From contig NZ_LGDV01000191.1 of the NCBI RefSeq assembly GCF_001280015.1, positions 46,436 through 110,435 of the forward strand: a stretch of 64,000 bases of DNA, given 5' to 3'. This DNA is from Streptomyces sp. MMG1121 (GTDB lineage Bacteria; Actinomycetota; Actinomycetes; Streptomycetales; Streptomycetaceae). Positions 1 to 64,000 of the stretch are shown piece after piece (positions within the stretch are counted from its first letter, which is position 1; every line of letters starts with the position of its first letter). A program made the position numbers and the translations under genes. The notes under the pieces were generated by a model. It did not search any database. It was not told the origin of the DNA and was given only the letters and a program-made list of their open reading frames with translations.

Positions 1-63
1 AGAGCGCCGTTGCTGTGCTTGCCCGGGGGCGATCCCCGGACCCCTGGCCGGGAGGGTGTTGCG

Positions 64-915
64 CTAGCCGTTGGCCAACGCCTGCACCCGGTCCAGAGCA
101 CCGTTGAACTTGTCGTGGTCGCCGACGGTGGGGCCGGAGGAGGTGTACTGCCACATCGTGTAGTACGACCAGCCGGCCGGCAGTGTCCCCGGGTCCGAGG
201 CGTACCGGGCGATCCACAGCGGGTTGTTCGCCGCGAAGCCGCCGTAGTTCCCGGTGCAGTCGCTCCACCAGCTGGTCGCCGTGTAGAGGACGGCGTCCCG
301 GCCGGTGCGCGCCTTGTAGGTGTTCAGGAAGTCGGCGATCCAGCTGACCATCGCGCTCGCCGACTTGCCGTAGCACTCGGCGCCGTACGGGTTCCACTCG
401 ATGTCGAGGGCGCCGGGCAGGGTCTTGCCGTCCCTGGACCAGCCGCCGCCGTGGTCGACGAAGTAGTTGGCCTGGGTGGCGCCGCTGGTGGTGTCCGGGG
501 TCGCGAAGTGGTAGGCGCCGCGGATCATGCCCACGTCGTACGAGCCGTTGTACTGCTGGGCGAAGTACGGGTTCGTGTAGTACGTGCCTTCCGTCGCCTT
601 GGTGTACGCCCAGCGCACCCCGCTGCTCCACAGGGTCGACCAGGCGACGTTGCCCTGGTAGCCGGCGACGTCCACGCCCTCGGTCTGGGTGGCGTCACCG
701 GTGCTCGGCGTGCCGCTCTGGCCGTCGTGGGCGAGGACGCCCATGCCCATGTGGGCGGAGCCCCGGCTGGGCGCGGTCGTGGCCTGGGCGGAGGTGAGGG
801 GAAGGCTGCAGGAGAGCGCCGCGAGCAGGGCCGTGACGAGGACGGCGACGGGGCGCGGGCGGAAGGAGCGCGGTGTGCGGGGGGTATGGACGGAGCCGGG
901 TCTGTGCACGGGCAT
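64..915 (-). CDS. Secreted GH25 lysozyme (N-acetylmuramidase)
   Basis: The product (283 aa) should hydrolyse the beta-1,4 bond between N-acetylmuramic acid and N-acetylglucosamine in peptidoglycan outside the cell. A signal peptide spans about residues 1-45 (basic start, hydrophobic VAVLVTALLAALS, cleavage near AQA). The glycoside hydrolase 25 domain fills residues about 80-280, beginning GVDVAGYQG and containing the catalytic ALDIEW (Asp171, Glu173). The frame stays open upstream, but the ATG at 915 is chosen because GGAGG lies five bases before it. It diverges from a MarR regulator. The family assignment is firm; whether the enzyme remodels the host's own wall or attacks other bacteria cannot be told. 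Confidence 0.93.
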   Translation of the reverse strand: MPVHRPGSVHTPRTPRSFRPRPVAVLVTALLAALSCSLPLTSAQATTAPSRGSAHMGMGVLAHDGQSGTPSTGDATQTEGVDVAGYQGNVAWSTLWSSGVRWAYTKATEGTYYTNPYFAQQYNGSYDVGMIRGAYHFATPDTTSGATQANYFVDHGGGWSRDGKTLPGALDIEWNPYGAECYGKSASAMVSWIADFLNTYKARTGRDAVLYTATSWWSDCTGNYGGFAANNPLWIARYASDPGTLPAGWSYYTMWQYTSSGPTVGDHDKFNGALDRVQALANG

Positions 916-997
916 GACGTGCCTCCGGGGAGTGGGGTGGGGGGACCGTGGCCGTGACATCCGATCGGGTGCTGCACTGGCGTGGGCATGCCATTCA

Positions 998-1025
998 TTA
1001 CCTGGTAAAGAAGCTACGCACGTAG
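998..1025. promoter_or_regulatory. Two palindromes between GH25 and MarR genes
   Basis: TTACCTGGTAA (998-1008, perfect 11-bp palindrome) and CTACG-CA-CGTAG (1014-1025) sit next to each other in the region shared by the divergent muramidase and MarR genes. Palindromes of this size are typical MarR-family operators, so they are candidate sites for autoregulation and control of the muramidase. Binding is inferred only. Confidence 0.4.
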
Positions 1026-1152
1026 ATGACGGCGTGGGAAGGGGGTCCGGGCGCCGCCGTTGGTCTACGCCTGCGAAATACTGACGGAGCTGCGGCAATG
1101 ACGACTTTTGGCAGAAACTTTCAGGATCGCGAAACCGAGCAGGGGTGCTGAC

Positions 1153-1644
1153 GTGCACGAGGCCGGAAACGACGGCGCACATCGCGCCGCCGGGCAGATG
1201 ACGCCCAGTGGTGCAGACCGGGAATTCCTGGCGCTGGAGCGGGAGTTGACACTGCTGCTCCGGCGCGCCCGGGCCAACCAGGGCGAGATGGCCCGCGAGG
1301 TCCATCCCGACCTGGAGTCCTCCGCGTACGGCCTGCTCATCCGGCTGGACGAGCTGGGCGGACAGCGGGCCACGGAACTCGCCGCCTACATCGGCGTCGG
1401 CAAGGCGACCATGTCCCGCCAGCTGCGCGCCCTGGAGGAGCTGGGCCTGATCGCCCGCGAACCCGATCCGGCCGACGGCCGGGCCTGGCTCGTCACCCTG
1501 ACCGACGAGGGGCGCGGCCGGGTCGGCAAGGTCCGCGAGGCCCGCCGCGCCCGCTACGTCAGCCAGCTCGCCCACTGGGACCGCCACGAGGTCTCCGAAC
1601 TCGCCCGGCTGCTCCATCAGTTGAACGGCGTCATGGAGAAGTAG
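1153..1644 (+). CDS. MarR family transcriptional regulator
   Basis: This 163-aa winged-helix regulator has the MarR core RATELAAYIGVGKATMSRQL as recognition region, followed by a wing with the family signature DPADGRAW and LTDEG. The GTG at 1153 is preceded by AGGGG at 1141-1145, seven bases away, and is preferred to in-frame ATGs at 1108 and 1198. MarR proteins act as dimers, often releasing DNA on binding small phenolic or oxidising ligands; the ligand here is unknown. The divergent GH25 gene and the shared palindromes suggest it controls itself and the muramidase. Confidence 0.88.
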   Translation: MHEAGNDGAHRAAGQMTPSGADREFLALERELTLLLRRARANQGEMAREVHPDLESSAYGLLIRLDELGGQRATELAAYIGVGKATMSRQLRALEELGLIAREPDPADGRAWLVTLTDEGRGRVGKVREARRARYVSQLAHWDRHEVSELARLLHQLNGVMEK

Positions 1645-1694
1645 GCGAAGCCCGAGCCGCCCGCGGGTCCCGGCGGACCCCGACGGGCCCCGGC

Positions 1695-1733
1695 GGTCCG
1701 CGGAAGTCCGGTCCGCGGAAGTCCGGTCCGCGG
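1695..1733. repeat. 15-bp tandem repeat
   Basis: GGTCCGCGGAAGTCC is repeated 2.6 times head to tail (1695-1709, 1710-1724, 1725-1733) between the convergent ends of the MarR and PP2C-like genes. The CCGCGG cores could fold. No function is evident. Confidence 0.7.
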
Positions 1734-1737
1734 CCGC

Positions 1738-2526
1738 TCACAGCTCCACGTACGCCACCGTCGCGTCGTCGTGCGTCTTGCCGCGCCGCAGGAACGCCCG
1801 CTCCACGCTGTCCGCCGTCTCCAGCTCCCGCACCCGGTCCACCAGCGACCGGGCACCCTCCTTCTCGACCACGTCGAACAGGGCCGTCCAGTCACCCTCG
1901 CGGAACTTCTCCGTCCAGCGGGTCGCCCCGTCCGTCAGCGCGGCCAGGGCGCGGACCGCGCCGCGGGGTGCGGTGCCGGTGACCGCGCGGGCGGCCACCG
2001 CGGGGTCGGCGGCGGCCGTGAAGAAACCGCCCTCCTTGTTCCGCAGGTCGGCGTCCACCAGGGCCTCGGTGGCGAGCGCGGAGCGCGGGAGTCGGTCGAG
2101 ACGGTCGTCCAGGACCGGGGTGACCGCGCCGTCGGGGGCCTTCAGGAGCAGCGCGGAGTCGGACAGCACCAGGTACTCGACGGCGTCGGCGGACCAGCGG
2201 GCCAGGGCGACGGTTGCCTGGGGGGTTCGCGGGTGAGAAAGGTCACAGGTGTCCGCGTGGGCCTCGGCGGTGCGCGCGATCGCCCGGGAAAGAATCTCCG
2301 GGAGCGTCAGATCTCGCCTTGAAACGGTCAGTTCGGTCAGCGCGCCGCCGAGTCGCGCGGTGAACCAGGGGACCGGGTGAAGACACCCCGTCCCGCCCTT
2401 CGGCGGTGTCACCCCGTCCAGGACGATCACGCAACCGCCCTGTCCGGAGGCGGGTAGTCCGACACCGGCGAAGTCCTCGTTGGGGCGGTTCGCGTCACCG
2501 GGTTCCGAAACGAGATCAGTTCGCAT
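1738..2526 (-). CDS. PP2C-like phosphatase domain protein
   Basis: The 262-aa product has scattered PP2C-type metal-site motifs: an N-terminal GDANRPNEDF, VIVLDGVT, LVLSDSALLL, LAALTDGATRW and a C-terminal THDDATVAY. These match in order the Asp-bearing motifs of Ser/Thr phosphatases of the PPM family, although the domain is divergent. The ATG at 2526 gives a sensible start just before the first motif. It diverges from cvnA across a 385-bp gap. A regulatory phosphatase acting on phosphoproteins is the simplest reading; its substrate is unknown and catalytic activity is not certain. Confidence 0.7.
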   Translation of the reverse strand: MRTDLVSEPGDANRPNEDFAGVGLPASGQGGCVIVLDGVTPPKGGTGCLHPVPWFTARLGGALTELTVSRRDLTLPEILSRAIARTAEAHADTCDLSHPRTPQATVALARWSADAVEYLVLSDSALLLKAPDGAVTPVLDDRLDRLPRSALATEALVDADLRNKEGGFFTAAADPAVAARAVTGTAPRGAVRALAALTDGATRWTEKFREGDWTALFDVVEKEGARSLVDRVRELETADSVERAFLRRGKTHDDATVAYVEL

Positions 2527-2911
2527 CCGGCCAGTCTGCACGAGGTCTTCACGGGTTTCGTCAAAGGCTGGCAAGTGCCGTCGAATCGATACGACCTCGC
2601 AGGTCAGGCGCCTGTTTTGAGGGGGAATAGGCCATTCCGGGAAGGCGTGGTTGGCGAATACTGCCAAAGCCTGCCGCGTGCGTCCAACCGGCGTGCCGGG
2701 CAAGAGCGATGCACACGCCACAGGAACTTGCCCGCCAACTCACCTCCGATGTTCACTCCTTCGGGTGGCGGGTCAGGTGATGCGCGACCACCGCCAACCG
2801 GCGCTGGGAGGGTCGGGAACCGTACGAACCGGGTGTACGCACCACTTGGCACCGAGATGACGGGGCGCCACCCGGGCCCCTGCGTAGACGAGTTCAGGAT
2901 TGCGAGCACCG
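2527..2911. other. Intergenic region between PP2C-like gene and cvnA
   Basis: No gene is supported in this 385-bp divergent spacer. It must hold promoters for both neighbours, but no clear -35/-10 pair or strong inverted repeat stands out. Short frames here have no Shine-Dalgarno sequence or recognisable product. Confidence 0.5.
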
Positions 2912-5644
2912 GTGCAGAAAATGCGGCCTCGGCGCACAGGCAGGCAGACGGACCCCGTGGGGACCGCCGAGCGGACCCCCGTGGGCAGCGGCCGCCCCAC
3001 TCATGTGCGCACCCGGCTGATCGTCGCCGTCGCCGTGGTGGCCGCCGCCATCGCCGGTGCCGGGGCGCCCTCCCTGCTCGGCGCTTCCCAGCAGGTCAGT
3101 GACTCCCAGGACCTGGTGACGCTGGCCGCCCGCACCCAGGACGCGCTCCAGCTCGCGCACTCACTTGCCGACGAGCGCGACGAGGTCACCTCCTACATCG
3201 CGGCGGGGCGTGCCAAGTCCAAGGCGCCGTCAGAGGACCGCAGCGCCCGCGTCGACCGCGAGGTCGAGGATCTGCGCGCCGACTCCGACACCCCGGCGGA
3301 CCTGCGCGGCGACCTCGACGGCATCGCCGCCGTCCGCCGGTCCGCGCTCACCGGCAAGACCACCGCCCTCCAGGCCCACCAGGCCTACTCGCAGACGATC
3401 GCCGCCCTGCACAAGGTCGCCGAGCAGCTGGCCGAGCAGTCGCCCCCGCGGGCCGGCTCCGGCGCCCACGCGCTCGCCGAACTGGACACCGCCGTCCAGC
3501 AGTCCGCCGCCGCCCGCGGGCTGCTGCTGGCCGCGCTGAACGTGCCCTCCGCCTCCCGGACGGTGATCAGCCCCGTCACCGGCCTGCCGACCACGACCTC
3601 CACCGCCTCGGAGGCCGACAGGAAGCAGCGCGACGGCCTCACCGCCGCCGCCCAGCAGGCCCGGCTGCGTGCCGACGCGGCCCTCGCCGACTTCCGCGAG
3701 ACCGCTCCGCAGTCCGCCGTCGACTCCTACGACTCCACGGTCACGGGTTCCGACGTCAACTCGGCGGACACCTACCTGGCCACGCTCACCGGCCAGCCCA
3801 CCCTCGCCGACAGCGAGCTGACCACGAGCACCAAGAAGCTGGACGCGGCCCTGTCCGCCCGGGTCGACCTGATGCGCGGCGCGGAATCGGCCCTCTACGA
3901 CCACCGCACCAAGGACCTGGCGAAACTCCGGGACGACGACGTCACCGCCCTGGAGATCCGCATCGCCGTGCTCGGCGCCCTGATGCTGGTGGCCGTGGGC
4001 ATCGCGACGGCCATGGCCCGCACGCTCACCCGCCCGCTGTCCGTCCTGCGCCGGGGCTCGGCCCGGCTGGCGGAGTCCGAGGACCCGGCGGCCCAGGAGC
4101 CGATCGCCTTCACCGGCCGCAACGACGAGTTCGCCCAGGTGGTCCGCGCGGTCAACGCCCTGCACGGGCACGCGGCGGCCCTGCACGAGCGCGTGAGCAC
4201 GCTGGAGACGGACCGCAAGCACCTGGTCGGCCAGCGCCAGAAGATGGCCGACGCCCGTGCGGAACTCCACGCCGAACTGGCCGACGCGGAAGCCCAGTTG
4301 CGGCGCCTGCGCACGAGCATCGGCGGTACGTTCGTCAACCTCGCCCTGCGCACCCTCGGCCTGGTCGAGCGTCAGCTCGCCGTCATCGAGGGCCTGGAGG
4401 AGCGCGAACAGGACCCCGACCGCCTCGCCACGCTCTTCAAACTGGACCACTTCGCCACGGTCATGCGCCGGCACAGCGAGAACCTCCTGGTCCTCGCCGG
4501 CACCGAGCACGTCCAGCAGCACCACGGCCCGGTCCCGCTGGTCGACGTCGTCCGCGCGGCGGTCAGCGAGATCGAGCGCTACGAGCGCGTCCGTATCGCC
4601 GCGCTGCCCCCGCACGCCCACGTGGCGGGCTTCGCGGCCGACGACCTCTCCCATCTGCTGGCCGAACTGATGGAGAACGCCACGTCGTTCTCCCCGCCGG
4701 ACCTGCCGGTCGAGGTCTCCGGCTGGCTCCTGGAGAGCGGCGAGGTGATGCTCTCGGTCCAGGACGAGGGGATCGGCATCGCGGCGGACCGCCTCGACCG
4801 CCTCAACGCCCGCCTGGCCGACTTCGACCCCGAGTCCCACTACGACAACGAGGGCGACGCCGGTCTCGGCCTCGGCCTCTACGTCGTCGCCCGCCTCGCC
4901 CACCGCCACGGCGTCCGGGTCCGGCTGCGCGAGCAGAAGCAGGGCGGCATCGCGGCGGTCGTGGTCCTGCCCGCCACCCTCCTGACCGAGGCCCCGCCTG
5001 CCGCCCTGCCCCCGCAGACCTCGGCCATGGGCACCACCGGCGCCTTCTCCCTGCCCGGCGCCGACGCCGAGGTCAACTCCAACGTCCTGCACGGCCGCAC
5101 GAAGGACACCGACCCGCTGGTGACCCTGGCGGAGCAGGTGATCCGGGCCGAGGGAACCGCGGTCCACGAGCAGGCCGAGCCGAGCGCCGCCCAGCACACG
5201 GCAACCCGCCCGAAGGCCCCGGCGGAGACGCCCGCCGAGACGACGATGGAGCTGCTGCTCCCGGACCTGACGCAGGAGCCGGCACCCGCGGCCCCGGCGG
5301 CACCCGCGGCCCCGGCGGCCGCCGACGGCGAGGACGAACGCGCCGAGACCGAGGTCGAAGCCGAGGCCGAGGCCGAGACCGAAGGCGAGACGGTCACGGC
5401 CAAGGGCCTCCCCAAGCGCACCCCCAAGATCACCGCACCGACCCGCGCCCCGCGCCAGCGGACCGGCACCGTCGACGCCGAAGCCCTCCGCAGGAGACTC
5501 GGCGGCTTCCGCCGCGGCGCCCAGGCCGGCTACCGCGACGTAGAGGCGGAGATCGAAGAACAGACCGCCGGCCACCAGCGGCCGACCAGCTACGCACACG
5601 CCGAAGAAGCCACGGGGGGCACAGCCGAGGAGGCAAGCAGTTGA
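2912..5644 (+). CDS. cvnA: Conservon sensor histidine kinase-like protein CvnA
   Basis: About 910 aa. A short basic start leads to a membrane segment (RLIVAVAVVAAAIAGAG), an extracellular region of roughly 300 aa, a second segment around residue 350 (IAVLGALMLVAVGIATAMA), a HAMP-like stretch, a coiled dimerisation region with KLDHFATVMRRHSENLL, and a HATPase domain with LMENATSFS, DEGIGI and GLGLGLYVVARLA. The C-terminal 200 residues are Pro/Ala/Glu-rich and probably disordered. CvnA proteins are membrane heads of small GTPase modules unique to actinomycetes. GTG 2912 is chosen; TTG 2900 and ATG 2921 are alternatives. The stop overlaps cvnB. Confidence 0.88.
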   Translation: MQKMRPRRTGRQTDPVGTAERTPVGSGRPTHVRTRLIVAVAVVAAAIAGAGAPSLLGASQQVSDSQDLVTLAARTQDALQLAHSLADERDEVTSYIAAGRAKSKAPSEDRSARVDREVEDLRADSDTPADLRGDLDGIAAVRRSALTGKTTALQAHQAYSQTIAALHKVAEQLAEQSPPRAGSGAHALAELDTAVQQSAAARGLLLAALNVPSASRTVISPVTGLPTTTSTASEADRKQRDGLTAAAQQARLRADAALADFRETAPQSAVDSYDSTVTGSDVNSADTYLATLTGQPTLADSELTTSTKKLDAALSARVDLMRGAESALYDHRTKDLAKLRDDDVTALEIRIAVLGALMLVAVGIATAMARTLTRPLSVLRRGSARLAESEDPAAQEPIAFTGRNDEFAQVVRAVNALHGHAAALHERVSTLETDRKHLVGQRQKMADARAELHAELADAEAQLRRLRTSIGGTFVNLALRTLGLVERQLAVIEGLEEREQDPDRLATLFKLDHFATVMRRHSENLLVLAGTEHVQQHHGPVPLVDVVRAAVSEIERYERVRIAALPPHAHVAGFAADDLSHLLAELMENATSFSPPDLPVEVSGWLLESGEVMLSVQDEGIGIAADRLDRLNARLADFDPESHYDNEGDAGLGLGLYVVARLAHRHGVRVRLREQKQGGIAAVVVLPATLLTEAPPAALPPQTSAMGTTGAFSLPGADAEVNSNVLHGRTKDTDPLVTLAEQVIRAEGTAVHEQAEPSAAQHTATRPKAPAETPAETTMELLLPDLTQEPAPAAPAAPAAPAAADGEDERAETEVEAEAEAETEGETVTAKGLPKRTPKITAPTRAPRQRTGTVDAEALRRRLGGFRRGAQAGYRDVEAEIEEQTAGHQRPTSYAHAEEATGGTAEEASS

Positions 5645-6138
5645 CCGCGCCCAGTACCTACGGACTGAGCAGTGAAGCACGCAACCTGCACTGGCTGCTG
5701 ACCAACCTGGTGGAGGAAGTACCCGGTATCGAGTCGGTCGCCGTGGTCTCCTCGGACGGCCTGCTGCTGCTCTCGTCCGATCCCGCCCGGACCGAGCAGT
5801 CCCGGCAACGCCGTCCGGCGAAGGGGCCGCGCGGCTCCTCCGCCGACCTCGCCACCATCGTCTCCGGCATCGGCAGCCTCACCGTCGGCGCCGCCAGGCT
5901 GATGCAGCTCGGCGGGGTCAAGCACACCATGGTCGCCATGGAGGAGGGCAGCCTCTTCGTGATGTCCATCAGCGACGGCTCGCTGCTGGGTGTGCACGGT
6001 TCCGCCGAGTGCGACATGAGCGTGGTGGCGTACCACATGGCCCTGTTCGTCGGCCGCGCCGGCCACGTGCTGACCCCCGAACTCCGCACCGAGCTGCGGA
6101 AATCCCTGGAAGCCGAGTCGACAGGGAGTGCCCGATGA
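5641..6138 (+). CDS. cvnB: Roadblock/LC7 domain protein CvnB
   Basis: This 165-aa protein has the roadblock/LC7 fold seen in regulators of small GTPases, with the typical LHWLLTNLVEEVPGIESVAVV opening strand-helix region split by SSDGLLLL and a central GGVKHTMVAMEEGSLFVMSI. In conservons it is thought to regulate the CvnD GTPase, probably by dimerising at the membrane-bound CvnA. The TTG start overlaps the cvnA stop (TTGA), so the two are translationally coupled. The N-terminal half carries a basic insert (RQRRPAKGPRGSS) that may be a flexible loop. Confidence 0.9.
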   Translation: MTAPSTYGLSSEARNLHWLLTNLVEEVPGIESVAVVSSDGLLLLSSDPARTEQSRQRRPAKGPRGSSADLATIVSGIGSLTVGAARLMQLGGVKHTMVAMEEGSLFVMSISDGSLLGVHGSAECDMSVVAYHMALFVGRAGHVLTPELRTELRKSLEAESTGSAR

Positions 6139-6545
6139 CCGGCACGCCGAACAAACTCCCCGTGCGCGGCGGCGACCGCAAACCCGCCCGCGTCCGCCCC
6201 TACTCGCTCACCGGCGGCCGTACCCGTTTCGGCCACGTCCTCCTCGTGGAGACGTTCGTCGCGGCGCTGGAGGCCCCGGAGGAGCGCAAAGAGCTGACGA
6301 ATGGTTCCCTCACCACCCGGGTCATGCCGGAGATGCGGGCCATCGTCGAACTGTGCCGCCGTATGCGCACGGTGGCCGAGATCGCCGCGCTGCTGAAGAT
6401 GCCGCTCGGCGTGGTCCGCGTCCTGCTGAGCGACCTCGCGGACCAGGGAAAGATCCGTGTGTACGGCACCGGCACCGGTCACGGCACCGGCCGCCCGGAC
6501 CGCGCTCTGCTGGAAAGGGTGCTGAGTGGACTCCGTCGTCTCTGA
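6135..6545 (+). CDS. cvnC: DUF742 protein CvnC
   Basis: The 136-aa product matches the DUF742 family, the third conservon component. It has the hallmark RVRPYSLTGGRTR near residue 20 and a C-terminal winged-helix-like part (VAEIAALLKMPLGVVRVLLSDLADQGKI) resembling DNA-binding folds, though a protein-protein role in the GTPase complex is equally possible. The ATG overlaps the cvnB stop (ATGA), and its last 20 bases overlap cvnD. Confidence 0.9.
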   Translation: MTGTPNKLPVRGGDRKPARVRPYSLTGGRTRFGHVLLVETFVAALEAPEERKELTNGSLTTRVMPEMRAIVELCRRMRTVAEIAALLKMPLGVVRVLLSDLADQGKIRVYGTGTGHGTGRPDRALLERVLSGLRRL

Positions 6546-7179
6546 CGCCGCCCCCGTTGGGGGCACCCCCCTCGTCGCCGGGTTCACCGAGCCCGACGAG
6601 GACCTGAGGTCCTGGCAGACGGACCGCACCCGGGCTCCGATCGCCACGAAGATAGTGGTGGCGGGTGGCTTCGGCGTCGGCAAGACCACGCTGGTCACCG
6701 CCGTCTCGGAGATCACGCCGCTGCAGACCGAGGCGCTGATGACCGAGGCGAGCGAGGAGACCGACGACCTCACCGCCACGCCGGGCAAGCTCACCACCAC
6801 CGTGGCGATGGACTTCGGCCGCATCACGCTCGACGACGACCTGGTGCTCTATCTGTTCGGCACCCCGGGCCAGCAGCGGTTCTGGTTCATGTGGGACGAC
6901 CTGGTGCGCGGCGCGATCGGTGCCGTCGTCCTGGCCGACACCCGTCGTCTGAAGGACTGCTTCCCGGCGCTGGACTACTTCGAGAGCTGCGGACTGCCGT
7001 ACGTCGTCGCGGTCAACCACTTCGACGGCAGCGATCGGTTCGATCCCGAGGACGTACGGGAGGCGCTGACGATACCGGCGCACATCCCTGTCATGATCAT
7101 GGATGCGCGGCGTCGAATTTCGGCCATCGAGACCCTCCTGGCCCTGGTCGGCCACGCGCTGGACGAAACCCCCGAGTAG
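6526..7179 (+). CDS. cvnD: Ras-like small GTPase CvnD
   Basis: The 217-aa product contains a P-loop GGFGVGKTTL (Walker A) near residue 48, a switch region with the conserved TTTVAMDFGRI, and the FGTPGQQRFW motif of the DxxG type. AVNHFDG is the NKxD-type base-recognition site in variant form. It belongs to the actinobacterial branch of small GTPases that take the place of G-proteins in the CvnA-D complex. GTG 6526 has GGAAAGGG upstream and overlaps the cvnC end. The following flavoprotein gene starts only 24 bases after its stop and may be a fifth member of the operon. Confidence 0.93.
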   Translation: MDSVVSDAAPVGGTPLVAGFTEPDEDLRSWQTDRTRAPIATKIVVAGGFGVGKTTLVTAVSEITPLQTEALMTEASEETDDLTATPGKLTTTVAMDFGRITLDDDLVLYLFGTPGQQRFWFMWDDLVRGAIGAVVLADTRRLKDCFPALDYFESCGLPYVVAVNHFDGSDRFDPEDVREALTIPAHIPVMIMDARRRISAIETLLALVGHALDETPE

Positions 7180-7203
7180 TCCCGGTTAGGAGCCATCACC
7201 CGC

Positions 7204-8457
7204 ATGCGGAAGATACTCGTCGTCGGAGCCGGCCAGTCCGGCCTCCAGCTCGCCCTCGGCCTGCAGTCGCACGGCTACGAGGTCACCCTGATGTCGAACC
7301 GGACCGCGGACGAGATCCGCACCGGCCGCGTCATGTCGACGCAGTGCATGTTCGACACGGCACTGCGGTACGAGCGCGATCTCCAGCTGAACTTCTGGGA
7401 GTCCCAGGCCCCGAAGATCGAGGGACTCGGCGTCTCGGTCGCGGCCCCCGGCTCGCACGACCCGGGCCCCACCCAGCGGGCCATCGACTGGGTGGGCAAG
7501 CTCGACGGGTTCGCGCAGTCGGTCGACCAGCGGGTGAAGATGGCCGGCTGGATGGAGACCTTCGCGCAGCGCGGCGGCCAGCTGGTCATCCACGGCGCGG
7601 CGGTCGGCGACCTCGACTACTTCTCCCGCGCCTACGACCTCGTCCTGGTCGCGGCCGGCAAGGGCGAGCTGGTCCAGATGTTCGGCCGCGACGCCTCGCG
7701 CTCCCCGTACAGCGAGCCGCAGCGGGCGCTCGCGGTGGCGTACGTCCACGGGCTCGGCCCGCGCCCGGAGCACCCGGACTTCGACGCCGTGCGCTGCAAC
7801 CTGGTGCCGGGCGTCGGCGAGCTGTTCGTCATGCCGACCCTGACCACCTCCGGGCGCGCCGACATCCTGTTCTGGGAGGGCATACCCGGCGGCCCGCTCG
7901 ACGTCTTCAACGGCGTCAAGGACCCGGCGGAGCACCTCTCCCTGACCCTGGAACTCATGGAGAAGTTCACGCCCTGGGAGTACGCGCGGGCGACGAAGGT
8001 CGAACTGACCGATGCCGGCGGCACGTTGGCGGGCCGTTACGCGCCCACCGTCCGCAACCCCATCGGCCGCCTCCCCGGCGGCGGCCTGGTCCTGGGCGTC
8101 GCGGACGTCGTCGTGGCCAACGACCCGATCACCGGCCAGGGCTCCAACTCGGCGTCCAAGTGCGCCGCCGCCTACCTCGCCTCGATCCTCGAACACGGGG
8201 ACAAGGAGTTCGACGAGACCTGGATGCAGGCGACGTTCGACCGGTACTGGAACACGGCGCAGCACGTCACCAAGTGGACGAACGCGATGCTGGCGCCGCC
8301 GCCGGAGCACATCCTGAACCTCATCGGCGCCGCCGGCCAGCTCCAGCCCGTCGCCGACCGCTTCGCCAACGCGTTCAACGACCCGGCCGACTTCGAGAAC
8401 TTCTTCTACGAGCCGGACAGGACGCAGGCCTATCTGACGTCGGTCGCCGGGGCCTGA
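7204..8457 (+). CDS. Styrene/indole monooxygenase-type FAD protein (StyA family)
   Basis: The 417-aa protein begins with a Rossmann FAD-binding motif, ILVVGAGQSGLQLALGL, and matches the styrene monooxygenase StyA family in length and in motifs such as VMSTQCMFDTALRYE and GQGSNSASKCAAAYL. StyA enzymes epoxidise aromatic vinyl or indole substrates using FADH2 from a separate reductase; none is encoded nearby. It lies 24 bases after cvnD. Other conservons are followed by cytochrome P450 genes, so an oxygenase output fits, but the substrate is unknown. Its last 28 bases overlap the end of the convergent NlpC/P60 gene. Confidence 0.85.
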   Translation: MRKILVVGAGQSGLQLALGLQSHGYEVTLMSNRTADEIRTGRVMSTQCMFDTALRYERDLQLNFWESQAPKIEGLGVSVAAPGSHDPGPTQRAIDWVGKLDGFAQSVDQRVKMAGWMETFAQRGGQLVIHGAAVGDLDYFSRAYDLVLVAAGKGELVQMFGRDASRSPYSEPQRALAVAYVHGLGPRPEHPDFDAVRCNLVPGVGELFVMPTLTTSGRADILFWEGIPGGPLDVFNGVKDPAEHLSLTLELMEKFTPWEYARATKVELTDAGGTLAGRYAPTVRNPIGRLPGGGLVLGVADVVVANDPITGQGSNSASKCAAAYLASILEHGDKEFDETWMQATFDRYWNTAQHVTKWTNAMLAPPPEHILNLIGAAGQLQPVADRFANAFNDPADFENFFYEPDRTQAYLTSVAGA

Positions 8458-16844: not shown

Positions 16845-18101
16845 TCAGGGGTGCGGGGATTCGTCCACGGGCAGGATCAACGTGGCGACGGCCCCGCCGT
16901 CCACCGCGTTCCCGAACACCAGCCGAGCGCCCAGCACCTCCGCCTGTCCCAACGCGATGGTCAGCCCGAGCCCGTGTCCCGTGGCCCCGCCCTCCGTGCG
17001 GAACCGCTGCGGACCGTGCGCCACGAGGTACCGCGGATACCCCTCCCCGTGATCCCGCACGGTCACCACGGGGCCGTCCACCGTCAGCACCACCGGCGGG
17101 CCGCCGTGCTTGTGCGCGTTGGCCACCAGATTCCCCAGCACCCGCTCCAGACGGCGCCGGTCGGTCTCCACGCGCGCGTTGCGTACGACCCGCACCTCCG
17201 TCTCGGTGCCGGAAGCCCGCACCACGCGCCGGGCCAGCGCCCCCAGCTCCTCGGTGCCCACCTCCAGCCTCTCCCGGCCGGTGTCCAGCCGGGAGATCTC
17301 CAGCAGGTCCTCGGTGAGCGTGCGCAGCGCCGCCACCCGGTCCCGCACCAGCTCCGTCGGCCGGCTCGGCGGCAGCAGCTCCGCCGCCGCGTGCAGCCCG
17401 GTCAGCGGGGTGCGCAGCTCGTGTGCCACGTCCGCGGTGAACCGCTGCTCGCTCAGCAGCTTGCTCTGCAGCGTGGAGGCCATGATGTCCAGGGCCGCGG
17501 CGACCGCGGCCACCTCGTCCTGCGGCCGGGAGGTGTCCTTCGTCAGCGGGTCGTCCACGCGCGCGTCCAGGTCGCCCGTGCTGATCCGCCGGGCCACGCG
17601 CGCGGTGGCGTGCAGCCGCCGGGTCACCCGGGTCACCGCGAACACGCCGACCAGCACCGTCGCCCCGATCGCGAGCCCCGACGACCACAGGATCGACTTG
17701 TCGAGACCGGCGATGGTGCGGGACTGCTGCGAGTAGTCGACCTCCACGGCCAGCGCCCGGTGCCCGGCCACCGGGCCCGCCGCCCACATGGTCGGGCGCC
17801 CCCGGTGCTGGGAGACGATCGTGCCGCGCTCACCGGAGGCCGCCAGCGTCCGCAGGGCCGGGGGCAGCCCCTCGGGGTCGACCCCGGCGCCCGGCAGCAG
17901 CGTGTCCCCGGCCTCGTAGGCCTGGGTGGCGTCCGCGAGGCGGGACAGCGCGAGGCCGCGGGCCTGGCCGACGGTCTGGTTGGTCACCGAGACGTGCACC
18001 AGGACGCCGAGCAGCGCGGCCAGCGCACAGCACATCACCGTGATGAACGCGGCCGCCTTCACGGCGAGCGCCCCGGCCCACCGGGGCAGACCGGGCTTCA
18101 C
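16845..18101 (-). CDS. Two-component sensor histidine kinase, orphan
   Basis: The 418-aa kinase has two membrane segments (about residues 12-38 and 135-160) flanking a short sensor domain, then HAMP (VARRISTGDLDARV), the phosphoacceptor box FTADVAHELRTPLTGL, the N box NLVANAHKHGG, and G boxes DHGEGYPRYL and GHGLGLTIALGQ. No response regulator is adjacent. Its GTG start overlaps the stop of the upstream lipoprotein (GTGA) and no Shine-Dalgarno sequence is visible, so it depends on translational coupling. The lipoprotein is a plausible partner in sensing. Confidence 0.9.
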   Translation of the reverse strand: MKPGLPRWAGALAVKAAAFITVMCCALAALLGVLVHVSVTNQTVGQARGLALSRLADATQAYEAGDTLLPGAGVDPEGLPPALRTLAASGERGTIVSQHRGRPTMWAAGPVAGHRALAVEVDYSQQSRTIAGLDKSILWSSGLAIGATVLVGVFAVTRVTRRLHATARVARRISTGDLDARVDDPLTKDTSRPQDEVAAVAAALDIMASTLQSKLLSEQRFTADVAHELRTPLTGLHAAAELLPPSRPTELVRDRVAALRTLTEDLLEISRLDTGRERLEVGTEELGALARRVVRASGTETEVRVVRNARVETDRRRLERVLGNLVANAHKHGGPPVVLTVDGPVVTVRDHGEGYPRYLVAHGPQRFRTEGGATGHGLGLTIALGQAEVLGARLVFGNAVDGGAVATLILPVDESPHP

Positions 18102-18838
18102 CGGCTGCTCGCCGAAGGGGTGGCCGACGGGGAGGCGGACGCGGACGGCTTCGTGGCCTTGCGGCCGTCACCGGTGTGCAGGTACTCGTCGCGCGAGAAC
18201 ACCATCGCCCGCTGCCCCGGGTCCCACTCCCAGGTCGTGCGGTACTCGTAGCCGGAGATGTCCGCCGGGGAGCGCTCGATCAGCGTCCGGCCGGCCAGCT
18301 CCACCCCGAGGATCGCGTCGTTGTCGGCCAGCACCTGCACCAGGTGGTGCTTCTCGACGGTGTAGACCCGCACGGCGGTCTGGTTGGTCGGATAGAGCCG
18401 GAAGCCGAGCGTCATGTCGTCCCGGCCGTCGCCCGTCAGGTCCCGGTAGTTCGGCTTCAGCAGCGGGCAGCGCGCCTTGTCGCCGCCGGGCCGGCAGTCC
18501 TCCAGCCGGTCCACGGTCGCGTGGTACGCCCCCTTGGACCCGTAGTCGTCCGGGGTCGCCTTGATCTCCGCCTCGACCACGTCGACCGGGTCCACCTTGC
18601 GGATGTCGTCACCGGGGACCTTGACGCCCTTGACGACCACCCGGGTCGATACGGCGTAGGGGTAGGCCGGACTGGACGCCGGCCGGAGGTCGGGCCAGAG
18701 CTTGGCCGGGCTGACCGCGGTCGGGGTCGGCCCGGCGGCCCGCAGTCCGCCCCGGTCCCCGCAGGCCGCGGCCGTCATCGACAGCAGGGCGACGACGACC
18801 GCGGTGAGGGCGGTGCGCGCGGGACGGCGGGCTGGCAC
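18098..18838 (-). CDS. Lipoprotein coupled to sensor kinase
   Basis: The 246-aa protein has a lipoprotein signal (RTALTAVVVALLSMTAAAC) with the lipobox Cys near residue 24. The exported part has no domain I can name; it contains LTGDGRDDMTLGFRL, which resembles FG-GAP/Ca-binding-like loops, and a Ser/Pro-rich tail. GTG 18838 is chosen because AGGAG lies four bases upstream; an in-frame GTG at 18880 would add a non-hydrophobic leader. It is translationally coupled to the kinase downstream, so a role as an extracellular modulator is inferred. Confidence 0.78.
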   Translation of the reverse strand: MPARRPARTALTAVVVALLSMTAAACGDRGGLRAAGPTPTAVSPAKLWPDLRPASSPAYPYAVSTRVVVKGVKVPGDDIRKVDPVDVVEAEIKATPDDYGSKGAYHATVDRLEDCRPGGDKARCPLLKPNYRDLTGDGRDDMTLGFRLYPTNQTAVRVYTVEKHHLVQVLADNDAILGVELAGRTLIERSPADISGYEYRTTWEWDPGQRAMVFSRDEYLHTGDGRKATKPSASASPSATPSASSR

Positions 18839-18894
18839 GGTGCTCCTGGGGGCGTCGGGGTCGGGCGGGACCCCGTACACCTTATTCGTAGAAT

Positions 18895-18904
18895 CGAAAT
18901 TTCG
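18895..18904. promoter_or_regulatory. AT-rich palindrome upstream of the lipoprotein gene
   Basis: CGAAATTTCG is a perfect palindrome inside a short AT-rich patch (ATTCGTAGAAT and TTTCGTAGG flank it) in otherwise GC-rich DNA, about 60 bases upstream of the lipoprotein start. It may be part of its promoter or an operator. Unproven. Confidence 0.35.
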
Positions 18905-18949
18905 TAGGTTAGTCCTTTTTGCGCCCCGGGGGCGACGCTGGGAGAGAGG

Positions 18950-19459
18950 CTACTCGGCCAGTTCCTCCAGCAGTCGAACGGTCGGCAGTCCCGCGCGCAG
19001 GTACTCCACGAACAGCTCGTTGTGCAGCGCCCAGGCCGAGCGCCGGGCCCGGATCAGCTGGATCACCTCGTCCGGCGAGCAGCGGCCGTGCTCGACCAGG
19101 GCGTGCGCGATGACCAGGCCGGACCGGTTGTACCCGTGGTAGCAGCGCACGAGCACCCGGCGCCCGGCGTCCAGCGCCTCGTTCACCGCCCGGGCCAGCC
19201 TCATCACCCCGGCGAGCTGCGTTCCGTCCAGCGGGCCGTCGGGAATCGGCCACACATGGTGCTCGACGCCCGGATCGGGGCCGTACCCCGGCAGCCGTAA
19301 CAGTGACTGCACCACGTCGAACTCGTCGCGTACGACCGCCGACTCCGCTTGCCCGAAACGGCCCCGGAACACGTGCCCGCCCATCCACAGGCCGGGCACG
19401 ATCTCGCTCCACGGACGCTCGGGAGCCGGTACGTCGGGCTGCCTTCCGCGGATCCGCAA
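18950..19459 (-). CDS. Dual-specificity/tyrosine phosphatase-like protein
   Basis: The 169-aa protein has the Cys-X5-Arg phosphate-binding loop of tyrosine phosphatases in VRCYHGYNRSGLVIAHALV, with a preceding Asp-containing loop (PIPDGPLD) that could supply the general acid. The residue before the catalytic Cys is Arg rather than the usual His. The TTG at 19459 is chosen because GGGAGG lies five bases upstream. It is alone between a lipoprotein/kinase pair and a divergent NERD-domain gene. Substrates are unknown. Confidence 0.8.
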   Translation of the reverse strand: MRIRGRQPDVPAPERPWSEIVPGLWMGGHVFRGRFGQAESAVVRDEFDVVQSLLRLPGYGPDPGVEHHVWPIPDGPLDGTQLAGVMRLARAVNEALDAGRRVLVRCYHGYNRSGLVIAHALVEHGRCSPDEVIQLIRARRSAWALHNELFVEYLRAGLPTVRLLEELAE

Positions 19460-19559
19460 CGGCGCCTCCCCAACTCCTCCTCGCGGGGCCGTCCTCCAAG
19501 GTAACCGGTCTTGCCCCGGGAGCACCCCGCCTGGTCCCATGGTCGAGGGGTGATGGCGC

Positions 19560-20363
19560 ATGAGCGCACTGCGCGTGGTGCCGGCCGTTCGGCACGGCCG
19601 GGAACGGCTGTACGTCCGCCGGCCGGACGGCGGCAATGTCGCCTGGTACGACCGGGAGACGGGCCGGGTCAACCTGCTCGGCGAGGACAGCAGGGACGAC
19701 GTACTCGAAGCCCTGAAGCCCTTTCTGACCGGCCCGGTGACCGTGGGCCCACCCCCGGTCCCGACCCCTGCGGAACTGGCCCGGCTGACCCTGCACCCGG
19801 ACGACGACCTGGCGCCCAACCGTCCCGGCGAGGCCCTGCTCGTCGCCCTCGACCGCGACCCCGGCCCCGCCCGCTGGCTGCGCCCCGACCCGCGCCGCCG
19901 CGCCCTCGCCGCCGAGCAGGCCGTCGGCCAGGCCCTGGACGCCCTGGAGGGCGCCGGCTGGCACACCCTGCACTCCGTCCCGCTGCCCGGCGGCGACCGC
20001 ATCCACCATCTGCTGCTCGGCCCCGGCGGCCTGTTCGCCGTACACGCCCTGTACGCCCGCAAGAGCCGGATCCTGGTCGCCGACCCGATGGTCACCGTGG
20101 GCCGCCGCGAGGCCGAGCCGCTGCTGCGCCGGCTGCGCGCGGAGGCCGACCGGGCCTCCTACGCCCTGACCGCCGAGGTGCGCCCGGTGCTGGCCCTGGC
20201 GGGTCCCGCCGAGGTGACCGTCACCGCCGCGCCGCGCGCGGTACGGATCGTCCAGGACACCGAGCTGACGGGCCTGGTCCGGCTCGGCGGGGTGCTGAAG
20301 CCGGCGGACGTGGAGGCCCTGCACGGGATGGCACGGGACCGCACCACCTGGGGGAGGGTGTAG
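19560..20363 (+). CDS. NERD domain-containing protein
   Basis: The 267-aa protein has a nuclease-related (NERD) domain at about residues 115-200: AEQAVGQALDALEGAGW, then VPLPGGDRIHHLLLGPGGLFAV and the basic YARKSRI. NERD domains resemble restriction-endonuclease folds, but most members have no proven nuclease activity. Here the usual Asp of the IDH motif reads IHH, so the active site may be altered. It lies just before a double-strand-break repair pair, so a DNA-related role is plausible but unproven. Confidence 0.75.
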   Translation: MSALRVVPAVRHGRERLYVRRPDGGNVAWYDRETGRVNLLGEDSRDDVLEALKPFLTGPVTVGPPPVPTPAELARLTLHPDDDLAPNRPGEALLVALDRDPGPARWLRPDPRRRALAAEQAVGQALDALEGAGWHTLHSVPLPGGDRIHHLLLGPGGLFAVHALYARKSRILVADPMVTVGRREAEPLLRRLRAEADRASYALTAEVRPVLALAGPAEVTVTAAPRAVRIVQDTELTGLVRLGGVLKPADVEALHGMARDRTTWGRV

Positions 20364-20367
20364 CGGC

Positions 20368-21252
20368 TCAGCGGGGCAGTGCGGCGGCCGCCTCCGGGTC
20401 CAGCAGGGGGGCCATCAGATCGCCGTGCTCCCGCAGCCGCGCCGCCATCTCGCCCGCCTCGAACTCCAGCTGGGCCGGGCGGCGGCAGTCCGCGACCTCC
20501 TCCCAGGTGACCGGAGCCGATACGAAGGGGGCCGGGCGGGCGCGCAGCGTGTAGGGCGCGGCCGTCGTCTTGCGGGCGGCGTTCTGGCTCCAGTCGACGA
20601 ACACCTTCCCCGGCCTGAGGCTCTTCGTCATCCGGTGCACCACCAGCCGGGGCAGCGCCCGCTCGGCCGCCACGGCCAGCTCCTTGGCGTACGCGCTCGC
20701 TTCGTCGGGCGACCCGCCGCGCACCGCCGCCAGCAGGTGCAGCCCCTTCGACCCGGCCGTCTTCGGGTACGCCGCGATCCCGTCCGCCGCGAGCCGCTCG
20801 CGCAGCCACAGGGCCACCTCGCAGCAGTGGACGACGGTCGCGGGCGGTCCGGGGTCGAGGTCGATGACGAGCCGGTCGGCCCGGTCCGGAGCCTGCACCA
20901 GCCACTGATGCGTATGGAACTCGGTGACGAGGTTCGCCGCCCAGACGAGACTGGCCAGATCCTGTACGACGACCATCCGGGCCGGCCCCTCCGCTCGCGG
21001 CACCTCGGCGGTCATGACCCACTCGGGCGTACCCGGCGGCACGTTCTTGGTGAAGAACAGCTGCCCCTGCGGGCCGTCCGGATAGCGCAGGAAGGACACG
21101 GCCCGGTCGCGCAGATGCGGCAGCAGCACCCCGGCACTGGTCGCGTAGTAGTGCACCAGCTCCGCCTTGGTGAAGCCGGTCTGCGGATACAGCACCTTCT
21201 CCAGGTTGCTGAGCGCGACCCGCCGCCCCTCCACCTCCGTGATAGGCGTCAT
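20368..21252 (-). CDS. LigD-type polymerase/primase domain protein (NHEJ)
   Basis: The 294-aa protein is a stand-alone archaeo-eukaryotic primase-type polymerase domain of the LigD family. Visible features are NLEKVLYPQTGFTKAELVHYY, FFTKNVP, the metal-binding LVIDLDPGP, TAGSKGLHLL and the second acidic site VFVDWSQNAARKT. In bacterial non-homologous end joining this domain fills gaps and adds ribonucleotides before sealing. No ligase or phosphoesterase domain is attached, so a ligase must act in trans. It diverges from ku with only a short spacer. Confidence 0.92.
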   Translation of the reverse strand: MTPITEVEGRRVALSNLEKVLYPQTGFTKAELVHYYATSAGVLLPHLRDRAVSFLRYPDGPQGQLFFTKNVPPGTPEWVMTAEVPRAEGPARMVVVQDLASLVWAANLVTEFHTHQWLVQAPDRADRLVIDLDPGPPATVVHCCEVALWLRERLAADGIAAYPKTAGSKGLHLLAAVRGGSPDEASAYAKELAVAAERALPRLVVHRMTKSLRPGKVFVDWSQNAARKTTAAPYTLRARPAPFVSAPVTWEEVADCRRPAQLEFEAGEMAARLREHGDLMAPLLDPEAAAALPR

Positions 21253-21295
21253 ACGATGACAATCCCAGATGAAACGGGAAGGGTGGGTGTGGCAC

Positions 21296-22270
21296 GTGCG
21301 GTCGATATGGAACGGCGCCATCTCCTTCGGTCTCGTCAGCATCCCGATCAAGCTGGTGAACGCCACGGAGAGCCACGCGATCTCCTTCCGCCAGATCCAC
21401 ACGGAGGACAACGGGCGCATCCGCTACCGCAAGGTGTGCGAACTGGAGGACCGCGAGGTCAGCCAGGCCGAGATCGGCAAGGGGTACGAGGACGCGGACG
21501 GCACGATCATCCCGATCACCGACGACGACCTCTCCCAGCTGCCCATCCCGACCGCCCGCACGATCGAGATCGTGGCCTTCGTGCCGGCCGACCGGATCGA
21601 CCCGCTCCAGATGGACGCGGCCTACTACCTCGCGGCGGGCGGAGTCCCGGCCGCCAAGCCGTACGTCCTGCTGCGCGAGGCCCTCAAACGCAGCAACAAG
21701 GTCGCCATCACCAAGTACGCCCTGCGCGGCCGGGAACGGCTCGGCATGCTGCGGGTGGTCGGCGACGCCATCGCCATGCACGGCCTGCTCTGGCCGGACG
21801 AGGTCCGCGCCCCCGAAGGCGTGGCCCCGGACACGGACGTCACCGTCCGGGACAAGGAACTCGATCTCGCCGACGCCCTGATGGACACCCTCGGCGAGGT
21901 CGACCTCGACGATCTGCACGACGAGTACCGGGAGGCGCTGGAGGAGGTCATCGCCGCGAAGGCCTCCGGCGAGGCCCCGCCGCAGGTTCCGGAACCGGCT
22001 GCCGGGGGCAAGGTGCTCGATCTGATGGCGGCGCTGGAGAGCAGCGTGCGGGCGGCGCGCGAATCCCGGGGCGAGGCGGTGTCCGGGGGCGAGGCGGAGG
22101 TCAGGGCGTTGCCCCGGAAGAAGGCGCCGGCCAAGAAGACGACCGCCACGGCGAAGAAGGCTTCGGCTGCGAAGAAGTCGACTGCGAAGTCCGCCGCGAA
22201 GTCTGCTGTGAAGTCTGCCGCGAAGAAGACGACGGCGAAGAAGGCGGCGTCGCGCAAGCGGTCTGCGTGA
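21296..22270 (+). CDS. ku: Ku protein, DNA end binding
   Basis: The bacterial Ku homodimer rings DNA ends and recruits LigD enzymes. The core matches the family from RSIWNGAISFGLVSIP through YYLAAGG and LLREALKRSNKVAI. The last 60 residues are an unusually long Lys/Ala tail of AKK/SAAK repeats, like histone H1 or other actinobacterial Ku tails, and likely add DNA affinity. GTG 21296 is chosen by family alignment; in-frame GTG 21287 and ATG 21269 are also possible. About 324 aa with the chosen start. Paired divergently with the polymerase domain gene. Confidence 0.93.
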   Translation: MRSIWNGAISFGLVSIPIKLVNATESHAISFRQIHTEDNGRIRYRKVCELEDREVSQAEIGKGYEDADGTIIPITDDDLSQLPIPTARTIEIVAFVPADRIDPLQMDAAYYLAAGGVPAAKPYVLLREALKRSNKVAITKYALRGRERLGMLRVVGDAIAMHGLLWPDEVRAPEGVAPDTDVTVRDKELDLADALMDTLGEVDLDDLHDEYREALEEVIAAKASGEAPPQVPEPAAGGKVLDLMAALESSVRAARESRGEAVSGGEAEVRALPRKKAPAKKTTATAKKASAAKKSTAKSAAKSAVKSAAKKTTAKKAASRKRSA

Positions 22271-22328
22271 GGGGCATGAGGGGCGAGCCCGTCCGCCGGG
22301 AGAACTGCGGTGCCGTCGGCCCCACCGG

Positions 22329-22690
22329 TCAGCCGTTCCAGGCGCGCCCCCGTCGCCCGGCCAGCACCAGCACACCCCCGGCGACGGCCGACGCCGCCAG
22401 CGTCACGCCGAAGGCCGTCGTGCCGGTCGTCAGTCCCACCGCGTCGCTCAGATGGCCCGCGGTGACCGGGAGGAGGCCGGCGGGGAGGCCGGCGGGGAGG
22501 TAGCCGCCGATGTTGAGGGCCGCGTTCGCCTCGGCCAGGCGGGTCGCCGGGACGGCGGAGTTCAGGAGGGACAGGCCGCCAGCCGGCCCATGCCCTGGCC
22601 CGCGCCGGCCAGCAGCGCGGCGGCGCCGCGCTCGTGGCCCAGGAGGCCGGTGAGCCGGGCGATGTCCTTCGGCTGGAAACCCGGCCTGTT
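22329..22690 (-). pseudogene. MFS transporter remnant (3' end, frameshifted)
   Basis: The frame ending at 22329 encodes SLLNSAVPATRLAEANAALN, then GGYLPAGLPAGLLPVTAGHL and two hydrophobic helices. This is the look of the last helices of a major facilitator transporter. Upstream the match continues in another frame (LLGHERGAAALLAGAGQGMG), so there is at least one frameshift near 22565-22590, and the first three quarters of the gene are missing. The break lies where an oxidoreductase gene begins on the other strand, marking a rearrangement junction. Confidence 0.65.
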
Positions 22691-23695
22691 CCCACACCGG
22701 GATCCGGTCAGGCGTTGATCCGGGTGAAGGCGACTCCGATTCACGCCAGCGACCTGCATGTGCTGCGTGGCCGCTACGGTTTCTCCCCCGGATTTCCCGC
22801 TGTCGGGGGGAACATGGAATGCGTGGGCCGTATCGAGGCCCTGGGCCCGGATACTGCGGGGCTGAACATCGGCGAGCGCGTGGTGGTCGCCGCTGTCCCT
22901 GCGGTACCAGGGCCGCGTGTGGCCGGCACGTGGCAGGAATACCTTGTCGCCGACAGGCACAGGCTTCTTCCGGTCCCCGACCGGCTGAGCGACTCCAGTG
23001 CCTGTCAACTCGCTGTCAACCCGTTGACCGCGCTGCTCCTGGTGACTCGCGAACTCGACGTACAGCAGGGCGAATGGTTGTTGCAGACCGCCGCGGGCTC
23101 CACCGTCGGCCGCCTCGTCATCCAGTTGGCCGGGCATCTGGGTACGCGCACGATCAACGTGGTGCGGCGGCGCGATGCCGTCGAGGAGATCAAGGCATGC
23201 GGCGGCGACGAGGTCGTGTGCACCGAGGACGAGGACCTGGTGCAGCGCGTGGCCGAGATCGCAGGACCGGCCGGCGTGCGCAAGGCCCTCGACTGCGTCG
23301 CGGGCCACGTGGGTGCCGAGGTGTCCCAGGCGTTGGCTCCGGGAGGAGAGGTCGTGGTCTACGGCGCGCTCTCCACCCATCGGCAGACCGACCCGGCGGC
23401 GCTGACGATCCCGCTGCAGGCGCGCTCGGTCATCTACGAGACCAAGGCGGTCCGCGGCTTCTGGCTGAACCTCTGGTTCGGCACTGCCTCACCTGCGGAT
23501 GCGTTGCGCGCGCTGTCCGAGGTGCGCAGCCTCGTGGCCGATGGGGTGCTGACCATCCCCCAAGGCCGGCCGTTCCCGCTCGAACGCTTCGCCGAAGCCG
23601 TCTCACTCGCCGAAGCGCCCGCACACGGCGGCAAACCACTCTTCGTCTTCGAAGACGGCCGGGACGGAAGACGCTCGGCGGACGGGCTGTGCTAG
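22634..23695 (+). CDS. MDR-superfamily zinc-independent oxidoreductase
   Basis: The 353-aa product resembles trans-2-enoyl-CoA reductase/quinone oxidoreductase-type medium-chain dehydrogenases. It has the N-terminal GroES-like fold (DVLRLETRPVPTPGSGQALI, ATPIHASDLHVLRGRYG), the substrate-loop NPLTALLLV and a Rossmann site read as TAAGSTVGRLVIQLA. The first ten or so residues usual for the family are missing or replaced, and no Shine-Dalgarno sequence precedes GTG 22634. That start overlaps the MFS remnant on the other strand. The gene may be intact but re-promoted, or slightly truncated by the rearrangement. Confidence 0.75.
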   Translation: MAQEAGEPGDVLRLETRPVPTPGSGQALIRVKATPIHASDLHVLRGRYGFSPGFPAVGGNMECVGRIEALGPDTAGLNIGERVVVAAVPAVPGPRVAGTWQEYLVADRHRLLPVPDRLSDSSACQLAVNPLTALLLVTRELDVQQGEWLLQTAAGSTVGRLVIQLAGHLGTRTINVVRRRDAVEEIKACGGDEVVCTEDEDLVQRVAEIAGPAGVRKALDCVAGHVGAEVSQALAPGGEVVVYGALSTHRQTDPAALTIPLQARSVIYETKAVRGFWLNLWFGTASPADALRALSEVRSLVADGVLTIPQGRPFPLERFAEAVSLAEAPAHGGKPLFVFEDGRDGRRSADGLC

Positions 23696-23779
23696 GCGTG
23701 CCGCGAACGCCGAGAGACAACAACCCATCCAGGAATTCCACATGGGCTCGGTGGGAGGGGACCAGAGAGCGCGAGCGGG

Positions 23780-24304
23780 TCACTTCATCGGTCGCACATG
23801 GAACGCCATGTCGTCGCCGATCGGTGCTGTCACGTGCTGACCACAGGCGACGTACTCCGGCTGATCGCCGTCGGGGGTCACGATCCACTTCGCCCCGCTG
23901 GTGCAGGCGTTCCCGGTACGGCTCTCGAGATGGCGGCACTCTGCCGTGACGTACCGGAAGGTCACGGTGAGCTGCTCGGGGGCCTTTTCACCCACGTACC
24001 GGTCATGGATGGGGTGACCGGCTTCAAGGACACGGCCCACGATCGCTCGCGTCCTGCGTCCGCTTGGGGCGTGGCCGGCATCCTCAACGCGGTCTACCTC
24101 AACCGCCAGGCGCACGATGCCGTCACCGGTCGAGGCGAAAAGCGCGATCGTGTGCCGGTCCGCTTCCTCACCCAGCTCCCAGCAACCGCGGTTGAGGGCG
24201 TAGGTGATCTCCGGCGCCATGCCGTCACGCCAGCCGTAGCAGGGGCGTCCGAGAGCGTCGATCTCGGGCAGCGACGTGATGTCAGTGAGGCTGAACTGGA
24301 TCAA
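23780..24304 (-). CDS. Hypothetical protein with possible Cys/His metal site
   Basis: No family recognised. The 174-aa protein is soluble. Its C-terminal third has CRHLESRTGNACTS followed about 20 residues later by ACGQHVT; this set of three Cys and two His could bind zinc or form disulfides. TTG 24304 is chosen because AGAGGA lies seven bases upstream. It sits alone in the disturbed patch between the MDR gene and the S53 peptidase. Real on coding pattern and ribosome site; function unknown. Confidence 0.6.
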   Translation of the reverse strand: MIQFSLTDITSLPEIDALGRPCYGWRDGMAPEITYALNRGCWELGEEADRHTIALFASTGDGIVRLAVEVDRVEDAGHAPSGRRTRAIVGRVLEAGHPIHDRYVGEKAPEQLTVTFRYVTAECRHLESRTGNACTSGAKWIVTPDGDQPEYVACGQHVTAPIGDDMAFHVRPMK

Positions 24305-24790
24305 GAAATCGTCCTCTGGGCGTGTTGTCCCGGCGGTAACCGGTCTGCGACCGATGGCTGAACCACGCGGACACCCCGCACGCCCCGAGGGGACGCCGGA
24401 GAGACGGCGCGGGTCTACTGGACGGTTGATCTTAGAGCGCTGCTCAGGCAGCGAATGCGGCAGTCCGGCCAAGCGTCGCTCGCCATCGGCAGGCTTGGGA
24501 CCAGGCCCGAGTCGGTCGCCTCGGCGGAGTGCCGGCGGTCCTCGTGGACGCCCGCTGCCGGCCCCCGCGGCGTGCTGATTCGTGCGGGGCGGGGTGCCTG
24601 GCGGTGGCGCGGGCCTCGCCGTTTCCTGGACCTCGCCTGCAGCGACGCTCCAAGATCCCGTCCACGCCTCGTGCACAGACCCCGGCATACGGTCACTTCC
24701 GGCGGCTTACGTCTGCGGATACGAGCCGCCGTCCCGGCGCGGGCCCGGCAGTGGTACGCCGGGCGCCCGCGCCTCGGGGGCAGGATGCGG
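24305..24790. other. Gene-poor spacer with repeat copy
   Basis: No gene is supported in these 486 bases. They hold the left copy of a 43-bp repeat (24648-24690) whose partner lies beyond the S53 gene. Frames here lack ribosome sites and look like decayed DNA. Confidence 0.5.
24648..24690. repeat. 43-bp direct repeat, left copy flanking S53 gene
   Basis: Begins CTCCAAGATCCCGTCCACGC and ends CCCCGGCATAC. It is identical to 26671-26713 except for one base (G at 24673, C at 26696). Weaker similarity continues to the right of both copies, so both may derive from one older sequence. The pair encloses the S53 peptidase gene. Confidence 0.85.
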
Positions 24791-26164
24791 TCAGCCCTCC
24801 TTGGCGAGGGCCGGGACGAAGCGGGCCGCGTCGATCGTTCCGACACCGGTCGCCATGTCGTAGCCCTTCACCGCGGTGTAGCCGGTGACTCCCGCGTAGC
24901 TGTTGTTCGTGCCGTCCTTGACGTCCACGATCCCGGTGGACGGGTTCGACGAGGACTGCGCGTACAGCGAGTACAGCGCCTGGTGGATGTCCCCCAGCCG
25001 GTGCCCGGCGACCTGGTCGGCCAGGGCCACGATGCCCGCGAAGAGCGGGCTGGCCTCGCTGGTGCCGACGTAGACGTCCCAGCCGACCCTCTTCGGGTCG
25101 TAGCTGGAGTACACCCACCCGCCGCCCTTCAGGGAGGCGGACATGGAGACGTCCGGGGTGCTGCGGTGACTGTCGACCACCCCGTTCTGATACGAGGGAC
25201 GGGCGAAGACGTGGGACTGGCCGCCGCCGCTGGCGCCGTGGTCGTTGTAGACGCTGTCCGGCGCGATGCGGTCGCCCTTGGCATCCAGGTGCAGCTGGGT
25301 GCCGCCGAGCGAGACCACCAGGGGGTCGTCAGTCGGCCAGGCGTTGACCCTGTACGGATAGGTTGTCTGGCCGTTCGCGGTGGTGCCGGTGGGTCCGCTG
25401 TCGCCGGAAGCGTCGGTGACGGTCACACCGTGCTTGGCCGCGTCCTTGAAGGCGTACCGCAGGTTCTGGATGCTGGAGAAGTCACCCTTGCTGAAGCCGG
25501 GGAAGTTGTTCTCCGCCACGCCCCAGCTCTGGCTGATCACATCGCCCACGCCGCGGTCGATGAGCGATTTCTCGGCGTCCATGACCTCTCGCAGGCCGGT
25601 GGTGCCGTCCCCGATCCGGCCGACCCCGGTCTCCGCCAGGACGATGTGCGCGTCCGGGGCGACGGCATGCGCCATCTCCACGTCGAGGGTGGTCTCACCG
25701 GCCCAGCCGATCTGGTCGGCGTCACCGGGATCGAAGCGCGGGACGTTGCCCCACTTGACCACGTCGACATGGGTGCTCTTCATGCCGAACCGGGCGCTGT
25801 AGACATCCAGGTCCTTCTGGATGGTCGGCGAGCCGAACGGATCCACGATCACGATCGTGCGCCCCTTGCCGGTCACCCCTGCCTGGTACAGCGGGTTCAG
25901 GTCGTACGCCTGGCGGTACTGGATCGCGTTGTAGCAGTCGAACCCCCACGTCGCCCGGCACTGCGCAGTGCTCATCAGGCTGCCGGCCCCGCTCTTCGAT
26001 TGCTGCCCGGCCGCCGGCACGGGCTTGACTTCTTGCGCCGGTCGCACGGGTGCAGCGACGGCGACAGAACCAGACAAAAGTCCTGCTATCGCGGCGAAAC
26101 TGGTGAGGCTGGTGACCCAGGCTGCGGCGACCGCAGTGCGCCGCCGCGCATGAATCCTGCGCAT
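24791..26164 (-). CDS. Secreted S53 family peptidase (sedolisin-like)
   Basis: The 457-aa protein has a signal peptide (about residues 1-38, ending SVAVAAP) and a sedolisin catalytic domain. Visible parts are the Glu/Asp pair in GETTLDVEMAHAVAPDAHI, a conserved DASGDSGP and the nucleophile motif GTSEASPLFAGI (Ser). The C-terminal calcium site reads DMATGVGTID. These are acid-acting serine peptidases. The usual N-terminal prodomain of about 180 aa is absent; only about 50 residues separate the signal from the catalytic fold. GAGGAG precedes the ATG by five bases. The gene lies between 43-bp direct repeats. Confidence 0.9.
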   Translation of the reverse strand: MRRIHARRRTAVAAAWVTSLTSFAAIAGLLSGSVAVAAPVRPAQEVKPVPAAGQQSKSGAGSLMSTAQCRATWGFDCYNAIQYRQAYDLNPLYQAGVTGKGRTIVIVDPFGSPTIQKDLDVYSARFGMKSTHVDVVKWGNVPRFDPGDADQIGWAGETTLDVEMAHAVAPDAHIVLAETGVGRIGDGTTGLREVMDAEKSLIDRGVGDVISQSWGVAENNFPGFSKGDFSSIQNLRYAFKDAAKHGVTVTDASGDSGPTGTTANGQTTYPYRVNAWPTDDPLVVSLGGTQLHLDAKGDRIAPDSVYNDHGASGGGQSHVFARPSYQNGVVDSHRSTPDVSMSASLKGGGWVYSSYDPKRVGWDVYVGTSEASPLFAGIVALADQVAGHRLGDIHQALYSLYAQSSSNPSTGIVDVKDGTNNSYAGVTGYTAVKGYDMATGVGTIDAARFVPALAKEG

Positions 26165-26670
26165 AGATGCTCCTCGTAGTGGACCAGGCCACGCTCGGCC
26201 GTGGAGTGCGATCCCATCCCGAGGCCGTCCATGAGGCAAGGGATTTCCCTTGTGTGGCTTTTCACTGCTTCATCCGATTCGATGCCCTATGTCCATGCCG
26301 AGGGCGTCCCGCAGGGCCTGGGCAACCCATCGAGGGTGCGCATGCCGGCCTGGCTGTCGCGCGGCTTCGGTCCAGGTGGCAGCGGGGCCTTCGTGTGCCG
26401 GGTTGCCTCCTGCGGGAGTCGCGACCAGTTCGATGCCCGCTGTGTCGGTTTCGCGAGATAAGTCGCTTCTGACCGCTTCATGAGATACATCACGATCTGA
26501 CCATCGAGGAGCGGGCGGCCCGTGAGCGGGATCGGGGGTCGCTGGAGTCGGACATGGCGCCACGCGGCCACTTGGTGCCGAGCGGAGCGGTCGGTGGCGT
26601 CGGAGCCCTCGGAGGGGCAGCCGGACGCAGCTGACGGTCCGTCGAATGTGGCGACTGACCTCGGAGGACA

Positions 26671-26713
26671 CTCCAAGATCCCGTCCACGCCTCGTCCACA
26701 GACCCCGGCATAC
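26671..26713. repeat. 43-bp direct repeat, right copy flanking S53 gene
   Basis: Matches 24648-24690 at 42 of 43 positions. Together the copies bracket about 2 kb with the S53 peptidase. No transposase or inverted termini accompany them. Confidence 0.85.
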
Positions 26714-26748
26714 ACCCGCTCCGAGCGACATACGCCTGCACAAACGCG

Positions 26749-26788
26749 AAGACCCCGACCTCAGCGTTTCCGCTGGTGACGGGGTCTT
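26749..26788 (-). terminator. Stranded tRNA-Arg terminator
   Basis: AAGACCCCG (26749-26757) pairs with CGGGGTCTT (26780-26788), with an inner CAGCG/CGCTG stem and a small internal loop. It sits 16 bases outside the left att repeat, exactly where the transcript of an uninterrupted tRNA-Arg would end. It is probably the original terminator of that tRNA, now 21 kb away from it. Confidence 0.6.
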
Positions 26789-26804
26789 TGGGCACTCATG
26801 TTGG

Positions 26805-26847
26805 GTGCCCCCGGCAGGATTCGAACCTGCGCACACGGCTCCGGAGG
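26805..26847. repeat. attL, 43-bp att repeat
   Basis: Begins GTGCCCCCGGCAGGATTCGA and ends CTCCGGAGG; identical over 43 bp to 48112-48154. It copies the 3' half of tRNA-Arg, from the anticodon loop to the discriminator base. Identity stops sharply on both sides. Confidence 0.95.
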
Positions 26848-26902
26848 GCATGCTTCAAACCGTGTCGGCACTGGCTCTGACCTGCACGTATGACCATAGA
26901 AG

Positions 26903-27112
26903 TCATCCCTCGGCTCTATCTCTATCGCATACCGTGCACAGGACGGCTTCCACCCCCCCCTGTTGGTACAGGCGCCGGCCAGCTGCGGCATCTCTGTCCG
27001 CGGCTCGGAGCGCCGCTTCATGCCGCTTGTTGCGGAGGGAGTGGCGCGGCCTAGAAGCGACCTCACGTGATCGCTGCCAGCGCAGCGTTGGCCGGGGCCG
27101 AGCGGTCGTCAT
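26903..27112 (-). CDS. Possible small hypothetical protein
   Basis: A 69-aa frame, Arg/Ala-rich, ending VLCTVCDRDRAEG, with ATG at 27112 and only a weak GGCGA upstream. No family is recognised. It could be a chance frame in the 620-bp stretch between attL and the first clear gene, which otherwise shows nothing convincing. Confidence 0.25.
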   Translation of the reverse strand: MTTARPRPTLRWQRSREVASRPRHSLRNKRHEAALRAADRDAAAGRRLYQQGGVEAVLCTVCDRDRAEG

Positions 27113-27387
27113 TGAATGTCGTTGATCGCCTTGGGCCGCCGTTCGACGGCCCACAGACGGCCCGACAACCTCTTAGTCCCGAACGCGATTGAGGCCTGTC
27201 CAACCTCGTGCCCGGACCATTGGCCTGCCCGTTTACCTCCGCCACAGTCCGTCACTGTCCGCCGCGATCCCGGGGCGGCTGCGGCATTTGGCCCCCTGCT
27301 TGACCCCCGCCGCGTCGGATCGCGAGCCCAGTCCGGCTACGCGAACGCGCTCCCCTGGAGAGCCCTCAGAGACCCTTCCTAAACCAT

Positions 27388-27396
27388 TAGTGCAAG
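27388..27396. promoter_or_regulatory. Possible GntR site upstream of left operon
   Basis: TAGTGCAAG occurs 72 bases before the first left-end gene and again at 32462-32470 inside the operator region of the element's GntR gene. This links the left operon tentatively to the same repressor. Nine bases is short, so chance is possible. Confidence 0.3.
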
Positions 27397-27467
27397 GAAT
27401 TCATGATCAACTGAAGTGTGGGGTGTATGGTTCTTGGCTAACCGCTAGTTTCAGATGGGAGTGGTAC

Positions 27468-28265
27468 GTGGACAGCTCGGTCCCTCAGTGGGCTCGTGAC
27501 CAGTACGGCGACGATGCCGATGCCATCCGCGCCGCCGTCTGGTGGGCGCTGGAAGACACTCAAGAGGCAACGCTCGACGTGCGCGCTGCGGCCCGGTCGA
27601 AGTACGGGTTCGCTCCTGGTGGCGCACGGATGACCAATCAGTTCGAGAGGCTCGTTGAGCGCATCCTCGACCTGGGGGTTGAAGGCACCGAGATAGTGAA
27701 AACCGGTACCTGGTACAAGCTTCCGCTCGTTCACAACACCGTGCTGTTCCCCGTCTGCGCTGAGGTGGATGGCACGGAGCCGGCCAGTCACTGGCCGCGG
27801 AACAGGGATCTCTCGGGAGTCGTAAAGGAGATCTTTGCAGCTACCAGTCCATCCGAGAAGCTCTGGGTCGCGGATCCGTTGCCTGATCTGGCAGTTCCTG
27901 AGCAGGTCCTGCGCCCCTCGCTCGCAGAACTTGCAGGGCGGGACCCGCGCCCACAACTGGTTCTGGTGGTCTACGAGATGGACCGCTCCGGCCTCAAGCG
28001 CGCCTGGTGGGGCAAGGCTGAGCTGCTGGATGAGACTGGCACCCTTGGGTGGATGACTGAGCGGTCACTGATCACCGCGCCGGAAGGCACCCCCCTGTTC
28101 GCTGTGCTTGACCTGAACGCGGATGATGAACGCTTCGACTCCGGTGACCTGCCGGAGGTGCCGATGACTGGTCGTAGTGACGAAGAGCGAAAGCTTGGGA
28201 CTCCACCGACGACGGAAGCGGCTGAAGAGACTGAGGACGACTCTGCTGAGAGCGATGAGGGCTGA
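27468..28265 (+). CDS. Hypothetical protein paired with HTH-ImmA/IrrE gene
   Basis: No family recognised. The 265-aa protein is soluble, with a mixed N-terminal half (VDSSVPQWARDQYGDDADAI), a middle region WYKLPLVHNTVLFPV, and an acidic C-terminal tail of about 50 residues (EETEDDSAESDEG). GTG 27468 follows GGGAG by six bases. It overlaps the HTH-peptidase gene by 11 bases, so the two are made together. Pairing suggests it is the partner or target of that peptidase, perhaps a regulator or the toxic half of a two-gene system. Confidence 0.7.
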   Translation: MDSSVPQWARDQYGDDADAIRAAVWWALEDTQEATLDVRAAARSKYGFAPGGARMTNQFERLVERILDLGVEGTEIVKTGTWYKLPLVHNTVLFPVCAEVDGTEPASHWPRNRDLSGVVKEIFAATSPSEKLWVADPLPDLAVPEQVLRPSLAELAGRDPRPQLVLVVYEMDRSGLKRAWWGKAELLDETGTLGWMTERSLITAPEGTPLFAVLDLNADDERFDSGDLPEVPMTGRSDEERKLGTPPTTEAAEETEDDSAESDEG

Positions 28266-29421
28266 CTATCCAACGATCCCCGGACTGGGTCTGGACGACA
28301 CAACGCTGAAAGCCGTTTGGGACGGCTTCCACCCGCCCAGGCTGACTCAAGCACGTCACCTTGCCGGGCTGACGAAGAAGGAGGTTGCGGAAGGGATCGG
28401 CGTATCACCTGCTGCCGTTGGGCAGTACGAGACAGGGAGTAGCAAGCCTCGTGTCGGGCTGATTCCACGATTGGCCGAGGTTCTGGACGTGCCCGTCCAG
28501 TTCTTCCTGGCGGGTCGTCCGATGGGCAAGCTAGACACATCCATGGCTCACTTCCGGGTATTGCGCTCCACCAGTGGGGCACAGCGTAATAGAGCTCTGG
28601 GCTTTGCCGGGCAGACGTGGGAGCTCACGTACGCGCTTGAAAAGCGCGTACGGCTGCCTCTTGTTGATGTGCCAGGCTTTACCGGCGGAGAGATCCATCC
28701 TGGGACGGAGATCCCGGCCGAACCCGTTGGTGCTGCGCGCGAACTGCGGAAACGCTGGCAGCTGGGGAAGGGCCCAGTCCGGCACCTGATCCGACAAATG
28801 GAAGCCCACGGAGTTGTGGTTGTCACCCCGCCAGAGGCAGACCAAGCGACTGCGAAGATCGACGCTTTTGCGAGCGGGGGCCTTCCTCGTCCCCTGGTCG
28901 TCCTTACGCCGAACCGCGCAGACGACGTGTATCGGCATCGATTTAGTGCAGCTCACGAGCTCGGTCACTTGGTGCTTCATGCGGCGTCTACAGGAGATGC
29001 TCGTCAAGAACGTGAAGCTGACGCGTTTGCTGCGGAGTTCTTGACGCCTCGGACCAGCATTCTTCCTCTGCTGCCGCGGAGGATGGATCTAGCGCAGCTG
29101 GCCGACCTCTCGCGTACATGGGGTGTGTCAGTTAAGTCGTTGATTTACCGGTGCCGGGAGCTCGGGCTAGCCTCAGAGGCCACGGCAAGTCGGGCTTACC
29201 AGCGCCTGAATGCACTGGCTGGCCAACCTGGTTTCTCCGCCGAACCGGTTAGTGGATTCCCCGGAGAGCAGCCCGTGATGTTGCGGCAAGCTTTCGAACT
29301 CGCGGAGCGTGATCAGGATCTAACCGTACGCGACCTCGCGCGTGAGCTTGCCTGGAAGCCGGCCCGTGTAAGGGAATTGCTCGGCATGCCTGATAGTCGT
29401 CCGGTTCTGCACCTAGTGTGA
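28255..29421 (+). CDS. XRE HTH and ImmA/IrrE metallopeptidase fusion
   Basis: The 388-aa protein joins an N-terminal XRE helix-turn-helix (ARHLAGLTKKEVAEGIGVS, VGQYETGSSKPR) to a zinc peptidase domain with HELGH in AAHELGHLVLHA and a downstream Glu in READAFAAEFL. ImmA/IrrE peptidases cleave repressors after stress signals and can trigger excision or transfer of mobile elements. ATG 28255 lies inside the end of the preceding gene. It could be the damage-responsive switch of this element, with the 265-aa partner or a repressor elsewhere as substrate. Confidence 0.88.
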   Translation: MRADYPTIPGLGLDDTTLKAVWDGFHPPRLTQARHLAGLTKKEVAEGIGVSPAAVGQYETGSSKPRVGLIPRLAEVLDVPVQFFLAGRPMGKLDTSMAHFRVLRSTSGAQRNRALGFAGQTWELTYALEKRVRLPLVDVPGFTGGEIHPGTEIPAEPVGAARELRKRWQLGKGPVRHLIRQMEAHGVVVVTPPEADQATAKIDAFASGGLPRPLVVLTPNRADDVYRHRFSAAHELGHLVLHAASTGDARQEREADAFAAEFLTPRTSILPLLPRRMDLAQLADLSRTWGVSVKSLIYRCRELGLASEATASRAYQRLNALAGQPGFSAEPVSGFPGEQPVMLRQAFELAERDQDLTVRDLARELAWKPARVRELLGMPDSRPVLHLV

Positions 29422-29483
29422 GTGTGACCGTCTTGAGGGGTCGGTGAATGCTTCCGGCCCCTCGATTCCCTTCTAGGCGTATT

Positions 29484-30632
29484 TCATAGAGCGTTGTACC
29501 ACAGTGCCCACATCGCGGCTGCCAGTTCTGGCTCCTCGCGTAAGGTCGCACCGATGACGTCCATCACGCGAATTCCGTGCCGCTCGCATGTAAGCTCCAC
29601 CTGGATTGCGTCCAGTTGAAAAGCTTTCATGAACAATATAGTGGCGTGGCTACGGTAACTCACCCCACTATCTGATACCGCCTGCGCGCTGTCAAATATG
29701 GCTATTTCTGTCAATCTCTCAGCGTGTTCCGCCGGATGTAGATCCAGGATGGACGCTGCGGACTCTAGTGTGCTATCTCCGAGAAGATCTGGAGCGAATT
29801 TTTCTTGATTTCTCTCGATTATTTCAAGCAATTCATGCTTGCTGAATTCAAATATGTTGACGAGTTGTCTGATTAGATCTCGTGGATACGGTGGGCGCTC
29901 CCAGTTTGAACGCTGCGCGGGAAGTAGTTCTTCGAGCTCATTATTCCAGTGGTGACTAAAATCTATAAGGGTCCGCTGTCCGAAGTGCTTCCTCTCCTCT
30001 TCGTTGATCCTGGCCGCCAGGAAGGAAAGATCCTCGATTTTCATTCGGCTGGTGTAGGCCCGTAGGAGGTCAAGGACTCTGCCGTCTTGTGGCGCTGTCA
30101 GTAGGCAGCCCTCGATGGCGATCCTCCTTGCCACTGGGTCGCTGTTTGATAGGGCCAAAATCCAGTCCCCGGGGCTCGCCTGTCTGGCAACTCTTAGAAT
30201 CTGAGGGACTGTTTCAATGCTGAAGGGGTGCGGTGCGCTTAATACCGTCAAATCGCGGTTTCGATGCAATTGCTCGGTGATATCTCCCCAATGCATTATC
30301 CTGCTGTCTGGGTCCACCGTGATGAGAATCGATGGAATGGGACCGTCTGCGTAGTAGGATCGGTGTTCGACGTCAAGCTGACATCGGCCGGTTCCATCGC
30401 TCCTATGGTATTTATTTCTTCCGCTTTTGACTTGGATCCTCACCAGTGCGCCGGACAGCTGATTCGTTCCGTTGTGGGGAACCTGGGCGATTAGATCAGT
30501 TCCGTAGTCATCTCCTTGGTCCACGCTGATCACCGGCACGCCGGCTTCGAGGAATGTTAGGCGGACAAGAGATTCTCCTGCGTTTCCAATCAGATGTTGC
30601 GGCTTGATCTTTGGCCCGATCGGATGACTCAC
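29484..30632 (-). CDS. DUF4365 domain protein
   Basis: The 382-aa protein has an N-terminal DUF4365-like domain: GNAGESLVRLTFLEAGVPVI, DYGTDLIAQV and VRIQVKSG. The Glu, Asp and QVK positions match the restriction-endonuclease-like fold, so nuclease activity is plausible. The rest is helical with no recognised domain (LDLLRAYTSRMKIEDL, HHWNNELEELLP). GTG 30632 has GGGAG upstream. Codon use is clearly lower in GC than its neighbours, suggesting separate arrival. It converges with the HTH-ImmA gene. DUF4365 proteins often occur in defence islands, so an anti-phage role is a fair guess. Confidence 0.75.
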   Translation of the reverse strand: MSHPIGPKIKPQHLIGNAGESLVRLTFLEAGVPVISVDQGDDYGTDLIAQVPHNGTNQLSGALVRIQVKSGRNKYHRSDGTGRCQLDVEHRSYYADGPIPSILITVDPDSRIMHWGDITEQLHRNRDLTVLSAPHPFSIETVPQILRVARQASPGDWILALSNSDPVARRIAIEGCLLTAPQDGRVLDLLRAYTSRMKIEDLSFLAARINEEERKHFGQRTLIDFSHHWNNELEELLPAQRSNWERPPYPRDLIRQLVNIFEFSKHELLEIIERNQEKFAPDLLGDSTLESAASILDLHPAEHAERLTEIAIFDSAQAVSDSGVSYRSHATILFMKAFQLDAIQVELTCERHGIRVMDVIGATLREEPELAAAMWALWYNAL

Positions 30633-30651
30633 AAATATCTCCCGATAACGC

Positions 30652-31899
30652 TCACTGGGGAAGGAAGCCCGGCTTCTCCTGTCCCAGGGCTTGCAGTCGA
30701 GCAAGGTAGTCCTGCGCGGCAGGTTCTGTGGCGTAACGACGCCGCATCTCGGCAGCAAGTTCTCGGCTGGTCATGATGAGCGAGGGCACAGATTGCCGGT
30801 CACCTTCAAGGGCTCGCTCTCCCATGATGAGAGCCTGCTCCAAGTCGCCCTCACGCGCCGCGGTGACTCCGAGCGTGACGCGTGCTTCCGCGTTGCGCAT
30901 CGGCGAACGCTCGGTGCCGTCGAAGTCCGTTCCCGCCCTCAACACCTCGTTGGCGAGTGTGCGGGCAAGCTTGTCTTCACCGACGAGGCGGTAGCAGTCC
31001 ATCGCGTAGAAGTCGAACTTGGCCGGGTCCACAACGAAATGGTTGTCCAGGTTCTCGGGGTAGGGCATCCCTTCGAGTAGCCGCCGCCCCTTGTCCAAGG
31101 CCACCTCGACTTGTCGGCGGTCCCCGATCCGCGCCCACGCCTTTGCCTCCTGCGCAGCGAGCTGCACGGCCACGCCGTGGTGTGCTGCCGTCTCGGCTCC
31201 GGCCCGCGCTGCCGCGATAACGCCCCGGTAGTCGCCGGTCGTAAGGGCGAACCAGGCCCGCATCTCGTGCGCCCACCCGGCGACCTCCACGTGGTCAGCC
31301 TCGGTCGCAAGCGAGAGCGCGGCCTGCCGCGTCGACTCAGCGGCGTGCCGGGCGCCTGTGTCGTACTCGACACAGCCGACCAGTAGGGCAAGCCAGCCGG
31401 AGAGTGCGAGCACCTCGCGGTGCTGCGCGAGCGTGAGGCTCTTCGTGTGAAGCTCGACAACGCGGCGAAGCCACTGCCGCCCCTCGATAAGAAGCTGCTC
31501 GCTCGGCATGAACGGGTACTCCGAAGCGAGCCGGTCCGTCGTGATGCGGAGAGCATCAAGCGTGGCGTTGTCGACGTCGGACCGATTGAGACGGCTCACG
31601 ATCTCCAGCGTCTCCATGCCGGACGCTGCAAGGATCTCCCTATCCCCGTCGCGCCGTGAGGGTGCTGGGAAGAGCGCGTGGGTCACGGTGCCGAAGAGGG
31701 CCGCGATGATCGGTTGGTAGAAGTCGTTCGGCATCTGGCCTGACTCCCAGCGCTTCCACTGGCGAATCATGCTTTCTTCTGCCGGCAGTTCCGTGGGGGC
31801 GTGCGCCCGCAGTGCCCTGACTGCATCACGTTGCGACCAGTCGCGCGCCGTCCGTTCAGCCGCGATGCGCCGCGCCCATGCGGGCCTGTCGTCGGTCAT
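30652..31899 (-). CDS. XRE family regulator with TPR-like C-terminal domain
   Basis: The 415-aa protein has an N-terminal HTH (RIAAERTARDWSQRDAVRAL, then IRQWKRWESGQMP) and about 300 residues of paired helices resembling tetratricopeptide repeats (EVAGWAHEMRAWFALTTGDY, AAREGDLEQALIMGERALEG). This is the Streptomyces regulator type in which peptide or ligand binding to the repeats alters DNA binding. ATG 31899 has GGAGGAGGG upstream. It is transcribed away from the GntR gene side. Its targets are unknown; repeats just upstream of its start may be its own operator. Confidence 0.85.
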   Translation of the reverse strand: MTDDRPAWARRIAAERTARDWSQRDAVRALRAHAPTELPAEESMIRQWKRWESGQMPNDFYQPIIAALFGTVTHALFPAPSRRDGDREILAASGMETLEIVSRLNRSDVDNATLDALRITTDRLASEYPFMPSEQLLIEGRQWLRRVVELHTKSLTLAQHREVLALSGWLALLVGCVEYDTGARHAAESTRQAALSLATEADHVEVAGWAHEMRAWFALTTGDYRGVIAAARAGAETAAHHGVAVQLAAQEAKAWARIGDRRQVEVALDKGRRLLEGMPYPENLDNHFVVDPAKFDFYAMDCYRLVGEDKLARTLANEVLRAGTDFDGTERSPMRNAEARVTLGVTAAREGDLEQALIMGERALEGDRQSVPSLIMTSRELAAEMRRRYATEPAAQDYLARLQALGQEKPGFLPQ

Positions 31900-31944
31900 G
31901 TGCCCTCCTCCGAGTGCGTACACCGAGTCTCGCGCGCGAACCGG

Positions 31945-31988
31945 GGGGACAGGGAAGGGGACAGAGGGGTGTCACTGGACATGTCCCC
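31945..31988. promoter_or_regulatory. GGGGACAG repeats upstream of XRE-TPR gene
   Basis: GGGGACAG occurs at 31945-31952 and 31957-31964, 12 bases apart, and the inverted TGTCCCC lies at 31982-31988. This direct-plus-inverted set within 100 bases of the regulator start is a candidate autoregulatory operator. Confidence 0.4.
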
Positions 31989-32057
31989 TCCTCCGTTCCT
32001 TCGTCCCCCCGCTGTCACTTACTCCACACCCTCCGTTACTCGCATGCTGGTTGCAGA

Positions 32058-32393
32058 TCAAGCGCCACCCGGTTCGGAGCGGTTTTCCAGAGCTTCGAGC
32101 CGTTCAGTCAACGCCTGAAGCTGGGAGCGGATCTCCTTGATGTCATCGCGTACGTTGCCACTGGGGGCAGACCCGTCGCTGACGAAGTTGCCCAGGTTCC
32201 CCGCCGACACGATCAGCCCTTCGGCACGGAGCGTGGCTAGTCCGTTCTGGATGGTCTGGCTCGCGTACCCGAAGCGGTCCATCAGCTCTCGCTGAGACGG
32301 GAGTTTCTCCCCCGGCTTCATCTTCTTGATGTCGTCGCGGAGTGCCTCCGCGACCTGCACCGCCTTCGGCTTCGGCCCTCCTGTGACAGTCAT
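32058..32393 (-). CDS. GntR family repressor (KorSA-like)
   Basis: The 111-aa protein consists of a GntR winged helix (VAEALRDDIKKMKPGEKLPS, ELMDRFGYASQTIQNGLATL) and a short coiled tail (IRSQLQALTERLEAL) instead of a ligand-binding domain. This matches the small KorSA-type repressors that keep transfer and replication of pSAM2-like elements silent. It lies between the regulatory left end and the transfer genes, with two operator-like repeats immediately upstream of its start. Confidence 0.85.
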   Translation of the reverse strand: MTVTGGPKPKAVQVAEALRDDIKKMKPGEKLPSQRELMDRFGYASQTIQNGLATLRAEGLIVSAGNLGNFVSDGSAPSGNVRDDIKEIRSQLQALTERLEALENRSEPGGA

Positions 32394-32408
32394 GCCTTGA
32401 GGGTACCC

Positions 32409-32467
32409 ACCACAGCGAACTAGTGCGCATCACCTCGTAAGGGTTGTGCACCACAGCAGACTAGTGC
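32409..32467. promoter_or_regulatory. Duplicated operator at the GntR promoter
   Basis: ACCACAGC-GA-ACTAGTGC (32409-32426) and ACCACAGC-AG-ACTAGTGC (32450-32467) are direct repeats differing only in two central bases, 41 bp apart, directly upstream of the GntR start. They are the expected arrangement for an autoregulated GntR repressor. The rest of the 328-bp gap to 32795 shows only the hairpin at 32732-32748. Confidence 0.55.
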
Positions 32468-32731
32468 AAGCTAGTCAGCACGGCCCCGGAACCTCCGGGT
32501 GGCAACTGTTTGACCTGCACGAATGGCTCGGGATTGCCCGTATGGCTGCCGCTCGCGGCAGCCGGAAAGCGGCTTCTGTCGCACGCCGCGGGCCCCGCGC
32601 TGGTTGTTCTTTGAGAACGCTCCACTGCTGGTGGAGCCGCATAAGTGGGTCTCTGAGCCGTCTCCCCCGAAGTGACGGCCGCGCGGCTGCAAGACCGCGC
32701 ACCCAGCCAGCCCCGGACCGGCCGTGATGGT

Positions 32732-32748
32732 GCCGCATCGAATGCGGC
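32732..32748 (+). promoter_or_regulatory. Hairpin upstream of 60-aa gene, repeated at 33044
   Basis: GCCGCAT-CGA-ATGCGGC forms a perfect stem, followed by CCCGGGGC, 47 bases upstream of the 60-aa gene. A second copy at 33044-33060 reads GCCGGAT-CGA-ATCCGGC with the same tail; the single change in the left arm is matched in the right arm. This compensatory change suggests a structure kept by selection. Confidence 0.5.
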
Positions 32749-32795
32749 CCGGGGCGCACGCCGCCACTCATCCACCGAGCAGGAAGAAGCCTGAC

Positions 32796-32978
32796 GTGAA
32801 CCGTACCTACCGCTTCACCGCGACAGTCACCGACTTGGACACCGGCAAGACGGAGGAGGTCTCCGACACCGCGACCTTCGACCACTTCATGGTCACCAGG
32901 CATGAGGCCAAGGTTGCCATCGGCCGGGAGTTCGCCAGCCAGCGCAAGACGGCCCGCAACATCCGCATCACCGGCTGA
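32796..32978 (+). CDS. Small hypothetical protein, 60 aa
   Basis: The protein has a beta-rich start (YRFTATVTDLDTGKTEEVSD) and a basic helical end (GREFASQRKTARNIRITG). No family is recognised. GTG 32796 follows AGGAAG. It is the first gene of the transfer/replication half of the element, reading towards the other small genes. Its size, position and basic end would suit a small DNA-binding or regulatory protein, but this is a guess. Confidence 0.6.
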   Translation: MNRTYRFTATVTDLDTGKTEEVSDTATFDHFMVTRHEAKVAIGREFASQRKTARNIRITG

Positions 32979-33043
32979 TCGAACCGCGCCGGCGCTTCCC
33001 AACTCCAACCCGGAACATCCAGCCTCGGTCCCGGCATGACGCT

Positions 33044-33060
33044 GCCGGATCGAATCCGGC
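33044..33060 (+). promoter_or_regulatory. Second copy of GCCGNAT-CGA-ATNCGGC hairpin
   Basis: See 32732-32748. GCCGGAT-CGA-ATCCGGC is followed by CCCGGGGC and then by a further strong stem, CCCCGCCGC/GCGGCGGGG (33073-33094), which may terminate the 60-aa gene transcript. Lies 112 bases upstream of the next gene. Confidence 0.5.
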
Positions 33061-33100
33061 CCGGGGCACTCTCCCCGCCGCGCTCGCGGCGGGGGATTTC

Positions 33101-33167
33101 GGAGCGGTCGCCGTCTCACCACACGCCTGCGGCCCCTCCGGCTCCCAGTCCCTCCGTATCAGGAGCC
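33101..33167 (+). promoter_or_regulatory. Two-hairpin leader A, masks ribosome site
   Basis: Stem 1: GGAGCGGTCGC (33101-33111) pairs with GCGGCCCCTCC (33129-33139) with one mismatch, around the 17-nt loop CGTCTCACCACACGCCT. Stem 2: GGCTCC (33140-33145) pairs with GGAGCC (33162-33167), which contains the Shine-Dalgarno of the gene starting at 33172. The same layout occurs at 36505-36564 and 40903-40978. Confidence 0.6.
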
Positions 33168-33171
33168 CCCA

Positions 33172-33462
33172 ATGCGCACGTACATCGGCGGTCATCAGGC
33201 CGTCTCCGTGAACGACTTCATCGAACTGGCCCTGGGCACCCCGGCTGAGCTGTGGCTCGGGGTGGAGGGCGAGACCGACGAGGAGCGCGCGGCCCGTCTG
33301 GACGCGGCGCGCGACATCCTCGCCGAGAACCCCGATCTTCCGGACGACGTGAGCCGGGTCATCAAGGTGATCGAGGCGCACGCCCCGGAGCTGTTCAACG
33401 TCGTCCCGCTGGCCCGCCCGGTTGGGCGCCGGCGGCCCGCGCGACAGGGAGCGGCGGCATGA
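33172..33462 (+). CDS. Hypothetical element protein, 96 aa
   Basis: The soluble protein begins MRTYIGGHQAVSVNDFIELA and has an acidic helical middle (GETDEERAARLDAARDIL) and a basic tail. No family is recognised. Its ribosome site AGGAG lies in a hairpin of the structured leader just upstream. Its stop overlaps the start of the next gene (ATGA), beginning a run of overlapping small genes. Confidence 0.65.
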   Translation: MRTYIGGHQAVSVNDFIELALGTPAELWLGVEGETDEERAARLDAARDILAENPDLPDDVSRVIKVIEAHAPELFNVVPLARPVGRRRPARQGAAA

Positions 33463-33782
33463 ACGAGCCGGTGACGCTGGACGCGCTGGCCGTTCCAATG
33501 CGCGTGCTGCGGCTGCTGGCCGCTGACTTCGGATACCTGCCCGCCCCGGACGTCGACCTGTCCCGCATCTACCCCGAGCGGCTGACCCTGCGGTTCCACG
33601 AGGGTCTGCACGCGTTCGAGGCGTGGCGGGAGGCCTTGGCCGTGCCGCCGGAGAAGGTGGCGCACGGGGTGCAGGGCGACGGCGCGACGCGCGTGCTGAA
33701 GGCGTCGACCGACTACGCGGGTGCAGAGGTGCACCTGATCGGCTACGCCGACGTGCCCGTTGCGGACGGGGGTGCGGAATGA
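33459..33782 (+). CDS. Hypothetical element protein, 107 aa
   Basis: The protein has no signal, membrane segment or recognised domain. Distinct stretches are LAADFGYLPAPDVDLSRIYP and LRFHEGLHAFEAWREAL. It starts in an ATGA overlap with the previous gene and ends in an ATGA overlap with the DUF2637 gene, so it is made as part of one coupled set. Confidence 0.65.
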   Translation: MNEPVTLDALAVPMRVLRLLAADFGYLPAPDVDLSRIYPERLTLRFHEGLHAFEAWREALAVPPEKVAHGVQGDGATRVLKASTDYAGAEVHLIGYADVPVADGGAE

Positions 33783-34795
33783 ACGCCCCCGAGACGACAC
33801 AGACCGCGGAACGTCCGGCGGTCCCGCCGCTGACGAAGCCGGAGATGGGTCTTGCCGGTGTCGGTGCCCTTGCTGCCGCCGCGGTCGGCGCCCTGGGCTT
33901 GGTTTCCTCCTTCGACGCGGTGTCTCTCGCCGCTGCCCGTTGGGGCTTCTCTCAGCCGTGGATGCTGCCGGTCGGTAACGACGTAGCCATTCCGGTGTTC
34001 ACCGTGGCCAACCTGCTGTTGATCCGGCTGGACATGGCGTTGGCGTGGGTTCGGTTCGTGCCCTGGGCGCTCACCCTGGTCACCTGCGGGCTGAACGTCG
34101 CCGCTGGGCACTCGCTGTGGGCGAAGGTGGCGCACGGGACGATGCCGCTGCTGTGGGTGGTCTTTTCCGAGATCGGCGCGCACGTCTACGCCGTCCGCAT
34201 CGGCGCTGTGACCGGTCGGCGTATGGAGAAGATCCGGTTCTCTCGCTGGCTGCTGGCCCCGGCGCCTACGTTCGCTCTGTGGCGTCGGATGACGCTGTGG
34301 GAGGTCACCTCCTACGCCGACGCCCTCGCGCTGGAGAAGGAACGGCTGCTGGCCCGCGCGGACCTGCGGGAGCGCTACGGCCGCACATGGCGCCGCCAGA
34401 CCCCCCGCCGCGAACGCGTCCTACTGCGACTGGGAGAACTCGCCCCGGCCGCCGCAGACATCAAGCCCGACCCGACGCCGGAGTCGGAACAGGCCCCGGC
34501 GGAGCCGAAGCGCGAGGTGCCCAAGCCGCGGCGCAAGCGGCCGGCCAAGGAAAAGGCCACCAAGCCGCAGCGCACACCGGCCGAACTGCTCGCTGAGGCA
34601 CGCACCATCACGGCCGACTGGACGAACGCCAAGGTCAACGCCGAGGCACTGCGTAAGGCGCTGCACTGCGGAGCCCGTCCCGCCCGGCAGGTGCGGGATG
34701 CTCTGCTCGATGAGCGGGCCGCGAGCTACCCCCTGTACGCCGCCCTCGCCCCGGACGACGAGGCGGAGAGCGTCGCTGAGGGGGTGGCCGTGTGA
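33779..34795 (+). CDS. DUF2637 membrane protein
   Basis: The 338-aa protein has four hydrophobic helices between residues about 20 and 140 (LAGVGALAAAAVGALGLVSS, VAIPVFTVANLLLI, VPWALTLVTCGLNV, LLWVVFSEIGAHVYAV), matching DUF2637, a family frequent on Streptomyces plasmids and integrative elements. The long basic C-terminal half (PKRE, KPRRKRPAKEKATKP) is cytoplasmic and likely contacts DNA or other proteins. It may help plasmid spread or partition, but no mechanism is established. Overlaps both neighbours. Confidence 0.8.
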   Translation: MNAPETTQTAERPAVPPLTKPEMGLAGVGALAAAAVGALGLVSSFDAVSLAAARWGFSQPWMLPVGNDVAIPVFTVANLLLIRLDMALAWVRFVPWALTLVTCGLNVAAGHSLWAKVAHGTMPLLWVVFSEIGAHVYAVRIGAVTGRRMEKIRFSRWLLAPAPTFALWRRMTLWEVTSYADALALEKERLLARADLRERYGRTWRRQTPRRERVLLRLGELAPAAADIKPDPTPESEQAPAEPKREVPKPRRKRPAKEKATKPQRTPAELLAEARTITADWTNAKVNAEALRKALHCGARPARQVRDALLDERAASYPLYAALAPDDEAESVAEGVAV

Positions 34796-35442
34796 ACACC
34801 CTGACCACGGTCCTGCTGTCCGTGCTGCCGCTCGCCGTCGGTTGGGGGGTCCACGTGTGGTGGTTGCGGGGCTGTTTGAACACCGCCCGGCGTGACCCGC
34901 TCACCGGGTTACGCACCCGCGACGGCTTCACCCGCCGTGCCACAACCCTGCTCAAGGACCCGCGCGCGGTCGTCGTACTGGCCGACGTCGACAAGTTCAA
35001 GCACATCAACGACACCCACGGGCACGCCGCCGGGGACGCCCTGCTGAAGGCGACCGCGGACCGGCTCGCCCACTACGTCGGCCGCTCCGGTGTCGCCGGA
35101 CGGCTCGGGGGCGATGAGTTCGCCGCCGTGCTCATCGAGGACCACGGCACCGCTGCGGACCTGCTCGCCGTCCTGCACGGCGTGCTCGCCCGCCCCGTCG
35201 ACGGCCAAGACCAAGCCGTCCGCACCACGGTCAGTCTCGGGTGGGTGCGCGCCGCGGACTTCCCCGGCGACGACCTGTCCGGGCTGCTGCGCAGGGCGGA
35301 TGAGGCGATGTACGCGGCCAAGCAGGGCCGCGCCGGGGCCCGCCGCGCGGGGCTTGGCTGGCTGTTCGCCACCGTCACAGGCCGTCGCGCCGGCCGAACT
35401 GGCGCCCGCACCGATGCCCCGGTCGTGGGGGTGGCGGCATGA
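34792..35442 (+). CDS. GGDEF domain protein (diguanylate cyclase)
   Basis: The 216-aa protein has one N-terminal membrane helix and a GGDEF domain: RDPLTGLRTRDGF, LADVDKFKHINDTHGHAAGD, and the active-site RLGGDEFAAV. These residues are those required to make cyclic di-GMP. The inhibitory RxxD site five residues before GGDEF is absent (RSGVAGRLGGDEF), so product inhibition is not expected. In Streptomyces c-di-GMP acts through BldD to hold back sporulation. GTG 34792 overlaps the previous stop. Confidence 0.88.
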   Translation: MNTLTTVLLSVLPLAVGWGVHVWWLRGCLNTARRDPLTGLRTRDGFTRRATTLLKDPRAVVVLADVDKFKHINDTHGHAAGDALLKATADRLAHYVGRSGVAGRLGGDEFAAVLIEDHGTAADLLAVLHGVLARPVDGQDQAVRTTVSLGWVRAADFPGDDLSGLLRRADEAMYAAKQGRAGARRAGLGWLFATVTGRRAGRTGARTDAPVVGVAA

Positions 35443-35768
35443 AGTCCCAGCCGCTCGCCGCGGTCGGCACGTGGCGGCCGGTGATGGAGGTGGCGGGCTA
35501 CCGCTGCCAGTGCACCGGCCAGTGCGGCAACCCGCATGCCAAGACGGAGGGTCGCTGTCCGCGCGAGCACCACGCGTACACCAGCAAGCGCGGTCACCGC
35601 ATCCGCCTGATGGCGGCCCCTGCTGATGCGCTTACCCCGCCTGTGAAGGCCGCCGCGCTGCCGGTGGGGGAGCTGCGTGCCTGGTGCCCGGACTGCCACA
35701 TCGCCGCCGCCCGCCGTGCTCGCACTACGGCCCCGGTGGACGACGCGCCGGGCCTGTTCGATCTGTGA
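35439..35768 (+). CDS. Cys-rich HNH-like small protein
   Basis: The 109-aa protein has a cluster of Cys and His: YRCQCTGQCGNPHAKTEGRC, EHHAY, and a later WCPDCHIAAARR. The final WCPDCH with basic residues looks like the zinc knuckle of HNH nucleases, but the catalytic His is not clearly placed. Such proteins recur on actinomycete elements near transfer genes. Starts in an ATGA overlap with the GGDEF gene. Confidence 0.65.
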   Translation: MKSQPLAAVGTWRPVMEVAGYRCQCTGQCGNPHAKTEGRCPREHHAYTSKRGHRIRLMAAPADALTPPVKAAALPVGELRAWCPDCHIAAARRARTTAPVDDAPGLFDL

Positions 35769-35808
35769 CGCCATCTGCTCCCGGCGGGCTGTGCGCCCGC
35801 AGACGACT

Positions 35809-35828
35809 CATCACCCCTAGGAGGGGTT
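35809..35828 (+). promoter_or_regulatory. Hairpin masking a Shine-Dalgarno
   Basis: In TCACCCCTAGGAGGGGTTAA, CCCCT pairs with AGGGG around AGG, burying the ribosome site of the gene at 35833. A GCGGGC/GCCCGC stem lies just upstream. It may limit translation, or only reflect the strong ribosome site. Confidence 0.4.
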
Positions 35829-35832
35829 AACC

Positions 35833-36150
35833 ATGGCTAAGCCCGACACTCGCCGCCTGGACCGCGAGATCCAACAGACCACCCGCAAGCTCAAGGCCGT
35901 TCAGGACCGCGAGATGTGGCCGCTGACCGGCCGCGAGCGCCGCGCCGTCCTGGCTGCAATGGCTAGCGGCTCATACAGGGTCGTACGCGGCAACAGCCCC
36001 GCGCGAGCCGAACGGAAGCTGACAACCGCGTGGGGCTCGGCCGAGACGCGGCTGTCCACGGAGATCCACGCCCTGCAGACCGCGCGGCAACGGATCGTGA
36101 ACGAGGCCGCCACCGTTAAGGCCGCCAAGAAGTCCTCGGGGTGGTGGTGA
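35833..36150 (+). CDS. Hypothetical element protein, 105 aa
   Basis: The protein is basic and helical: RRLDREIQQTTRKLKAVQDR, then RLSTEIHALQTARQRIVNEA, both coiled-coil-like, around a central RERRAVLAAMASGSYRVV. No family is recognised. AGGAGG precedes the ATG. Its end overlaps the next gene (GTGA). A DNA-binding helper of transfer is possible from charge and context only. Confidence 0.65.
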   Translation: MAKPDTRRLDREIQQTTRKLKAVQDREMWPLTGRERRAVLAAMASGSYRVVRGNSPARAERKLTTAWGSAETRLSTEIHALQTARQRIVNEAATVKAAKKSSGWW

Positions 36151-36497
36151 CCGTGGCCGGCAAGAACACGCTGAGCCTGAAATGGATCACCGATCTATTC
36201 CGCGGCTCGGGTGACTCGATCCGTCAGCCGCTCCCCGCCGACTCGGCACAGTTCGTCTGTCTGTCCGGCAGCAACTTTGGCATCCACGGCCCGATCCCGG
36301 CGTCTCGGGCCCGCTTCACGGTCAACCGACGCCGGGCATGGGGACACGACGTCCGCGCTTATCCGACCACCGGCCGCGACGGCACCCCGTTCACGGTCAT
36401 CTACACCCGCGTCGCCTACACCGACGCCCCCGGCCTTGAAGCCCTGATCACGGTCTTCGAGTTCCCCGCCGGCAGCGCACTCCCGCCCGGCATGTAA
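36147..36497 (+). CDS. Hypothetical element protein, 116 aa
   Basis: The protein starts VTVAGKNTLSLKWITDLFRG and has a beta-rich body (AQFVCLSGSNFGIHGPIPAS). No domain is recognised and no membrane segment is seen. GTG 36147 is chosen because it overlaps the previous stop; two other GTG codons lie just upstream in frame. It is followed after eight bases by the structured leader of the translocase gene. Confidence 0.6.
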   Translation: MTVAGKNTLSLKWITDLFRGSGDSIRQPLPADSAQFVCLSGSNFGIHGPIPASRARFTVNRRRAWGHDVRAYPTTGRDGTPFTVIYTRVAYTDAPGLEALITVFEFPAGSALPPGM

Positions 36498-36504
36498 CCC
36501 AACG

Positions 36505-36564
36505 GGCCCGGCCGCCCACCTCTCACAGCGACGGCCGGGCCTTCCCTCCCGCCATTCCGGAAGG
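36505..36564 (+). promoter_or_regulatory. Two-hairpin leader C, before translocase gene
   Basis: Stem 1: GGCCCGGCCG (36505-36514) pairs perfectly with CGGCCGGGCC (36532-36541) around the 17-nt loop CCCACCTCTCACAGCGA. Stem 2: CCTTCC (36540-36545) pairs with GGAAGG (36559-36564), the ribosome site of the translocase. The arms of the two stems share two bases, so they may compete. Layout matches leaders A and B. Confidence 0.6.
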
Positions 36565-36571
36565 ACCCTCA

Positions 36572-38803
36572 GTGAAGCACCCCGACGACGACAACGAACT
36601 CTTCAACCGACTCGAAGCCGAGATGGCCACCGACTCCCGCCCCGACACGGGCGGTGAGGTAGTCGACCTCGACAAGGCCCGATCGGCGCGTGCCGAGTCG
36701 ACCGACCCGAGCGCCCGCCCCGGCGCCGACCGGTCGCCCGACTCGCCCGCCGAGGAGTCGGCCGACCCGACCACCCGCGCTATGGTCGACCAGCCGACCC
36801 CGAAGGCCACCGGTCCGGGCTACCTCGGTCGGCTCGCCGCCGCCAAGCGCCGGGCCGTGATCCCCATCTGGCTGCGCTCGCTGGCCGAACTCAAGACCGC
36901 GTCCGCGTGGGTGGCCCGCCACTACACGCATACCGTGGCCTACCACGCGTTTCGCTCCCCGTGGTACGCCGCCCGCCTGTCCATGCAGGCTCCGGCCGGG
37001 CTGGCCCGGTTCACCGGGGGCACGATGCGGTGGGTGGCCGACCGCGAGGGCGAGCCGGTCCGCCTCGCGGCCGTGCGCCGCGAGGACGCCGCCGAGTACC
37101 TGAAGCTCTCGCGGCAGCGCGACGGACGGGTCCGACTGCGCACGCTGGTGGCCGTGCTGGGCATGTTCGTGGGCTTCGGTCTGGCGCTCGCCCTGTACGT
37201 GCTCGCCCCCGGCTGGCTGCAAGCCGTCTCGGTCGGCGCCCTGGTGCTCGCGCTCGGGGCCGCCGGACGCAAGGCCGATGATCCGGTTATCCACAGGGCT
37301 GTGGAAGTTCCGAAGGCATCCAAGCTCACGTCGGACATCGTGCTGCGGGCGCTTGGTGCGATCGGCATTGCCGCGATCAACCAGGCGCAGTCCAAGGGCC
37401 GGGACGGGTTCGAGTTCACGGCCCCGATCACCCGCGACGGCCCCGGCTGGCGGGCAGAGGGCGACCTGCCCTTCGGCGTGACCGTCACGGACGTGATCGA
37501 GAAGCGGGAACGCCTCGCGTCGGGACTGCGCCGGCCGCTGGGCTGCGTGTGGCCGGAGGCGGAGTCGGAGGAGCACCCCGGCCACCTCGTTCTGTGGGTC
37601 GGTGACCAGACCCTCAAGGCCGCACGGAAGCCCGCGTGGCCGCTGCTGAAGTCCGGCACGGTCGACCTGTTCAAGCCGGTCGCCTACGGCACCGACCAGC
37701 GCGGACGGTGGGCCGAGGTCACGCTCATGTTCATCGCCGGGATCATCGGCGCCATCCCCCGCATGGGCAAGACCTTCCTGCTCCGGCTGCTGCTGCTCAT
37801 CGCCGCCCTCGACCCGCGGGCGGAAGTGCACAGCTACGACATGAAGGGCACCGGCGACCTGGACCCGGTCGGCGAGGCCGTCTCACACCGGCACGGCGTC
37901 GGCGAGGAGGACGCGACGATCCTGTACGCGCTCAACGACTTCCGCGCCCTGCGCGAGGAACTGCGGCGCCGTACCAAGGTGATCCGCTCGCTGCCCCGGG
38001 ACATCTGCCCCGAGAACAAGGTGACCAGCGCACTCGCGGACAAGCGCTCCCTGGGACTGCACCCGATCGTGGTCGGTGTGGATGAGTGCCAGGTTCTGTT
38101 CGAGCACGCCGAGCACGGCAAGGAGTTCGAGGAGATCGCCACCGACCTGGTCAAGCGCGGTCCCGCCACCGGGATCGTGCTGCTGCTCGCCACGCAGCGC
38201 CCCGACGCCAAGTCGCTGCCCACCGGCATCTCGGCGAACGCGAGCACGCGGTTCTGCCTGAAGGTGATGGGCCAGACCGAGAACGACATGGTTCTCGGCA
38301 CGTCCTCCTACAAGCGTGGGGTGCGGGCCACGATGTTCGCGTGGGGTGACAAGGGCCTGCACTACTTCGTGGGTGAAGGCTCCGACGCCCGGATCGTCTC
38401 CAGCACGTTCCTGGACGCGCCCATGGCCGAGCGCGTCGCGGTCCGCGCCCGCAGCGTGCGGGAGAAGGCCGGACTGCTGTCCGGCTACGCACTCGGGGAG
38501 GCACCCGAGGCGGTCACCGGCCCGTCCTACGACCTGCTCGCCGACGTCGCGGCCGTGGTGCCGGAGACCGAGGAGCGGGTGTGGAACGAGCGGATCGCCG
38601 CCCGCCTCGCCGAACTGCGCCCCGAGGTCTACGGCGGCTGGAGGGGCGAGAACGTCACCAGCGCGCTCAAGCCGCACCACGTCCGCACCCGCGACGTGGC
38701 GGGGACGACGGACGACGGCACCCGCACCACCCGCCGGGGCATCGCCCGCGCCGACCTCATGAAGGCGATTGCGGAGCGTAGCGAAAACCCGGGCGCCGCA
38801 TAG
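36572..38803 (+). CDS. FtsK/TraB-type conjugal DNA translocase
   Basis: The 743-aa protein is the main transfer protein of the element, moving double-stranded DNA between hyphae. After an acidic start, two membrane helices lie around residues 190-230 (LVAVLGMFVGFGLALALYVL, SVGALVLALGAAG). The motor domain has Walker A in IPRMGKTFLLRLL and Walker B in IVVGVDECQVLF, plus LLLATQRPDA. The C-terminal part probably holds the winged helix that reads the clt repeats. GTG 36572 lies behind the structured leader. Four 8-bp repeats follow the gene. Confidence 0.92.
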   Translation: MKHPDDDNELFNRLEAEMATDSRPDTGGEVVDLDKARSARAESTDPSARPGADRSPDSPAEESADPTTRAMVDQPTPKATGPGYLGRLAAAKRRAVIPIWLRSLAELKTASAWVARHYTHTVAYHAFRSPWYAARLSMQAPAGLARFTGGTMRWVADREGEPVRLAAVRREDAAEYLKLSRQRDGRVRLRTLVAVLGMFVGFGLALALYVLAPGWLQAVSVGALVLALGAAGRKADDPVIHRAVEVPKASKLTSDIVLRALGAIGIAAINQAQSKGRDGFEFTAPITRDGPGWRAEGDLPFGVTVTDVIEKRERLASGLRRPLGCVWPEAESEEHPGHLVLWVGDQTLKAARKPAWPLLKSGTVDLFKPVAYGTDQRGRWAEVTLMFIAGIIGAIPRMGKTFLLRLLLLIAALDPRAEVHSYDMKGTGDLDPVGEAVSHRHGVGEEDATILYALNDFRALREELRRRTKVIRSLPRDICPENKVTSALADKRSLGLHPIVVGVDECQVLFEHAEHGKEFEEIATDLVKRGPATGIVLLLATQRPDAKSLPTGISANASTRFCLKVMGQTENDMVLGTSSYKRGVRATMFAWGDKGLHYFVGEGSDARIVSSTFLDAPMAERVAVRARSVREKAGLLSGYALGEAPEAVTGPSYDLLADVAAVVPETEERVWNERIAARLAELRPEVYGGWRGENVTSALKPHHVRTRDVAGTTDDGTRTTRRGIARADLMKAIAERSENPGAA

Positions 38804-38812
38804 GCCCGGACG

Positions 38813-38902
38813 GTGCTACCGGTAGCACCCACACCTGCTACCGGTAGCACCCCCGCTAGCACCCCAAACACGCCCCCACCTGTGATCTAGCGGATAGCAC
38901 CC
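38813..38902. repeat. TAGCACCC repeats, candidate clt transfer site
   Basis: TAGCACCC occurs four times (38823-38830, 38845-38852, 38857-38864, 38895-38902) within 80 bases, two of them inside palindromes GTGCTACCGGTAGCAC (38813-38828) and TGCTACCGGTAGCA (38836-38849). TraB-type translocases are known to recognise clustered 8-bp repeats next to their own gene, so this is a likely clt locus. Confidence 0.6.
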
Positions 38903-38943
38903 CACCTGCGGAAACCGCTGAAAACCGCCTGGAAGGGCCCCTG

Positions 38944-39198
38944 ATGACCCCCATCCTCCTTGCTATCGCCTGCCTGTTCATAGTCACCCTGAGTTACGGC
39001 GGGCTGTGTGCGGCCTCGCCGTTCGGTAACTGCCGCAAGTGCCGCGGCATGGGCCACCAGCTCAAGACCGACCGCAAGGGACGCCTCAAGCGCGGCAAGG
39101 ACTGCCGCCGCTGCCACGCGACCGGCAAGCGCATCCGCGTCGGTCGCTGGCTCTACAACCGCTGGGCCCGCATCTACCGCGCCGGCACCGCCGACTGA
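38944..39198 (+). CDS. Small membrane protein with CxxC zinc-ribbon motifs
   Basis: The 84-aa protein has one N-terminal helix (ILLAIACLFIVTLSYGGLC) and a basic cytoplasmic part with two knuckles, CRKCRGMG and CRRCHATG, in DnaJ-like CxxCxG style. It lies between the putative clt site and the Spd-like genes. A role in transfer as an accessory membrane protein is suggested by position only. Confidence 0.65.
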   Translation: MTPILLAIACLFIVTLSYGGLCAASPFGNCRKCRGMGHQLKTDRKGRLKRGKDCRRCHATGKRIRVGRWLYNRWARIYRAGTAD

Positions 39199-39215
39199 CC
39201 ACGAAGGGACCACCC

Positions 39216-39413
39216 ATGACCCACAACCCCGAGCCCGCTCAGCCCCCGATCGTCATCGTCCACGACGAAGGCGCGGACCTCCTCAACCTGGCCCGCGCCG
39301 AACGCTCTCTGTCCGGCGAGCCGCCGGTCACCGTTGATGAACTCCGCCGTCTCATAGCCGAGATGCGTGCCCGCGCCGCCCACTTCGGCTCGCGCCCGGA
39401 GACGGGCCGATGA
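39216..39413 (+). CDS. Small hypothetical protein, 65 aa
   Basis: The soluble protein has a short start (PIVIVHDEGADLLNLARAER) and a helical end (VTVDELRRLIAEMRARAAHF). No family is recognised. Its stop overlaps the next ATG (ATGA), so it belongs to the spread-gene run. Confidence 0.6.
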   Translation: MTHNPEPAQPPIVIVHDEGADLLNLARAERSLSGEPPVTVDELRRLIAEMRARAAHFGSRPETGR

Positions 39414-39604
39414 TCCTCACCTTCTCGGCCGTGCTGCTCTTCGGTCTCGCCTCCGCCATCGCCGTCAAGACCAGGTCGACCGGCGCGGGTGCCGCGGTGC
39501 TGCTGTTCCTCTTCGGGTTCTTCACCGCCGGAACCGGCGCCTACGGGCCCATTCGCGACCTGGTGGCGTCCTTCGCCCGGTTCCTGTCCCAGCTCGGCCA
39601 CTGA
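39410..39604 (+). CDS. Small membrane protein, Spd-like
   Basis: The 64-aa protein is two hydrophobic helices (MILTFSAVLLFGLASAIAV; AAVLLFLFGFFTAGTGAYG) with short loops. Proteins of this size and type next to an FtsK-like translocase are usually spread (Spd) proteins, thought to help plasmid movement between compartments of the recipient mycelium. Coupled to the preceding gene. Confidence 0.65.
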   Translation: MILTFSAVLLFGLASAIAVKTRSTGAGAAVLLFLFGFFTAGTGAYGPIRDLVASFARFLSQLGH

Positions 39605-39617
39605 CCGGAGGCATCCC

Positions 39618-40214
39618 GTGAACGAACCCATCGTCGTGCGGCACTGGGCTATCACCGCCGCGCCCAAGGCAGCGCCCGCCGTCGCCACCACGACCGTGCT
39701 CGCCCTCGCCCGGATCTGGAACGCCAACGGCGCCGAACACTCCGTCGGCAACGCCGCCCTCATGGCGGTCCTCGCCGCCGGAGCAGCAGCGGGCGGCGCT
39801 TCCCTGGCTCGCGCCGGTGAGCCCGTGCTCGCCGCTACCGGTTACGCCGTCTCCGGCAGCCTCGCCCTCGCGGGCGTCGCCGGATACTCCGACGACCTGT
39901 CCCTGCCGCTGCTGCTGTGGGCGCTGGCCACCGTGCTCGCCTACTGCTTCACCGCCCGCCACTGGCGCCAGGACCGGCGCGACGCCCTCGACCACCAGCG
40001 GCACATGGGCGAGCGGCGCGAGGAACGCGCCCACATCGAGCGCGTCGAGACCATCCGCGCCACCGCTCAGATCGAGGTGGCCCGCGCCGGAACCGCCTAC
40101 GCCGAACAGCTCGCCCAGGCGCTCATCACCCGATCCACACTGCCCGGCTTCGACGCCACGGCCCTGGAGTCCGCCGGACTGCCTGAACTCCCCATCGCAC
40201 GGGAGGCCCGGTGA
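39618..40214 (+). CDS. SpdB-like membrane protein
   Basis: The 198-aa protein has about four hydrophobic stretches ([64 protein letters not shown]) followed by a helical charged C-terminal half ([20 protein letters not shown]). This is the layout of SpdB-type intramycelial spread proteins. GTG 39618 follows GGAGG by seven bases. Its stop overlaps the next gene. Confidence 0.75.
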
Positions 40215-40399
40215 CGTTCGAGATCCGCGTCATCTGCACCCCGGACGACGCCGACTGCGTCAGCAGCGCTCTCGCCGCTGTGTTCGAGACCGGCGCCGCG
40301 CGCCGGTACCCCACCCGCGACGGCAAACGACTGCGGCTCTACGTCACCGCCGATCACCGCAACTCCGGCACCCACCCCAACCACCTCGAAAGCGAGTGA
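40211..40399 (+). CDS. Small hypothetical protein, 62 aa
   Basis: The protein starts in a GTGA overlap with the SpdB-like gene. Content: [20 protein letters not shown], then a basic beta-like [13 protein letters not shown]. No family is recognised. It precedes ssb by five bases, so it is probably part of the same transcript. Confidence 0.6.
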
Positions 40400-40404
40400 T
40401 CCCC

Positions 40405-40896
40405 ATGGCCGTGGGAGAGACCACCATCACCGTCGTCGGCAACCTCACCGACGACCCCGAACTCCGCTTCACCCCGTCCGGCGCGGCACTGGCCAAGTTC
40501 TCCGTCGCATCCACCCCGCGCACCTACGACAAGACCTCCGGCCAGTGGCAGGACGGCACCGCGATGTTCCTGCGCTGCACCGCATGGCGCGACCTCGCCG
40601 AGCACGTCGCCGACAGCCTCACCAAGGGCATGCGCGTGGTCGTCACCGGCCGTCTGCGTCAGCACAACTGGCAGAACGAGCAGGGAGAGAACCGCTCGAT
40701 GCTCGCCCTGGAAGTCGACGACATCGGCCCCTCGCTCCAGTTCGCCACAGCCAAGGTCGAACGCTCCCAGCGCAAGAACGCCGCGACCGCCCCGGCCGCC
40801 GACCCGTGGAACACCGCCGCCCCCGCCTCCAGCGGATGGGGCACCCCCGCTCCCGCCGGTGGTGACCGGCAGCAGGGCGACGAACCGCCGTTCTAG
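40405..40896 (+). CDS. ssb: Single-stranded DNA-binding protein
   Basis: The 163-aa protein has the OB-fold SSB domain ([57 protein letters not shown]) and a flexible tail ending DEPPF, the acidic tip that recruits replication partners. It probably protects single strands made during replication of the excised element by the primase-polymerase and helicase encoded next. This copy is separate from the chromosomal ssb. Confidence 0.92.
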
Positions 40897-40902
40897 ATAC
40901 AC

Positions 40903-40978
40903 CCGGGGCGGGCGCCGTCTCACCACAAGCCTGCGCCCGCCCCGGTTCTCCAGTCCCTCCGCAGAGAATCAGGAGACC
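40903..40978 (+). promoter_or_regulatory. Two-hairpin leader B, before primase gene
   Basis: Stem 1: CCGGGGCGGGCGC (40903-40915) pairs perfectly with GCGCCCGCCCCGG (40933-40945) around the loop CGTCTCACCACAAGCCT, which differs from leader A in one base. Stem 2: GGTTCTCC (40944-40951) pairs with GGAGACC (40972-40978), covering the ribosome site of the primase gene, with one bulged T. It starts seven bases after the ssb stop, so stem 1 could also end transcription. Confidence 0.62.
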
Positions 40979-40984
40979 CCCAGC

Positions 40985-41953
40985 ATGACCCAACACGCGG
41001 CATTCGGCGAGGGCCCATCGACCCGTACCCCCCAGACGAGGCGCACCCCCTTCCGGCCGCCCCTCTCCCACCTCCCACTCGTCACGTGCGAGCACCTGCG
41101 CACCGCCCTGGCCCTGGCAGAAGCGGGCGTTCCGGTGCTGCCCCTGCGGGAGGGCAAGGGGCCGTTCGGCAACTGCCGCACCTGCACCCGCGGCGCCTGC
41201 GGCGGCCGGCCCAACATGAAGAGCGCAGGGACATGCCGCTGCCCCGCCCCGTGCCACGCCTGGGCCGCAGCGACCACAGACCCCCGTGTGATCACCTCCC
41301 CCGCCTGGTCTCCGGCATGGCGTGCGGCCGGAGCGGTCGGCTACCACCCGGCAGGATGCAGGCTCACCGTCGTGGACCTGGACAACGCCAGCGCCGTGGC
41401 CTGGGCATGCCGAACGCTCCCGGCCACCCGGACCGTGCCCACCACCCGCGGCGAGCACTGGCTATACCTCGGGACCATGCAGTCCGCCAACGCCGTCCGG
41501 CCCGGCCTGGACATCAAATCGCGCATGGTCTACGCCCGCTGGCTCGGACCCGGCACCGGCACCATGAGCGCACTGCCGTCCACCGTCCGCGCCCTGATGG
41601 TGAAGGAAGAGGCCACCCCCGCCCGCGCCGGGGTGGCCTCTTCCCTCACCCCGCGCGCCACGTGGGACCGGTCCGTGGCCCACGGATGCCGCCACACCGA
41701 GCGCTACATCCGCACCGGCCTGGAACGCGGCCTCGCCATGGTCACCGCCCACACCGAATCCGGCGCCGGATCACAGGCGTTCGGCGTGGCCCGGTTCCTG
41801 GCAGCCCAGCACGCGCAGTGCGCCGGACCGTGCGGCCTGGACGCCATCGGCGAAGAGATCGTGGCCGCGGCCGTCGCCGTCGGCGTCCCCGAGCCGTACG
41901 CCGAGCGAGCCGTCACCAACGGCCTCGCCACCGGCAAGGAGCACGCCGCATGA
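40985..41953 (+). CDS. Bifunctional primase-polymerase (RepPP-type)
   Basis: The 322-aa protein has a Prim-Pol domain: LALAEAGVPVLPLREGKGPF, an inserted Cys cluster (CRTCTRGACGG, CRCPAPCHAW), the metal-binding LTVVDLDNASA, and TTRGEHWLYL. Such enzymes prime and extend DNA, and together with a D5-type helicase drive replication of excised actinomycete elements. AGGAG precedes the ATG inside a hairpin. Its stop overlaps the helicase start (ATGA). Confidence 0.87.
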   Translation: MTQHAAFGEGPSTRTPQTRRTPFRPPLSHLPLVTCEHLRTALALAEAGVPVLPLREGKGPFGNCRTCTRGACGGRPNMKSAGTCRCPAPCHAWAAATTDPRVITSPAWSPAWRAAGAVGYHPAGCRLTVVDLDNASAVAWACRTLPATRTVPTTRGEHWLYLGTMQSANAVRPGLDIKSRMVYARWLGPGTGTMSALPSTVRALMVKEEATPARAGVASSLTPRATWDRSVAHGCRHTERYIRTGLERGLAMVTAHTESGAGSQAFGVARFLAAQHAQCAGPCGLDAIGEEIVAAAVAVGVPEPYAERAVTNGLATGKEHAA

Positions 41954-43317
41954 CCGCCGAGGAACTGCCCGCACCCACCAACCCGCTCGCCGTCGCCCGG
42001 CGCCTCCTGCCCGACTGGCAGACCGAGGACGGACACCTGACCCGCCGGCGCTGGCGCGGCTCGTGGATGCGCTGGACCGGTACCAGCTGGCGCGAGCTGG
42101 ACGAGGCACAGGTACGTGCCCACATGTACGAGCGCCTTGAACACGTCGTCTACCAGACGCCCGGCAAGGACGGACAGCCCGAGGAACGCGACTGGGCACC
42201 GACCAAGCAGAAGATCAACAACCTCCTCGACGCGCTCGGGGCAATCACGCTTCTGGCCACCGACACCGACGCCCCCGCATGGCTCGACGGCCAGCAGGAC
42301 GGCGGCCCGATCGTGGCGTGTGAGAACGGGCTGCTCCGGATCCGTGACCGGCAGCTTCTGCCGCACACTCCCGGTTTCTTCAACCTCGTCTCCGTCCCCT
42401 TCGCCTACGACCCGGACGCCACCGCACCGGCCTGGGAACGGTTCCTGGCGCAGATCTGGCCCGACGACTCCGACGCGATCACCGCGCTTCAGGAGTGGTT
42501 CGGCTACGTCCTGTCCGGCCGCACCGACCTGCAAAAGATCCTGCTCATCGTGGGCCCGTCCCGCTCCGGCAAGGGCACGATTGCGCGGGTGTTGAAGGCG
42601 CTGGTCGGCAAGGAGAACCTTGCCGGGCCGACGCTCGCCGGGCTGGGCACGAACTTCGGGATGTCGACTCTGATCGGGAAATCGCTGGCGGTCATCTCCG
42701 ACGCCCGGCTGTCCGGCAACGACAACAGCCAGGTGGTAGAGCGGCTGTTGACCATCTCCGGTGACGACACGATCGACGTGGACCGCAAGTTCCGCGAGCA
42801 GTGGACCGGCAAGCTGCCGTCCCGGCTGATGATCCTTTCCAACGAACTGCCGCACTTCGGCGACTCCTCCGGCGTCATCGCGAACCGGTTCGTCCTGCTC
42901 AGCATGCGGGTTTCATGGCTGGGCAAGGAAGACCCCACCCTCACCGACCGCCTCACCGCCGAGATGCCCGGGATTCTGAACTGGGCCCTGGAAGGACTCG
43001 CGCGTCTTCAGCGGATCGGCCGGCTCACCGAACCCGCTTCCAGCCGTGAAGCGGTCACCACCATGCGGGACTCCGCCTCACCTACGTCCGCGTTCGTCCG
43101 CGAGCGCTGCACCACCGGCCCCGCGTGCACCGTCGCCGTGGACGACCTGTGGGCCGTCTGGCGGGAGTGGGCCGAGGACAACGGCGTCCGCGCCGGCACG
43201 AAACAGCTCTTCGGCCGCAACCTCCTGTCCGTCATCCCCCAGCTCAACCGCACCCGTCCCCGCGCCCCCTCGGGCGAGCGGATCGCTACCTACAACGGCA
43301 TCACCCTCGCCGGTTGA
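41950..43317 (+). CDS. P4/D5-type primase-helicase (superfamily 3)
   Basis: The 455-aa protein has the D5_N region (PAWERFLAQIWPDDSDAITA, LQEWFGYVLSGRT) and a superfamily 3 helicase core with Walker A in VGPSRSGKGTIARVL, a Walker B region around SLAVISDARL and sensor ILSNELPHFGDSSG. It unwinds the origin for the primase-polymerase encoded just upstream. Paired inverted repeats follow its stop and may be the origin it acts on. Confidence 0.9.
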   Translation: MTAEELPAPTNPLAVARRLLPDWQTEDGHLTRRRWRGSWMRWTGTSWRELDEAQVRAHMYERLEHVVYQTPGKDGQPEERDWAPTKQKINNLLDALGAITLLATDTDAPAWLDGQQDGGPIVACENGLLRIRDRQLLPHTPGFFNLVSVPFAYDPDATAPAWERFLAQIWPDDSDAITALQEWFGYVLSGRTDLQKILLIVGPSRSGKGTIARVLKALVGKENLAGPTLAGLGTNFGMSTLIGKSLAVISDARLSGNDNSQVVERLLTISGDDTIDVDRKFREQWTGKLPSRLMILSNELPHFGDSSGVIANRFVLLSMRVSWLGKEDPTLTDRLTAEMPGILNWALEGLARLQRIGRLTEPASSREAVTTMRDSASPTSAFVRERCTTGPACTVAVDDLWAVWREWAEDNGVRAGTKQLFGRNLLSVIPQLNRTRPRAPSGERIATYNGITLAG

Positions 43318-43336
43318 GCCGACAATCCGCCGGGTC

Positions 43337-43495
43337 GCGGCCCATCGCGGCCCACCTCGCCTGACCTGCGCTTTTCCCACACCCCACCACCGGCCCATCG
43401 TGGCCCACCGCTTCCAGGCCGCGGGCCGCGATGGGCCGCACAACACCGCCACAAAGCTGCAGGTCACAGCCTTGGGCCGCGATGGGCCGCGACCC
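43337..43495. repeat. Paired inverted repeats, candidate origin
   Basis: Four related blocks: GCGGCCCATCGCGGCCCACC (43337-43356), CGGCCCATCGTGGCCCACC (43391-43409), then inverted GCGGGCCGCGATGGGCCGC (43421-43439) and TTGGGCCGCGATGGGCCGCG (from 43472). They lie between helicase and excisionase genes, a fitting place for an iteron-type origin or an excisionase-regulated promoter. Confidence 0.5.
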
Positions 43496-43553
43496 ACAGC
43501 ATTGTGAACCCAACCATGCCCCGGACCGCCCTCAGTCTTCCCCGAGGAGTGTC

Positions 43554-43745
43554 ATGGCTCGTGCCCGTGACGAGATGCTCACCATCCCCGAAGTGATCGA
43601 AGAGATAGGCGTACCGCGAGCGACGTTCTACCGCTGGCGGCAGTACAAGAAGGGCCCGAAGTCCATCAAGCTCCCGAACGGCGCGGTGCGAATCCGGCGG
43701 TCCGAACTCAGTCGGTGGCTCCAGACGCTGGAGGAGAGCGCGTGA
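43554..43745 (+). CDS. xis: Excisionase-like HTH protein
   Basis: The 63-aa protein is a MerR/AlpA-type helix-turn-helix: LTIPEVIEEIGVPRATFYRW, then RIRRSELSRWL. Small proteins of this type beside a tyrosine integrase direct excision. GAGGAG precedes the ATG. Its stop overlaps the integrase start (GTGA), so the two are co-produced. Confidence 0.85.
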   Translation: MARARDEMLTIPEVIEEIGVPRATFYRWRQYKKGPKSIKLPNGAVRIRRSELSRWLQTLEESA

Positions 43746-45184
43746 CGAAGGACACCGACAGCGGAGCCGAGCAGAACAACCGCTCGGCTCCGGAGGGGTT
43801 TTCACTCGATGTCCGCCTGTGGAAGGTGTCCAAGGCGCAGAGCAAGACCCGTCCCTACCAACTCCGTTGGAAAGTCGGAGGAAAGGTAAGTAGCGCCACC
43901 TTCGCTACGGTGGCCCTCGCGGAGAGCCGCAGATCTGAACTGTGGCAGGCAATGCGCCGCGGCGAGGCATTCCGCATCACGGATGGTTTGCCTGAATCCG
44001 AGGTACGTGCCGAGGTCAGTGCGGAGCAAACACGTGAGGAACTGCCCTGGTTCGCGTTCTGCCGCGAGTACATGGCGATGCGCTGGCCGACTGCCGCGGC
44101 CAAGACCCGTGAGAGCATCGCCGACGGGCTCGCCGCGGTGACGCTGGCTCTGGTGGAGCAGGAACCTAAAATGCCGTCACCGGAAGAGTTGCGTCTCGCC
44201 TTCCGGTGGGCGGTTGTTCCCAAGAACGCCGAGCTTGACCCGCCGGAGGAACTTGAAGACGCGTACGGGTGGATCTTCAAGAAATCGCTTCTCGTCTCCT
44301 CGTTGGAAGACCCGAAGATTCTTCGCGATGTTCAGTATCGGATTTCCTTCAAACTGGACGGCGCCCCCGCAGCGGGGGAGACCTCCCGTCGCCGTCGGCG
44401 CGCGCTCAGCACCGCAGTTGAATACGCCATCGAGCGCAAGCTTCTAACGGAGAACCCACTTACTGCCATCAAGAGGGTGAAGAGTTCCTCATCGGACCGT
44501 GTGGACCCCCGCGTTCTCGTGAACAAGACGCAGGCCGCTCAACTACTCGCATCGGTCTCGTACGTCGGGACATGGGACCGCAAGAAGGGCCGGCGCCTGG
44601 TGGGCTTCTACGCGGTCATGTACTTCGCGGGGCTCCGCCCGAGTGAGGCTGTGGGCCTCAAGAAGACTGATTGCTTTCTCCCGGAGAAGGGGTGGGGCGT
44701 TCTGACGCTTCACGACACGCACCCCGTATCGGGCAGGCAGTGGACCGACAGCGGAGAGCGCCACGATAAGCGCGGCCTGAAGTCGAGGGAAGCCAAGGAA
44801 GACCGACCGGTCCCGATCCCCCCGCCACTCGTGGCCATGCTCCGTGCCCACCTGAAGGAGTTCGGCACGGCCAAGGATGGGCGGCTCTTCACGAACGAGC
44901 GGGGCGGTCTCGTGGGCAGCAGCACCTATTGGCGCGTGTGGCGGGACGCTCGGGAGTACGCGCTGCCGCCGGACCTTCAGACGTCCATCCTCGGCGGGCG
45001 GCCGTACGACCTGCGGCACACGTGCATCACGACGTGGCTGAACGCCGGAGTGCCCGTGGCCGAGGTCGCCCGTCGGGTCGGCAACTCGCCCGAGGTGATC
45101 CATCGCGTCTACGAGGGGTGCATCTACGGCCAGGAGGAGGTCATGAACAAGAAGATCGAAAAGGAGCTGGATTGGCCCGAGTGA
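43742..45184 (+). CDS. int: Tyrosine recombinase integrase
   Basis: The 480-aa protein has an arm-type DNA-binding start, a core-binding SAM-like domain and a C-terminal catalytic domain. Catalytic residues visible are Arg in FAGLRPSEAVG, the His-x-x-Arg region RPYDLRHTCITTWL, and the nucleophile Tyr in VIHRVYEGCI. It integrates the element into tRNA-Arg by recombination between the 43-bp att sites. Unlike the usual order, it is not next to the att site: 2.9 kb of cargo follows. Confidence 0.94.
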   Translation: MTKDTDSGAEQNNRSAPEGFSLDVRLWKVSKAQSKTRPYQLRWKVGGKVSSATFATVALAESRRSELWQAMRRGEAFRITDGLPESEVRAEVSAEQTREELPWFAFCREYMAMRWPTAAAKTRESIADGLAAVTLALVEQEPKMPSPEELRLAFRWAVVPKNAELDPPEELEDAYGWIFKKSLLVSSLEDPKILRDVQYRISFKLDGAPAAGETSRRRRRALSTAVEYAIERKLLTENPLTAIKRVKSSSSDRVDPRVLVNKTQAAQLLASVSYVGTWDRKKGRRLVGFYAVMYFAGLRPSEAVGLKKTDCFLPEKGWGVLTLHDTHPVSGRQWTDSGERHDKRGLKSREAKEDRPVPIPPPLVAMLRAHLKEFGTAKDGRLFTNERGGLVGSSTYWRVWRDAREYALPPDLQTSILGGRPYDLRHTCITTWLNAGVPVAEVARRVGNSPEVIHRVYEGCIYGQEEVMNKKIEKELDWPE

Positions 45185-45203
45185 CGGGTCAGTCTGGTTT
45201 GCG

Positions 45204-45236
45204 GCCGGGGCACGCGGATGTGCGATGCGCCCCGGC
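45204..45236 (+). terminator. Hairpin after integrase gene
   Basis: GCCGGGGC (45204-45211) pairs with GCCCCGGC (45229-45236) around a 17-base loop, 20 bases after the integrase stop. A second stem, CGGCTA/TAGCCG (45240-45257), follows. There is no T-run, as is common in Streptomyces. It separates integrase from the cargo. Confidence 0.5.
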
Positions 45237-45336
45237 TATCGGCTAGCTAGGTAGCCGTTGTAAGCAGGAATGCCAAGCTGCGAGGTTGCCGGAGATCGCC
45301 TACCCTGAAGGTGCCACCAATTGGCCGGGAGGCATC

Positions 45337-45552
45337 ATGACCAGCTATACACCAGGCACCGGCGCAGAGCCACGCACCGGCGCAGAGCCCATCATGCTGC
45401 TTATCCCCGAAGACAAGCAGCCTGACGTGGAGGCGCTAATAAACAGCGGAAAAGTTGTCAGGGCCACCGCTAAAAGCACCGGGACTAGCTGTGATGGGTC
45501 GGGGCCGGGCTGGGTATGCGGCGACAAGGACGAAGACCAGCCTTGCACTTAG
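45337..45552 (+). CDS. Putative graspetide precursor peptide, 71 aa
   Basis: The small protein has a leader-like part (IMLLIPEDKQPDVEALINSG) and a C-terminal stretch of about 24 residues, TGTSCDGSGPGWVCGDKDED followed by QPCT. That stretch is rich in Thr/Ser and Asp/Glu, the donors of side-chain ester links made by ATP-grasp ligases, and has three Cys. GGAGG lies four bases before ATG 45337. It comes first in the cassette, and a strong hairpin after it would give the excess expression usual for precursors. No match to a named precursor family is known to me. Confidence 0.6.
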   Translation: MTSYTPGTGAEPRTGAEPIMLLIPEDKQPDVEALINSGKVVRATAKSTGTSCDGSGPGWVCGDKDEDQPCT

Positions 45553-45566
45553 CCCCGTTCCCTCAC

Positions 45567-45601
45567 TTCGGTGTGGTGGTAACTTAAGCCGCCACACCGA
45601 A
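45567..45601 (+). terminator. Hairpin between precursor and enzyme genes
   Basis: TTCGGTGTGGTGG pairs with CCGCCACACCGAA (13 bp, one G-T) around a 9-base loop, 15 bases after the peptide stop. There is no T-run. It likely acts as a partial terminator that raises precursor mRNA over ligase mRNA. Confidence 0.65.
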
Positions 45602-45632
45602 CGTGCCGCATCAATCACCGTCTGGCGGGTCG

Positions 45633-45833
45633 ATGCCAAGATCACCACGGACTCAAGCTGACGATCGCCCTCTCCCTTTCGTCCTCAGGGTTGCCACAGA
45701 GTGGATTGCCATGGATAACGAGGCAATTACAGGAGAGAGCTTCTTCCTGCGAAGCACTCGACTGACGGGTAAGATCTTGACTACGAAAGATGGTCGGGAC
45801 ATAGAATTCTCCGACCTGGGGATCGACCCGTGA
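45633..45833 (+). CDS. Small leader-like protein coupled to ATP-grasp gene
   Basis: The 66-aa protein contains RPLPFVLRVATEW, resembling the PFFARFLE-type leader helix of microviridins and the PFxLR motif of putative ATP-grasp-modified peptides. A beta-like part follows (LTGKILTTKDGRDIEFSDLG), also seen before the core in such precursors. Yet it ends just there, with no Thr/Asp core. Its stop overlaps the ligase start (GTGA). It may be a leader acting in trans, a precursor with lost core, or an unrelated helper. ATG 45633 is chosen; GTG 45603 is possible. Confidence 0.5.
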   Translation: MPRSPRTQADDRPLPFVLRVATEWIAMDNEAITGESFFLRSTRLTGKILTTKDGRDIEFSDLGIDP

Positions 45834-46810
45834 TCTTGGTCATTTCAAACTCTGAATTCGATGGCCATGTCCCGCCAGTCACAGCCGAGCTCTCTCGGCG
45901 CGGAAGGCACTTTGTAATCTACAATCCTGCTACGTACCCTGATAAATCGTCGCTCACCCTGGAGAGCAGCTCCGATGCCATCAAGGCGTTCTTGAGCATA
46001 GATGATTCACTTATAGATCTCTCTTGCGTGACAAGCGTATGGTATCGGCGACCAGGAGACTTCGCCCTTTCGGATAAGCTGTCTCCGGAAGAGGATAGAT
46101 GGCTTCGAGCTGAGTGTCGCAGTCTCTTCCAGGGATTCTGGAGCGGCGAGTTCCTACCTCAATGGGTAAGTAACCCCGAAGCCATCAGGAAGGCCAGCCT
46201 GAAGGCGGCACAACTTAAGGTCGCCATGGAAATGGGCTTCACTGTACCTCGCTTCACCATTACGAATGACGTGGACCGGGCGTCCCGCTTCATCGCCTCA
46301 TGTCGCCAGGGGACGATCGTAAAAACACTTGGTAACCCCTCCATCTCCTACCCTGACCTAAATGGAACGATATACACGCATCTGGTTTCCAATCAAGATA
46401 TGGACCTGATATCCTCAGTGCGTTTTGGCCCTACGTACCTTCAGGAGTGCATAAAGAAGAGAATGGACGTCCGAGTCACCGTAATTGGTGAAAAAGTGTT
46501 CGCTGTAGGTATTGACTCGCAAAACTTCGAAGAATCCAGCATCGATTTTCGGCGCAGTCAGATATACACCTTGCCCCATCATCCAATCGAGCTGCCCAGA
46601 AATTTGAGTAGGTTGTCCATCGAGCTGGTAGGTCGACTCGGGTTGAGATTTGGCGCGATTGATTTCATTCTGACACCCGATGGGGATTACATCTTCCTGG
46701 AAATTAACCCTAACGGGCAATGGTATTGGCTCGAAGAAATAACGGGCCTACCGCTGGTTGCAGCTATGTGCGATTTGCTTACTGCCGGAGCAGGTTTTCC
46801 TGCTGGGTGA
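45830..46810 (+). CDS. ATP-grasp peptide ligase, MvdC/MvdD-like
   Basis: The 326-aa protein has the marks of graspetide ligases: SVWYRRPGDF in the N-terminal domain, KAAQLKVAMEMGFTVPRF, a nucleotide-site IVKTLG, DVRVTVIGEKVFAVGI, and the signature FLEINPNGQWYWLEEITGLP. These enzymes activate Asp/Glu side chains with ATP and join them to Thr/Ser (esters) or Lys (amides) in a precursor peptide. The gene is lower in GC than the element backbone. It is coupled to the leader-like gene. No transporter, protease or methyltransferase gene is beside it. Confidence 0.87.
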   Translation: MILVISNSEFDGHVPPVTAELSRRGRHFVIYNPATYPDKSSLTLESSSDAIKAFLSIDDSLIDLSCVTSVWYRRPGDFALSDKLSPEEDRWLRAECRSLFQGFWSGEFLPQWVSNPEAIRKASLKAAQLKVAMEMGFTVPRFTITNDVDRASRFIASCRQGTIVKTLGNPSISYPDLNGTIYTHLVSNQDMDLISSVRFGPTYLQECIKKRMDVRVTVIGEKVFAVGIDSQNFEESSIDFRRSQIYTLPHHPIELPRNLSRLSIELVGRLGLRFGAIDFILTPDGDYIFLEINPNGQWYWLEEITGLPLVAAMCDLLTAGAGFPAG

Positions 46811-46845
46811 ATCTAGGATTACATGCGATCTCGGCGGAGGCTTCT

Positions 46846-47100
46846 ATGTCTGGTGAAAATAGCCGGTCGAACATTCTTCCTTGTACAGAAGATGGCGATA
46901 TGGCAAGCGGGGGGCCATCCGACCTGACTATCCCGATCGGCCGGCAAGTCATTGAGTTGCCGGCCGCTATTGCGGAGCGGTTGCGGTCAGTTACTAGTTT
47001 GGACCTGCGACTGAATGCCACGCAAGTCTATATTACCAGGGTAGACAGTGCCTATAGGATGTACCTAGGAGATGTCTGCCATGCGGACTTAGATGGCTGA
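46846..47100 (+). CDS. Small protein downstream of ATP-grasp ligase
   Basis: The 84-aa protein begins with a Ser/Asp-rich stretch (NILPCTEDGDMASGGPSDLT) followed by a mixed domain (IPIGRQVIELPAAIAERLRS, DLRLNATQVYITRVDSAYRM). GGAGG lies five bases before ATG 46846, 35 bases after the ligase stop. No family is recognised. It could be a second substrate, an immunity factor or a helper. Its low GC matches the ligase gene, so both probably arrived together. Confidence 0.6.
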   Translation: MSGENSRSNILPCTEDGDMASGGPSDLTIPIGRQVIELPAAIAERLRSVTSLDLRLNATQVYITRVDSAYRMYLGDVCHADLDG

Positions 47101-47279
47101 ATGGCCCACCGGCCGTCGGCAACATGACGGCGAGGACCTGTCGCGGGAAGTTATTAACTAGAAACTCCAAGGGTTCTATTCGAGAATCTAGAGGAGGTTT
47201 AACGGCTGAGGTTGCGGCGGTTGGAGGTCGAGCTCAGTTCGGATCCATAGCGGCTGAGGTGTGTCAGTGATGTGGGGTA

Positions 47280-47936
47280 CTAGTTCTGAGAGCTACTCTG
47301 ACCGGTCCCCTTGGTATTGGCGCGTCGTTCTTTGAAGACCGTGAACTGTGCTGCTAGAACGTAAAGGTAGTCCAGAAGTGCCTCAGCGAGGGCCAGTGCG
47401 TCGGCAGCGTCCTCGCGGCTTACCCCTGTACCAGTGAAGTGCGCTCCCTGGTTACCGAGAACTCAAAGTTCCTGAGCCCACTCCAAGAGCCGTCCATGGA
47501 TTCTGCCCTCGTTCTTGAGCTGCTCAAGCATCTTGACAAGAGGCTTGGGTCGGCCGTTCGCGCCCGCCACTCCCTGCTCGCTGCAAACACCTTCGAGCGT
47601 GCGGCGGACCATGACGGCCGTGGCTGTGTACGCCTTGGCCTTAAAGCACTGACGTGCTTCCTCGTGTTCTCGCCGCAAGGACTGAGGAACGTGATGGCTC
47701 AAGGGGCGGAGCTGCTCGGGCCAGAGCACGTCCGGACCATCCCAGCCTTGCGCGTAGTCCACATCGACGGTGAGGAATGGTTCGTTGCAGACGCTGCATC
47801 GGGCCAGCTCAAGCAGGTACGGCGGCTCTTCCACGCCACCGCCGGCGGCTTCGCTGGCGATCGTGGCCAACGCGGGCTTCTCACAGTGTGGACATATGAG
47901 GGGGAAGGTGTGCCCGACCCTGTACTCACGGCTCAT
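47280..47936 (-). pseudogene. DUF4145 protein interrupted by in-frame TGA
   Basis: The first 157 codons encode an N-terminal zinc-ribbon (CPHCEKPA, CSVCNEPF) and the DUF4145 helix region (EEARQCFKAKAYTATAVMVR), ending EWAQEL. After a TGA at 47463-47465 the same frame continues for 60 codons with VLGNQGAHFTGTGVSREDAA and ALLDYLYVLAAQF, the expected C-terminal half. Family members usually read ELRVLGN here, so a CGA to TGA change is likely. Otherwise the gene looks fresh. DUF4145 is common in defence contexts. Confidence 0.8.
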
Positions 47937-48023
47937 GAGGCCAGGCTAGTGATGACGTGTACGTTGCGTGGCTAGATCGCCACGTCTATCGCAGGTCTAT
48001 CGTGACCAGTGCGCAGCAGTGAC

Positions 48024-48060
48024 AAAGGGCGGGACTCAGTGAGACTGAGTCCCGCCCTTT
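48024..48060 (-). terminator. Element-borne terminator for tRNA-Arg
   Basis: AAAGGGCGGGACTCAG and CTGAGTCCCGCCCTTT form a perfect 16-bp stem around TGAGA, with T/A runs on both sides, so it may work in both directions. It lies about 50 bases past the tRNA 3' end, just inside the element. It replaces the host terminator left at 26749-26788 by integration. Confidence 0.8.
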
Positions 48061-48111
48061 TGCGTCGGCATCCGCCCTGGTCAGCGCTTGATTTCTGCTG
48101 ATCCTCGGCGA

Positions 48112-48154
48112 GTGCCCCCGGCAGGATTCGAACCTGCGCACACGGCTCCGGAGG
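48112..48154. repeat. attR, 43-bp att repeat
   Basis: Identical to 26805-26847. It forms the 3' half of the intact tRNA-Arg gene, so integration restores the tRNA. Confidence 0.95.
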
Positions 48155-48184
48155 CCGTTGCTCTATCCCCTGAGCTACGGGGGC
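48113..48184 (-). tRNA. tRNA-Arg (anticodon CCG)
   Basis: The reverse strand folds as a full cloverleaf of 72 nt. The acceptor stem GCCCCCG pairs with CGGGGGC with discriminator A. The D arm is GCTC/GAGC, the anticodon arm ACGGC-CTCCGGA-GCCGT gives anticodon CCG, and the T arm is GCAGG-TTCGAAT-CCTGC. CCA is not encoded. It reads CGG codons. It is the integration target of the element. Confidence 0.97.
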
Positions 48185-48377
48185 GTGTCCGCTGTTGAGC
48201 TGGTGCTCGCTCGCGGCGACGGGTAGAACACTAGCAGGTCCGACGGGGTGATCAGGAACGTGTTTCTGCGGGCCGGGACCAGGGTGGTCGGCCGCGTGCG
48301 GGGGAACGGGTCCCCTGTACGGGGCGGAAGTGGGGAAAACCCGGACGCGGTGGCCGGTCCCGACCTACTCTCGACGT

Positions 48378-48914
48378 GTGCCAGGCGCCTCGGGTCGGGT
48401 GCTTGTTGTGGACGACAACAAGGTCATCCGACAGCTGATCAGGGTCAACCTCGAACTGGAAGGGCTCGAGGTCGTGACCGCGGCCGACGGTGCCGAGTGT
48501 CTGGACGTGGTGCACCAGGTGCGGCCCGATGTGGTCACGCTCGACGTCGTCATGCCCCGGCTGGACGGTCTGCGCACCGCGGCCCGCCTCCGCGCCGATC
48601 CCCGTACGCATCATCTGCCCCTCGCCATCATCAGCGCGTGCACCCAGTACGAGGTCGAGAGCGGCCTCGACGTCGGCGTCGACGCCTTCCTCGCCAAGCC
48701 CTTTGAACCGACCGAACTGGTCCGCCTCGTCAAGCGGCTGATCCGGCGCGGCGACGGGCATGAGGGAGAAGGGCGCGGGGGAGACGGAGGGCTCCGGGGC
48801 GGCGGGGACGGGGATGAGGACGGTAGCGGTGACCGGGGCGGGGAAGGGGACGACGGCGGAGCCGGCGACGGCTTCGCCGACGGCGTTTCCGGCCGGATCT
48901 CCTACGGCGGTTAG
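48378..48914 (+). CDS. Response regulator, receiver domain only
   Basis: The 178-aa protein has a receiver domain at residues about 5-120: RVLVVDDNKVIRQLI (acidic pair), LDVVMPRLDG with the phosphoacceptor Asp, and FLAKPFEP with the conserved Lys. Instead of an output domain it has a low-complexity Gly/Asp/Glu tail of about 55 residues (GEGRGGDGGLRGGG). GTG 48378 lies only a few bases after a -10-like TACTCT, so the mRNA may be leaderless. It lies beside the tRNA in a conserved region. No kinase is adjacent. Confidence 0.88.
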   Translation: MPGASGRVLVVDDNKVIRQLIRVNLELEGLEVVTAADGAECLDVVHQVRPDVVTLDVVMPRLDGLRTAARLRADPRTHHLPLAIISACTQYEVESGLDVGVDAFLAKPFEPTELVRLVKRLIRRGDGHEGEGRGGDGGLRGGGDGDEDGSGDRGGEGDDGGAGDGFADGVSGRISYGG

Positions 48915-49040
48915 GGCCCCCACAGCTCGGAAGCCGCAAGAGTCGCCGTCCGAACGTCCCGTACGTCGGAACCCGCCGCCGTCCGTGCCACGGGAGAACC
49001 GGCTCGCCTACCCACCCCCCTCCTCCCCTACGCTTGTCCC

Positions 49041-50096
49041 GTGACCCCCGTCGAGTTGTCCCGCACCGTGCTGCACGCGGTGCGTCGTGCCGTCGACGAC
49101 GGGGAGCTGAGCGTGACCGTGCCCGAGCGGGCCGTGGTGACCGAGCCGGGGCCCGGAGGGTGTGGGGACTACGCCACCACCATCGCCCTGCAGCTCGCCC
49201 GGCCGGCCGGGCAGCCGCCGCTGCGGGTCGCCGAGATCCTGCTGCCCCGGCTCGCCGGCGCCGACGGCATTCGTGAGGTCGTCGTCACCGGGCCCGGATT
49301 CCTCAACATCAGCCTTGCCGAGCAGGCCGACCTCGTCACCGCCGTGGTCCGCGAGATCCGGGCCCGTGGTGCGGCGTACGGGCACGGCGACGCCCTCGCC
49401 GGGCAGGTCGTCGTGCTGCGCGTGCCGTACGAGGTGCGGGCCGAGGTCGTCGCCGACGCGGTCGTACGGATCGTCGCCGCGCAGGGCGGGCGGGCCGTCG
49501 TGGAGCACGCCGAGCCCGTCAATGTGCGGCCCGTGCCCGCGCCGGAGGACCCCGCCCCGCTCGGGCCCGACGCCGCCCGGTGGGCCCTGCTGCACCCCGC
49601 CCCGCACGACCGACCCCGGATCACCGCCGACCACCTCGTCCAGCGGGAGGCCAACCCCCTCTTCCGTGTCCGGTACGCCCACGCCCGCGTCCGCTCCGTC
49701 AGCCGCAACGCCGTCCGTCTCGGCTTCAGCGCCGAACCCGGCCCGCTCGACCCTGACAGCGGCACCCCCACCGGCCCCGCCACCGCGCAGACCGGCTCCA
49801 CCACCGGCCTCGCCACCAGCAACGAAGCCGCCGCCGTCCGCGACCTCCTCACCCCCCTCGCCGACCACCCCCGTATCCTCGCCGCGGCCGCAACCCACCG
49901 TGCCCCGGACCGGCTTGCCCGTCATCTCGTCACCGTCGCCGATGCCGTGCTGCCGTTTCTGCCCTTCGTGCTGCCCTGTGGTGAGGAGAAACCCTCGGCC
50001 GCCCACCGTGCCCGGCTCGCGCTCGCCGAAGCCGCCGGGACGGTGCTGGCCGGCGGCCTGTCCCTGCTCGGCATCGACGCACCCGAACATCTCTGA
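49041..50096 (+). CDS. nrtL: ArgS-related anticodon-binding protein NrtL
   Basis: The 351-aa protein has the N-terminal additional domain of arginyl-tRNA synthetase (GDYATTIALQLARPAGQPPL, VVVTGPGFLNISLA) and the C-terminal DALR anticodon-binding domain (NPLFRVRYAHARVRSVSRNA, PHDRPRITADHL). The central Rossmann core with HIGH and KMSKS motifs is missing, so it cannot charge tRNA. This shortened form is known in actinomycetes as NrtL. The GTG start lies close to the likely promoter, with no Shine-Dalgarno sequence. It precedes lysA. Confidence 0.85.
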   Translation: MTPVELSRTVLHAVRRAVDDGELSVTVPERAVVTEPGPGGCGDYATTIALQLARPAGQPPLRVAEILLPRLAGADGIREVVVTGPGFLNISLAEQADLVTAVVREIRARGAAYGHGDALAGQVVVLRVPYEVRAEVVADAVVRIVAAQGGRAVVEHAEPVNVRPVPAPEDPAPLGPDAARWALLHPAPHDRPRITADHLVQREANPLFRVRYAHARVRSVSRNAVRLGFSAEPGPLDPDSGTPTGPATAQTGSTTGLATSNEAAAVRDLLTPLADHPRILAAAATHRAPDRLARHLVTVADAVLPFLPFVLPCGEEKPSAAHRARLALAEAAGTVLAGGLSLLGIDAPEHL

Positions 50097-50151
50097 GGCC
50101 CTTCGCGAGAGAAGTCCCTGAGAGAGACGAGAGAGTCTGAGAGTCACCGTC

Positions 50152-51543
50152 ATGAGCCGTTCCGCCCACCCCGCCGGGCCCCGTCACGCCGACGTCCTGT
50201 CCGAGGGGCACTACTCCGCGCCGCCCGCCGATCTCAACGTCCTCGACCCCAAGGTGTGGGCCCAGACCGTCGTGCGCGACGCCGACGGGGTCGTCACCGT
50301 CGGCGGCGTCGACGTCAACCGGCTCGCCGAGGAGTTCGGCACGCCCGCCTACCTCCTCGACGAGGCCGACTTCCGGGCCCGGGCGCGCGCCTGGCGTACC
50401 GCCTTCGGGCCCGGCGCCGACGTGTTCTACGCGGGCAAGGCGTTCCTCTCGCGTGCCGTCGTGCGCTGGCTGGAGGAGGAGGGGCTGAACCTGGACGTGT
50501 GCTCCGGCGGCGAGCTGGCCACCGCCCTGTCCGCCGGTATGCCCGCCGAGCGCATCGCCTTCCACGGCAACAACAAGTCCACCGGCGAGATCCGCCGCGC
50601 CGTCGAGGCCGGGGTCGGGAGGATCGTTCTCGACTCCTTCCAGGAGATCGTGCGGGTCGCCCATGCGGCGCGGGAACTCGGCAGGCGGCAGCGCGTGCAG
50701 ATCCGTATCACCGTCGGCGTCGAGGCTCATACGCACGAGTTCATCGCCACCGCCCACGAGGACCAGAAGTTCGGGATTCCGCTCGCCGGCGGGCAGGCCG
50801 CCGAGGCCGTGCGGCGGGCCCTTCAGCTCGACGGGCTCGAGCTGATCGGGATCCACTCCCACATCGGGTCGCAGATCTTCGACATGTCGGGCTTCGAGGT
50901 GGCCGCCCACCGCGTGGTCGGGCTGCTCAAGGACATCCGGGACGAGCACGGGGTCGAGCTGCCCGAGATCGACCTCGGGGGCGGCCTCGGGATCGCGTAC
51001 ACCAGCGACGACGACCCCCGTGAGCCGCACGAGATCGCCAAGGCGCTGACCGAGATCGTCAGCCGGGAGTGCGAGGCCGCCCGGCTGCGGACCCCCCGGA
51101 TCTCCGTCGAGCCGGGGCGGGCCATCGTCGGGCCGACCGCCTTCACGCTCTACGAGGTCGGCACGGTCAAGCCGCTCGACGGGCTGCGGACGTACGTCTC
51201 CGTCGACGGCGGTATGTCCGACAACATCCGTACCGCGCTGTACGACGCCGAGTACAGCGTCGCTCTCGTCTCCCGCGTCTCCGACGCCGAGCCCATGCTC
51301 GCCCGTGTGGTCGGCAAGCACTGCGAGAGCGGGGACATCGTGGTCAAGGACGCGTTCCTGCCCGCGGACCTGGCGCCGGGCGATCTCATCGCCGTACCGG
51401 CCACCGGTGCGTACTGCCGGTCCATGGCCAGCAACTACAACCATGTGCTCCGGCCGCCCGTCGTCGCCGTGAAGGACGGCGAGGCCCGGGTGATCGTCCG
51501 GCGCGAGACGGAGGAGGACCTCCTGCGTCTCGACGTCGGCTAG
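50152..51543 (+). CDS. lysA: Diaminopimelate decarboxylase
   Basis: The 463-aa PLP enzyme converts meso-diaminopimelate to L-lysine and CO2, the last step of lysine synthesis. The PLP lysine lies in [16 protein letters not shown]; other family sites are [31 protein letters not shown] and [10 protein letters not shown]. The length is normal for the fold-type III family. It begins the aspartate-pathway cluster lysA-hom-thrC-thrB. Confidence 0.96.
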
Positions 51544-51687
51544 GCCCGGCGACAGGGCTGGAAGATCTCCGGTCTGCCCGGCCCGTACAAATGAAATTCA
51601 TGTCTCACGATCCGGACCAAGGGTAGAAACTCCCGTCCGGTGAGTGAGACTGGTCCAACCGTAGACGGTATGAGGAAACGAGGTCGG

Positions 51688-52980
51688 ATGATGCGTACGC
51701 GTCCGCTGAAGGTGGCGCTGCTGGGCTGTGGGGTTGTCGGCTCAGAGGTGGCGCGCATCATGACGACGCACGCCGACGACCTGGCCCAGAGGATCGGCGC
51801 CCCGGTGGAACTCGCGGGCGTCGCCGTGCGCCGGCCCTCCAAGGTCCGTGAGGGCATCGACCCGGCGCTCGTCACCACCGACGCCACCGCCCTGGTCAAA
51901 CGCGGGGACATCGACGTCGTGGTGGAGGTCATCGGGGGTATCGAGCCCGCCCGGTCCCTCATCACCGCCGCCCTCGAGCACGGCGCCTCGGTCGTCTCGG
52001 CCAACAAGGCCCTGCTCGCCCAGGACGGGGCCGCCCTGCACGCCGCCGCCGAGGAGCACGGCCGGGACCTGTACTACGAGGCCGCCGTCGCCGGCGCCAT
52101 CCCGCTGATCCGCCCGCTGCGCGAGTCCCTCGCCGGCGACAAGGTCAACCGCGTGCTCGGCATCGTCAACGGCACGACCAACTTCATCCTCGACAAGATG
52201 GACAACACCGGCGCCGGGTATCAGGAGGCGCTCGACGAGGCCACCGCCCTCGGGTATGCCGAGGCCGACCCGACCGCCGACGTCGAGGGCTTCGACGCCG
52301 CTGCCAAGGCCGCCATCCTCGCCGGTATCGCCTTCCACACGCGCGTGCGTCTCGACGACGTCTACCGCGAGGGCATGACCGAGGTCACCGCCGCCGACTT
52401 CCGCTCGGCGAAGGAGATGGGCTGCACCATCAAGCTGCTCGCCATCTGTGAGCGGGCCGCGGACGGGGCGTCCGTGACGGCGCGCGTGCACCCCGCCATG
52501 ATTCCGCTGACCCACCCGCTCGCCTCCGTGCGCGGCGCGTACAACGCCGTCTTCGTGGAGAGCGACGCCGCGGGCCAGCTCATGTTCTACGGCCCCGGCG
52601 CCGGCGGTTCCCCCACCGCCTCCGCCGTGCTCGGCGACCTCGTCGCCGTCTGCCGTAACCGGCTCAACGGTGCAACGGGGCCCGGTGAGTCGGCGTATGC
52701 CGCCCTGCCCGTCTCGCCCATGGGCGAGGTCGTCACGCGCTACCACATCAGCCTTGACGTCGCGGACAAACCGGGCGTGCTCGCCCAGGTCGCGACCGTG
52801 TTCGCCGAGCACGGCGTTTCGATCGACACGGTTCGGCAGCAGGGCAAGGACGGCGAGGCCTCCCTCGTCGTCGTCACCCACCGTGCCTCCGACGCCTCCC
52901 TGTCCGGGACCGTCGAGGCGCTGCGCAAGCTCGACACCGTGCGGGGTGTCGCCAGCATCATGCGGGTTGAAGGAGAGTAA
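51688..52980 (+). CDS. hom: Homoserine dehydrogenase
   Basis: The 430-aa enzyme reduces aspartate semialdehyde to homoserine with NAD(P)H. Visible sites are the nucleotide motif VALLGCGVVGSEV, NKALLAQDG, GIVNGTTNFIL with the conserved Asn-Gly-Thr-Thr, and EADPTADVEGFDAAAK with catalytic Asp/Lys. A C-terminal ACT domain (ISLDVADKPGVLAQVATVFA) gives threonine feedback control. ATG 51688 has GAGG upstream. Only six bases separate it from thrC. Confidence 0.95.
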   Translation: MMRTRPLKVALLGCGVVGSEVARIMTTHADDLAQRIGAPVELAGVAVRRPSKVREGIDPALVTTDATALVKRGDIDVVVEVIGGIEPARSLITAALEHGASVVSANKALLAQDGAALHAAAEEHGRDLYYEAAVAGAIPLIRPLRESLAGDKVNRVLGIVNGTTNFILDKMDNTGAGYQEALDEATALGYAEADPTADVEGFDAAAKAAILAGIAFHTRVRLDDVYREGMTEVTAADFRSAKEMGCTIKLLAICERAADGASVTARVHPAMIPLTHPLASVRGAYNAVFVESDAAGQLMFYGPGAGGSPTASAVLGDLVAVCRNRLNGATGPGESAYAALPVSPMGEVVTRYHISLDVADKPGVLAQVATVFAEHGVSIDTVRQQGKDGEASLVVVTHRASDASLSGTVEALRKLDTVRGVASIMRVEGE

Positions 52981-52986
52981 CCAGCA

Positions 52987-54045
52987 ATGACCCACCAGTG
53001 GCGCGGAATCATCGAGGAGTACCGGGACAGGCTGCCGGTATCCGACACCACGCCGGTCGTGACGCTCCGCGAGGGTGGCACGCCCCTCGTGCCCGCGCAG
53101 GTGCTCTCCGAGCGCACGGGCTGTGAGGTCCACCTGAAGGTCGAGGGGGCCAACCCCACCGGCTCCTTCAAGGACCGCGGCATGACCATGGCCATCAGCA
53201 AGGCCAAGGAGGAGGGGGCGAAGGCCGTCATCTGCGCCTCCACGGGCAACACCTCCGCCTCGGCCGCCGCCTACGCGGTGCGTGCGGGCATGGTGTCGGC
53301 CGTCCTCGTGCCGCAGGGCAAGATCGCCCTCGGCAAGATGGGCCAGGCCCTCGTGCACGGCGCGAAGATCCTCCAGGTCGACGGCAACTTCGACGACTGC
53401 CTCACCCTCGCTCGCGCGCTGAGCGAGAACTACCCGGTGGCGCTGGTCAATTCGGTCAACCCGGTGCGGATCGAGGGCCAGAAGACGGCCGCCTTCGAGA
53501 TCGTGGACATGCTCGGCGACGCGCCCGACATCCACGTCCTCCCGGTCGGCAACGCGGGCAACATCACGGCCTACTGGAAGGGCTACCGGGAGTACGCCGC
53601 CGACGGCGTCGCCACGAAGACCCCCCGGATGTGGGGCTTCCAGGCCTCCGGCAGCGCCCCGATCGTGCGCGGCGAGGTCGTCAAGGACCCCTCGACCATC
53701 GCCACCGCCATCCGGATCGGCAACCCGGCCTCCTGGCAGTACGCGCTGGCGGCCCGCGACGAGTCCGGCGGTGCCATCGACGAGGTGACGGACCGTGAAA
53801 TCCTGCGCGCCTACCGGCTGTTGGCCGCGCAGGAGGGCGTCTTCGTGGAGCCAGCCTCCGCCGCTTCCGTGGCCGGTCTGCTGAAGGCCGCCGAGCAGGG
53901 CAAGGTCGACCCGGGCCAGCGGATCGTGTGCACCGTCACCGGCAACGGTCTGAAGGACCCCGACTGGGCCGTCGCCGGCGCTCCGCAGCCGGTCACCGTC
54001 CCGGTCGACGCGGCCACCGCCGCCGAGCGCCTCGGCCTCGCCTGA
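52987..54045 (+). CDS. thrC: Threonine synthase
   Basis: The 352-aa PLP enzyme makes threonine from O-phosphohomoserine. The PLP Lys lies in [15 protein letters not shown], with the phosphate-binding loop [15 protein letters not shown] and a C-terminal [13 protein letters not shown]. It is the short class of threonine synthase typical of actinobacteria. It follows hom closely; thrB is 297 bases downstream with its own promoter region. Confidence 0.96.
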
Positions 54046-54163
54046 GCGCCCGACAGCGCCCGACCCCGCACCCCGGGAAACCCCTGACAGGGTGCACAGG
54101 GGGCTTACGACACGCATCGTGCGCCTCCTGTGCGCCCTATGTCGCCACAGAACCTTCCTTCGA

Positions 54164-54169
54164 TAGGCT
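54164..54169 (+). promoter_or_regulatory. Possible -10 element for thrB
   Basis: TAGGCT at 54164-54169 fits a Streptomyces vegetative -10 box, with a leader of about 170 bases to thrB. The -35 region is weak. The thrC-thrB spacer otherwise shows no gene. Confidence 0.35.
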
Positions 54170-54342
54170 GTACTGAACCCGCCCACCGCATATGCCCTGG
54201 CGTGTGGCACGGGGCCGCGCCGTCTTTGCGGCCCGACGGGTCTTCGTACGTCATCGGATGTCCACCGAATTTCGGTCGAATGTCCATCGAGTCCATCGAG
54301 CGTCATTCGACCGTCACGCAGCTCAAGGAGAGTCAACGAGCG

Positions 54343-55272
54343 ATGGCCGGTCCAGCGTTCCGCGCCGCCGCCGTCCGGGTGCGCGTTCCCGCCACCAGCG
54401 CCAATCTCGGCCCGGGCTTCGACGCCCTCGGCCTCGCGCTGGGGCTCTACGACGACGTCGTCGTCCGGGTGGCCGACTCCGGGCTGCACATCGACATCGC
54501 GGGCGAGGGCAGTGAGACCCTCCCGCGCGACGAGAGCCACCTTCTGGTCCGCTCCCTGCGCACCGCCTTCGATCTGCTGGGCGGACAGCCCCGTGGCCTG
54601 GAGATCGTCTGCGCCAACCGCATTCCGCACGGCCGGGGCCTGGGTTCCTCCTCCGCCGCCATCTGCGCCGGCATCGTCGCCGCCCGCGCCGTGACCATAG
54701 GCGGCGAGGCCCGTCTGGACGACGCCGCGCTGCTGGAACTGGCCACCGAGATCGAGGGTCATCCGGACAATGTGGCCGCCTGTCTGCTCGGCGGTTTCAC
54801 CCTGTCCTGGATGGAGTCCGGCGCCGCCCGTGCCATCAGGATGGAGCCGAACGATTCCATCGTTCCGGTGGTTTTCGTGCCCGGAAAGCCGGTCCTGACC
54901 GAGACCGCGCGCGGCCTGCTCCCGCGCACCGTGCCGCACGTGGACGCCGCCACCAACGCGGGCCGCGCCGCCCTGCTCGTCGAGGCCCTCACCCGGCGCC
55001 CCGAGCTGCTGCTGCCCGCCACCGAGGACCGCCTTCACCAGGAGTACCGTGCCCCGGCCATGCCCGAGAGCATCGCGCTGGTGGAGCGGCTGCGCGCCGA
55101 CGGCATCCCGGCCGTCATCTCGGGCGCCGGACCCACCGTCATGGCCCTCGCCGACGCCGGCACCGCCGACAAGGTCGAGGCCCTGGCCGGCACCGACTGG
55201 GCCGCCAACCGGCTGAGCCTGGACATGCAGGGCGCGAGCGTGCTGCCGCTCGCGACCTCCGGTGTTGATTAA
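54343..55272 (+). CDS. thrB: Homoserine kinase
   Basis: The 309-aa GHMP kinase phosphorylates homoserine to O-phosphohomoserine, the substrate of ThrC. Motifs: VPATSANLGPGFDALGLALG near the start, the ATP loop PHGRGLGSSSAAICAGI, and SGAGPTVMALADAG near the end. ATG 54343 is chosen by family alignment; the nearest good ribosome sequence, AAGGAG, is rather far at about 12 bases. It completes the local threonine pathway. Confidence 0.95.
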   Translation: MAGPAFRAAAVRVRVPATSANLGPGFDALGLALGLYDDVVVRVADSGLHIDIAGEGSETLPRDESHLLVRSLRTAFDLLGGQPRGLEIVCANRIPHGRGLGSSSAAICAGIVAARAVTIGGEARLDDAALLELATEIEGHPDNVAACLLGGFTLSWMESGAARAIRMEPNDSIVPVVFVPGKPVLTETARGLLPRTVPHVDAATNAGRAALLVEALTRRPELLLPATEDRLHQEYRAPAMPESIALVERLRADGIPAVISGAGPTVMALADAGTADKVEALAGTDWAANRLSLDMQGASVLPLATSGVD

Positions 55273-55301
55273 CTGCACACGGTTGCCGGATTTGGAGAGG
55301 G

Positions 55302-55328
55302 GGAATGTTTGTTGGATCCGGTAGTGTT
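55302..55328 (+). promoter_or_regulatory. SigR-like promoter upstream of rho
   Basis: GGAAT (55302-55306) and GTT (55326-55328) with a 19-base spacer match the SigR pattern loosely (consensus spacer 18, sometimes 19). It would give a leader of roughly 340 bases to rho. A TAGTGT at 55322 could be a vegetative -10 instead. The 408-bp spacer holds no gene. Confidence 0.35.
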
Positions 55329-55680
55329 AATCTCAAGTCTGCACCCGACCCCACCATGGCGAGGTGCCTCGTGTCCCCGTCCGGGACAGACATTCTTCCG
55401 GGAGCCTCCCACGCCACTCCGTGTCCCTTGCGCCGTACATGGGCAGTACGACGTACGCGGGCATTGAGCCGGCCGCCGGGCACGCTCCGGAATTGGTGCT
55501 ACCACGCCAAGTGACACTGGGTGCCACGGCACGCGGAAGCGCCATCACCAGCAAATTCTCTTCCGCCGCTTTGGCGGACCACCGCCCCGGCGCGGTTCAC
55601 AGAAGACAGGACCGTAGCCGGACAGCACAACCGGTCGCCGAGCCAGACAGGCCGACGTCCGCTCCAGGGAAGGACCCTTC

Positions 55681-57690
55681 GTGAGCGACACCACCGATCT
55701 GATGGGCGCACGTGTCGAGGAGACCGCTGCCGCGCCCGCCACGGACGCCTCCGCGCCTGCCACCGGTGCCGGCTCCCGGCGGCGCCGTGGTACCGGCCTC
55801 GAGGGCATGGTGCTGGCCGAGCTGCAGCAGGTCGCCTCGGGCCTCGGCATCAGGGGCACAGCGCGGATGCGCAAGAGCCAGCTGATCGAGGTCATCAAGG
55901 AGGCGCAGGCCACCGGGGGCGCCGCCCCCAAGGCCGAGGCCGCCACCGAGACCAAGCCCAAGCGCCGCGCCACCTCCAAGGCCCGTACGGGTGAGGCCGC
56001 CGACGGCGAGAAGAAGGCCGAAGCCCCCGCCGAGAAGGCCGTGGCCCAGCAGCAGATCGAGATCCCCGGCCAGCCGGCCAGCGACGACGCCCCCACCGAG
56101 CGCCGTCGCCGCCGTGCCACCGCCGAGGCCGGCGCTCCCGCCGCGAGCAGCGCCGAGACGGTCGCCGCCGAGGCGAAGAGCGAGGCCAAGGCCGAAGCGC
56201 CGGCCCAGCAGCCGCAGCAGCAGGGTGACGCCAAGGGCGACGCCGGTGACGGCGAGGGCCGGGGTCGCCGCGACCGCCGTGAGCGAGGCCGCGACCGCGA
56301 CCGCCGTGGCAAGGGCGACGACCAGCAGGGCCAGGGCGGCGGCCGGCAGGACCGCCAGGACCGTCAGGACCGGCAGGACCGTCAGGGTCAGCAGCAGGGC
56401 GGCGGCCGTCAGGACCGGCAGGACCGCGGTCAGCAGCAGCAGGACGACGACGACTTCGAGGGCGGCCGTCGTGGCCGTCGCGGCCGCTACCGCGACCGCC
56501 GTGGCCGTCGTGGCCGCGACGAGATCGCCGAGCCGCAGCTCGCCGAGGACGACGTCCTGATCCCCGTCGCGGGCATCCTGGACATCCTCGACAACTACGC
56601 CTTCATCCGGACGTCCGGCTACCTCCCGGGTCCGAACGACGTCTACGTCTCCCTCGCCCAGGTCCGCAAGAACGGCCTGCGCAAGGGTGACCACGTCACC
56701 GGTGCGGTCCGCCAGCCGAAGGAGGGTGAGCGCCGCGAGAAGTTCAACGCGCTGGTCCGCCTCGACTCCGTCAACGGCATGGCGCCCGAACACGGCCGTG
56801 GCCGCCCGGAGTTCAACAAGCTGACCCCGCTCTACCCGCAGGACCGCCTCCGCCTGGAGACGGACCCGGGCGTGCTGACCACCCGCATCATCGACCTCGT
56901 GTCGCCGATCGGTAAGGGCCAGCGCGGCCTGATCGTGGCCCCGCCGAAGACCGGCAAGACCATGATCATGCAGGCGATCGCCAACGCGATCACCCACAAC
57001 AACCCCGAGTGCCACCTGATGGTCGTCCTGGTCGACGAGCGTCCGGAAGAGGTCACCGACATGCAGCGCTCGGTCAAGGGCGAGGTCATCTCCTCGACCT
57101 TCGACCGTCCGGCCGAGGACCACACCACGGTCGCCGAGCTGGCCATCGAGCGCGCCAAGCGTCTGGTGGAGCTGGGCCACGACGTGGTCGTGCTGCTCGA
57201 CTCGATCACCCGCCTGGGCCGTGCGTACAACCTGGCCGCCCCGGCCTCCGGCCGCATCCTGTCCGGTGGTGTCGACTCGACCGCGCTCTACCCGCCGAAG
57301 CGCTTCTTCGGTGCGGCCCGCAACATCGAGGACGGCGGCTCGCTGACCATCCTCGCCACCGCCCTGGTGGACACCGGGTCCCGCATGGACGAGGTGATCT
57401 TCGAGGAGTTCAAGGGCACGGGCAACGCCGAGCTCAAGCTCGACCGCAAGCTCGCCGACAAGCGCATCTTCCCGGCGGTGGACGTCGACGCGTCCGGTAC
57501 GCGTAAGGAAGAGATCCTGCTCGCCCCCGACGAGCTCGCCATCGTCTGGAAGCTGCGTCGGGTGCTGCACGCCCTCGACCAGCAGCAGGCGGTCGAACTG
57601 CTCCTCGACAAGATGAAGCAGACGAAGTCGAACGCGGAGTTCCTGATGCAGATTCAGAAGACGACGCCGACGCCGGGCAACGGCGACTGA
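55681..57690 (+). CDS. rho: Transcription termination factor Rho
   Basis: The 669-aa protein is much longer than E. coli Rho (419 aa) because of an insert of about 250 residues after the N-terminal helix bundle (LAELQQVASGLGIRGTARMR). The insert is low-complexity: Ala/Glu/Lys-rich, then QDRQDRQDRQDRQ and RRGRRGRYRDRRGRRGRD, as in other actinobacteria, and likely adds RNA affinity. The RNA-binding OB fold (VYVSLAQVRKNGLRKGD) and ATPase core (VAPPKTGKTMIMQ, LLDSITRLGRAYN) follow. GTG 55681 is used. Confidence 0.96.
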   Translation: MSDTTDLMGARVEETAAAPATDASAPATGAGSRRRRGTGLEGMVLAELQQVASGLGIRGTARMRKSQLIEVIKEAQATGGAAPKAEAATETKPKRRATSKARTGEAADGEKKAEAPAEKAVAQQQIEIPGQPASDDAPTERRRRRATAEAGAPAASSAETVAAEAKSEAKAEAPAQQPQQQGDAKGDAGDGEGRGRRDRRERGRDRDRRGKGDDQQGQGGGRQDRQDRQDRQDRQGQQQGGGRQDRQDRGQQQQDDDDFEGGRRGRRGRYRDRRGRRGRDEIAEPQLAEDDVLIPVAGILDILDNYAFIRTSGYLPGPNDVYVSLAQVRKNGLRKGDHVTGAVRQPKEGERREKFNALVRLDSVNGMAPEHGRGRPEFNKLTPLYPQDRLRLETDPGVLTTRIIDLVSPIGKGQRGLIVAPPKTGKTMIMQAIANAITHNNPECHLMVVLVDERPEEVTDMQRSVKGEVISSTFDRPAEDHTTVAELAIERAKRLVELGHDVVVLLDSITRLGRAYNLAAPASGRILSGGVDSTALYPPKRFFGAARNIEDGGSLTILATALVDTGSRMDEVIFEEFKGTGNAELKLDRKLADKRIFPAVDVDASGTRKEEILLAPDELAIVWKLRRVLHALDQQQAVELLLDKMKQTKSNAEFLMQIQKTTPTPGNGD

Positions 57691-57704
57691 CGGCAAGCGA
57701 GTTC

Positions 57705-57742
57705 GGGCCGCCCCCTGTCACTTCGGTGACAGGGGGCGGCCC
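57705..57742 (+). terminator. Terminator after rho
   Basis: GGGCCGCCCCCTGTCAC pairs perfectly with GTGACAGGGGGCGGCCC (17 bp) around a stable TTCG tetraloop, followed by TTT, 15 bases past the rho stop. Confidence 0.92.
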
Positions 57743-57889
57743 TTTGGGTGCCGGGGTACCCGGGGTGCATGGACAAGGCACCGGAAAGCCGCAAGCGAGA
57801 TCTTTGCCACAAGCGCTTCCATGGGCTGCGGTTTCCACGCTTACGACATCCGGAGCCGAAGCCCCAGGTCAGCGGGAATCTCCCGCCCC

Positions 57890-57922
57890 CGTGCGACTAC
57901 ACAGCGTGCCCATAGTCGCACG
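57890..57922. promoter_or_regulatory. Inverted repeat upstream of LCP gene
   Basis: CGTGCGACTA (57890-57899) and TAGTCGCACG (57913-57922) form a perfect 10-bp inverted repeat with a 13-base spacer, about 135 bases before the LCP start. Operator or RNA hairpin; not tied to a known regulator. The rest of the 313-bp spacer shows no gene. Confidence 0.45.
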
Positions 57923-58055
57923 CGGTGGACACGCAGCGTTGTGCAACTCTTTCCCGAGTTTCTCCGTCTGACCGTACGGAGCGACGATGGAGCGGTGAGG
58001 ACGCCGCCCGACCCTGAAAGCAGGGGGTACCAGACCGACGAGACCTAGGAGCGAT

Positions 58056-59186
58056 GTGTCCGCCGAGAGCACGCCGGAGCCCGTCATACCGGAGCCGGAC
58101 GGGGCAGGTCCCCGCCGGGGCAAGGGACGCCGCCGCAAGGCCCGCAGCAAGGGCCGCAAGGCGCTGCTCGTCACAGCCTGGACCGCCGCGGGGGTGGTCG
58201 TCCTGGGCGGCGCCGGTGTCGGGTACGTGTACTTCAAGCTCAACGGCAACCTCAAGAGCCTCGACATCAACCAGGCCCTCGGCGCCGACCGGCCCACGAA
58301 GATCGACAACGGCTCCGAGAACATCCTCGTCCTCGGCTCGGACAGCCGCTCCGGCTCGAACAAGAAGCTCGGCGGCGGCACCGACGACGGCAGCGCCCGC
58401 TCCGACACGGCGATGATCGTCCACGTCTACGAGGGCCACAAGAAGGCCAGCGTGGTCTCCGTCCCCCGGGACACCCTGGTCGACCGCCCCGCGTGCAGGG
58501 ACACGAACGGCACCATGCACCAGGCCGCGTCCGGCGTCATGTTCAACGAGTCCTACGGCACAGGCGGCGCCGCCTGTGCCGTGAAGACCGTCGAGTCGAT
58601 CACCGGCATCCGCATGGACCACTATCTGGAGGTCGACTTCGCGGGCTTCCAGAAGCTCGTGGACGACCTCGGCGGCGTCCCGGTCACGACGACCAGGAAC
58701 ATCGACGACCCGAACAGCCACCTGACCCTCCAGGCCGGCACGCACACCCTGAACGGTCAGCAGGCGCTCGGCCTGGTCCGCACCCGGCACGGCGTCGGCG
58801 ACGGCTCCGACCTGGGCCGCATCCAGCTCCAGCAGGCCTTCGTCAAGGCCCTGATCAACCAGGTCAAGCACATCGGCGTCTTCACCAACCCGACGAAGCT
58901 GTACGACCTCGCCGACACCGCCACCAAGACCGTCACCACCGACTCCGACCTCGGCTCGGTCAACGCCCTGACGGACTTCGCGGACGGCCTCAAGGGCATC
59001 GGCGCCAAGAACATGACCATGGTCACCATGCCGGTGCAGTACGACCCGGCCAACCCCAACCGGGTGATCATGGAAACCGGCAAGGCCCGGCTGGTCTGGG
59101 ACGCGCTGAAGAACGACCGCCCGATCCCGAGGTCGGCCACGGAGGGAACGGCCGCGGGAGAGGCCAAGGGCGTGGTGAGCGGCTGA
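58056..59186 (+). CDS. LytR-CpsA-Psr (LCP) family protein
   Basis: The 376-aa protein has a short basic cytoplasmic start (RRGKGRRRKARSKGRK), one membrane helix (LLVTAWTAAGVVVLGGAGVG) and an outer LCP domain. Family sites are ILVLGSDSR, RSDTAMIVHV, VSVPRDTLV and GLVRTRHGVGDGSDLGRIQL with the conserved Arg pairs that hold the lipid pyrophosphate. LCP enzymes attach wall glycopolymers to peptidoglycan. GTG 58056 follows GGAG. Confidence 0.93.
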   Translation: MSAESTPEPVIPEPDGAGPRRGKGRRRKARSKGRKALLVTAWTAAGVVVLGGAGVGYVYFKLNGNLKSLDINQALGADRPTKIDNGSENILVLGSDSRSGSNKKLGGGTDDGSARSDTAMIVHVYEGHKKASVVSVPRDTLVDRPACRDTNGTMHQAASGVMFNESYGTGGAACAVKTVESITGIRMDHYLEVDFAGFQKLVDDLGGVPVTTTRNIDDPNSHLTLQAGTHTLNGQQALGLVRTRHGVGDGSDLGRIQLQQAFVKALINQVKHIGVFTNPTKLYDLADTATKTVTTDSDLGSVNALTDFADGLKGIGAKNMTMVTMPVQYDPANPNRVIMETGKARLVWDALKNDRPIPRSATEGTAAGEAKGVVSG

Positions 59187-59207
59187 GGGGCGCCCCACCC
59201 GCCCCCA

Positions 59208-59233
59208 GGAATAGAACACCCGCACCCCCGGTT
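59208..59233 (+). promoter_or_regulatory. SigR consensus promoter of rpmE
   Basis: GGAAT (59208-59212), 18 bases, then GTT (59231-59233): an exact match to the GGAAT-N18-GTT consensus of the thiol-stress factor SigR. It lies about 100 bases before rpmE, known in S. coelicolor as a SigR target. Confidence 0.8.
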
Positions 59234-59337
59234 TGGGTGGATGGCACCAGTCCTGGCAGACTGGTACGTCGGCTCCGGTTCACGCTCCCGCACCCCGCGG
59301 CGGCGACCCGGCGCCCTCCCGAAACCTAGGAGACACC

Positions 59338-59559
59338 TTGAAGCGCGACATCCACCCCGAGTACGTCGAGACGCAGGTCAGCTGCACCTGTGGCGCGTCG
59401 TTCACCACCCGTAGCACCATCTCGTCCGGCACCGTCCGTGCCGAGGTCTGCTCCGAGTGCCACCCGTTCTACACGGGCAAGCAGAAGATCCTCGACACCG
59501 GTGGCCGTGTGGCCCGCTTCGAGGCCCGCTTCGGCAAGGCCGCCGGCTCCAAGAAGTAG
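59338..59559 (+). CDS. rpmE: 50S ribosomal protein L31, zinc form
   Basis: The 73-aa ribosomal protein has the zinc ligands CTCGAS near residue 16 and [13 protein letters not shown] near residue 37, so this is the zinc-containing C+ form. It starts with TTG, preceded by TAGGAG, and follows a SigR promoter. Zinc-free paralogues usually replace this form when zinc is short. Confidence 0.96.
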
Positions 59560-59664
59560 CGAGCCCCAATTCGCCGGTCCACGGCCACGCCCTCGCGAGG
59601 GTGTGCCCGGGACCGGCGTTTTTGGTCGCCCGCCCTTCCTTCACCGCAGTAACAGGAGCCCAAG

Positions 59665-60741
<1,077 letters not shown>

Positions 60742-60792
60742 GACACGTACGCACGTACGAGCACAAGTACGAGTACGACACGGAGGACTCGC

Positions 60793-61638
60793 GTGAACCT
60801 GCTGCTCGCAGAGGTGGCCCAGGCCACCCAGCGGCTGGCCGACGCCGGCGTGCCCTCGCCGCGCAACGACGCGGAGGAGCTGGCCGCGTTCGTGCACGGT
60901 GTGAAGCGCGGCCAACTGCACTCCGTGAAGGATGCGGACTTCGACGCCCGCTACTGGGAGGTCATCGCCCGGCGCGAACAGCGCGAGCCGCTGCAGCACA
61001 TCACCGGGCGGGCCTACTTCCGGTACCTGGAACTCCAGGTCGGACCGGGGGTGTTCGTGCCGCGCCCGGAGACCGAGTCCGTGGTCGGCTGGGCCATAGA
61101 CGCCGTGCGCGCCATGGACGTCGTCGAGCCGTGCATCGTCGACCTGTGCACCGGCTCCGGCGCCATCGCGCTCGCCCTCGCCCAGGAGGTCCCGCGCTCC
61201 CGGGTGCACGCCGTGGAGCTGTCCGAGGACGCCCTGGTGTGGACCCGCAAGAACGTGGCGGGCTCCAGGGTCGACCTGCGCCAGGGCGACGCGCTGAGCG
61301 CCTTCCCCGACCTCGACGGCCAGGTCGACCTGGTCATCTCCAACCCGCCGTACATCCCGCTCACCGAATGGGAGTACGTCGCCCCCGAGGCCCGCGACTA
61401 CGACCCGGAGCTGGCGCTGTTCTCCGGCGAGGACGGCCTCGACCTGATCCGCGGCATCGAACGCACCGCACACCGGCTGCTGCGTCCGGGCGGGGTCGTC
61501 GTGATCGAGCACGCCGACACCCAGGGCGGCCAGGTGCCGTGGATCTTCACCGAGGAGCGGGGCTGGGCCGACGCGGCCGACCACCCCGACCTCAACAACC
61601 GCCCCCGGTTCGCGACCGCCCGCAAGGCGATGCCGTGA
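60793..61638 (+). CDS. prmC: Release factor glutamine methyltransferase
   Basis: The 281-aa SAM-dependent enzyme methylates the Gln of the GGQ motif in release factors. It has the helical N-terminal domain (EVAQATQRLADAGVPSPRND), the SAM-binding VDLCTGSGAIALALA and the catalytic NPPYIP. GTG 60793 has GGAGG-like sequence upstream. Its stop overlaps the start of a 17-codon frame. Confidence 0.95.
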   Translation: MNLLLAEVAQATQRLADAGVPSPRNDAEELAAFVHGVKRGQLHSVKDADFDARYWEVIARREQREPLQHITGRAYFRYLELQVGPGVFVPRPETESVVGWAIDAVRAMDVVEPCIVDLCTGSGAIALALAQEVPRSRVHAVELSEDALVWTRKNVAGSRVDLRQGDALSAFPDLDGQVDLVISNPPYIPLTEWEYVAPEARDYDPELALFSGEDGLDLIRGIERTAHRLLRPGGVVVIEHADTQGGQVPWIFTEERGWADAADHPDLNNRPRFATARKAMP

Positions 61639-61688
61639 GCACCCCGACGACTTCCATCCCGCAGTACGTGTACGAGGAGGCCCGCTAG
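61635..61688 (+). CDS. Possible 17-aa leader peptide before tsaC
   Basis: A frame starting GTGA over the prmC stop encodes VSTPTTSIPQYVYEEAR and ends two bases before the tsaC ATG. The ribosome site of tsaC (GAGGAGG) lies inside its last codons. It may serve only to carry ribosomes from prmC to tsaC. Whether the peptide is stable is unknown. Confidence 0.35.
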   Translation: MSTPTTSIPQYVYEEAR

Positions 61689-61690
61689 AC

Positions 61691-62338
61691 ATGGCACGGC
61701 GATACGACACCAACGACGCGACCGACCGCGCGACGGGTCTGCGCGAGGCCGCGTCCGCCGTCCGCCGGGGCGAGCTGGTGGTGCTGCCGACCGACACGGT
61801 GTACGGCATCGGCGCCGACGCGTTCTCCTCCGAGGCCGTCAACGATCTGCTCGCCGCCAAGGGCAGGGGCCGCAACATGCCCACCCCTGTCCTCATCGGC
61901 TCCCCGAACACCCTGCACGGCCTCGTCACGGACTTCTCCGAGCTGGCCTGGGAACTGGTCGACGCGTTCTGGCCGGGCGCCCTCACGCTCGTCGCCAGGC
62001 ACCAGCCGTCGCTGCAGTGGGACCTCGGTGACACCCGGGGCACGGTCGCCGTCCGTATGCCCCTGCACCCCGTCGCGATCGAGCTGCTCACCGAGGTCGG
62101 CCCGATGGCCGTCTCCTCCGCGAACCTCACCGGGCACCCGGCGCCGGAGGACTGCGACGCCGCCCAGCAGATGCTCGGCGACTCCGTCGCCGTCTACCTC
62201 GACGGCGGTCCGACCCCGGGCATCGTGCCGTCGTCCATCGTGGACGTCTCGCGCGAGGTGCCGCTGCTGCTGCGCGAGGGCGCGATCTCCCCGGAGGAAC
62301 TGCGCAAGGTGGTACCCGACCTCGAGGTGGCGAATTGA
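61691..62338 (+). CDS. tsaC: L-threonylcarbamoyladenylate synthase (Sua5/YrdC)
   Basis: The 215-aa protein makes threonylcarbamoyl-AMP from threonine, bicarbonate and ATP, the first step to t6A37 in ANN-reading tRNAs. YrdC-fold motifs: LVVLPTDTVYGIGADAFSSE, KGRGRNMPTPVLIG, WPGALTLVARHQPSL, and SSANLTGHPAPEDCD. Usual Sua5 C-terminal domain is absent, so it is the short TsaC form. Its stop overlaps the next start (TTGA). Confidence 0.92.
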   Translation: MARRYDTNDATDRATGLREAASAVRRGELVVLPTDTVYGIGADAFSSEAVNDLLAAKGRGRNMPTPVLIGSPNTLHGLVTDFSELAWELVDAFWPGALTLVARHQPSLQWDLGDTRGTVAVRMPLHPVAIELLTEVGPMAVSSANLTGHPAPEDCDAAQQMLGDSVAVYLDGGPTPGIVPSSIVDVSREVPLLLREGAISPEELRKVVPDLEVAN

Positions 62339-63012
62339 CGGCCCCTGCAGCGGGGCGTGGCATAGGCATCGGGGAGCGTGTCGCGGAGCAGACGACGACG
62401 TTCGGCTTTCCGCGCGACACCTTCCGCATCCTCCACGTCAGCACCGGCAACGTGTGCCGCTCGCCCATCACCGAGCGGCTGACGCGGCATTTCGTCGCGG
62501 AGCGGCTCGGCGTGCTCGGCGGCGGGCTGATCGTGGAGAGCGCGGGCACCTGGGGTCATGAGGGCGCGCCGATGGAGGCCAACGCGGAGGCGGTCCTGGC
62601 CGAGTTCGGCGCCGACACCTCCGACTTCGTGGGCCGTGAACTGCTCGACGAGCACGTCATCATGGCCGACCTGGTCCTGACCGCGACCCGCGACCACCGA
62701 GCCCAGGTCATCTCCATGGGCCATTCGGCGGGCCTGCGCACCTTCACCCTGAAGGAGTTCACCCGCCTGGTCCGCGCGATAGACCCGGCCACGCTGCCGC
62801 CCCTGGACGAGGGCGTGGTCATGCGCGCCCGCGCCCTGGTCCGCGCGGCCGCGGCCCTGCGCGGCTGGCTCCTGGCGCCGACCGCGGAGGCGGACGAGGT
62901 GTACGACCCGTACGGGGCGCCGCTGCCGTTCTTCCGGTCGATCGGGGACGAGATACACGCGGCACTGGATCCTGTGGTGACGGCGCTGACGGGCATGCCC
63001 GCGCGCGCCTGA
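62335..63012 (+). CDS. LMW tyrosine-phosphatase-like protein, Cys to Ser
   Basis: The 225-aa protein has the low-molecular-weight phosphatase fold: the loop ILHVSTGNVCRSPITERLTR near residue 32, later VESAGTWGHEG and the acid-loop DEVYDPYGAPLPFF. In active members the loop reads VCxGNxCRSP and the first Cys is the nucleophile; here that position is Ser (VSTGNVC). Catalysis by the usual path is therefore doubtful and a binding role is possible. TTG 62335 overlaps the tsaC stop. It ends 142 bases before glyA. Confidence 0.83.
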   Translation: MTAPAAGRGIGIGERVAEQTTTFGFPRDTFRILHVSTGNVCRSPITERLTRHFVAERLGVLGGGLIVESAGTWGHEGAPMEANAEAVLAEFGADTSDFVGRELLDEHVIMADLVLTATRDHRAQVISMGHSAGLRTFTLKEFTRLVRAIDPATLPPLDEGVVMRARALVRAAAALRGWLLAPTAEADEVYDPYGAPLPFFRSIGDEIHAALDPVVTALTGMPARA

Positions 63013-63154
63013 TGTGCGAGAGGGACGTGCGCACCGCGCTGACCGGCGTAACCGCACGGACTTAACGGCGTACAAGCGGGCGTAATGGTCGCGCGGGTGC
63101 CGCACCCCGGGCCTACATTGGGGTTACGTCACCGTCGACCGCCCGGAGCGCGCC

Positions 63155-64000
63155 ATGTCGGTCACCACCCTGCACGCGACCGATGTCCTGCGGCAGCAGG
63201 ACCCGGAGCTGGCCGAGATCCTGCTGGGCGAGCTGCGGCGGCAGTCGACGACGCTGCAGCTGATCGCCGCCGAGAACTTCACCTCGCCCGCCGTGCTGGC
63301 CGCGCTCGGCTCGCCGCTCGCCAACAAGTACGCCGAGGGCTACCCCGGCGCCCGGCACCACGGCGGCTGCGAACTGGTCGACGTCGCCGAACGGCTCGCC
63401 GTGGAGCGGGCCAAGGCACTGTTCGGCGCCGCGCACGCCAATGTCCAGGCCCACTCGGGCTCCTCGGCCGTCCTGGCCGCCTATGCCGCCCTGCTGCGCC
63501 CGGGCGACACCGTCCTCGCCCTCGGCCTGTCGCACGGCGGCCATCTCACCCACGGCTCGCCCGCGAACTTCTCCGGCCGCTGGTTCGACTTCGTGGGGTA
63601 CGGGGTGGACGCGGAGACCGGCCTGATCGACCACGACCAGGTGCGTCACCTCGCCCGCAATCACCGGCCCATGGCGATCGTGTGCGGCTCGATCGCCTAT
63701 CCCCGCCACTTCGACTACGCCTTCTTCCGTGAGGTGGCCGACGAGGTCGGGGCCTATCTGATCGCCGACGCCGCGCATCCGATCGGGCTGGTCGCCGGGG
63801 GAGCGGCGCCGAACCCGGTGCCATACGCCGATGTCGTGTGCGCGACGACACACAAGGTGCTGCGCGGGCCGCGCGGCGGGATGATCCTGTGCGGCTCTCC
63901 CGAGCTGGCCGAGCGGATCGACCGGGCCGTCTTCCCCTTCACCCAGGGCGGCGCCCAGATGCACACCATCGCCGCGAAGGCCGTCGCGTTCGGCGAGGCG
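63155..64000 (+). CDS. glyA: Serine hydroxymethyltransferase (5' part)
   Basis: The first 282 codons of a PLP enzyme that interconverts serine and glycine with tetrahydrofolate, feeding one-carbon metabolism. Family sites: [55 protein letters not shown] and the PLP Lys at residue 234 in [17 protein letters not shown]-like sequence precedes ATG 63155. The gene runs off the window, with about a third missing. Confidence 0.94.

What the first reader, a model, noticed from the sequence alone, without database searches (positions are those of the whole stretch)
45337..47100. Putative graspetide cassette carried as cargo of an integrative element
Between integrase and attR lie a 71-aa peptide gene with a C-terminal TGTSCDGSGPGWVCGDKDED stretch, a 13-bp hairpin, a leader-like gene and an MvdC/MvdD-type ATP-grasp ligase ending EINPNGQWYWLEEITGLP. 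A fourth small gene follows. The candidate core mixes Thr/Ser, acidic residues and three Cys, unlike the graspetide cores I know, and no methyltransferase, transporter or protease is present. Lower GC than the element backbone and a position between int and att mark it as an add-on. This may be a new graspetide type.
Basis: partly seen in the sequence, partly recalled or inferred. Interest (0 to 1): 0.88.

Follow-up and report, generated by a model that had tools for sequence, protein, structure and literature searches.

The report
Graspetide-like peptide cassette with two partners
A mobile piece of DNA in a bacterium carries a small four-gene kit that probably ties ring-shaped links into short peptides, and two of its small genes belong to unnamed families found together with a distinct branch of the ring-tying enzyme.

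Summary
The ligase belongs to a well-supported separate branch of graspetide-synthetase-like enzymes (63 of 85 tree rows, support 100/100). Two small genes mark it. A (45633-45833) has a strict graspetide leader motif in 27 of 27 aligned members and invariant Thr-Thr-Asp-Asp, so A looks the better precursor. B (46846-47100) is the free form of a domain fused to the ligase in 37 of 120 listed homologues. The 71-aa peptide (C) lacks the strict motif, like all 19 C-type peptides tested, though it alone meets a looser form. It has no detectable homology across lineages, but its Ser/Thr-then-Asp tail recurs in the same position. Best model: a partner-bearing graspetide system in which A, and probably C, are cross-linked. 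Bolder model: A supplies the leader in trans to leaderless C. No convincing Pfam, NCBIfam or PDB match was found for A or B. No chemistry was tested.

The parts
26805..26847 (.). left attachment repeat of the integrative element (43 bp)
   Evidence: exact direct repeat of 48112-48154
43554..43745 (+). excisionase-like small gene of the element backbone
   Evidence: open frame directly before int; function recalled from similar elements, not tested
43745..45184 (+). tyrosine integrase
   Evidence: Pfam Phage_integrase 27.5 bits (cut-off 27.1), NCBIfam XerD/XerC-like below cut-off
45337..45552 (+). C: 71-aa peptide with Ser/Thr-Cys-Asp-rich tail, candidate second substrate
   Evidence: open frame with GGGAGG ribosome-binding sequence; no Pfam/NCBIfam family above cut-off
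45567..45601 (+). hairpin (14-bp arms, 7-nt loop) between C and A, possible attenuator
   Evidence: the attenuator role is inferred
45633..45833 (+). A: 66-aa peptide with graspetide-type leader (RPLPFVLRVATEW) and invariant Thr45, Thr51, Asp56, Asp61; best precursor candidate
   Evidence: 25 database proteins by profile; leave-one-out HMM E 1.7e-23
45830..46810 (+). ATP-grasp ligase (graspetide-synthetase-like), start overlaps the end of A
46846..47100 (+). B: 84-aa partner, free form of the C-terminal domain fused to 37 of 120 listed ligase homologues
   Evidence: leave-one-out HMM E 4e-6
48112..48154 (.). right attachment repeat inside tRNA-Arg(ccg)

Best explanation
The cassette is a compact, transporter-less graspetide-type system of a distinct ligase branch. 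The ligase recognises the PLPFVLR leader of peptide A and, with ATP, joins Thr to Asp side chains in A's C-terminal hairpin, most simply Thr51-Asp56 (inner, four residues between) and Thr45-Asp61 (outer). B is a small subunit of the ligase, a separate gene here and fused to the enzyme in many relatives. C is a second, lineage-variable peptide whose Ser/Thr cluster and Asp cluster make it a likely second substrate. Shown: the anatomy, the ligase family and fold, the A and B families and their link to this branch, the A leader motif and invariant residues, the position on an integrative element. Inferred: that the ligase acts on A, the ring pattern, that B binds the ligase, that C is modified, and any biological role.
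Against: No modification was observed or testable. The ligase scores below the curated NCBIfam cut-off (249 of 350 bits). The looser published leader motif does not separate A from C in the window: A has it in 25 of 27, C in 1 of 19, and that one is the window's C. A's putative core is unusually constant and includes conserved non-reactive residues (Leu44, Gly46, Gly54, Val/Ile57), which also fits a small beta-hairpin protein that simply binds the ligase. By simple hairpin counting Thr45 would face residue 62, not Asp61, so a bulge is needed (inference). A's similarity to other leaders is short: hhalign aligns 12 columns at 22% probability with one leader set and 8 columns at 0.4% with another. 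Only three loci could be read in full.
Confidence: 0.45

Rival explanations
1. Split graspetide: A is not a substrate but a stand-alone leader or partner that docks in the leader groove and switches the ligase on in trans, while leaderless C peptides (one in the window, four at the Thermomicrobiaceae locus) are the cross-linked substrates, perhaps held by B.
For: C lacks the strict leader motif (0 of 19) whereas A has it (27 of 27). C tails show a Ser/Thr cluster followed by an Asp/Glu cluster in 20 of 20 against 140 of 2779 background ORFs; with a Cys between, 14 of 20 against 36 of 2779, and the window gene is the only window ORF of that size class to pass (pattern chosen after seeing the peptides, background includes them). 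The Pseudonocardia-type C peptides keep the last 25 residues nearly unchanged while the rest varies. The locus L005 has four different C copies but one A. In the laboratory MdnC and AMdnC can be activated by a leader given in trans (passages of PMC5934393; one passage of PMC13003496). Rosaritide synthetase needs a partner protein (PMC13097080 sections 7-9).
Against: Does not explain why A's C-terminal half has invariant Thr, Thr, Asp and Asp. C of the window is not detectably homologous to the other C peptides, so C may be a different kind of gene in each lineage. The window C meets the looser leader motif, so it may not be leaderless.
Confidence: 0.28
2. The ligase does something other than ring formation, such as adding amino acids to the C-terminus of A or C or joining two proteins, and A and B are structural partners.
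For: The wider fold group includes RimK and LysX/ArgX ligases, and the score is below the NCBIfam cut-off.
Confidence: 0.14
3. One reading: the 71-aa peptide is the only precursor, and the other two small genes are chance neighbours of the ligase.
For: Good ribosome-binding sequence, Asp-Lys-Asp-Glu-Asp tail and an attenuator-like hairpin after the gene; looser leader motif PIMLLI present.
Against: A and B go with the ligase branch across phyla, and B is fused to it in many; C is the least conserved of the three.
Confidence: 0.07

Closest known systems
Microviridin/chryseoviridin synthetases MdnC, MdnB, AMdnB, CdnC
   Same: same ligase fold and DFR motif; leader with Pro-Phe motif read by the ligase
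   Different: 26-32% identity to the model in structural alignment; the TxKxPSD core (recalled) is in 0 of 27 A and 0 of 19 C peptides; extra partner B and a second peptide type
Fuscimiditide (ThfA/ThfB) and related actinobacterial graspetides
   Same: two Thr then two Asp in nested order, as in conserved A positions; PF-type leader in Streptomyces and Kribbella loci
   Different: none of the four cassette genes matches a methyltransferase; A's inner loop is 4 residues, not 10; core much more constant
Rosaritide (MirA/MirB/MirC), partner-dependent graspetide
   Same: TIGR04187-type synthetase that needs a second protein; Ser/Thr donors and D-x-D-x-D acceptors resemble the window C tail (DKDED)
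   Different: the partner there is a SurA/PpiC-like protein (TIGR04500); A, B and C have no such match; no PCAT transporter in the cassette
Actinomycete integrative elements (AICE) with Prim-Pol and tRNA attachment
   Same: tyrosine integrase, Prim-Pol and D5-type helicase frames, GntR regulator, tRNA repeats
   Different: carries the peptide cassette between int and att; no FtsK/Tra match was found by Pfam in the one large ORF tested for it

Membership tests
Graspetide synthetase systems | MvdC/MvdD-type ATP-grasp ligase (fold and family) | tested here: met
Graspetide synthetase systems | DFR motif | tested here: met
   D239 F240 R241 invariant in 27 and in 55 aligned ligases
Graspetide synthetase systems | adjacent precursor with Pro-hydrophobic leader motif near the N-terminus | tested here: met
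   strict motif: A 27 of 27, C 0 of 19; looser motif within 40 residues: A 25 of 27, C 1 of 19 (the window's), background 953 of 5127
Graspetide synthetase systems | Thr/Ser donors before Asp/Glu acceptors in the C-terminal core | tested here: met
   A invariants T45 T51 D56 D61; C tails 20 of 20 by a pattern set after the fact
Graspetide synthetase systems | side-chain ester or amide links, loss of 18 Da each | not testable with these tools
   needs expression and mass spectrometry
TIGR04187 (GRASP_SAV_5884) as curated by NCBI | score at or above the curated cut-off of 350 bits | tested here: not met
   249.1 bits
Rosaritide-type (group 21) | TIGR04500 partner protein in the cluster | tested here: not met
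   no NCBIfam match in window A, B or C, nor TIGR04500 among the A family; genes beyond the cassette not tested for it
Microviridins | TxKxPSD core motif (recalled) | tested here: not met
   0 of 27 A, 0 of 19 C, not in window B
AICE-type integrative element | tyrosine integrase, tRNA attachment repeats, Prim-Pol replication gene | tested here: met
AICE-type integrative element | FtsK-like transfer protein | tested here: inconclusive
   743-aa ORF 36572-38803 has no Pfam match at E 0.01; several other ORFs of the element were not scanned

The most novel reading that the evidence does not exclude
A natural split-precursor graspetide system: the leader is its own gene product (A), shared by several leaderless, lineage-variable Ser/Thr-Asp peptides (C) that the ligase cross-links with help of a dedicated domain (B), so new substrates can be swapped in without a leader, here on a mobile element.
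Probability: 0.25. Interest if true: 0.85.

Novelty: new variant of a known kind. Interest (0 to 1): 0.57.

Why it matters
Partner-dependent graspetide biosynthesis was reported as unprecedented only in 2026 (PMC13097080, abstract). This branch offers two very small, unnamed partner families tied to one enzyme lineage in Actinomycetota and in Thermomicrobia/Chloroflexota, and a simple in vitro way to ask whether a graspetide leader can be supplied naturally by a separate protein. If so, leaderless peptides could be cyclised by adding one small protein, which is useful for peptide engineering. The location on an integrative element would also make it a mobile peptide cassette.

Tried and rejected
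Homology of the 71-aa peptide to the peptides upstream of A elsewhere: HMMs built without the window peptide do not recover it at E 10, and the Chloroflexota-type HMM does not recover the Pseudonocardia peptide. An earlier HMM that included all three gave hits only because they were in it. I therefore claim position and composition, not homology.

A as a ligase domain: no A-like stretch in 120 listed ligases at E 0.1. B as a known domain: no Pfam or NCBIfam match for the window B (one other B gave a chance-level 0.12) and no PDB sequence match with a 12-row profile at E 1; B was not modelled alone, so nothing is said about a new fold. In the fused model B is a two-stranded hairpin at moderate confidence (residues 370-380 and 383-393). 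Best matches for A were at chance level: NCBIfam E 0.034, Pfam 0.12, PDB 0.91.

Search for sister loci: at the thresholds used, this ligase branch was found only in the starting genome of each survey: 1 of 392 same-genus genomes (E 1e-70), 1 of 394 of the class, 1 of 248 relatives, 1 of 62 of the genus of the L004 genome, 1 of 158 of the class of the L005 genome (these four at E 1e-85). In 400 genomes of the L005 phylum, 23 matched at E 1e-60, but the next best after the starting genome was 4e-81 against 6e-138. A was in 1 of 327 genomes of the family of the L004 genome. In the larger surveys only the first few candidates of a genome were scored in full (for example 5 of 26), so misses are possible. 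Viral contigs: 2 distant ligases, no A. Plasmids: 56 records with a ligase, all under 60% identity, best listed 36.8%; for A only two chance matches at E 0.7; no similar DNA. Comparison with empty sibling elements was not possible.

Print: searches showed no paper describing the A or B families in their listings. Supplements could not be read, so the branch may be one of the groups 25-43 of PMC13097080.

Full report
What is there. The window holds a 21-kb integrative element bounded by a perfect 43-bp repeat (26805-26847, 48112-48154), the right copy inside tRNA-Arg(ccg). Its backbone has a GntR regulator, a Prim-Pol frame and a D5-type helicase frame and a tyrosine integrase at 43745-45184. 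Between integrase and right repeat lies a cassette of 53.5% GC against 67.3% in the backbone and about 71% outside. It holds, in order: C, the 71-aa peptide (45337-45552); a hairpin with 14-bp arms (45567-45601); A (45633-45833); the ligase (45830-46810, overlapping A by four bases); and B (46846-47100). C and B have clear GGGAGG/GGAGG sequences before their starts; that of A is weaker (GGCGGG).

The ligase. It matches the graspetide maturase models TIGR04187, MvdC and MvdD, below their curated cut-offs, and the Pfam MvdD pre-ATP-grasp and RimK domains above theirs. Its best solved relatives are MdnB, AMdnB, CdnC, MdnC and PruB. A search found 948 relatives, of which 120 were listed. In a maximum-likelihood tree of 85 ligases (23 of the 37 B-fused and 47 of the other 83 listed homologues, the ligases of L004 and L005, and 13 outgroup loci; drawn with a midpoint root), 63 rows form one branch with support 100/100 and a stem of 0.58 changes per site; every row in the tree with a known A or B is in it. 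Three ligases with a contig-matched A (P0019, P0096, P0100) were not put in the tree. The DFR motif, described as critical in PMC13097080 (sections 7-9 read), is invariant.

Gene A. From three loci (window; Pseudonocardia dioxanivorans L004; a Thermomicrobiaceae MAG L005) I built a profile that found 25 database proteins, some of them near-copies of L004 or L005; I aligned 24, leaving out P0145 (E 9e-5). In the 27 aligned rows Arg12, Pro15, Phe16, Arg19, Trp24, Leu44, Thr45, Gly46, Thr51, Asp56 and Asp61 never vary. An HMM without the window copy finds it at E 1.7e-23, the next window ORF being at 2.7. No member has a convincing Pfam or NCBIfam match. The N-terminal RPLPFVLR stretch is the Pro-hydrophobic kind of motif that PMC8939145 (sections 5 and 7 read) derives for graspetide leaders. 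A strict PF form of that motif occurs in 27 of 27 A peptides, in ORFs just upstream of 32 of 74 outgroup ligase genes, in 37 of 3997 background ORFs, and in 0 of 19 C peptides. The looser published form is less telling: A 25 of 27, C 1 of 19 (the window's own C, PIMLLI), background 953 of 5127 within the first 40 residues. Some outgroup leaders are nearly the same words (PLPFVLANS in L015, L018, L020, L025 and L028) and are followed by an acidic or aromatic D-x-x-L-type stretch as in A (by eye); profile alignment supports only the short motif. The invariant Thr45, Thr51, Asp56 and Asp61 have the order and nesting of fuscimiditide (Thr3-Asp22 outside, Thr7-Asp18 inside), and the inner loop of four residues equals the smallest loop that the passages report as closed (PMC12291112). 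AlphaFold does not fold A alone (pLDDT 57), as expected of a peptide; with 27 rows this is weak evidence.

Gene B. The fourth gene aligns with a C-terminal extension found in 37 of 120 listed ligase homologues (E <= 1e-3; consensus PVGxQTIPL...ATRAWLExK....LLHVGD). Without the window copy the profile finds it at E 4e-6, the next ORF at 0.55. In Pseudonocardia B is a separate gene on the opposite strand just downstream (L004 5969-6220); in L005 it is fused. Fusion and retention across strands argue for a functional tie. In the model of the fused homologue P0049 (mean pLDDT 92) B forms a two-stranded hairpin of moderate confidence.

Gene C. At the same place, before A, the Pseudonocardia locus has a 73-aa peptide and L005 has four peptides of about 95-99 aa. 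Database relatives include three Pseudonocardia-type peptides whose last 25 residues are nearly constant while the rest varies. All 20 C peptides examined have a Ser/Thr cluster followed by an Asp/Glu cluster, against 140 of 2779 ORFs of similar size; requiring a Cys between, 14 of 20 against 36 of 2779, and in the window the 71-aa gene is the only ORF of that size class that passes. The pattern was defined after looking, the background includes the positives, and several of the 20 are near-copies. The three lineages' C peptides are not homologous by HMM. The window tail DKDED recalls the D-x-D-x-D acceptors of rosaritide (PMC13097080, section 8).

Coupling. All three distinct loci of the branch that could be read have a C-like peptide, A, ligase and B. 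Nine ligase/A pairs from databases share contig length and source (P0002/P0136, P0009/P0131, P0019/P0125, P0032/P0123, P0034/P0134, P0041/P0135, P0045/P0138, P0096/P0124, P0100/P0128), two with neighbouring locus tags; in Pseudonocardia sp. SCN 72-86 the C peptide has the next tag. For the other 16 A proteins the neighbouring ligase could not be seen. None of 110 other fetched loci, some of them short, has A or B at E <= 1e-3. The branch is rare: in seven genome surveys it was seen only in the genome each survey started from, at the thresholds used and with only the first candidates of a genome scored in the larger ones.

How it probably works. The most economical reading is that A is the cognate precursor: leader read by the ligase, hairpin closed by two Thr-Asp links, with B as ligase subunit and C as a further substrate. 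The main rival keeps C as the only substrate and makes A a leader acting in trans, which is known to work in the laboratory for MdnC and AMdnC (passages of PMC5934393; one passage of PMC13003496). The two differ on a single measurable point: whether A itself loses water. I give 0.45 to the first and 0.28 to the second.

Novelty. By fold and motifs this works like a graspetide system, and A meets the published precursor rules. It is not a member of TIGR04187 by its cut-off, nor rosaritide-type by partner, nor microviridin-type by core. Neither A nor B has a name in the libraries searched. Five literature searches listed no account of them, but the survey supplements were out of reach. I therefore rate it a new variant of a known kind.

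Noticed in passing
window 47463-47936 (-): A DUF4145-like ORF between the cassette and attR; its Pfam match ends at profile position 60 of 88 where the frame meets a stop, so it is probably a truncated second cargo gene.
   Followed up: partly
L002 (own genome, G000:C140:2502-3437): A second graspetide-type ATP-grasp gene in the same genome, 33% identical, with no A or B in the fetched stretch.
   Followed up: no
phage records KF114876.1 (59297-60070) and MT835913.1 (8833-9771): MvdC-type ligase relatives (39% and 36% identity) in a Leptospira phage and a phage record from human faecal samples, and in two IMG/VR contigs (L084, L085): graspetide-like ligases carried by phages.
   Followed up: no
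L026 and L040, just upstream of the ligase: Small peptides starting with K-L-H/Q-I-G-D-L; the LHIGD word resembles the LHVGD end of B (B profile E 0.25 for L026), possibly chance, possibly a hint that B mimics a leader.
   Followed up: partly
L011, just upstream of the ligase (end about 57 bases before the match at 5001): A long precursor with at least three Thr-rich/Asp-rich repeats, a likely multi-core graspetide in an Anaerolineales MAG.
   Followed up: no
window 43312-43354 and 43473-43515: A 43-nt imperfect inverted repeat (81%) with GGCCGCGATGGGCCGC-like units just before the excisionase-like gene, perhaps a regulatory or origin site of the element.
   Followed up: no
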